Below are positions 1 through 32,785 of a stretch of DNA of 32,785 bases, one piece after another. Made by a program: the position numbers and the translations under genes. Origin of the DNA: Deltaproteobacteria bacterium. GTDB taxonomy: Bacteria; Desulfobacterota; Dissulfuribacteria; Dissulfuribacterales; QOAL01. Each line of letters starts with the position of its first letter. Position 1 is the first letter of the stretch. The DNA lies in assembly GCA_026986785.1 (NCBI GenBank), contig JALSNW010000033.1, positions 1 through 32,785 of the forward strand. Reading direction: 5' to 3'. Below the pieces are notes generated by a model. That model was not told where the DNA came from and ran no database searches. It was given only the letters and a program-made list of their open reading frames with translations.

Positions 1-196
1 CAAATCACCAATTGGGCAGCTGTTGTCACAAATACCACAAATTCATATCCGGGCCTTTAATACCTTGTCATCATATCCCAGCTACAAAGCCATTTATTCT
101 ATATAGATTATCGATAGTAAAATATTTTTTTTATTTTCATAAGGTTACTTTGGATATTCCACATGGATACTATCTATGTTATCGGGTCCCCACAGA

Positions 197-225
197 TTTA
201 CATGACAGTGGCCCAAGGCTATGTT
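197..225 (+). promoter_or_regulatory. candidate sigma70 promoter for the ndk cluster
   Basis: A -35 box TTTACA (197-202) and a -10 box TATGTT (220-225) are separated by exactly 17 bp. The -35 matches consensus at 5 of 6 positions and the -10 at 4 of 6. The expected transcript would start about 55 nt before the ndk ATG. The DNA from 1 to 196 is AT-rich; I see no gene, RNA or clear repeat in it. Confidence 0.45.
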
Positions 226-285
226 AGGTAATGAGCGGCAATGATAAAAAAAAATTATTATCTTCTAAAAATAGAGGAGGTTGAA

Positions 286-702
286 ATGGAAAGGACTCTC
301 TCAATAATCAAGCCAGATGGTGTAAAAAGGGGGCTGATAGGTGAGGTGATAAAACGCCTGGAGAATGCTGAAATAAAAATCGCAGCCATGAAGATGCTCC
401 ATCTGACCAAGAAAGAGGCTGAGGGTTTTTATGCTGTTCACAGGGAAAAGCCCTTTTTCGAAAGTCTCACCGACTTCATGTCTTCTGGCCCCATAGTGGT
501 CATGGTCTTAAAGGGCGAAGATGTGATTTCACGGTACAGGGGCCTCATGGGCGCCACAAACTACGAGGAGGCCGAACCAGGGACCATTCGTGCCGATTTT
601 GCCACAGATATAGAAAAAAATGTGGTACATGGCTCGGATGCCCCTGAGACAGCAGCAGAAGAGATCAGATACTTCTTCAGCGAATTGGAAATTAGTGGCT
701 GA
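286..702 (+). CDS. ndk: nucleoside diphosphate kinase
   Basis: It transfers the gamma phosphate of ATP to other nucleoside diphosphates through a phosphohistidine, balancing cytoplasmic (d)NTP pools. The 138-residue length is normal for a bacterial Ndk. The N-terminus [13 protein letters not shown] is typical of the family, and the active-site segment NVVHGSD places the catalytic histidine at residue 115. The start is set at 286 because a strong ribosome binding site, GAGGAGG (274-280), lies 5 bp upstream; an in-frame ATG at 241 has no such site and adds 15 residues foreign to the family. It heads a + strand cluster, and its stop lies only 25 bp before the thiL start. Confidence 0.96.
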
Positions 703-727
703 ATCGTCCCGCCCATGGGAGCTTCAC

Positions 728-1762
728 TTGGAACTTGAACTCATCAAACAGATCAGGAGAAAGGCTCTGGCCCTGGCACCTTGCCATAGCCTCACCAGGC
801 CTCCAAAAGGCATTGGGGATGATTGTGCCGTTGTCATCCCCAACCCTGGCAATGACTTGCTCATCACCACTGACACAATCTGTGAAGGCATTCACTTTCG
901 GCTTTCTTATTTTTCACCGCTTTTTTTGGGACGGAAACTGGCCTCTGTCAATCTGAGTGATATTGCCGCCATGGGAGGACAACCCAGGTGGGCTCTACTC
1001 AATATGGAGGTACCCCCTGACCTTGATAAGGCAGACTCTTCTTTCTGGCAGGTCTTTTTCAAAGGACTTTGCCAACGTCTGTGCCAATTTGGGGCAATAC
1101 TCATCGGAGGAGACACGGTATCTGCGCCATCGGATCGCTTGAGCCTAAGCCTGAGCCTCATTGGGGAGATCAAAACGGGCATGGCCTGTTATCGCTCAGG
1201 TGCCAAGCCGGGAGATCTGATTTATTGCTCTGGCTATACAGGAGAGGCAGCATGCGGTCTAACCCTCTTGGAGAACCCGGAACTGATGCGGTTCATCCCA
1301 GGGCCTGTACGCAAGAGACTCTGCCTGAAACATCTGGATCCCCTACCCCGAATCAGCCTTGGTACCGCCCTTTCCAAGGTGGGGGTCAACAGCTTAATAG
1401 ACACCTCTGACGGCATAGCCTCTGACCTGGCCCATATAGCTGAAGAAAGTGGTCTACGGGCCATAGTGTTTCAAGACATACTTCCTGTTTCAAGGGCTGT
1501 AAGGGCTTTCTGCCGCGCATACTGCATGAAAAAAGGCGATTTTTTACAAAATCTCCCCTTGGAATATGTACTATTTGGAGGTGAAGATTTCGAGCTCATA
1601 TGGACAATCAGTCCGAAATTGGCCAAGATTGCCGAACAAGTAGCTACCGAGGTGCTGGGTATCAAACCCTTCCTCCTTGGAAGGATGGAAAAAGGGAAAG
1701 GCTGTTATTTGGACACTGGTCTGAAACGAATAGACATCTCCTTCAAGGGCTATGAACATTGA
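728..1762 (+). CDS. thiL: thiamine-monophosphate kinase
   Basis: It phosphorylates thiamine monophosphate to thiamine diphosphate, the last step of cofactor synthesis, in the cytoplasm. Family marks are GIGDDCAVV near residue 30 (the Mg-ATP binding aspartates), ILIGGDTV near 125 and GGEDFELIWT near 283. This is the AIR-synthase/SelD fold, and about 344 residues is a usual ThiL length. The start is a choice. The reading frame is open back into ndk, but the family normally begins just before the LIKQI segment. A TTG at 728 has GGGAG (717-721) 6 bp upstream. A GTG at 695, overlapping the ndk stop, is the alternative and has only a weak site. No other thiamine genes are nearby, as is common for thiL. 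Confidence 0.93.
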   Translation: MELELIKQIRRKALALAPCHSLTRPPKGIGDDCAVVIPNPGNDLLITTDTICEGIHFRLSYFSPLFLGRKLASVNLSDIAAMGGQPRWALLNMEVPPDLDKADSSFWQVFFKGLCQRLCQFGAILIGGDTVSAPSDRLSLSLSLIGEIKTGMACYRSGAKPGDLIYCSGYTGEAACGLTLLENPELMRFIPGPVRKRLCLKHLDPLPRISLGTALSKVGVNSLIDTSDGIASDLAHIAEESGLRAIVFQDILPVSRAVRAFCRAYCMKKGDFLQNLPLEYVLFGGEDFELIWTISPKLAKIAEQVATEVLGIKPFLLGRMEKGKGCYLDTGLKRIDISFKGYEH

Positions 1763-2261
1763 AAAGGGAAGCGACAACAAAAGAATAGAACCCCTTTATC
1801 TCAACGACATAGCACAACTCTGGATAATACTTACCATTGAGGCGGGGACGATCAGACGCATTAGACTCTCTACTGAGAAACCCGAGGGCAGACATTCAAG
1901 GCCCTCCACGGCCAATCTATTGAAACAGATCCTGATGGGCAGGGACAATGCCAGGACGGGACTCAAATTCACGATATCGGGCACAGCCTTTCAGCAGGCT
2001 GTATGGACAGAGACCTGCAAGATACCCCATGGTTGCCTGAAATCTTACCAGGATATCGGCAGAGTAATTGGATGCAAATCTGCCAGGGCTGTAGGCCAGG
2101 CCCTAAAATCAAATCCTTTGCCCATTATTGTACCCTGCCACAGGGTGATCGGTAAGAATGGAAGATTGACTGGTTTTTCCTGTGGTATTGAAATCAAACA
2201 AAAACTCATAGATTTCGAATACAATACGAGGAGTACCGACTATGAAGATCGCAATTTTTAG
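1752..2261 (+). CDS. ogt: methylated-DNA--protein-cysteine methyltransferase
   Basis: This suicide repair protein moves an alkyl group from O6-alkylguanine in DNA to its own cysteine. The motif IVPCHRVIG gives the acceptor Cys129, and the helix-turn-helix segment YQDIGRVIGCKSARAVGQA is the recognition region of the Ada/Ogt fold. At 169 residues it has the conserved C-terminal domain plus a poorly conserved N-terminal half. The ATG lies inside the end of thiL (11 bp overlap), so translation is probably coupled. Ogt and the C-terminal part of Ada cannot be told apart by eye, but the absence of an Ada N-terminal domain favours an Ogt-type stand-alone enzyme. Confidence 0.93.
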   Translation: MNIEKGSDNKRIEPLYLNDIAQLWIILTIEAGTIRRIRLSTEKPEGRHSRPSTANLLKQILMGRDNARTGLKFTISGTAFQQAVWTETCKIPHGCLKSYQDIGRVIGCKSARAVGQALKSNPLPIIVPCHRVIGKNGRLTGFSCGIEIKQKLIDFEYNTRSTDYEDRNF

Positions 2262-2739
2262 TGACAGTCATGACCATGTATGGAATCTGAGGCGTGCAGT
2301 AGAACAGGCCATGGACAAACAGGCCCAAGAGATAATACACTGTGGAGACCTGGTCTCTCCCTTTCTCATGGAAGAATTCGACAGGTATCCCGGGGCCATC
2401 CATCTGATCTATGGAAACAATATGGGGGATCCAGAACTCCTGAACATGAGGATCCAGGAGAGAAAAGACAAGGTCACGTTTCACGGCTGGATGGGGGAAT
2501 TGAGCTATGATGGGACCAATGTATGTTTCATACATGATCCAAGGCTTGCCAAAAAGCTTGCCAGGTCTGGTGACTACTCCATAGTATGTTTTGGACATAC
2601 CCATCTTTGGCACGTCGAAAGGCTCCATGACTGTATCTTGTTGAATCCTGGCGCCATCCTCGGAAACAAAGAAAGGGCAAGTTGGGCCCTAATCGATACA
2701 GACACCTTAGAGGTGGAGCATGTCTTCTTGGATGGATGA
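2242..2739 (+). CDS. YfcE/MJ0936-type metallophosphodiesterase
   Basis: This is a small calcineurin-like phosphoesterase. It shows the ordered metal ligands of the family: FSDSHDH (D8, H10), HCGD (D36), GNNMGD (N59-N60), FIHD (H98) and FGHTH (H119, H121). The 165-residue length matches the MJ0936/YfcE group, which hydrolyses simple phosphodiesters in vitro; the natural substrate is generally unknown. A GAGGAGT ribosome binding site precedes the ATG, which overlaps the end of the methyltransferase gene by 20 bp. It belongs to the same coupled cluster, but the neighbours do not indicate its substrate. Confidence 0.9.
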   Translation: MKIAIFSDSHDHVWNLRRAVEQAMDKQAQEIIHCGDLVSPFLMEEFDRYPGAIHLIYGNNMGDPELLNMRIQERKDKVTFHGWMGELSYDGTNVCFIHDPRLAKKLARSGDYSIVCFGHTHLWHVERLHDCILLNPGAILGNKERASWALIDTDTLEVEHVFLDG

Positions 2740-4765
2740 AGGCAAACGAGCGACAAAAGCGCAAAAGCATACCTTCATCCTTGGCATAGATACCGGCGGC
2801 ACCTTTACCGATCTGGTCTGCATGGACTCGTCGGGGAATATGAGACGATGGAAGCTTCTTTCCACTCCAAAAGACCCATCCTTGGCAATACTTCGTGGTC
2901 TGCAAGAGCTGTTGGGGAGCTTTAGGCCGGATGAGCTTGAAATAGTCCATGGCACAACTGTTGGCACAAATGCCTTTTTGGAAAGGAAAGGGGCCAAGAC
3001 CTGTCTTATCACAACGAGAGGTTTTGAGGATGTCATATTCATAGGACGCCAGAACAGGCCTTCTCTCTATGATTTCATGGTAGAAAAACCTGCTCCGATA
3101 ATTGACAGACAGCAGATCTACGGGGTTTTAGAACGTACCTTGCACAATGGACAGATCCAGGAAAAACCCTCTATAGAAGAACTGGAAAAGGTCGTGGACT
3201 TTTGCAGGAGGAATGGGGCAGAAAGCGTGGCCATATGCCTGCTCCATGCCTATGCAAATCCAGAAAACGAGAACAAACTCTCTGCCATCCTTGAAAAAAA
3301 TGGATTCCGTCCATATCCTTCCTCAGAGATACTGCCCGAGTTCAGAGAATTCGAACGCACCAGCACCACGGTCATAAATGCCTACTTAGGCCCTGTTGTA
3401 GGCGACTATGTAAACCATCTCCAGGAGGCCCTTCCTGGCTCAAGGATATACATACAGCAATCAAACGGTGGCTGCAGGCCTGCCACAGGAATTGGGCGTT
3501 ATGCCGTAACCACATTGCTATCTGGTCCAGCAGGTGGGGTTGCAGCCTCTTTCCACCTTGGCCGTTCCCTGGGCTTTGACAACATCATAACCTTTGACAT
3601 GGGAGGAACCTCCACCGATGTGTCTCTCTGTGCCCAAGACTTCTCTTATACCAGGGAGTACAAGATAGAAGGCTTCCCCGTAGGGCTGCCAATGATAGAC
3701 ATCCATACAGTAGGGGCTGGAGGTGGGTCGATAGCCTGGATAGACAAGGGCGGATTCCTGAGAGTTGGACCTGAAAGCGCTGGAGCCGATCCCGGGCCTG
3801 TATGTTATGGAAAGGGCGACAGGCTCACTGTGACAGATGCGAATCTCTTCCTTGGAAGGCTCCGGCCAGAGGCATTTCTCGGTGGAAGGATGAGACTCTA
3901 CAAAGACCGGGTACTCGAGTGCATGGAAAGATTTGCCAAGCGTGCAGGTATGAGCCCTGAAGAAGCTGCCCTTGGTATAGTCAAAATAGTAAATGCCAAT
4001 ATGATCCAGGCCATAAGGTCGGTATCCCTGGAAAGAGGTTTTGACCCCCGGGAATTCGTACTCGTTGGTTTTGGTGGTGCAGCAGGCCTCCACTGCCTGG
4101 AACTTGCAGGGGAATTGGGCATAGACACTGTTCTCGTCCCCGACATGGCTGGCGTATTTTCCGCCACCGGCATGGCAGGTGCCGATCTGATCTTGGAGGC
4201 TTCATCAAGCCTCTTCCTCACCACGGGCGAAGATATAAGAGACGTGCTCGAAAGATATTTTTTCGAGATAGAATCCAAACTAAGGGTATCGGCCCCTGTC
4301 ACTCCAACAGGTCAGGGACCTACAATCGAAAGATTCATGGATGCAAGATATCAGGGTCAGTCTTTTGAGATCACCGTACCCTTCGGAAATGGATGGGAAC
4401 GAGACTTCCACCTGATACACGAAAGACTGTATGGCTACTGCATGCCAGAGCTGACCATTGAGATCACGGCCATAAGATCCAGGCTCAGGCTCAGAAGAAG
4501 TGTTCAGCCCAGGGCCATATCGAGTGTCAATATCACTGAAGCCCTGCCCAGTGCCCCAAACGCCAGGGAGGAACAAAAGGCTGAAATCCTTTTTGAGGAT
4601 GGAATAAAACAACTGTCTGTGATATACAAAAAATGGGCCAGAGAAAAAGGATGTCTCTCAGGGCCTGCCTTGATCATCGACGACTTTACCACCATCTTGA
4701 TCCCTGAAGGATGGAAAACAAACTGGATTTCTGGTCATCTTCTGGCAAAAAAAAATGAATCCTGA
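2720..4765 (+). CDS. hyuA: HyuA-type hydantoinase/5-oxoprolinase subunit, stand-alone
   Basis: It is an ATP-dependent ring-opening amidohydrolase subunit of the hydantoinase/oxoprolinase family. The 681-residue chain has the N-terminal phosphate-binding loop GIDTGGTFTDLV (about 22-33), EFERTSTTVINAY, the second actin-like motif FDMGGTSTDVSL, and the GAGGGSIAW and ESAGADPGPVCYG segments. The family usually pairs with a HyuB subunit (acetone carboxylase, N-methylhydantoinase and 5-oxoprolinase systems). None is present here: both sides are occupied by unrelated genes joined by overlaps of 20 bp and 11 bp. A GAGGTGG site just before the ATG at 2720 supports that start; a second ATG lies at 2732. 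The true substrate cannot be read from the sequence. Confidence 0.88.
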   Translation: MSSWMDEGKRATKAQKHTFILGIDTGGTFTDLVCMDSSGNMRRWKLLSTPKDPSLAILRGLQELLGSFRPDELEIVHGTTVGTNAFLERKGAKTCLITTRGFEDVIFIGRQNRPSLYDFMVEKPAPIIDRQQIYGVLERTLHNGQIQEKPSIEELEKVVDFCRRNGAESVAICLLHAYANPENENKLSAILEKNGFRPYPSSEILPEFREFERTSTTVINAYLGPVVGDYVNHLQEALPGSRIYIQQSNGGCRPATGIGRYAVTTLLSGPAGGVAASFHLGRSLGFDNIITFDMGGTSTDVSLCAQDFSYTREYKIEGFPVGLPMIDIHTVGAGGGSIAWIDKGGFLRVGPESAGADPGPVCYGKGDRLTVTDANLFLGRLRPEAFLGGRMRLYKDRVLECMERFAKRAGMSPEEAALGIVKIVNANMIQAIRSVSLERGFDPREFVLVGFGGAAGLHCLELAGELGIDTVLVPDMAGVFSATGMAGADLILEASSSLFLTTGEDIRDVLERYFFEIESKLRVSAPVTPTGQGPTIERFMDARYQGQSFEITVPFGNGWERDFHLIHERLYGYCMPELTIEITAIRSRLRLRRSVQPRAISSVNITEALPSAPNAREEQKAEILFEDGIKQLSVIYKKWAREKGCLSGPALIIDDFTTILIPEGWKTNWISGHLLAKKNES

Positions 4766-5963
4766 CCGCCTTATCAACCTCAAAACCATCTCCAAACTCC
4801 ACGGGACCGATACGGAAATGTTGAGCTGCATATTGGATGCGGTAAACAGCGGCATCGTAATCCTGGACCAGGAAGAAAGGATTGTCTTTCTAAATTCCAA
4901 GGCCCAACAGCTACTAAGGATTGATCCTGCCATTATGAAAGGGAGGCATTTGTCCAGGCTTTTCCTCCAGGATGACAGGGAGATCCTGGTACCTAACATC
5001 CTTGAGATAGTAAGGCAAGATGGCGAGTTTGAAGGAGAGTTCATGCTCCAAAGAGGGGGCATGGAATCGTTCATGGCCTTTTTTTCCGCCTACTATTGGA
5101 GACAAGAAGGGGAATCCTTTTACATTATAAGCTTCAATGATATCTCAAGGCTCAAAGGCATAGAAAAGATCCTGAAGAGATCGGAACATATGGTCTATCT
5201 TGGGCGAATGTTGGACGATATCAGCCATCAGATAAGAAATCCCGTCCTTGCAATAGGTGGATTCTCGAGACGACTTCTAAAGACGAAACTCGAACGGCCT
5301 GAATATGCCAAGATAATCCTGGAAGAATCCAGACGCCTGGAGATGCTTCTCGATGTACTTACCGATTTCATCAGGATCCCCAAGCCAAGATTCTCTGTCA
5401 CAACATATCGGGCCGTCAAAAAATCCATCAATGGCTACAGCAGCCAGATTGCAGGACAATTCGACGTGGATCTAAGGATCGAAGAGTCGTGCAAGGACCT
5501 CGAAACCATCGTTGTTACAGACAACAACCTTTTCAGACAGGCCTTGGAGCCGGTACTGATAAATGCCTGTGAGGCATTTCTTGATTCAGACAGAAGACCG
5601 GTCGTCACACTCAGGTTTACCGTACCGGCAACCGAGTCGGGTGGCATGATGGTTGAGGTCTCTGATTTAGGCCATGGAATACGGCCTCCCCTACTCCCAA
5701 GGATATTTCATCCATTCTTCAGCACCAAGACAGGCCACTTGGGCATGGGATTGACCTTTACCAAAAGGATAATAGAAGAACTCGAGGGTCACGTGGAGGT
5801 GAGCTCAAAACTCAATCAGGGCACAGTGGTGAGGATATCCCTACCCGGAGATAGAAGGCGGACAATCAGGACAAGGCCCATCAAGCTATCTGAGATAAGG
5901 AACAAGAGAGAGAAAAAAGGAGAGGGGGAGTGCATGGGGGATTGCGCAAAGACAGGTCCATGA
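4755..5963 (+). CDS. cytoplasmic PAS-domain sensor histidine kinase
   Basis: This 402-residue protein has a PAS domain (about 20-130), a HisKA dimerisation helix with the H-box DISHQIRNP (His158 predicted to be phosphorylated) and a full ATPase domain: N-box LINACEAF near 271, DLGHGI near 301, and FHPFFSTKTGHLGMGL near 315-328. No membrane segment or signal peptide is visible, so it should sense a cytoplasmic cue. The C-terminal 40 residues are basic and low in complexity. The ATG overlaps the hyuA stop by 11 bp, and no clear ribosome binding site precedes it, so translation is probably coupled. No response regulator follows; the nearest one is the orphan receiver at 20574, about 15 kb away. 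Confidence 0.9.
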   Translation: MNPDRLINLKTISKLHGTDTEMLSCILDAVNSGIVILDQEERIVFLNSKAQQLLRIDPAIMKGRHLSRLFLQDDREILVPNILEIVRQDGEFEGEFMLQRGGMESFMAFFSAYYWRQEGESFYIISFNDISRLKGIEKILKRSEHMVYLGRMLDDISHQIRNPVLAIGGFSRRLLKTKLERPEYAKIILEESRRLEMLLDVLTDFIRIPKPRFSVTTYRAVKKSINGYSSQIAGQFDVDLRIEESCKDLETIVVTDNNLFRQALEPVLINACEAFLDSDRRPVVTLRFTVPATESGGMMVEVSDLGHGIRPPLLPRIFHPFFSTKTGHLGMGLTFTKRIIEELEGHVEVSSKLNQGTVVRISLPGDRRRTIRTRPIKLSEIRNKREKKGEGECMGDCAKTGP

Positions 5964-6010
5964 AAGGCAAGGAAAGTGCAACCCCTTTGACTTCGTAACC
6001 TTGTTGGGCT

Positions 6011-6041
6011 CAAGGCACCTGTTGCATCCAACAGGGCCTTG
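6011..6041. terminator. inverted repeat between convergent genes
   Basis: The arms CAAGGCACCTGTTG (6011-6024) and CAACAGGGCCTTG (6029-6041) pair over 13 bp with one bulged base and a 4-nt loop. The element sits in the 94-bp gap between the histidine kinase and mrp, which converge. Neither side has a long T tract, so it is a stem-type rather than a textbook intrinsic terminator. Confidence 0.6.
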
Positions 6042-6057
6042 TACCCTTAAAATTAGA

Positions 6058-6900
6058 TTAGATTCTGTCTACTATCTCGTCGAGGGCCTTCCTGACTGGG
6101 TGGTCGGAAGACAACTGGGTAAGGGCCTTTCCTGCATCTCCTGCCTGGGCAATTTCCCTGTCCAGTGGTATTGCCCCAAGATATTTGATTCCTGTCTCCT
6201 TGGCGAGAGCCTCACCGTTTCCACTGCCAAATATATCGACTGTATCCCCACATGTTGGGCAGACAAAGCCGCTCATGTTCTCTATTATGCCTGCCACGGG
6301 ATTGCCCACCTTCTCACAAAATGTGATGGAACGCCTCACATCGTCAATGGAAACAGCCTGAGGAGTGGTAACGATTACGGCCCTGGCATCGTTACCAAGT
6401 ATCTGGAGCACAGAAAGGGGTTCGTCTCCAGTACCTGGAGGACAATCCACCACGAGATAATCCAGGTTACCCCATGCCACCTCTTCTATAAACTGTTTGA
6501 TGAGGCTACCCTTCACTGGCCCTCTCCAGATGACTGCCTCGTTGTCATCAGGCAGAAGAAAACCCAGGGAAATGACCTTGAGGTTGTCTGTCCATTTCAC
6601 AGGGATGAGCCAGGGCTCCTTGATCTTTGCCCTCTTACCCCTTAGGCCCATTATTCGTGGTATACTTGGTCCGTGTACGTCAACATCCAGGAGCCCCACG
6701 CTTTTTCCTTTTTCTGCAAGGGCTATGGCGAGGTTTGCCGCCACTGTACTCTTTCCAACCCCCCCCTTGCCCGAAAGGATCACAAGTTTGTTCTTTATAT
6801 GATCCAGACAGGCCTTGTCTCCAGATCCTCTGGATTTACAATCAGAGATTGTGCAACTACTACATTTATTCTTCTTATTTTCCTGTTTATCGTCGGCCAT
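6058..6900 (-). CDS. mrp: Mrp/ApbC-type Fe-S cluster carrier ATPase
   Basis: This P-loop ATPase of the Mrp/Nbp35 family loads iron-sulfur clusters onto target proteins in the cytoplasm. The deviant Walker A GKGGVGKST is at residues 44-52, followed by LDVDVHGPS. VDCPPGTGDE marks the switch region. CPTC (C214, C217) is the conserved cluster-binding pair at the dimer interface. An extra N-terminal cysteine group (C13, C16, C21, C31), as in Nbp35-like forms, is also present. At 280 residues it lacks the N-terminal DUF59 domain of enteric Mrp. The start is supported by AGGAGAG (6907-6913) with a 6-nt spacer. It is divergent from acs and convergent with the kinase gene. Confidence 0.93.
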   Translation of the reverse strand: MADDKQENKKNKCSSCTISDCKSRGSGDKACLDHIKNKLVILSGKGGVGKSTVAANLAIALAEKGKSVGLLDVDVHGPSIPRIMGLRGKRAKIKEPWLIPVKWTDNLKVISLGFLLPDDNEAVIWRGPVKGSLIKQFIEEVAWGNLDYLVVDCPPGTGDEPLSVLQILGNDARAVIVTTPQAVSIDDVRRSITFCEKVGNPVAGIIENMSGFVCPTCGDTVDIFGSGNGEALAKETGIKYLGAIPLDREIAQAGDAGKALTQLSSDHPVRKALDEIVDRI

Positions 6901-7101
6901 TTCTGTCTCTCCTGAATAAAAGATGATCTTGCAAATAGACTCTTCAGCTTGAGCGGAAAAGATTCACTGGTGCATATAAAGTTCCAAATGACCAAAATGT
7001 CAAGAAAAGAAAAACGACTGCTTCAACCTTTACCTTTGGGTTCCTTGCGTATAAATTGCGGAATAAATAACCAAATTCCATTTGAGAGGAGGCAGATTCA
7101 G
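6901..7101. other. divergent intergenic region between mrp and acs
   Basis: About 200 bp hold the 5' leaders of both genes. The acs frame is open through most of it, from a TTG at 6949, but the encoded stretch does not resemble the start of an acetyl-CoA synthetase. A TATAAA at 7050-7055 with a poor upstream partner TTTACC (7029-7034, 15-bp spacer) is the best acs promoter guess. It is weak. Confidence 0.3.
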
Positions 7102-9003
7102 GTGGCAGGTAATTTTGATTCCCAGATTCAGGCACTAACACAGATAACAGAAAAGATCGATCCACCTCAAAGGGTGAAAGATGAGGCATTCATCAAGGAT
7201 TATGAGTCCGTATATGCCTATTCGATCCGTGATCCAGAAGGATTTTGGGGGCAGATCGCCCAGGAACTCGACTGGTTTGCACCTTGGACCAAGGTAAGAG
7301 AAATAGAGCTTCCAAATCACCGATGGTTTGTAGAGGGCAAGACCAACATCACCCTGAACGCCCTCGATAGGCATGCGGATTCATGGCGCAGGAACAAGGT
7401 AGCATTCATCTGGCTCTCTGAAGAGGGAGAAGAGCTGACGGCCACCTATGGTCAGCTTCGGGACAGGGTCAATCAATTTGCAAATGGCCTGAAATCAAAG
7501 GGCATAAAAAAGGGAGACAGGGTGATAATATACATGCCCCTCACCATTGAAGGGGCCATAGCCATGTTGGCCTGTGCACGCATAGGTGCCATTCACTCGG
7601 TGGTCTATGCGGGCATGGGCTCTGGTGCCCTTCGCTCCAGGATCGAGGATTCAAGGGCCAAGGCGATAATCTGCGCAGACGTGGGTTACAGGAGAGGAAA
7701 GGTAGTCAGGCTGAAGGCTGTAGTAGATGACGCCCTTCACGACCTGGACTATGTTGACAGCGTGATAGTGCTGAGACGCCAAGAACCCAAGATAGAGCTG
7801 AACGAATGGGAGGACGACTACTGGGACCTACTGAATAGCCAGAGCCATCACTGTGCGGCCGAGGTCATGGACTCGGAAGACCCCCTATTCATCCTCTACA
7901 CATCTGGCACAACAGGGAAACCAAAGGGAGTAGTCCACGTACATGGCGGTTTCATGGTGGGCACCTATTACCTCACCAAGGCCTTTTTCGATGTCAAGGA
8001 CAAGGATGTTTACTGGTCTACGTCTGACATAGGCTGGATCGTTGGACATTCGTACATAGTATATGGCCCACTTGTAGCTGGTGCCACAGTGCTGATGAGA
8101 GAGGGGGCGCCTGACTATCCGCATCCGGGAGTGGTCTGGGAAAAGGTACAAAAATATGGGGTATCAACCATGTTCACCGCACCTACTGCCCTAAGGATGT
8201 TCATGAGATTTGGCAAGGCACACATAGAAAAATTCGATCGTTCGACACTGCGTATCATTGCCTGTGCAGGAGAACCTTTGAACCCAGAGGCATGGCATTT
8301 TGCCCAGGAAGTGATACTTGAAAATAATGGCCACTGCATAGATAATTTCTGGCAGACCGAAGTAGCCTCGCCCATACTTGGCACAATGCCTGCCATGGCC
8401 AACAAACCTGGCCGATGTGGCAAACCCATGCCAGGTGTGGTGGCGGATGTCGTGGACGAGAAAGGCCGCCCAGTACCTGCTGGTCAAGGAGGAAATCTGG
8501 TACTGCGCCAGCCTCTTCCATATATGATGCGAACCATCTATGGTGATCCCCAAAGATATGAAGAGGTGTGGAACATAATACCAGGATGCTATTTCACAGG
8601 TGATGTTGCCGTATGCGATGAGGACGGTTATTTTTCCGTACTCGGACGCTCGGACGATGTCCTGAATATTGCAGGCCACAGGATAGGAACAGCCGATGTA
8701 GAAAATGCCTTGGTCAGTCATTCTGCAGTAGCAGAGGCAGCAGCCATTGGCCTGCCAGACCCAATCAAGGGAGAAAACATCAAGGTCTTCGTGGTGCTCA
8801 GGGCAGGGAAAGAGCCTTCCGAAGGCCTCAGGAAGGCCATTATTCGCCATGTTCGCCATGAACTCGGCCCAATTGCCACACCCAAGGAAGTAGAATTCAC
8901 GGACAAACTCCCCAAGACCCGGTCTGGAAAGATCATGAGGAGGCTGTTAAAGGCCCAGGAGTTAGGCCTCGAGCTTGGAGATACATCTACACTGGAAGAC
9001 TAA
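7102..9003 (+). CDS. acs: acetyl-CoA synthetase (AMP-forming)
   Basis: It activates acetate to acetyl-CoA through acetyl-AMP. Motifs in order: the AMP-binding signature LYTSGTTGKPKGVVHVHGG (near residue 265), the Acs-type segment DIGWIVGHSYIVYGPL, FWQTE, and the C-terminal catalytic lysine in TRSGKIMRRLLK (near 610). The GHSYIVYGPL segment favours acetate/propionate enzymes over other acyl ligases. The start is set at GTG 7102, preceded by GAGAGGAGG (7084-7092), giving 633 residues. Longer starts would add about 50 unrelated residues, though an ATG at 6988 or 6997 cannot be excluded. The conserved lysine is the usual acetylation site in this family. galU follows 28 bp downstream. Confidence 0.93.
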   Translation: MAGNFDSQIQALTQITEKIDPPQRVKDEAFIKDYESVYAYSIRDPEGFWGQIAQELDWFAPWTKVREIELPNHRWFVEGKTNITLNALDRHADSWRRNKVAFIWLSEEGEELTATYGQLRDRVNQFANGLKSKGIKKGDRVIIYMPLTIEGAIAMLACARIGAIHSVVYAGMGSGALRSRIEDSRAKAIICADVGYRRGKVVRLKAVVDDALHDLDYVDSVIVLRRQEPKIELNEWEDDYWDLLNSQSHHCAAEVMDSEDPLFILYTSGTTGKPKGVVHVHGGFMVGTYYLTKAFFDVKDKDVYWSTSDIGWIVGHSYIVYGPLVAGATVLMREGAPDYPHPGVVWEKVQKYGVSTMFTAPTALRMFMRFGKAHIEKFDRSTLRIIACAGEPLNPEAWHFAQEVILENNGHCIDNFWQTEVASPILGTMPAMANKPGRCGKPMPGVVADVVDEKGRPVPAGQGGNLVLRQPLPYMMRTIYGDPQRYEEVWNIIPGCYFTGDVAVCDEDGYFSVLGRSDDVLNIAGHRIGTADVENALVSHSAVAEAAAIGLPDPIKGENIKVFVVLRAGKEPSEGLRKAIIRHVRHELGPIATPKEVEFTDKLPKTRSGKIMRRLLKAQELGLELGDTSTLED

Positions 9004-9031
9004 ACAACACCACGAGACAGGAGGATCGAGC

Positions 9032-9901
9032 ATGCTTCCCACAAAAGCAGTCATTCCAGTAGCAGGGCTTGGTACAAGGTTCCTGCCTGCAACCAAAGTG
9101 ATCCCCAAAGAGATGCTCACAATAGTGGACAGACCTACTATCCAATATATTGTGGAGGAGGTAGTGGCATCTGGTATAAAGGAAGTAGTCCTCGTTACTG
9201 CATCTGGCAAGTCTGCAATAGAGGACCACTTTGACTATTCCTTTGAACTGGAGACATTTCTCGCCCAAAAGGGAAAGCTCGACCTCCTCAATGAAGTCCG
9301 CCACATCTCAAGGTTGATTGAAGTGGTCTCTGTCAGGCAAAAAGAGCCTCTGGGGCTGGGACATGCGGTCCAGGTTACAGAACAGGTCATTGGAGACCAG
9401 CCCTTTGTAGTATGCCTTGGTGATGACCTAGTGGAATCTGAGGAGCCCTGTGTCTATCAGATGCTAAAGGTCTTCGAAAAATACCAGGAGGCCGTAGTTG
9501 CAGTGCAAGAGGTGGCTGAAGAAGATGTGAGGCGTTATGGTATAGCCGAGGGCAAAGAGGTGGAACCTGGCGTATACCAAGTGGAACGCATTATTGAAAA
9601 GCCTGAACCAGGCATGACGAAATCCCGACTCGCAGTCATAGGAAGATACATACTGAGGCCAGAGATCTACGACTGTCTAAAACGAACCCTGCCTGGCATA
9701 GGCGGTGAAATCCAGCTCACAGACGCCCTCGACACCCTGAGGACCGAACGAAGCCTTTATGCGTACAAGTTCAAGGGTAAACGGTTCGATGCAGGAGACA
9801 AGCTCGGCTATCTCCAGGCCACGGTTCATCTTGCCCTGGATCATCCCGATCTGGGACACGCCTTTAAAAAATACTTAAAGGAAATTGTAGCCCGTCTCTG
9901 A
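9032..9901 (+). CDS. galU: UTP--glucose-1-phosphate uridylyltransferase
   Basis: It makes UDP-glucose from glucose-1-phosphate and UTP, supplying glycosyl donors for lipopolysaccharide and exopolysaccharide. The nucleotidyltransferase signature GLGTRFLPATKVIPKEML is at residues 12-29, and GLGHAV, CLGDDLV, RIIEKPEP, GEIQLTDAL and KRFDAGDKLGY follow in the GalU order. The 289-residue length is standard. The ATG at 9032 has CAGGAGG (9018-9024) at a 7-nt spacing; an earlier in-frame start lies inside acs and adds residues foreign to the family. UDP-glucose from this enzyme could be a donor for the WaaG-like transferase at 21386, but that link is inference. Confidence 0.96.
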   Translation: MLPTKAVIPVAGLGTRFLPATKVIPKEMLTIVDRPTIQYIVEEVVASGIKEVVLVTASGKSAIEDHFDYSFELETFLAQKGKLDLLNEVRHISRLIEVVSVRQKEPLGLGHAVQVTEQVIGDQPFVVCLGDDLVESEEPCVYQMLKVFEKYQEAVVAVQEVAEEDVRRYGIAEGKEVEPGVYQVERIIEKPEPGMTKSRLAVIGRYILRPEIYDCLKRTLPGIGGEIQLTDALDTLRTERSLYAYKFKGKRFDAGDKLGYLQATVHLALDHPDLGHAFKKYLKEIVARL

Positions 9902-9920
9902 ATGGGACACTCGGTTAAAC

Positions 9921-12062
9921 ATGGTCAAACCTAACACTCCTGCTCTATCACGGCAGACTCATCCCCTTGTAAGCTGTATCGTTCCCCTGCACATCAAGGG
10001 GCCACTTACATATCGCTGGCCCTTTGGATCAAGGCTACCAGCCTTGGGGACGAGGCTCCTTCTGCCCCTTGGCAGGAGACGTATAGTCGGCATATATTGG
10101 GGCCAGGCCAATCCCCCTCCTGGAAACAAACAGCTCAAGGATGTCCTCCAGGTCATGGAAAAAGAGCCCCTCATTCCAGAGGGGCTTATGAATTTCATCA
10201 AATGGGCGGCCTCATATTATTACTATCCCCTGGGCCCTGCCATTTCAGAGGCCCTGCCCCAAGGGTTCTTCTCTCCTACCAAAAAGGCAACAGAGCGGGT
10301 TTTCAAAAAAGGCATAGGACCTGGACGTTCCCGATTCGATATCCATAGTTGGCAGGGGACAGAGATCGTAAAACTCAGCCTTGAGCAGGAACAGGCCATT
10401 CAAGACATCTCGCAGGCCATCAACACGTCGAAATTCAATCCAATACTCCTTTATGGCATCACAGGGAGTGGAAAGACCGAGGTCTACTTGAGGGCTGTGC
10501 AACAGTGCCTTGAGATAGGCAGGACAGCTCTCATACTGGTACCAGAGATATCCATGACTGGACAGTTGGCAGGGTGGTTCATATCACGGTTCAAACAAGG
10601 ACTGAGTCTTCTTCACAGTGGTCTCACCAGGGAACAAAGGCGGGACCAGTGGTGGAATATAAGGACAGGCAGGTCCAGAATAGTAGTAGGGGCTCGCTCG
10701 GCAATATTCGCTCCGTTGTCCAATATCGGGCTCATAATAGTCGATGAAGAACATGACAGTTCCTACAAACAGGATGAAAAATTCAGATACAATGCCAGGG
10801 ATCTCGCTTTAGTACGGGGGAGAATGGAAGGGGCTACAGTGGTCTTGGGCTCAGGGACCCCATCAGTTGCCAGCTTTTATAATGCCCTCCAGGGTAAATA
10901 CCAGTTGCTCAAGATGATGCATAGAGTTGGTCAAGCCCATCTCCCCTCAGTGGAGATAGTTGACCTCAGGACCAGGAAGATTGACAAAAAAGCCAATGCC
11001 ACCCACGACTCAGCAAGACCAGAATGGCTCTCTGAACGATTGAAGGATGAGATCTCTCAGGCCCTTGATAGGGGCCATCAGGTACTCCTCTTTCTCAATC
11101 GACGAGGGTTTGCAACCTATGTCTTCTGCCCCGAATGTGGCCACGTGTTCAAATGTGGCTCCTGTGATGTGATCTTAGCCTGGCATCGTAAAAACACAGC
11201 CCTTGTCAAGGCAAAAGACCTGACTCAATACAGAGGGCCAGGACTACTGTGTTGTCATTATTGTGGTGAGACATTTCCTGCCCTTCCCACATGTCCAAAA
11301 TGCGGCGGACAGGCCGTTCGTGCATCTGGCTTTGGCACAGAAAAGGTAGCCCAAGAATTTGTCGAGCAGTTTCCCGGCACCAATGTGGCCAGAATCGACA
11401 GAGACACCATTGGCAGAAAGAAGGAAATAGACAAAATCCTCAGGGACTTCAGGCGTGGTACAATAGACTGTCTCGTCGGCACCCAAATGATCACCAAGGG
11501 ACATGACTTTCCAGGACTGGCCCTGGTTGGTGTGTTAAGAGCTGATCTTGCCCTAAACGTCCCTGAATATTTTGCAGCAGAGAGGACCTTTCAACTAATT
11601 TCCCAGGTTGCAGGAAGGGCTGGCAGAAGCAAAGTGGCAGGCAAGGTAATAATACAGACTTTCATGCCAGATCACTACAGCATCTTGTGTGCAACCCAGC
11701 ACGACTTTCAGGGATTTTACAACAAGGAGATAAAGTTGAGGCAGCAATTAGGCTATCCCCCCTTTGGCAGGATCATCAACATTCGCCTATCGGGCACCAG
11801 GAAGGCCAAGGTGGAGGAGGCTGCCAAGAGACTTTCAGATCTTGCAATAAACCTGGCTGGTAAGATGGCATCCACTATGGTCCTGGGACCTGTACAGAGC
11901 CCCAAGAGCCGAATAAAGTCTCGTTTCAGATATCAATTCCTGTTGAAGGGTGAGATGAAAAACCTTAGAATACTCTGCTCCAAGATTGACAATAGTATAG
12001 ACGCTCTGGTACCCACTACCGTAAGGGTAGAAATCGATGTTGACCCCCAAAACTTTATGTGA
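9921..12062 (+). CDS. priA: primosomal protein N' (replication restart helicase)
   Basis: PriA recognises stalled forks and reloads the replisome, using a 3'-5' superfamily 2 helicase. In the 713-residue chain: an N-terminal DNA-binding region (about 1-130), Walker A GITGSGKTEVY (about 178-188), Walker B DEEH (about 274), and a zinc-binding module with CPEC, CGSC, CHYC and CPKC pairs (about 403-465) inserted in the second helicase lobe. GTQMITKGHDFP and QVAGRAGR then mark the C-terminal motor motifs. All expected elements are present. The ATG follows galU by 20 bp, so the two are probably co-transcribed. Confidence 0.96.
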   Translation: MVKPNTPALSRQTHPLVSCIVPLHIKGPLTYRWPFGSRLPALGTRLLLPLGRRRIVGIYWGQANPPPGNKQLKDVLQVMEKEPLIPEGLMNFIKWAASYYYYPLGPAISEALPQGFFSPTKKATERVFKKGIGPGRSRFDIHSWQGTEIVKLSLEQEQAIQDISQAINTSKFNPILLYGITGSGKTEVYLRAVQQCLEIGRTALILVPEISMTGQLAGWFISRFKQGLSLLHSGLTREQRRDQWWNIRTGRSRIVVGARSAIFAPLSNIGLIIVDEEHDSSYKQDEKFRYNARDLALVRGRMEGATVVLGSGTPSVASFYNALQGKYQLLKMMHRVGQAHLPSVEIVDLRTRKIDKKANATHDSARPEWLSERLKDEISQALDRGHQVLLFLNRRGFATYVFCPECGHVFKCGSCDVILAWHRKNTALVKAKDLTQYRGPGLLCCHYCGETFPALPTCPKCGGQAVRASGFGTEKVAQEFVEQFPGTNVARIDRDTIGRKKEIDKILRDFRRGTIDCLVGTQMITKGHDFPGLALVGVLRADLALNVPEYFAAERTFQLISQVAGRAGRSKVAGKVIIQTFMPDHYSILCATQHDFQGFYNKEIKLRQQLGYPPFGRIINIRLSGTRKAKVEEAAKRLSDLAINLAGKMASTMVLGPVQSPKSRIKSRFRYQFLLKGEMKNLRILCSKIDNSIDALVPTTVRVEIDVDPQNFM

Positions 12063-12456
12063 CAACAAGCTGGTGAAAAAAGTGGAAGAAGATAGAAGAG
12101 CTCAAGACTCAACTAAGCAGCAAGGCAATGATCAAAAAAAAGAGGCGGTCTTCAGGTGGGAAGACAAAAAATTCATTGCTGCCATGAGCGTCGTAGCCAT
12201 TGGCTTTAGCTTGAGAGGTGGTGAATTCCCTGGCTGCTTATTGGCCTCACTCAGACAGATGCTTTCTGCCTTTGTATATGGCTTTGGAATCGTGTTCCTT
12301 TTTATTGGCATGACCAAAAAGACGTTCAAATACAATCCGACCAAGGTCCAGATAGTACGATGGGCAGTGGCCCTGGCTGCAATATTTGCCCTTAGTGAAC
12401 TATTACACGAGGCATTTCTCGTTTTTACTGGGCAGATGCCCCCTCCAAGGCCCTGA
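12037..12456 (+). CDS. small membrane protein of unknown function
   Basis: I do not recognise this 139-residue protein. The first 45 residues are charged and hydrophilic. They are followed by a weak hydrophobic stretch (about 47-60) and two convincing membrane helices, LSAFVYGFGIVFLFIGMTK (about 76-94) and IVRWAVALAAIFALSELLHE (about 105-125). The C-terminus ends in a PPPRP tail. The start overlaps priA by 26 bp, with AAGGG about 10 nt upstream, so it is probably translated from the priA transcript. The gene ends right before a bidirectional terminator, closing the acs-galU-priA unit. Confidence 0.6.
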   Translation: MLTPKTLCDNKLVKKVEEDRRAQDSTKQQGNDQKKEAVFRWEDKKFIAAMSVVAIGFSLRGGEFPGCLLASLRQMLSAFVYGFGIVFLFIGMTKKTFKYNPTKVQIVRWAVALAAIFALSELLHEAFLVFTGQMPPPRP

Positions 12457-12462
12457 AAATAA

Positions 12463-12486
12463 AAAGGGCGGTTTTACCCGCCCTTT
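12463..12486. terminator. bidirectional intrinsic terminator
   Basis: A perfect 9-bp stem AAAGGGCGG / CCGCCCTTT with a 6-nt loop sits between convergent genes. Read on the minus strand, the stem is followed by TTTTTATTTTC, a good intrinsic terminator for the small secreted protein. On the plus strand the T tract is only the last three bases of the stem. Confidence 0.85.
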
Positions 12487-12522
12487 AGGGATAAAGAATT
12501 GAAAGAATCAACCCTTATCCAT

Positions 12523-12909
12523 TTATTTACCTGTGGCCCCGTGCACTGCACCCTCACCAACATGCTTCATTTCTTCCATGGCCTTCATGTGCCCTTCGGC
12601 ACTGTCCTTCATTTCCTTCATCCCATGAGTGGCCTTGTCCTTTACCTCTCCAGCCTCTTGCTTTGCCTTCATGGCCTTGTCAAGTCCATCGCTTTGAGGC
12701 TTGGTCACATTTCCTGCCAATTCGTCAATCTTTTTGTTGACCGTTCCCCCTGCCTTCTGCACCTCTTCGTTCACCATGCCCTTTGCATGCTCCTTGGCAA
12801 TACCCTTCATGCCGGACATGAGGCTGGAATCAGCTGAAAAGACCGGGGCTGATATGGCCAAAACCAGTCCAAAGATTACAGAAACCACAATCACCACGCC
12901 ATTTTTCAT
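12523..12909 (-). CDS. small exported LEA-like protein
   Basis: No named family is recognised. The 128-residue precursor has a clear signal peptide (MKNGVVIVVSVIFGLVLA, then cleavage after ISAPVFSA, about residue 26), so the mature part should be periplasmic. The mature part has no Phe, Trp, Tyr, Cys or Arg. It is rich in Lys, Glu, Met (9), Ala and Gly, with several His, in a pattern that suggests a disordered chain or long amphipathic helix, as in LEA-type and CsbD-like stress proteins. The ATG at 12909 is chosen because AGGAGA lies just upstream; a longer frame exists but begins before the signal peptide. It has its own candidate promoter and terminator, so it is a single-gene unit. Confidence 0.75.
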   Translation of the reverse strand: MKNGVVIVVSVIFGLVLAISAPVFSADSSLMSGMKGIAKEHAKGMVNEEVQKAGGTVNKKIDELAGNVTKPQSDGLDKAMKAKQEAGEVKDKATHGMKEMKDSAEGHMKAMEEMKHVGEGAVHGATGK

Positions 12910-12947
12910 TTTTTCTTCTCCTTTTCCGAACAACATTAATAAGACCA

Positions 12948-12976
12948 AACTTATTTAATTTATCAGAAAAGGTCAA
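12948..12976 (-). promoter_or_regulatory. candidate promoter of the small exported protein
   Basis: On the minus strand, TTGACC (12971-12976) is a near-consensus -35 box. It is followed after 17 bp by TAAGTT (12948-12953), a poor -10 with 3 of 6 matches. The region between is very AT-rich. The start codon lies about 38 bp downstream of the -10. Confidence 0.4.
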
Positions 12977-13051
12977 CTAAAAAATTTTTCTCAAACAGTG
13001 CTTTCAGTCCAAATTATACAGCTTGGTAAGCGTAAAATGGGGACAAAGGTT

Positions 13052-13065
13052 TTTATGGCCATAAA
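13052..13065. promoter_or_regulatory. perfect 14-bp palindrome, possible operator
   Basis: TTTATGGCCATAAA is a perfect palindrome in the 177-bp gap between the LOG-family gene and the small exported protein. It lies about 75 bp upstream of the candidate -35 box of the latter, where an activator or a distal operator site would fit. It is too short, and lacks a loop, to be a convincing terminator of the upstream operon. Confidence 0.3.
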
Positions 13066-13086
13066 TGCATATCTGGGCTCAAATGC

Positions 13087-13785
13087 TCAGTAGAGTTGAT
13101 TCTCTGCCACTGGCACCAATTCCTTGATTGTCTCAATGACTTGTCGTGGGTCGTCAAGGATATGGAAAAGCTCGAGATCTTCTGGTGCGATCATACCATT
13201 GGGGAGTACGGTTGATTCCAGCCACTTTATAAACCCTTTCCAGTAATCGCTTCCAACGAGTATTACAGGGAAAGGCTTTATCTTTTGGGTCTGGATAAGG
13301 GTTATTGCCTCTGAAAATTCGTCCAGGGTGCCATAACCTCCTGGTAGACATACAAAGGCCACGGCATATTTGACCAACATGACCTTTCTCACGAAAAAGT
13401 ACCTGAAATCAAGACTGATATTGGCATATGGATTTGGATGTTGCTCATGTGGCAGCTTGATATTCAATCCTGCAGATATGGCGCCCTGTTCCCAGGCACC
13501 CTTGTTTGCCGCCTCCATGACTCCAGGACCTCCACCTGTTATTATGGAATAGCCCTCCTTGGCAAGCCCTTTAGAAATCTCCTCTGCCAATTGGTAATAG
13601 GGGTCCTCCGGCTTCACCCTGGCAGAGCCAAACACTGCTATGCCAGGATATGTCTTTGCCATCTCTTCGAAGCCGTCAACAAATTCTGCCAAGATCCTGA
13701 ACAGTCGCCAGCTCTCCTGTACATTTAATTGATCAACTACAAAACGACCTTCTATGTCATCATTATTCTTATGAATCATATCCAC
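13087..13785 (-). CDS. LOG-family protein
   Basis: It has the Rossmann-like LOG fold (TIGR00730/'lysine decarboxylase-like' family). Characterised members release the ribose-5-phosphate from nucleotide monophosphates, including cytokinin precursors; bacterial roles are often housekeeping nucleotide turnover. Key motifs are GGGPGVMEAA (84-93) and PGGYGTLDE (148-156), with the preceding FVRKVML supplying Arg133 and Lys134. The 232-residue length fits. It overlaps the end of recO by 17 bp and is the last gene of the mfd operon. A role in cytokinin making is not implied. Confidence 0.88.
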   Translation of the reverse strand: MDMIHKNNDDIEGRFVVDQLNVQESWRLFRILAEFVDGFEEMAKTYPGIAVFGSARVKPEDPYYQLAEEISKGLAKEGYSIITGGGPGVMEAANKGAWEQGAISAGLNIKLPHEQHPNPYANISLDFRYFFVRKVMLVKYAVAFVCLPGGYGTLDEFSEAITLIQTQKIKPFPVILVGSDYWKGFIKWLESTVLPNGMIAPEDLELFHILDDPRQVIETIKELVPVAENQLY

Positions 13786-14554
13786 ATCCTTTTAGGTCTT
13801 TTGACACATCGATAAACTTATACGAGGAAGGTTCCTTGTGCAAATGCCGGCAGTGTAGTTCCTTCATATAGGACCAGCCCTCTAGACTCTGGCTATAGGT
13901 AAGTTTTAACCGACCAACCCTTTCCAGAGAGGATGTGCCTATAAAATCAATGGATCTCGCTGTCCCAAGGCATAGATTCATGCTGTCTTTTCTCCCCACA
14001 CACGAAGCACAGATGATCTCACCCGTGATCCTGTCAAAAGCTATCAATCTACCCATAGGCCTCTTTCCGCAAACACTGCACACATCCAAACGGGGAAGCA
14101 GGCCTACTGACTTGAGCAGCCTTATCTTGAAAATGAGGCTGCATGTAACTGGGCAGCTTCCCCTGGAGATCTTGGAAAGATACCAGTTCACCAGACCAAA
14201 GACATCACTGTCTCCAACCCCTTCCCTTTGCCACAGCTCTGTCAATTCCATGCAGAGACTTGCATAAACAAAGCGTTGATAATCCGAGCTAATCGTTTCA
14301 TAGATATGGAGAATAGTGGCAGAATCGAGACGCCACAATCCAGAGGGTCGGCTTCTGATGAGACAGGCTGAAACCTGAGTGAAAGGCTCCAGGGCATTCA
14401 TGAACCTCTTGGTGCTCTTTTTGGCCCCCTTCGCCACGGCCCGGAGCTTACCCGCCTCGGGAGTAAGAAATGTGACCAACAAATCGGATTCTCCCATGGG
14501 TATGGAGGAGATTATGAAAGCTTTTGTAGACAGACTGACAGGGGCCATCTCCAA
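13769..14554 (-). CDS. recO: DNA repair protein RecO
   Basis: RecO anneals single strands and helps load RecA at gaps with RecR. The 261-residue protein shows the N-terminal OB-fold start (AFIISSIPMGESDLLVTFLT), KGAKKSTKRF in the middle, and a zinc-finger-like CSVC...ICASC set (C159, C162, C182, C185). That finger is present in many RecO proteins but lost in enteric ones. The fit to the family is good throughout. It starts 17 bp after the RodZ-like gene and overlaps the LOG gene. Confidence 0.92.
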   Translation of the reverse strand: MEMAPVSLSTKAFIISSIPMGESDLLVTFLTPEAGKLRAVAKGAKKSTKRFMNALEPFTQVSACLIRSRPSGLWRLDSATILHIYETISSDYQRFVYASLCMELTELWQREGVGDSDVFGLVNWYLSKISRGSCPVTCSLIFKIRLLKSVGLLPRLDVCSVCGKRPMGRLIAFDRITGEIICASCVGRKDSMNLCLGTARSIDFIGTSSLERVGRLKLTYSQSLEGWSYMKELHCRHLHKEPSSYKFIDVSKDLKGCGYDS

Positions 14555-14571
14555 GGCACCTACTGCCCTTA

Positions 14572-15168
14572 TTATGGTTTTTGGGGTGGTGGGCTTTGCT
14601 TGGATCCCTCTTTCAAGGCCTCGTCACTATTTCCAGAGACAGCCGTAGGGCCTTCTGCCTCCTGCTCCAGCAAGATCTGTGGTCCGACCGTTATACCAGC
14701 ATTGGAGTCAGGCTTGAAAGACGAAGAATTTCCTTCGGTAGTACCAACCATCCTGCCTGTCAGGGGCTGAATAGTCAATTGATGCCCCTGAAAGAAGAAA
14801 AACCATGCAGCAACAGCAACAAGGGTGGCGGCTACTATTGCCACAATTAGAAGGACAGGAGACTTTGACCTCCTGATGTCTGTAGAAGGAGAAGACAGCC
14901 TCCTGACGTTTTTTATATCAAGCTCGTCCTGGGGCATATTTTCTTCCAGGCGCAAGAGGGCATCTGTAGGATCTATGCCTATATATTCTGCATACGCCTT
15001 TATGAAACCCTTAACAAATACCTCGGCTGGCAGGTCGTCGAATTGATCGGCCTCAATGGACCTGAGCCTTCTTATGGAAATCTTGGTACCCTCAGCCACC
15101 TCTTCAAGGGTAATCTGCCTCAGCTCCCTTTCTCTCTTAAGAAATTCACCTACAGATTCTTGTGTCAT
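14572..15168 (-). CDS. RodZ-like HTH/membrane protein without the C-terminal domain
   Basis: The N-terminal 70 residues form an HTH_25/Xre-type fold (LKRERELRQITLEEVAEGTK...), as in the cytoskeletal protein RodZ. A single membrane helix (about 104-127, ending in AWFFFF) follows, and then a short periplasmic tail. In RodZ, the HTH end binds MreB in the cytoplasm and a C-terminal beta domain (DUF4115) lies outside. Here the tail is only about 70 residues, poor in structure and ending in PPPQKP, so that domain is absent. The protein (198 residues) is shorter than most RodZ. It sits between surA and recO in one operon. Confidence 0.75.
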   Translation of the reverse strand: MTQESVGEFLKRERELRQITLEEVAEGTKISIRRLRSIEADQFDDLPAEVFVKGFIKAYAEYIGIDPTDALLRLEENMPQDELDIKNVRRLSSPSTDIRRSKSPVLLIVAIVAATLVAVAAWFFFFQGHQLTIQPLTGRMVGTTEGNSSSFKPDSNAGITVGPQILLEQEAEGPTAVSGNSDEALKEGSKQSPPPQKP

Positions 15169-15206
15169 ATGATAGCCATTTCTTTAGCCACAAATCAGTA
15201 CCCCCT

Positions 15207-16244
15207 CTATAGAAGTATCCTTATGGCTGATTTGGATCGTAGTTCATTGAGCCAGTCCTGAAACCTCTGATTGATTTCCTGGTTGTAAAGCTTCTGCCTG
15301 GTCTCTTCCATGAGGGTGGGATCAATATCTTCTTCCTTGGAATTTGAGATGCCAACCAGCTTCAGAATCTGGAACCCCATGGGGGTTTCTATCACCTCCG
15401 AGTAGGAACCAGGTTTCATCCTTTCCACTGCCTTCTTTATTGCAGGAGACATCTCATCCAGGCTGAATACTCCGAGCCTGACCTCAGAGGCTATGGGCAA
15501 GCGGCTGGAATAACGCCGAGCCACTTCCTCAAAATCCTGGCCACTTTCCAGGGCATTCAAGGCCTCTTCCGCCCTCTTTCTGGCAGCCTCTTTTGCAGAA
15601 GGGGTGTCATCTTCTGGGACCACACAGATATGATCAAGTATATAATATGGACCACCATAATCAGAAGACTCACTATCCCCCTTCAAGTATGATCTCACTT
15701 GCTCGTCAGTAATGACAATCTTTGACTGAACCTGGGCATTTATGAGCCTTGCCCTCTCTATCTGATCGGCAACCTGTTTTTTGTATTTCTTCAGACTCGA
15801 GCCATCCTGCTTGAGCTTTTCTGCCAATTCCTGCCTTGTGATCCCATTATTCTTACAGATATTGTCGATGGCATGTTCTACCTCTGCATCCGACACGGTT
15901 ATCCCCAGTCTCTCTATCTCTTGCTCCACGAGATAATCATCTATCATCTGGGGCAATATCTTGGCATATATGGTCTGCTTGATCTGGGCCTTCTCCTCGG
16001 GACTCATATCTTCCTTGATATACTGGCGGAGAAATGGCCTGGCCCTTTTTTCGAGCTGGGAGAGTGTAATTACGTGACTATTCACTATAGCTACTATCCT
16101 GTCCACGATCACTGCATCTGCCCCTGGCATGAAAAGGGACGACAAAAGCACTGACCACAGCAAAAAAAAGATGAATATCAATGGATATGAACCATATGGC
16201 CCGGAGTATCTGTTCATGGCACCCTTATTCTTCTGCGATTGCAT
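15207..16244 (-). CDS. surA: SurA-type periplasmic peptidyl-prolyl isomerase/chaperone
   Basis: The protein has an N-terminal signal/anchor (FIFFLLWSVLLSSLFM) and then the SurA N-domain start DRIVAIVNSHVITLSQLE. The helical chaperone region runs to about residue 195. One parvulin (PpiC) domain follows (about 200-300; YILDHICV, then GVFSLDEMSPAIKKAVERM and ETPMGFQILKL). SurA of enteric bacteria has two parvulin domains; only one is visible here. It helps fold outer-membrane proteins. The start is uncertain: an ATG at 16217 has AAGGGTG upstream and would give a more normal signal peptide. It lies 13 bp after mfd, in the same operon. Confidence 0.87.
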   Translation of the reverse strand: MQSQKNKGAMNRYSGPYGSYPLIFIFFLLWSVLLSSLFMPGADAVIVDRIVAIVNSHVITLSQLEKRARPFLRQYIKEDMSPEEKAQIKQTIYAKILPQMIDDYLVEQEIERLGITVSDAEVEHAIDNICKNNGITRQELAEKLKQDGSSLKKYKKQVADQIERARLINAQVQSKIVITDEQVRSYLKGDSESSDYGGPYYILDHICVVPEDDTPSAKEAARKRAEEALNALESGQDFEEVARRYSSRLPIASEVRLGVFSLDEMSPAIKKAVERMKPGSYSEVIETPMGFQILKLVGISNSKEEDIDPTLMEETRQKLYNQEINQRFQDWLNELRSKSAIRILL

Positions 16245-16257
16245 TGGTAAATAATAT

Positions 16258-19200
16258 TTATTTCTTACTCTTGTCCAGTTCCAAGATGCTATTCAACATT
16301 CTCAGGGTCTCATTCAAGATCGTCCCATGATCTGAGAAATCTCCCTTCATATCTATCCCTAGCCTTTGCCCTGAAAGCAGGTGATAGTTGCTACTTCTCT
16401 TAAGCTCGTTCAGCAAGGCATCTGGATCAGTTGGCCCAGATGATCCAAAAGTCAATATTAACATGGATTTTCCAGAAAAGATACCATCCAACCTGGTACA
16501 GTTTAACCTCCTGCACACCTCCTTTATCCTCATGATCCTCAAGAGATTTATCACCTCCTGTGGCAAAGGTCCAAAGCGATCTTCCATGTCAAGGGCCTGG
16601 GCCTCTTCGTCTGTTTCATCCTCTATACTACCAAGATGCCTGTACAACTCGAGCCTCTCGTGAACGTCGTCCACATAATCTGCTGGTATGAAAGCAGGCA
16701 CCTGGAGATTGACCTCTGGCTCTATTCGCTCAGGTTGCGCACCGCCCTTGATTTCATCTATAGCCTCTTTCAATAGGTCAAGATACAGATCATAACCAAC
16801 CTCTGCGATCTGCCCTGCCTGGGCAATCCCCAGGATATTACCGGCACCTCTTATCTTGAGATCATGCATTGCAAGACTCATTCCTGAACCCAGATGGCTC
16901 GTCTCCATCACTGCCCTGAGCCTTGCAGCAGCGTCCTTACCGAGACTTTCCAGCCTGGGCACCAACAAATATGCATAGGCCTGCTTGCTGCCACGGCCTA
17001 CCCTGCCCCTTAGTTGGTAAAGATCGGCCATGCCGAGTCTGTCTGCACGGTTTACAATGAGAGTGTTGGCTGAAGGTATATCCAGTCCTGACTCGATAAT
17101 TGTAGTGCAGACCAGACAATCTATATCTCCTCTGACAAAACGGACCATGATGTCTTCGAGTTCTGAAGCAGCCATCTGACCGTGGGCAACCTCTACTACT
17201 GCTTCAGGGGCACATCTTTGAACATGTTCGGCTATCCGATGGATCCCCTTGACCCTATTGTGGACAAAAAATACCTGCCCTTGCCTGTCTAACTCCCTCC
17301 TTATGGCCTCTCTGACAATTGCATCATCATATTCTGCCACAAAGGTCTTGATGGACAGCCTGCCTTCAGGGGCAGTCTCCAGTACGGACAGATCCCTTAT
17401 TCCGAGAAGAGACAACTGCAAGGTCCTCGGTATGGGAGTCGCGGTCAGAGTAAGACAGTTGACGTTTCTGGCCAAAAGCTTGAGCCTTTCCTTGTGCCGT
17501 ACCCCAAACCTGTGTTCTTCATCTATTATAACAAGCCCAAGACGTTTGAAGGCTATGTCCTTCTGGAGAAGCCGGTGGGTCCCTATGAGTATGTCAACTG
17601 AACCTGCCCTTACTCCCTCTACGGCCTGACGTTGTTGTGAGCTCGACTTGAACCTGCTGATGGATTCAATGATTACTGGAAATCTCTGGAACCTGCGCTT
17701 GAATGTCCTCTCATGTTGCTCTGCAAGAAGGGTAGTAGGCACCAAGACCGCCACCTGATAGCCATCCTGAACAGCCTTGAAGGCAGCCCTCATTGCTACC
17801 TCTGTCTTGCCGAAGCCAACATCTCCACAAAGAAGCCTGTCCATGGGATATTCTGCTGTCAGATCGGATAATATATCCCTTATAGCCTCAAGCTGATCCT
17901 GTGTCTCCTGATATGGAAATGCTGACTCGAACTGTTGATACATCTCATCCGGAGAGGAAAAGGCGATACCACGGCTTACCTTCCTGGCTGCATATAGCTC
18001 CACGAGTTCATGGGCGATTTCCTGGATGGCCTTTCTGACCTTTTGCTTTCTGGTAGACCAGGCCCTTGCTCCAAGCTTATCTAATCTGGGTTGACGGCCC
18101 TCTACACCGACATAACGCTGTAAAAGCCCCAGACGGTCAACTGGCAAATACAGTCTATCACCACCTCTGTACTCCAAGCTCATGAATTCACCAGGGACCC
18201 CATTTGCAGACATGGTCAGAAGACCCATGTATCTGCCAATGCCATGATCGCGATGCACGACCAGATCGCCTTCCCTGATCTCAGAAATGGAAACAGGGGC
18301 AATCTTCTTGTTCTTTTTACGTCTTGTGGTCTTGAAGGCAAAAAGCTCATGGTCACAAATTGCAACCAGCTTCTCTAAAGGTAGGGAAAATCCTTGGGCA
18401 ACGAACCCCTTGGCCAGATACAATCCAGGTTCAAGACCATGGAAAAGGGCAAAGCCCCCTTGTCTCTTCTCTTCACCAATAGAGCCCAGGTCTTCATAAG
18501 GGATGTCATAATGCCCCAAGAGACCAGACAACCGCCTCAAACTGGCCTCAGCCTGATAATAAACAACTACCCTATAGGCATCGTCTATCCACTTGTTTAG
18601 CCTTTCTGCCACCCTTGAAAAAGGGCCGGGCCCCTTTGTAAATGCCCCCCCTGCAACTGTATTCACCCCTGTCAAATCACAATCGAGGCGGATATCAGCC
18701 TCTGGAGTCTTTATAAACACCTGGTTTGTATCCACATCTTTGGCAATAAACTGTCCTGGCTGGAGGAGCAGGTTGACCCGGGAACCAAGCCTTTCGCCTA
18801 TCTGCCCAGGAGGCAAATAATACTCATTCATGTCTGCAAGTAGTCGATGCTTACCTAACTGGGCATGATAGGACCCTGAAACCCTGACATGAAATTCCTC
18901 CACAGCCTTTTCACAAAGAATGGGGTCTTCTATTACAAAGATGGCATCCCTTGGAGCAAGGGTAACCAGGTCTTCAAGCTTGTCATATAGCAAAGGTAGA
19001 ATGGATAGGCTGTTTTCACTGTCCCTTTTCGCCTCCAGATTCTGGATGAGGGCATTGACCTCTGATGCAGCCAGGTCCATGCCTTTTGCCCTTTCAATAA
19101 TCCTCTCTATGGCACCAGAGACATTTTGGTCAGTGTAGACCAATTCTCTGCATGGCAGAAGGATGACCTCATTCAAAAATGCCTTGGTACGTTGGGTTTC

Positions 19201-19803
19201 CGGATCAAAGACCCTGATCTCTTCTATGAGGTTGTCGAAAAAAACCAACCGCACTGGCCTCGTGTGATCAGGAGGAAAGATGTCCAAGATCTCCCCCCTC
19301 ACGGAAAACTCCCCTACCCGTTCCACCCGTGTCATGTGTTCATAACCAGTATCCACGAGCCACCCTATAAGTGCCTGTCTGTCCACCTCTTCTTCTGTTA
19401 TTACGATCTCTGCATTCTTGAGGAGTTGATCTTGGGGAATGAACCTTTCCATAACGGCCGAGGCCCTGGCCACAACAATGGCCCCTTTCTTTTCAACAAG
19501 GTTGTAAAGGGCAGCTATCCTACCAGCGGCATTGACTGGCGCAGGTATCAGGGGCAGGAAGATCAGATGCTCATAAGAGGGGAATTCATATACCAGGCCA
19601 GGTAGATAGAGTCCGAGTTCTTTGGCACGTTCGGTGGCCCTTTCCCCGTCTGGGCATATCCACACAACTGGCCGTTCTGAACCAGAAAGGTATTCGGAGA
19701 GAAAAAGAGCTGTACACGAAGGAGACTGGGACTCCAGTCCGATCGTTCGGACCCCTTTCTCAAGGGCCTTTTTCAATGAATAAAAAGCCTTTTCAAGAAT
19801 CAT
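16258..19803 (-). CDS. mfd: transcription-repair coupling factor
   Basis: Mfd removes RNA polymerase stalled at lesions and recruits UvrA. All modules are visible in the 1181 residues: a UvrB-like N-terminal part (about 1-400), the RNA polymerase interaction domain with EGDLVVHRDHGIGRYMGL (near 510), translocase motifs GDVGFGKTEVAMRAAFKA (Walker A, near 655) and DEEHRFG, TATPIPRTL, QLRGRVGR, and the C-terminal TRCF domain (about 1030-1110). Length is normal. The ATG follows the 202-residue unknown gene by 9 bp. Confidence 0.97.
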   Translation of the reverse strand: MILEKAFYSLKKALEKGVRTIGLESQSPSCTALFLSEYLSGSERPVVWICPDGERATERAKELGLYLPGLVYEFPSYEHLIFLPLIPAPVNAAGRIAALYNLVEKKGAIVVARASAVMERFIPQDQLLKNAEIVITEEEVDRQALIGWLVDTGYEHMTRVERVGEFSVRGEILDIFPPDHTRPVRLVFFDNLIEEIRVFDPETQRTKAFLNEVILLPCRELVYTDQNVSGAIERIIERAKGMDLAASEVNALIQNLEAKRDSENSLSILPLLYDKLEDLVTLAPRDAIFVIEDPILCEKAVEEFHVRVSGSYHAQLGKHRLLADMNEYYLPPGQIGERLGSRVNLLLQPGQFIAKDVDTNQVFIKTPEADIRLDCDLTGVNTVAGGAFTKGPGPFSRVAERLNKWIDDAYRVVVYYQAEASLRRLSGLLGHYDIPYEDLGSIGEEKRQGGFALFHGLEPGLYLAKGFVAQGFSLPLEKLVAICDHELFAFKTTRRKKNKKIAPVSISEIREGDLVVHRDHGIGRYMGLLTMSANGVPGEFMSLEYRGGDRLYLPVDRLGLLQRYVGVEGRQPRLDKLGARAWSTRKQKVRKAIQEIAHELVELYAARKVSRGIAFSSPDEMYQQFESAFPYQETQDQLEAIRDILSDLTAEYPMDRLLCGDVGFGKTEVAMRAAFKAVQDGYQVAVLVPTTLLAEQHERTFKRRFQRFPVIIESISRFKSSSQQRQAVEGVRAGSVDILIGTHRLLQKDIAFKRLGLVIIDEEHRFGVRHKERLKLLARNVNCLTLTATPIPRTLQLSLLGIRDLSVLETAPEGRLSIKTFVAEYDDAIVREAIRRELDRQGQVFFVHNRVKGIHRIAEHVQRCAPEAVVEVAHGQMAASELEDIMVRFVRGDIDCLVCTTIIESGLDIPSANTLIVNRADRLGMADLYQLRGRVGRGSKQAYAYLLVPRLESLGKDAAARLRAVMETSHLGSGMSLAMHDLKIRGAGNILGIAQAGQIAEVGYDLYLDLLKEAIDEIKGGAQPERIEPEVNLQVPAFIPADYVDDVHERLELYRHLGSIEDETDEEAQALDMEDRFGPLPQEVINLLRIMRIKEVCRRLNCTRLDGIFSGKSMLILTFGSSGPTDPDALLNELKRSSNYHLLSGQRLGIDMKGDFSDHGTILNETLRMLNSILELDKSKK

Positions 19804-19812
19804 GTAGTTTGT

Positions 19813-20421
19813 TCAGGAAGAGAGAAAAAGCCTTGAAATCTTAAAAAATGCCTTTTTCTCGAGAAACTGGGAAATCCGCTCTCTTAGATACTGGTGAGGG
19901 AAGGTCTCTGATATCTTTCCAATGGCAGTTGATTCCATCAACTGGTCTATACATCTTTTGAATAATTCATCTGGATTGGCAGAGACCATCCTCTGCATCT
20001 CCATTCTTCTGACAAATGCCAGATATTCATTGGTAAAGATCTTTTTGAAATACTCCGTAGAGGCCTCTTGCCCCTGAGCTGGGAAAAACTGCCTACCAAA
20101 ATAGATACTGAAAAGATCCAAAAGCCTCTGCTCCATTGCCTGACTATGGGCTGGACCAAATACAAAGGAATGATTCCTGGCATAAAACAGGCAATAGACA
20201 AGAAGCTCTTGTACCAAGAGGAGCCGATTTTCTACCTGCTCTTCGACACTTAATCCAGGCCTTGCTTCCCCTTGATCTATGAGCTCACTGGCCAAATGCA
20301 CAATGTCTTCGAACAACTCTTGTGCTGTCAGACAAAGATGTTTATCAAGGGCTTCAGGCAGCAATGAGGAATCTGTACCCCCTCCTTGAAGCCTGGATTT
20401 ATTTTCATTTGATGAGGCCAT
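19813..20421 (-). CDS. unknown helical protein leading the mfd operon
   Basis: I do not recognise this 202-residue protein. It is soluble and almost wholly helical by composition, with no signal peptide or membrane segment. A disordered start of about 25 residues (MASSNENKSRLQGGGTD) precedes a long region with leucine-rich amphipathic stretches and several acidic patches. Its position, 9 bp upstream of mfd and directly behind the operon promoter, means it is made with Mfd and may share regulation. That does not show a repair role. The ATG is followed in frame by a well-formed coding sequence; no strong ribosome binding site is visible. Confidence 0.65.
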   Translation of the reverse strand: MASSNENKSRLQGGGTDSSLLPEALDKHLCLTAQELFEDIVHLASELIDQGEARPGLSVEEQVENRLLLVQELLVYCLFYARNHSFVFGPAHSQAMEQRLLDLFSIYFGRQFFPAQGQEASTEYFKKIFTNEYLAFVRRMEMQRMVSANPDELFKRCIDQLMESTAIGKISETFPHQYLRERISQFLEKKAFFKISRLFLSS

Positions 20422-20457
20422 TAATTATTCTGGACAATATTGCAATATTTTTAAGAA

Positions 20458-20485
20458 ATTAAGCTTGCCGCCCACAAAATGTCAA
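20458..20485 (-). promoter_or_regulatory. candidate sigma70 promoter for the mfd operon
   Basis: On the minus strand a perfect -35 box TTGACA (20480-20485) is followed after 16 bp by CTTAAT (20458-20463), a -10 with 4 of 6 matches. The first gene of the operon starts about 37 bp downstream of the -10. The gap up to the response regulator gene at 20574 holds nothing else that I can identify. Confidence 0.5.
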
Positions 20486-20573
20486 GCCCTTGCTGGAAAT
20501 ATCCAACTAAAATACCCCAATGAAACAGGGTCTTATCTAAAAAAACTTTGCTTCAGTATACATTATATCTGTC

Positions 20574-20945
20574 TTATTTGGCCAGGGCCTGTCTTACAGC
20601 AAGGCCTATATTGAAAAGCGTGTATGGTTTCCGCACAAATCCCAGGGCGCCCAAGGCCAAAATAGTCTTGACTTCATGATCCTCACAGTACCCGCTTACT
20701 ATGAGCGCCCTTTGGCCTGGCCTTATCTCGATTATCTTTTCATAGGTCTGGCGTCCACCCATACCTGGTCCCAGTATCATATCGAGCAGAACAAGATCAA
20801 CCTCTTTCTCCATCAGATATTCCACTGCCTCTTCCCCTGAACAGACCGTCTCTACCTTATAGCCAAGAGATGAGAGTATCTTCTCGAGCAGATCCCTTTG
20901 CTGTTGTTCATCGTCCGTTAAGAAACTCCTGCGCCCAAAATACAT
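20574..20945 (-). CDS. orphan single-domain response regulator (receiver only)
   Basis: This 123-residue CheY-like receiver has no output domain. Key residues are the acidic pair D11-D12 (LTDDE), the phosphorylation site D55 (LVLLDMIL), S84 (ALIVSG) and K106 (VRKPY). Receivers of this type resemble the C-terminal module of hybrid kinases. The upstream frame hits a stop codon, so it is not an obvious remnant of a longer gene. It probably works by protein-protein contact. No kinase is adjacent; the PAS kinase at 4755 is a possible but unproven partner. No clear promoter was found. Confidence 0.85.
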   Translation of the reverse strand: MYFGRRSFLTDDEQQQRDLLEKILSSLGYKVETVCSGEEAVEYLMEKEVDLVLLDMILGPGMGGRQTYEKIIEIRPGQRALIVSGYCEDHEVKTILALGALGFVRKPYTLFNIGLAVRQALAK

Positions 20946-21080
20946 AGAATTTTGTCTTTATATGACCCCAAAATATGCAAAACCTTTTTCAAAGAGCGGT
21001 ATTAAAACAAAATCAGAACTTTTTAGGTCATCCCTCTAAACAGTACCTCCAGCGGCAAAAAAATATTTTCTAAAGAGTGC

Positions 21081-21173
21081 CGGGCTTGTTCAACAAACGG
21101 TTCAGATTGTGGCTCGCTCGCTCACTCGCTCTCACAATCTAACCTTTCTCGATATGACGGTTGTGAACCCGGA
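21081..21173. repeat. imperfect palindrome with a GCTC-repeat core
   Basis: The arms AGATTGTG (21104-21111) and CACAATCT (21133-21140) flank a GCTC tetranucleotide run (five units, one changed to ACTC, 21112-21131). Outside them are further mirrored pieces: CGGG with TTGTTCAACAA (a small hairpin, 21086-21096), and GGTTGTGAACC (21160-21170) with a closing CCGG. The whole is a long imperfect inverted repeat in non-coding DNA. Confidence 0.5.
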
Positions 21174-21345
21174 TTATAGACTTCAAACATTTATAGAAGA
21201 TAATTCCTCTGTATTATTACAGGGTTTCAATTCTATTTTCCCACGAAAGATGAAGTCCAATTCGTGATAAGTCCTCAGGCGTTTGAAGTCCAAGGACAAC
21301 GAGGGGATGACAATTTCACTGAAGCTGTCCCGTGATCCGGGTTAA
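21164..21345. repeat. nested inverted repeats, possible short non-coding element
   Basis: AACCCGGAT (21166-21174) is mirrored by ATCCGGGTT (21335-21343). Inside it, GACTTCAAAC (21179-21188) is mirrored by GTTTGAAGTC (21281-21290). Both pairs are perfect (9 and 10 bp) and nest around about 90 bp of AT-rich DNA with no reading frame. This resembles a small non-autonomous element or a decayed insertion. The 20946-21385 interval contains no gene that I can support. Confidence 0.45.
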
Positions 21346-21385
21346 GATAATAAAGAAGGATTGCATTGGTCTGAGGACATGACAT

Positions 21386-22504
21386 TCAGGGCCTTTTATA
21401 GTGTTTTTGAAAGAGTCCTTCCAACTGTTCCACATGGCTGTCCCATGAAAAATTTCTGGAATGCTCTACCATCGCCTCCCTGAGGCCTTCTTTCTCCCCT
21501 GGTGCCAAATCCAAAAAGTATCTCAGAGCATTGGCCAATTTTCCTGGATCAGGTCTGTCTATCAGGAGACTTTCATCCACTGGGCCGACAGCCTCTGCTG
21601 CGCCATTTAACCTTGTGGTGACCACGGGGGTTCCACATGCCATGGCCTCGAGTACTGAGTTGGCAAAAGGATCATAACTGGTTGGTAGGCAGAATATATC
21701 CGCTGCCGCATACACCCTCTCCATATCGTGTCTAAACCCAATCCATCGTATCCTTTCCAATATGCCAAGCTTACTACCAAGCAACTCCAACTCTTTCGTC
21801 TTATCAATACCAGCCACTATTATCTTGACATTTTTGCCCAGCTTGGACACAGCCTCCAAAAGACATGTCAGGCCCTTTCTCCGGTAATCCAGGCCAGCAA
21901 AAAGGATGACAACATCCTGCTGCCCTATCTCAAGGGCCCTCCTAATGCGCTGTATTTGCCTTTTGGAACAAGGCCTGAACCTATCATGGTCTACCCCGGT
22001 ATAGACAACAAAAACATACTCTGGCCGCACATTGTAATAATGTTTAAGTTGTCTTTTCACCAGTCTGGAATTTGTTATCAGATACCCACAGGAACGTATG
22101 GCCTGGCGTTCCTGCCACAAGAGTAGGCTATGACGCAGAGAGAAACGCCTGAGAATGGCAAGAATGAGATTGTCCCTGTAACCCAGCTCCAGCCAAGCTG
22201 CATGAAGGGGATCCGAAATGCGGAGAAAATCTGCTCCTCTTATGCGGGACAGGCCATAGACACAGGAAGGAGCGAGCCTGTTAAGGGCCAGTTGGCTCTC
22301 CATGAAGAAACTCAAGTTCTTGAGAATACTTCCCCTGCCAGCCACCCTGGCCCTGACGAATGAGACACCATTTACAGAGGATGCATCTGCTACGATTCTC
22401 ACATCATGTCCACGCTCCTTGAACCGGAAGGCCACATTGGCACAATACCCTTCTGCCCCACCCAAGTTCAGCCCACACCGCCTTCGCACTATGGTGATCT
22501 TCAT
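21386..22504 (-). CDS. WaaG-like family 4 glycosyltransferase
   Basis: This 372-residue GT-B glycosyltransferase (GT4) starts with RRCGLNLGGAEGYCANVA, carries TGVDHDRFRP in the linker, and has the C-terminal donor-site block PTSYDPFANSVLEAMACG (near residues 272-290), which holds the E-x7-E motif. It resembles WaaG/RfaG, the enzyme that adds glucose to the first LPS heptose, but sugar specificity cannot be read. No membrane helix is visible, so it should act at the inner face of the inner membrane. Its start overlaps the arnD stop by 4 bp. It is the last gene of the arn-type unit. Confidence 0.85.
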   Translation of the reverse strand: MKITIVRRRCGLNLGGAEGYCANVAFRFKERGHDVRIVADASSVNGVSFVRARVAGRGSILKNLSFFMESQLALNRLAPSCVYGLSRIRGADFLRISDPLHAAWLELGYRDNLILAILRRFSLRHSLLLWQERQAIRSCGYLITNSRLVKRQLKHYYNVRPEYVFVVYTGVDHDRFRPCSKRQIQRIRRALEIGQQDVVILFAGLDYRRKGLTCLLEAVSKLGKNVKIIVAGIDKTKELELLGSKLGILERIRWIGFRHDMERVYAAADIFCLPTSYDPFANSVLEAMACGTPVVTTRLNGAAEAVGPVDESLLIDRPDPGKLANALRYFLDLAPGEKEGLREAMVEHSRNFSWDSHVEQLEGLFQKHYKRP

Positions 22505-23427
22505 GGCCTCATGCCCAAACTCTTTTCAGCAGAAGACACCTTTCCTGCCCTGCCAGGAATACGAATCGAGGAAAGATAAAGCACAGGAATATCCTTTTGT
22601 TTAAACAGCTCAAGGGCAGCCTCTTCCATTGTGGAAAACCCCTGAAATTCCCTGAGAAGAGTGACCAAGAAACGTCTGAAAAACGGCCGATACATCCCCC
22701 CTTCTACCTCGGCGTGCACTGCCAATACAGGCAGATCGGCCCTCTTCAATGGCTCAAGGAGCCTGGCAGCCATCTCATCTTCATCCCTGACGCCCACAGC
22801 AAGGAGTTCTTCGATACAAGGACCTATTGTTGGAATCTGCAGGGTTGAAAAATGCCTGGCATCAGTTCTCAAAAAACAAGGAGAAGGCCCCCTAAGGTCA
22901 CTGGCATAGAGGAGATCGAACTCGTCCTCCACAGCAAGGCTAGAGGCTGTTACTTGCCAACCTGGCGCTGCTACGGCCTTTGGCCTCACAGAAAATATCT
23001 CCATAAAGGCCTCAAAGGCATTCTCATATTCGGCCCTGATATCATGCAGTGTCATATCAGCCAACCTATCTTGCCACTTTCTGTGATCCCAGGCATGGAC
23101 TATTACCTCGTGCCCTTGAGAAACAATATCTCTGCACAACCCTGGAAACGACGTGGCAATTGGTCTTGCAGGCAGAATTGTACCTGATAACACTGTCCTT
23201 AGCCCATATAGCCTTGGGGCTCCAGTAAAGAGCATCTTTTTCAAAAAGGCCGGGTCAGTAAAAAGCCTGAAGATGGCTTTACCCGCATTATCAGGACCAA
23301 AGGAGAGACAAAAGGTGGCCTTTATCCCAAAATGAGCCAGATCCTCCAAGAGTGCTGGCACTCCATCCCTCATTCCATCATGGGTATCAACATCTATCTT
23401 GAGACACAACTTGTCCAAATCTCTCAC
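22501..23427 (-). CDS. arnD: ArnD-like polysaccharide-deacetylase family deformylase
   Basis: ArnD removes the formyl group from undecaprenyl-phosphate 4-deoxy-4-formamido-L-arabinose during lipid A modification with aminoarabinose. The 308-residue protein tracks the E. coli ArnD sequence as I recall it: KIDVDTHDGMRDGVP at the start (metal-binding aspartates at 12 and 14), SFGPDNAGK, VIVHAWDHRKWQ (H111, H115), AAPGW and AVHAEVEGGMY. These support ArnD rather than a generic NodB deacetylase. It overlaps arnB (4 bp) and the glycosyltransferase (4 bp). Confidence 0.88.
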   Translation of the reverse strand: MRDLDKLCLKIDVDTHDGMRDGVPALLEDLAHFGIKATFCLSFGPDNAGKAIFRLFTDPAFLKKMLFTGAPRLYGLRTVLSGTILPARPIATSFPGLCRDIVSQGHEVIVHAWDHRKWQDRLADMTLHDIRAEYENAFEAFMEIFSVRPKAVAAPGWQVTASSLAVEDEFDLLYASDLRGPSPCFLRTDARHFSTLQIPTIGPCIEELLAVGVRDEDEMAARLLEPLKRADLPVLAVHAEVEGGMYRPFFRRFLVTLLREFQGFSTMEEAALELFKQKDIPVLYLSSIRIPGRAGKVSSAEKSLGMRP

Positions 23428-24608
23428 CCTTTGCGCGAAAACCTCTCTACAAGCCTTTTGAGAGCCGAGACCACATCCACCTGATCATCCTCGGTCAAAA
23501 GGGGATAAAGGGGCAGTGAAAAAAGCCTGTCGCTGTTCCATTCGGCAGCAGGCAACATCCCGCGACTAAAGCCGTATTTCTCTCTATAGTATCTCTGCAG
23601 GTGAAGGGCTGGAAAATGAAGCCCTATGCCAATATTTTCCTCCTGGAGATGGAGGATGAACTCGTCCCTGTCCACGCTCAGGCTATCGATATCCAAACGC
23701 ACTACGAAAAGGTGCCAGGCATGAATATGGCTATAATCAGGAGACTTAAGAGGCATGATCTCAGGGATGTCCTTCAAAAGATCAAGATAATTTTCTGCAA
23801 GTTCTGTGCGCCTTTTGTTAAAGTGTGTAAGCTTTTTCAGTTGATGAATACCTATGGCAGCCTGAATGTCCAACATGTTGTACTTGTAACCTGGCTCTAT
23901 GGTTTCATATTGTGGTAGTCCCCCTTTTGCATATCTCCTCCAGGCGTCCCTGGAGATGCCGTGAAACCTTAGTCTTCTCATGCGATCGGCGCGTCCTGGA
24001 TCTCTACAAAGAATCATGCCCCCTTCACCAGTGGTCATGTTTTTTATGGGATGAAAGCTGAAAACCGCCATCTCGCTCCTTGAGCCGACAAGCTCACCCT
24101 TGTACCAAGTGCCTACGGCATGAGCAGCATCCTCTATGAGGGCCAGATGATATTTTTTGCAGACTTGCCTTAAGGGCTCCAGGTCACTTGGAGCCCCAGC
24201 AAAATGTACAGGTATTACCGCCCTGGTCCTGCTGGTGATCCGGGCCTCTATCTCCTGGGGCAAGATCTGAAGTGTATCCTTTTCCACGTCGGCGAATACA
24301 CTCTTTCCCCCACAGATCTCAATATTGTTGACAGTAGAAGGCCATGTTATTGGGGTAGTGATCACTTCGTCCCCTGGTTCAAGATCCAGACAGGCAAGGC
24401 ATAGATGCAACCCTGCCGTGGCTGAATTGACGGCAATGGCCTCCTGGCCTCCACTCCAACTCTCAAAATCTGACTCGAGCCTTGCCACCTTGGGCCCTGT
24501 GGTGATCCAGCCACTCTTCAGACTGTCCACCACCTCATCGATCTCATCCTGCCCTATTGTGGGACGACAAAATGGGAGGAACTCGCGTCTGATATCCATT
24601 TTATACAT
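23424..24608 (-). CDS. arnB: ArnB-like PLP-dependent aminotransferase
   Basis: ArnB transaminates UDP-4-keto-arabinose to UDP-4-amino-4-deoxy-L-arabinose, using PLP. The 394-residue protein matches the E. coli enzyme closely from memory: EFLPFCRPTIGQDEIDEVV at the start, SGWITTGPK, NSATAGLHL, VIPVHFAGAP, IEDAAHAVGTWYKG (PLP-ring aspartate at 160), FSFHPIKNMTTGEGG (Schiff-base Lys189), EPGYKYNMLDIQAAI and the C-terminal EWNSDRLFSLPLYP. Related sugar aminotransferases exist, but the overall fit and the neighbouring arnD favour ArnB. AAGGAG lies about 10 nt before the start. It begins 3 nt after the arnE-like stop. Confidence 0.9.
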   Translation of the reverse strand: MYKMDIRREFLPFCRPTIGQDEIDEVVDSLKSGWITTGPKVARLESDFESWSGGQEAIAVNSATAGLHLCLACLDLEPGDEVITTPITWPSTVNNIEICGGKSVFADVEKDTLQILPQEIEARITSRTRAVIPVHFAGAPSDLEPLRQVCKKYHLALIEDAAHAVGTWYKGELVGSRSEMAVFSFHPIKNMTTGEGGMILCRDPGRADRMRRLRFHGISRDAWRRYAKGGLPQYETIEPGYKYNMLDIQAAIGIHQLKKLTHFNKRRTELAENYLDLLKDIPEIMPLKSPDYSHIHAWHLFVVRLDIDSLSVDRDEFILHLQEENIGIGLHFPALHLQRYYREKYGFSRGMLPAAEWNSDRLFSLPLYPLLTEDDQVDVVSALKRLVERFSRKG

Positions 24609-24611
24609 CTA

Positions 24612-24983
24612 TTACGCACTCCTTGTAATGAGAAAGACCCCTAAACAGATCACGATTATACCTATCCAGCGAATTGGACTCAAAGGTTCGTGAAAGAAAT
24701 ATCTCCCTGCCAGGGCCGCTACTATATATCCAACACTTAGCATTGGATAGGCATAACTCACATCCACCCTCGAAAGCACCATGAGCCATACGGCAAGACT
24801 GATAACATAAAACGCCACGCCAAGAATCACAAAAGGGTTGACAGCTACCTTCAAACCAATAGGGATCAGGTTCTCGATTGTGAAGGAGAAATGACCTATA
24901 TCCGTCATGCCCTTTTTCAATACCAGTTGGGCTGCTGCATTCAAAAACACGCCCAAGAGGATAAGAGGAATATATCTATTCAT
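24612..24983 (-). CDS. arnE: ArnE-like small multidrug-resistance/EamA family protein
   Basis: A 123-residue membrane protein with four predicted helices (MNRYIPLILLGVFLN; an IPIGLKVAVNPFVILGVAFYV stretch; VSYAYPMLSVGYIVAALAG; IRWIGIIVICLGVFLITRS). ArnE/ArnF flip undecaprenyl-phosphate aminoarabinose across the inner membrane. The short four-helix form and linkage to arnB suit ArnE, although other SMR-type transporters look alike. In E. coli a partner ArnF is needed; none is adjacent here. The start at 24983 is chosen because AGGGCGGA lies just upstream; a longer frame begins with a GTG and encodes a non-membrane leader unlike the family. Confidence 0.72.
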   Translation of the reverse strand: MNRYIPLILLGVFLNAAAQLVLKKGMTDIGHFSFTIENLIPIGLKVAVNPFVILGVAFYVISLAVWLMVLSRVDVSYAYPMLSVGYIVAALAGRYFFHEPLSPIRWIGIIVICLGVFLITRSA

Positions 24984-25029
24984 GAACTTCCGCCCTTTGG
25001 ATAATTTTTTTGCACATAGGCTTCTTTGC

Positions 25030-25065
25030 AGCCAAGTCCTCGATCGTGCTTGAGCCTCCTTGGCT
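25030..25065 (-). promoter_or_regulatory. weak stem-loop in the leader of the arn-type unit
   Basis: AGCCAAG (25030-25036) pairs with CTTGGCT (25059-25065) across a 22-nt loop, in the leader upstream of the arnE-like gene. It could be a leader structure, but a 7-bp stem with a large loop is not strong. The rest of the 24984-25196 gap holds no identified site, apart from the ribosome binding site of the next gene. Confidence 0.2.
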
Positions 25066-25196
25066 ATCACAGAATAGATTTACTTAACTAAGAGACAATT
25101 TGAAAGGGAAAAACATATACTCGAGGTCTCGTTCTGGCCCAACTCTTGCTCATTTGCGAATAAGCCGATGAAAAAATAAAACCCAGGAGTCAAGAG

Positions 25197-26372
25197 ATGG
25201 CGCGAAAACTTGCTTTCTGTATATATTTTTCAATTATGTTGTTTTCCTCAGACGTCATGGCGGAAGGAATTGCCATAGGTACCCAGGCAGAATCGTCCTA
25301 TCTTACCATGACTGGCCTATGGGATTTTCATACCTCCGATTACACGGTAACAGGAACATGTCCTGCAGGGAACCCGGCATCAGGGACCCTTTCCATATTC
25401 AGTGATACCAATGCCACAAAAACAGCAGTACTCCAATTCCTCAACGGGATAACATGTAATCCCTCTGAAAGCTGTATGTACAGGGGAACAAGCCAGGACC
25501 CCATCAGTATCGTGGTCTCCAACAGCATAATAGACCAAAACGGTGGCTATGCCACCAATACCTTGGCCATTACTTGGTCATCGAATTCTACTGCATACGG
25601 TACCGGTGCATCCGTATACAACTTTTCAAATGGTGTTTCTTGTACCTGGAACTACAAGATCTCCCTGACCCGCAGACGTGGCAGTGCCAAAAATGGCTGG
25701 TGGTATGACTCAAAGGCCATTGGCACAGGGCTTTCCATAGAGATACAAAACGATAAACTCTTTCTTGCCTGGTACTCGTATGACGAAAAAGGCAATCCTG
25801 TGTGGCTCACCTCTTATGGCAATCTTACAGACACAGGCGATTTCAATGGGACCTTATACGAATGGAAGGGATGGAACCTTTTAGGCCAATATTTTGCCCC
25901 CACCGCCTCTGAAGCAGGGACCATATTGCTGGATTTCACCAGCGATAATACAACGACCATGTCCTGGAGTTACAAGGGGATAGATGGAAATTGCTCCTTG
26001 GTGAAATTCATGGATACCTTGTCTCCAGGCGTTAGGGACCCAAGGAACTTGAATGGATGGTGGTTTGACCCCGACTATGACGGCATGGGACTTTACATGG
26101 AGTCAGAAGGAGAAAAGATGTTCATGGCCTGGTACAACTACGACCCATTTGGGAAGCCTCGGTGGTGGACCGCATCCGAGACCTTTAGGACAACCGATGA
26201 CTCCTTTTATTCAAAACTTACTGAATGGAGAGACGGTCAATGTTTTGGGTGCTCTTATAAATTGCCAGTGGCAGTAGAGGTTGGGGATCTGCTCGTTCAA
26301 TTCACATCAGACACTACAGCCACCATGTTCTGGAATGGCAAGATATTCCACATAAGACGCTTCATTTTCTGA
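25197..26372 (+). CDS. exported protein with two GWW-type repeats
   Basis: No function is known to me. A signal peptide (MARKLAFCIYFSIMLFSSDVMA) is followed by an N-terminal domain of about 140 residues that starts TGLWDFHTSDYTVTGTC and has several cysteines. Two copies of a repeat of about 105 residues follow, at 166-271 and 286-389. Both begin NGWW, contain a LFLAWYSYD / MFMAWYNYD strand, then GNPVWLT / GKPRWWT, then LYEW / LTEW, and end with a LLDFTSDNTTTMSW / LVQFTSDTTATMFW strand. The repeats look like beta structure in an extracellular or outer-surface protein. CAGGAG lies 7 nt before the ATG. Confidence 0.75.
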   Translation: MARKLAFCIYFSIMLFSSDVMAEGIAIGTQAESSYLTMTGLWDFHTSDYTVTGTCPAGNPASGTLSIFSDTNATKTAVLQFLNGITCNPSESCMYRGTSQDPISIVVSNSIIDQNGGYATNTLAITWSSNSTAYGTGASVYNFSNGVSCTWNYKISLTRRRGSAKNGWWYDSKAIGTGLSIEIQNDKLFLAWYSYDEKGNPVWLTSYGNLTDTGDFNGTLYEWKGWNLLGQYFAPTASEAGTILLDFTSDNTTTMSWSYKGIDGNCSLVKFMDTLSPGVRDPRNLNGWWFDPDYDGMGLYMESEGEKMFMAWYNYDPFGKPRWWTASETFRTTDDSFYSKLTEWRDGQCFGCSYKLPVAVEVGDLLVQFTSDTTATMFWNGKIFHIRRFIF

Positions 26373-26430
26373 TTGAGTCAGGCCTTATCAAGTGCCTCAT
26401 TCAACAGACATGGCCAAAATACAAGCAGGC

Positions 26431-27489
26431 TCAATAGGCCTTCTCACCAAGCCTTACCTTGAGTCTTCTCAACCTGTGTTCCCTGTAAAAAGAGACGAGC
26501 ACCTCGGAGCCAGCACCCTTTTTGTTGAGGACATCCACAAAACTCGAATCGGATATGATGGGCGTACGATCCACAGCAACGATAAAATCTCCATCAAGGG
26601 GATATATCCTGTTTCCAAGCCTGAGCGTCCTGTCACTACCCCTGAATCCAGCCCGCTGGGCAGGGCTGCCTTGTGCCACCTTTACCAGCAGCACACCCTT
26701 TTGTGCAGGCAGATCCAAAAGGGCTGCCAGATTAGGGTCAACAGTGATAAAACTCGCCCCAAACCAGGCACGCTTCACCTCGCCATTTTCTACAAGTTGA
26801 TTCACTATCCACCTGACTTGGCCTGATGGCAACAAAAAGCCAATATCTGGTGGAAGGTGCCTGCTATTTAGGATACCCATGCCCAAGAGCCTGCCACCCT
26901 TATCGAAAAATGGCGCTCCATTCAAACCCTCGTGTACATAGATATCAGTTTGGATCAGATCGTACATGACATTGTTACCAAAACGAAGGGACCTCCGCGG
27001 GGCCGAACAGATACCTCTTAACACCTGAATACGTCCATCAGGACCAACCCCTCCGGCTATGATCTCCTGGCCTAGGCTCGGTCTTGATGACTTGCTGAAC
27101 CTTACGGGCTGGAGTTTCTTGAGCACATTTTCAGGGGCCTTCATCCTTACTACCCCTATACCGGTCTCTTTGTCTTGGCCAATGAGGACCGCTGGCCAGT
27201 AGCCAAGTGACGGTATGGAGCACTCGATGGAATGGATATCGGAGATGACAGAGACCTGGACTGCAATGTCCCCCTTCCTGTCGATTACAAAACCAGGGCC
27301 TACCCCCTTGAAGGCCACTGGAGACAACGCCTCATCTGGGCTTATCCTTTTACTTGTAAGGAAAACAACCGAGGACAATGGATTGAATCTCTTACTATTC
27401 TTCCGGGCAAGAACCGGCCCAGCATAAAAAGCCAGGACAAGACTGGCGCAAACGATTGTACAAATGCACCTAAAATAAAACTTCACCAA
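26431..27489 (-). CDS. exported HtrA-like pseudoprotease with PDZ domain
   Basis: A 352-residue protein with a signal peptide (residues 1-28), a trypsin-like domain of the DegP/HtrA type (about 35-235) and a C-terminal PDZ domain (about 255-348; LLVKVAQGSPAQRAGF, then VAVDRTPI). Alignment by motif puts a Ser at the catalytic His position (QVSVI in place of N-H-V, residue 80), a Gly at the Asp (KETGIGVV, residue 110) and an Asn at the Ser (EGLNGAPFF in place of G-N-S-G-G-P, residue 190). All three triad residues are therefore lost while the fold markers stay. It probably binds proteins or peptides without cutting. It converges with the GWW-repeat gene. Confidence 0.85.
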   Translation of the reverse strand: MVKFYFRCICTIVCASLVLAFYAGPVLARKNSKRFNPLSSVVFLTSKRISPDEALSPVAFKGVGPGFVIDRKGDIAVQVSVISDIHSIECSIPSLGYWPAVLIGQDKETGIGVVRMKAPENVLKKLQPVRFSKSSRPSLGQEIIAGGVGPDGRIQVLRGICSAPRRSLRFGNNVMYDLIQTDIYVHEGLNGAPFFDKGGRLLGMGILNSRHLPPDIGFLLPSGQVRWIVNQLVENGEVKRAWFGASFITVDPNLAALLDLPAQKGVLLVKVAQGSPAQRAGFRGSDRTLRLGNRIYPLDGDFIVAVDRTPIISDSSFVDVLNKKGAGSEVLVSFYREHRLRRLKVRLGEKAY

Positions 27490-27502
27490 AACCTACCTCA
27501 TC

Positions 27503-27829
27503 TGTAAAAAACCTTTACATGAATACCACTAAGGCCCTTGAATGAATCCCGATAGCTACAACACACATGGCCAGGAGACAGTACCCAGGCCCATGAACGG
27601 GAAACAAGGTCAATCACAAGACCCACAAGCCAAACCCTTGCCATATTACTGGCATCTATTCCCATGAGTCAACCCGCAGAGGAAGATCAAATGCGCATTG
27701 ATTTGGCATAAAAGTACCCGATCTTAGTAAGGTGATACCCATTGCTGGCAGGGGCTTGTAGTAGGATATTGCTCCAAACCCCGGGGACATGAACCCGGAT
27801 TATGCAGCTCGCAAGTTTGCGGCTTCAAC
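27503..27829. repeat. intergenic region with a repeated motif
   Basis: The 348-bp gap between two exported-protein genes has no gene that I can support. TGAACCCGGATTAT (27790-27803) is identical to 21164-21177, and a GCTTCAA (27822-27828) follows it much as ACTTCAA follows the first copy (21180-21186), though at a longer distance. A small inverted repeat, TGTAAA / TTTACA (27503-27519), sits just before the pseudoprotease start. Confidence 0.4.
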
Positions 27830-27837
27830 TACTGGAT

Positions 27838-29634
27838 TTAGCGTACAGGAACGAGCTGCCATCCAGAAGGTGTTATCTTCACCATTGCCTTTATGTGAAG
27901 TGGGCCTGAAAATGTAACAGGAACAGGATATAGGATCCTGATGGTACCGTCTGTAAAGGTACCATCCATTTTGCTTCCGTAGTTGTGGCGGGCAAAGGCA
28001 AGCTTCAGCCTGGCAACTTCTTTGGGAGGCTTAACCATCCAGCCCCATGCCCATCCGTCAAGCTCTACCACCCTTCCTGCAAACCAGTGAGGATTTGCAT
28101 CTATTCTTGCAAGCATGGACTCCTTTGGGCCTGGGATATTTGACTGATCCTCGGATGTACGAACGAAGGGTCCAGTAAATATGTGCAGGCTATCAAAATC
28201 CGAAACAACCAGGCTGTTTCCTGCCATTGCAGCATCAATTACTGTAGAATCTTTATCCATGCATATGTCCTGGGCCATCTCAAGGTCTTTGCCCTTGAAG
28301 ATTCTAAGACAAAGCCGCTGCCGTCTGAGATAGCGTCCTTTATAAGAGACAAGCCCTCTTCCAGGGACAAAGGATACCAGGTATTCATCCCCAGGCACGA
28401 GGAAGAACAGGCCACCCCTTTTTCTGGATGTTCTCATCCTCTTTACCCCACCGGTTTTCACATCCAGTTCTATGCGCAATAGGCGACCAGACTTGTAACA
28501 AAAGAGCTGCTGGTCCGTCGAGGAAAAGGTGGCCTGATACAAAAAACTGTTTCCCCCACGAAGGCGTATTGTATCAAGAAGCCTGCTACCCTTGATATCC
28601 CAGAGCTCACCAAGGCTTGTAAATACCCATGGATGCATCCTAGCAAAAACAAAGGGTTGCCCGCTTCGTATAAGAAAGATCTGACGATTGGTAAGGATCT
28701 GCCTGATTTCATATTTTGCCCCTCCTTTATATAAGGCAACCAAAGGCTCCTTCTCATGGAAAAGAAACCCTTTGAAACGGACATTCTTTCCCAAGATCTT
28801 CCCAGATCCAGGTGTACAAAAGGTAAACCTATACTTTAAGACAGCTCCTTTTTTCAGGTCCATGAACCTTAGCTGCCTCTTGCTGAACCTTTGCATGTCT
28901 GTGTAGCAATCAAAGGCAATCACGTTGGATAGAGGGGTAAAGGTGACAGTTTCTGCAAGGTTTGCAAATATCCAGGAGCGGGTTCGTTTCCTTGCCATGA
29001 GATCTATGAGGGATATCTCGCCAATGGGGCAGAGATTGCCATTTTCATCCTCAAAACTCATGTCTGTCAAGACAGCGGCCACTCGTCCGTCTTCAGAGAT
29101 GGAGATGGATCTAACCGGGGCATTTATGCCAAGAGGAACCTTTGTGACCGTGCCCCATTGGTCCACAACCAAAATGCCGGTTTCACCAACATTCCCAACA
29201 GGCTCCCTCATGGCCTCCGGATATGTCTTGGCGTAGAAAAGGGCACCCTTTAGGAAAAACGGTAGGGCCTGCCTTAAGAATGAAGGAGGAAGAAGTCCTT
29301 TTGACCAGCCAGGGGACCTCGCCTCCATTTCTCTGGAGGCCTTTTGCCCTACCTCTTTCATGGCCCTATCCATATCTTGCCAGCTACCATAATTTTTCCT
29401 GACACTATCATCTATTATGGCGCTGATGCGTCTTTTCTCAGCCTCCAGCTCAGCTGGCTCAGGAGTAATCTTACTCATGTATCCAAAGACGGCAAATCCC
29501 CCTGAAAAGGCCGCTGGTGTGAAATAGTAGGCACCTGGGATCTTATCAACTCGGTATGGTGTGAACACCTGCCCCCACGCAGGGACAAAAGACAACACAA
29601 AGAGGGATAGTATCAAGAAACCGCATTTCTTCAT
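27838..29634 (-). CDS. large exported protein of unknown function
   Basis: I do not recognise this 598-residue protein. A signal peptide (MKKCGFLILSLFVLSFVPAWG) predicts export. The N-terminal part has an acidic helical segment (about 60-110; ELEAEKRRISAIIDDSVRKN). The middle (about 160-510) alternates short hydrophobic strands with turns and could be a beta-propeller, but no clear repeat signature is visible. The C-terminal 80 residues contain DGWAWGWM and AFARHNYG and may form a separate beta domain. The start at 29634 follows GAAGGA at about 9 nt; the longer frame adds 12 residues with no signal sequence. It lies upstream of the pseudoprotease on the same strand, but the 348-bp gap makes an operon uncertain. 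Confidence 0.6.
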   Translation of the reverse strand: MKKCGFLILSLFVLSFVPAWGQVFTPYRVDKIPGAYYFTPAAFSGGFAVFGYMSKITPEPAELEAEKRRISAIIDDSVRKNYGSWQDMDRAMKEVGQKASREMEARSPGWSKGLLPPSFLRQALPFFLKGALFYAKTYPEAMREPVGNVGETGILVVDQWGTVTKVPLGINAPVRSISISEDGRVAAVLTDMSFEDENGNLCPIGEISLIDLMARKRTRSWIFANLAETVTFTPLSNVIAFDCYTDMQRFSKRQLRFMDLKKGAVLKYRFTFCTPGSGKILGKNVRFKGFLFHEKEPLVALYKGGAKYEIRQILTNRQIFLIRSGQPFVFARMHPWVFTSLGELWDIKGSRLLDTIRLRGGNSFLYQATFSSTDQQLFCYKSGRLLRIELDVKTGGVKRMRTSRKRGGLFFLVPGDEYLVSFVPGRGLVSYKGRYLRRQRLCLRIFKGKDLEMAQDICMDKDSTVIDAAMAGNSLVVSDFDSLHIFTGPFVRTSEDQSNIPGPKESMLARIDANPHWFAGRVVELDGWAWGWMVKPPKEVARLKLAFARHNYGSKMDGTFTDGTIRILYPVPVTFSGPLHIKAMVKITPSGWQLVPVR

Positions 29635-29759
29635 GTAGCTTTTTCCTTCAAGGTACTCAAGATATCTCAATGCATTACCATCTAATTACAAAGAGTCAAA
29701 TAGCTGTACCAGTATTTCTTTAAATTTTGGTCAGTTCACCAGATCATTGAACAGCATGA

Positions 29760-29945
29760 AACCCGTATGCAGATCGCATCATTTGTATCAGGAACAAATA
29801 TAAATGGGAAGACGTGTATGTTAACTATTCAATATTAAAAAATCTTCTTCAGGCATTTGAAAACACCAAGGTATTAAATGAGGGCTCTTCATATTTCTTT
29901 AGACATCTAATAGAAAAACTGGACTTTTGGTTACTTCTCAAATAG
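29760..29945 (+). other. short open frame, possible gene remnant
   Basis: A frame stays open for 62 codons from after a TGA (29757-29759) to a TAG (29943-29945), with no ATG. A GTG at 29814 would give 43 residues. The predicted peptide (for example WEDVYVNYSILKNLLQAFEN) has ordinary protein composition, with a helical look and several aromatic residues. It may be a decayed gene end or chance in AT-rich DNA. The rest of 29671-29983 holds no site that I can identify. Confidence 0.2.
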
Positions 29946-29983
29946 AGTCTATCAATGATGTCTTTTTATGCCACCTACACCTT

Positions 29984-30595
29984 ATGAAAAAATACAGCTT
30001 AAAGATCGTTTTCACACTGGCTGGATTGATATTCGGGGTGCTGGTGGCACACCCCTATATCATGCTGGTCTACTATTTTACCTCACCAGACAGGGGCCAC
30101 GTACCCGGAGGTGGATCGGTATTCACGGCATTAGCCTATGCCTTCTCTTCCTCGATGCTCCCCATGACCCTGGCCCTGTCCTTTTTCTGCGGTGTGATCG
30201 GTTTCCTATCCAGCCTCCTCGTTGAGAGAAACCGAAAGCTTGCCCGCATGCAATTTGCCGTCCAGAGACAGGAGGCGGTAATGGGCTCCCTTCAGAAGCT
30301 TCTCTCCGTGCTTTCCCACTTCATACTGAATTCAACCATGGTAATTGCCTCGAGCACCAGGCGCCTTCGCAGCAAGGTGAAAGGCATGAACCTTCCCGCT
30401 GACTTTGAAGAGACACTGAAGGGAATCGAACAGCAGGCCAAGAAGAACGAAGAGGTCCTGAAGCTCATGCAGGAAAATGACTACCTGGAATGCGTGGAAA
30501 ATGCAGACAGATCCATGGCCAGGATTATAGAGCTTACAAGATGGATAGAAGACCGCATCTCCAGTCATGAAGCAGGCGGCAATGCCCGGAGCTGA
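29984..30595 (+). CDS. membrane protein with a histidine-kinase-like dimerisation helix, no ATPase domain
   Basis: This 203-residue protein has two membrane helices (about 8-28 and 52-77) joined by a periplasmic loop, then a cytoplasmic helical region. The segment SVLSHFILNSTMVIASSTRRLR resembles the HisKA H-box region (His112), and the rest is a long coiled coil that ends the protein without any HATPase motif. It could be a truncated sensor, a phosphotransfer relay or an unrelated coiled-coil protein. The ATG at 29984 is the best start because it leads straight into the first membrane helix, but its ribosome binding site is poor. A TolC-family gene begins 103 bp downstream in the same direction. 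Confidence 0.6.
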   Translation: MKKYSLKIVFTLAGLIFGVLVAHPYIMLVYYFTSPDRGHVPGGGSVFTALAYAFSSSMLPMTLALSFFCGVIGFLSSLLVERNRKLARMQFAVQRQEAVMGSLQKLLSVLSHFILNSTMVIASSTRRLRSKVKGMNLPADFEETLKGIEQQAKKNEEVLKLMQENDYLECVENADRSMARIIELTRWIEDRISSHEAGGNARS

Positions 30596-30698
30596 TGCCA
30601 TGGCACGGCATAGCTGTACAGTTTCCAGGTGCGGTCACTGGAACAGGCCCCTTTTGCATCGCCCTGTCACAGGCCACAGGCCATGCCAGAAAAATATC

Positions 30699-32165
30699 AT
30701 GAAGATTTCAAGGGTTGCAGCCATGATTTTCCACCTTGCTACCTTTTTCCTTGTATGGGCACAGATTTTTCTGGCAGGCGAGCCGACAGTCAGTGCGGAA
30801 AACAGCCCTGGAAATGTTACGACTGTCCGGCTCACCCTCTGTGAGGCAGTATTGACCGCCCTGGACAACAACCCGGACATAAGGGCCCTGGATGCCAGGT
30901 ACATGGCTGCTGTCAACATCGCTCCACAGGCTGGAAGCCTTCCGGACCCTGTCCTCAGCTTCAATGCGCTGAATCTTCCCACGGACACCTTCTCCCTTGA
31001 CCAGGAACCCATGACCCAGATGCAGGTCAAGCTGACCCAGACCATACCCTTTCCGGGGAAGCTGTCCATGAAGGAGACCGCGGCCGGGAGGGAAGCCGAG
31101 GCATTGAAATTCCAGGTAGATGAGCTGAAACTTAAGGTAGTCTCCCGGGTGGAAACCCTCTGGTGGGATGTTTTCTACCTGGAAAAGGCCCTGGAAATAG
31201 TGAGGCAGAACAGGATACTGATCCAGGAAATTATTGACACCGCCAGGGCAAAGTACGAGGTGGGCAGAGGCATGCAGCAGGACGTACTCCTGGCGCAGGT
31301 CGAGCTTTCAGAACTCCTGAATGCCGAGGTAGACCTCCAGGGCAGGATAGCAGGCGGCATGGCAAAGCTTGCAAGGCTTGCAGGAAGGGATGAAATGATC
31401 TCCCACAGGATAGCAGTGGACACTTCGGTAACCATGGAAGATATCGGCCCTGAAAGGGAAATCTTCCGTACCGCCCTGGCCAAACGGCCTGCTCTCAAGG
31501 CAGCAGGCAAAAAAATAGGGGCCGCACAGGCAAGGCTCAAGCTCTCCCAAAAGGGTTACTTTCCTGATTTCACCCTGGGAGCAGCCTATGGTTTCAGACA
31601 GGACAGTCCCCAGGGCATGGACCGACCGAATTTCGCATCATTCATGATCTCCATGAACATACCCATCTGGGCAGGTAGGAAGCAGTCCAGGGAGATCGCC
31701 AGGCGAGACCGGGAACTCCAGGGGCAGAAGGAGCTTTACCGGAGCTCGAAACAACAGGTTTTCCAGGAGATCGCCTCTGCCCTGGCTGACCTCAGAAGTC
31801 TCAGGAAACAGGCCTTCTTCTACCGTGATGCGGTCATTCCCCAGGCAAGGCTCACGTTCTCATCGATGCTGAGTGCCTACCAGGTAAACCGGGTGGATTT
31901 CCTGAACGTCATCAGGGCACGGCTTGCCATCCTCGGCTATGAAAAGAGATACTGGCGAGCGATTACAGATGCAAAGAAGGCAGAGGCCAGGCTGCGTGCC
32001 GCCGAGGGGAGCCTTCCGATTGCCTGTAAAAAGGTCGCGGTATCCGCCATCCATGGGGTAAAAGAGCCCGGCACTGCAGGAACAGGAACGCCCCGCCATC
32101 CTCTTTCCAGCCCCTGCACCCCGCCTCAATCAGATACAGCACAATCAGGAGATGTGACCAGATGA
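30699..32165 (+). CDS. TolC-family outer membrane efflux protein
   Basis: The outer-membrane channel of a tripartite RND pump. The 488-residue protein has a signal peptide (IFHLATFFLVWAQIFLA, cleavage near the SAEN) and the OEP repeat structure of long helices: LTLCEAVLTALDNNPDIRALDAR opens the first half, and QTIPFPGKLSMKETAAG is the typical CusC/CzcC-type segment. The second half ends with LTFSSMLSAYQVNRVDFLNVIRARLAI. No lipobox is seen. The C-terminal 50 residues are low in complexity. The start at 30699 is chosen because it opens the signal peptide; an in-frame upstream ATG at 30567 adds a non-hydrophobic leader and overlaps the preceding gene. The stop overlaps the adaptor gene by 4 bp (ATGA). 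Confidence 0.88.
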   Translation: MKISRVAAMIFHLATFFLVWAQIFLAGEPTVSAENSPGNVTTVRLTLCEAVLTALDNNPDIRALDARYMAAVNIAPQAGSLPDPVLSFNALNLPTDTFSLDQEPMTQMQVKLTQTIPFPGKLSMKETAAGREAEALKFQVDELKLKVVSRVETLWWDVFYLEKALEIVRQNRILIQEIIDTARAKYEVGRGMQQDVLLAQVELSELLNAEVDLQGRIAGGMAKLARLAGRDEMISHRIAVDTSVTMEDIGPEREIFRTALAKRPALKAAGKKIGAAQARLKLSQKGYFPDFTLGAAYGFRQDSPQGMDRPNFASFMISMNIPIWAGRKQSREIARRDRELQGQKELYRSSKQQVFQEIASALADLRSLRKQAFFYRDAVIPQARLTFSSMLSAYQVNRVDFLNVIRARLAILGYEKRYWRAITDAKKAEARLRAAEGSLPIACKKVAVSAIHGVKEPGTAGTGTPRHPLSSPCTPPQSDTAQSGDVTR

Positions 32166-32785
32166 ACTTCTTAAAGATCCCCTTCACTGCCGTGACATGC
32201 ATACTCATTGGGATAGGTGCCGGTTACCTCCTGAAGGACAGGATCGCCTCACTCCTTCCGGGAGGCAGCGGGCCTGCCGGGATGGTCCAGAACCATGAAA
32301 GCAGTACCGGGACATTTTCTAAGACCCGAGCTACTGACAACCCGTATAAAAAGAAGAAGATACTCTTTTACAGAAACCCCATGAATCCGGCTGTAACGTC
32401 TCCAGTGCCCAAAAAGGATGAAATGGGCATGGATTACGTGCCGGTTTACCAGGAGGGAGGTATGCCCGGACAAGCCCCGGGAACCGTCAGAATAGACCCC
32501 GTGGTGGAACAGAACATGGGTGTTCGAACAGGTATTGCCAGGGTGAGAAAGATGAGCCACCGGGTCAGGACGTACGCACGGGTGGAATACGACCAGACCC
32601 GGATCTTTTCCATCCATCCCCGTTTCGCGGGCTGGCTCGAAAGGGTCCTGGTGACCCGGCAGGGGGATTTCATAAAAAAGGGGCAGCTCCTGGCGACCAT
32701 CTATTCGCCCGAGCTTGTCTCCACGCAGCAGGACTTCCTCCTTGCCCTTAGGGCTGGAGACAGCTTGAAAAAGACTTCGAAAGAA
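32162..32785 (+). CDS. CusB/CzcB-type RND periplasmic adaptor (partial, 3' end outside window)
   Basis: The first 208 codons of an adaptor that links an inner-membrane RND pump to the TolC-family channel. It has an N-terminal signal/anchor (TAVTCILIGIGAGYLL), then a heavy-metal-binding domain of the CusB type (about 66-96: FYRNPMNPAVTSPVPKKDEMGMDYVPVY). The start of the hairpin/lipoyl region follows, with HPRFAGWLERVLV and GDFIKKGQLLATIYSPEL. That methionine- and proline-rich metal-binding segment points to heavy-metal export (copper, silver, zinc or similar). The gene is cut by the end of the window, so the RND pump itself is probably just outside. Confidence 0.9.
   Translation, partial: MNFLKIPFTAVTCILIGIGAGYLLKDRIASLLPGGSGPAGMVQNHESSTGTFSKTRATDNPYKKKKILFYRNPMNPAVTSPVPKKDEMGMDYVPVYQEGGMPGQAPGTVRIDPVVEQNMGVRTGIARVRKMSHRVRTYARVEYDQTRIFSIHPRFAGWLERVLVTRQGDFIKKGQLLATIYSPELVSTQQDFLLALRAGDSLKKTSKE

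Follow-up and report, generated by a model that had tools for sequence, protein, structure and literature searches.

The systems closest to the locus described here are the aminoarabinose (Ara4N) operon arnBCADTEF of E. coli, the arn genes of Burkholderia, and, for its glycosyltransferase, the LPS-core enzyme WaaG. In Burkholderia thailandensis, homology to ArnA extends over two genes (BTH_I2191 and BTH_I2190) and one ArnE/F homolog, BTH_I2194, is named instead of a pair, while the Burkholderia ArnT is remote, with 23% identity to the E. coli protein (PMC7835334). SMR-type proteins, among which the predicted flippase subunit described below is placed, can occur as homodimers or as heterodimers (PMC9574504). 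In WaaG, the nucleotide is held by Arg173, Lys209, Glu289, and Gly15, and a clash of Arg208 with an N-acetyl group is reported (PMC10579960). Here, we describe a genome that most probably encodes the complete Ara4N pathway in dispersed genes and with standard chemistry, a WaaG-type core gene being included in its arnE-arnB-arnD unit (probability of about 0.76).

The window (the whole 32,785-nucleotide stretch of DNA that was analyzed, contig C33) belongs to a genome of 2.59 Mb that is about 99% complete. On its minus strand, an arnE/F-like gene, arnB, arnD, and a GT4 gene are arranged head to tail in this order between 21386 and 24983, with a 3-bp gap at the first junction and 4-bp overlaps at the arnB/arnD and arnD/GT4 junctions, and all four were recovered at the positions and in the tight packing described in the sequence-only reading. 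Gene identities were assigned by NCBIfam and Pfam searches. The first gene (24612-24983, minus strand, ATG at 24983) encodes a 123-aa SMR-type membrane protein, which is probably an undecaprenyl-phosphate-Ara4N flippase subunit and scores higher on the ArnF model (4e-17) than on the ArnE model (8e-13). The arnB gene (23424-24608, minus strand) encodes a predicted UDP-Ara4O aminotransferase of the PLP-dependent DegT/ArnB family (NCBIfam PRK11658, 3e-147, best model; Pfam PF01041, 6e-120), and arnD (22501-23427, minus strand, GTG start) a predicted undecaprenyl-phosphate-Ara4FN deformylase (PRK15394, 1.1e-56) that is 34% identical to E. coli ArnD and in which D12, D14, H111, H115, H238, and E240 are invariant in an alignment of six sequences. 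The arn proteins of the cluster fall below the E. coli-based equivalog cut-offs of NCBIfam, in line with distant orthologs, although Ara4N-pathway models are the best NCBIfam matches of both ArnB and ArnD. The last gene (21386-22504, minus strand) carries the Pfam domains Glyco_transf_4 and Glycos_transf_1 and encodes a WaaG-like GT4 glycosyltransferase, a probable LPS-core hexosyltransferase. The arrangement is not due to chance, because the identical gene order was found again in related genomes, and the four genes are presumably co-transcribed; a scan for promoters and terminators along the cluster returned about as many sites as in shuffled sequence. Around the cluster, about 440 bp 3' of the GT4 gene hold no listed ORF of at least 90 aa, and a stand-alone response-regulator receiver domain is encoded beyond them (20574-20945, minus strand). 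On the other side, divergent from arnE, lies a gene for a 391-aa protein (25197-26372, plus strand) that appears to have a signal peptide and contains a repeated segment of the GWW type, followed further on by a 610-aa ORF (27838-29670, minus strand); neither had any Pfam or NCBIfam match.

The absence of ArnA, ArnC, and ArnT emphasized in the sequence-only reading applies to the cluster alone, and one of the two alternatives of that reading, namely that the missing steps are encoded elsewhere in the genome, proved correct. Using E. coli arn proteins as queries against the own genome, we located ArnA as two adjacent genes (C43:22818-24851), a predicted formyltransferase, ArnA1 (L066:8819-9736; NCBIfam PRK06988, 349.5 bits vs a cut-off of 316), and a predicted UDP-4-keto-pentose synthase, ArnA2 (L066:9833-10888; PRK11908, 573.6 bits vs a cut-off of 294). 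Both thus exceed the curated cut-offs for the PRK06988 formyltransferase and the PRK11908 UDP-4-keto-pentose/UDP-xylose synthase, and unlike those systems, the split arnA genes are followed by an arnT-like gene. The split proteins are 43-54% identical to the corresponding halves of E. coli ArnA, and the NLHGSLLP segment of the latter is kept in the formyltransferase. The arnT-like gene, of family GT83, lies 44 bp beyond them (L066:10933-12576, C43), and a second GT83 gene was found on C22 (L069:8253-9914). The two ArnT-like proteins are 24-28% identical to E. coli ArnT, and the ArnT model is the sole NCBIfam match of each at E ≤ 1e-10 (1e-17 and 8e-31), far below the cut-off; GT83 enzymes are able to use other lipid-linked sugars. 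The arnC gene (C40:85622-86539) encodes a protein 49% identical to E. coli ArnC over 307 aa (PRK10714, 6.5e-111, below the cut-off of 529), and a second, weaker ArnC-like protein is encoded on C48. Downstream of arnC (L067:8614-9633) is an apparent rpsB-tsf-frr-uppS-cdsA-dxr run, its gene names being read by eye from the sequences. For ArnC, ArnA1, and ArnA2, Ara4N-pathway models are among the best or near-best matches. The genome also encodes two full-length NDP-sugar dehydrogenases, either of which could supply UDP-GlcA. The arn genes are thus spread over at least four contigs, and with homologs of ArnA, ArnC, and ArnT present elsewhere, we rejected a reduced or shortened arn route as unsupported.

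The genome search revealed no second ArnE/F subunit: at E ≤ 0.1, the window protein was the only match, and the enteric-type ArnE/ArnF pair known from E. coli is thus represented by a single subunit, which is 73-84% identical in relatives. Because a single homolog has been described in Burkholderia, we consider the pair a trait of the enteric version rather than of the pathway. Overall, the genome resembles the arn system of B. thailandensis and B. cenocepacia in having more than one transcription unit, a split ArnA, one ArnE/F homolog, and a remote ArnT (PMC7835334), and differs from it in that its genes are found on four or more contigs and a WaaG-like gene is included in one of the units. 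As in the E. coli operon, there are homologs for every enzymatic step and the presumed reaction order is the same; unlike in E. coli, the genes are dispersed, ArnA is split, and one ArnE/F-type subunit is accompanied by two ArnT-like proteins.

We further examined the GT4 protein, for which the WaaG-like label of the sequence-only reading was upheld by both profile and predicted fold. In a PDB profile search, positions 14-334 of 373 matched E. coli WaaG/RfaG (2IV7), and two higher-scoring matches were chains of the Corynebacterium GT4 enzyme MshA that aligned over the C-terminal part only. An AlphaFold2 model (pLDDT 90, built from nine sequences) had WaaG chains as its four best Foldseek matches in the PDB (TM-score 0.77-0.80), so that almost the entire protein resembles WaaG of E. 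coli (2IV7) and P. aeruginosa (8B5S/8B62). Its sequence is only about 21% identical overall to E. coli WaaG, and the UDP-binding Arg173, Lys209, Glu289, and Gly15 of WaaG are conserved, aligning with R175, K210, E286, and G16. Arg208 is the same as in E. coli WaaG, and because this residue is reported to clash with an N-acetyl group, a non-acetylated donor may be guessed at, if only tentatively. In contrast to WaaG, Glu281, the first Glu of the EX7E motif, is replaced by Asp278, and Asp19 by Tyr20, and the donor specificity may therefore differ. Because the NCBIfam matches listed for the protein included no WaaG equivalog, we name it WaaG-like rather than WaaG. No other GT4 protein of the genome aligns to the family over the whole length. 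Genes for heptosyltransferases and WaaP-like kinases are found on several further contigs, including C11 and C23, so that the WaaG-like gene stands apart from the rest of the core genes and is placed with arn genes instead of in a waa locus. Taken together, the sequence and the modeled structure suggest that the GT4 protein is probably a WaaG-type LPS-core transferase.

We then compared the gene order around arnB and arnD in relatives, drawing on 44 loci that were obtained by searching 84,980 species genomes for ArnD. Among the close relatives (L001-L018 and L022; ArnD 58-70% identical), 17 had sequence downstream of arnD; a GT4 gene directly follows arnD in nine of them (L001, L003-L007, L010, L012, and L022; junctions of -4 to +19 bp), whereas in the other eight arnD has no adjoining GT4 gene. 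The adjacency was not seen in any other of the 44 loci, and it persists down to a sequence identity of 48%. When 39 sequences were placed in a maximum-likelihood tree, the GT4 copies with arn linkage formed one clade, for which a single change would account (support 78/91; found in 81% of bootstrap trees), making a single origin likely, though not firm. The nearest unlinked copy (G094) lies about 4 kb from arnD and overlaps a WaaP-like gene, the next (G145) belongs to a genome in which no ArnD was found, and that of G230, from the same family as the window's genome, adjoins a WaaP-like gene while arnD is on another contig. We also considered an arn-specific donor switch read from the D-P-F-A-N motif, and rejected it since many sampled homologs without arn linkage carry D-P-F-[AS]-N or a near form. 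Among the papers listed in literature searches, none described a link between WaaG and arnD. Recurring in nine of 17 close relatives, the arnD-GT4 link is not accidental, and its conservation in one clade could reflect a closer functional tie.

Across 247 genomes of the phylum, the GT4 family (E ≤ 1e-50) was present in 87 and ArnD (E ≤ 1e-40) in 69; 31 genomes had both, 56 GT4 alone, 38 ArnD alone, and 122 neither. ArnD was therefore not found at the cut-off in 56 of the 87 GT4-bearing genomes, and obligate co-occurrence of GT4 and arn genes is unsupported (odds ratio 1.8, P = 0.054, by a statistic that ignores kinship). In several relatives, the GT4 homologs stand beside waaP and heptosyltransferase genes, adjoining WaaP-like kinases in G094, G124, G031, and G230 and lying near waaF, waaC, waaQ, and waaA homologs in genomes of family f19. 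In four f19 genomes, the GT4 homolog is 8-9 kb from arnD, and in three of these the stretch also holds several heptosyltransferase homologs and a waaA homolog, so LPS-core and arn genes have come close together more than once. In G031, where no ArnD was found, an ArnB-like aminotransferase gene (43% identity to window ArnB) is located between genes for WaaP-like kinases and beside a WaaG-like GT4 gene (L144:3729-8563). Some relatives have an ArnT-like gene immediately adjoining arnC or arnD, and two such genes occur near arnD in G236, L019, and L024. Two ArnT-like proteins possibly mean two acceptors.

In a dispersed pathway of the usual chemistry, a UDP-Glc dehydrogenase and ArnA2 would yield UDP-Ara4O, which ArnB of the window would convert to UDP-L-Ara4N for formylation by ArnA1. 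ArnC would place the formylated sugar on undecaprenyl phosphate, ArnD would remove the formyl group, the single ArnE/F-type subunit would flip the lipid-linked sugar, probably as a homodimer, and one or both of the ArnT-like enzymes would move the sugar to lipid A or the core on the periplasmic side. The GT4 protein would act in the cytoplasm, adding a hexose to the inner core of LPS, and would be tied to the arn genes by a common target and expression rather than by acting on Ara4N. The arn genes might instead serve another glycan, with the two GT83 enzymes passing lipid-linked Ara4N to a different polymer or to a protein. The presence of two ArnT-like proteins, both remote from that of E. 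coli, would fit such a role, but ArnB, ArnD, ArnC, ArnA1, and ArnA2 all match Ara4N-pathway models best or near-best and arnT-like genes adjoin arnC or arnD in several relatives, and we consider it unlikely.

Other alternatives concern the GT4 protein itself, which may take part in the Ara4N pathway, either by placing the sugar of UDP-L-Ara4N or UDP-L-Ara4FN on the LPS core in the cytoplasm or by building the core residue that ArnT decorates. UDP-L-Ara4N is made in the cytoplasm, where it would be at hand as a donor, and the 4-bp overlap, the conserved arnE-arnB-arnD-GT4 order with its one clade of linked copies, and the Asp and Tyr substitutions all agree with this proposal. It is nevertheless quite improbable, given that the D-P-F-[AS]-N motif is shared with many unlinked homologs, that the nearest of these adjoin a waaP-like kinase gene (G094 and G230) or belong to a genome without ArnD (G145), that the own genome has the full ArnC/ArnT route, and that about half of the close relatives have arnD without an adjoining GT4 gene. 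Slightly less credible still is the recruitment of the arn-linked WaaG-like protein to put Ara4N, or the residue receiving it, on the LPS core; if true, the members of a thermodesulfobacterial/deltaproteobacterial clade would have a core modified with Ara4N. Finally, GT4 is a very large family and the linkage is confined to one clade, as would be expected if a protein unrelated to LPS had entered the operon through accidental rearrangement. Given the match to WaaG in fold and sequence, the repeated position of homologs beside LPS-core genes, and a linkage kept at identities down to 48%, we regard this as the least probable explanation.

These results give no support to the shorter or different route via a cytoplasmic glycosyltransferase that the sequence-only reading had entertained, since the GT4 protein is WaaG-like and its relatives reside in LPS-core loci, often without arnD. 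The coupling that was taken as a sign of a non-standard pathway is real and conserved in one clade, but non-standard chemistry is unsupported. Of the two observations that, taken together, the sequence-only reading named as its refutation, one was made, a full arnA, arnC, and arnT set being present elsewhere in the genome, but the other was not, as the GT4 gene is conserved in the arn clusters of relatives in one clade. The arrangement is therefore unusual while the chemistry probably is not, known parts being newly arranged, and a single cluster alone is poor ground for calling an arn pathway reduced. Together, these findings point to a complete, dispersed aminoarabinose pathway with a split ArnA and apparently one flippase subunit in bacteria distant from both the enteric and the Burkholderia models. 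They also point to a linkage, conserved in one deltaproteobacterial clade, of genes for Ara4N synthesis with a gene for assembly of the LPS core.
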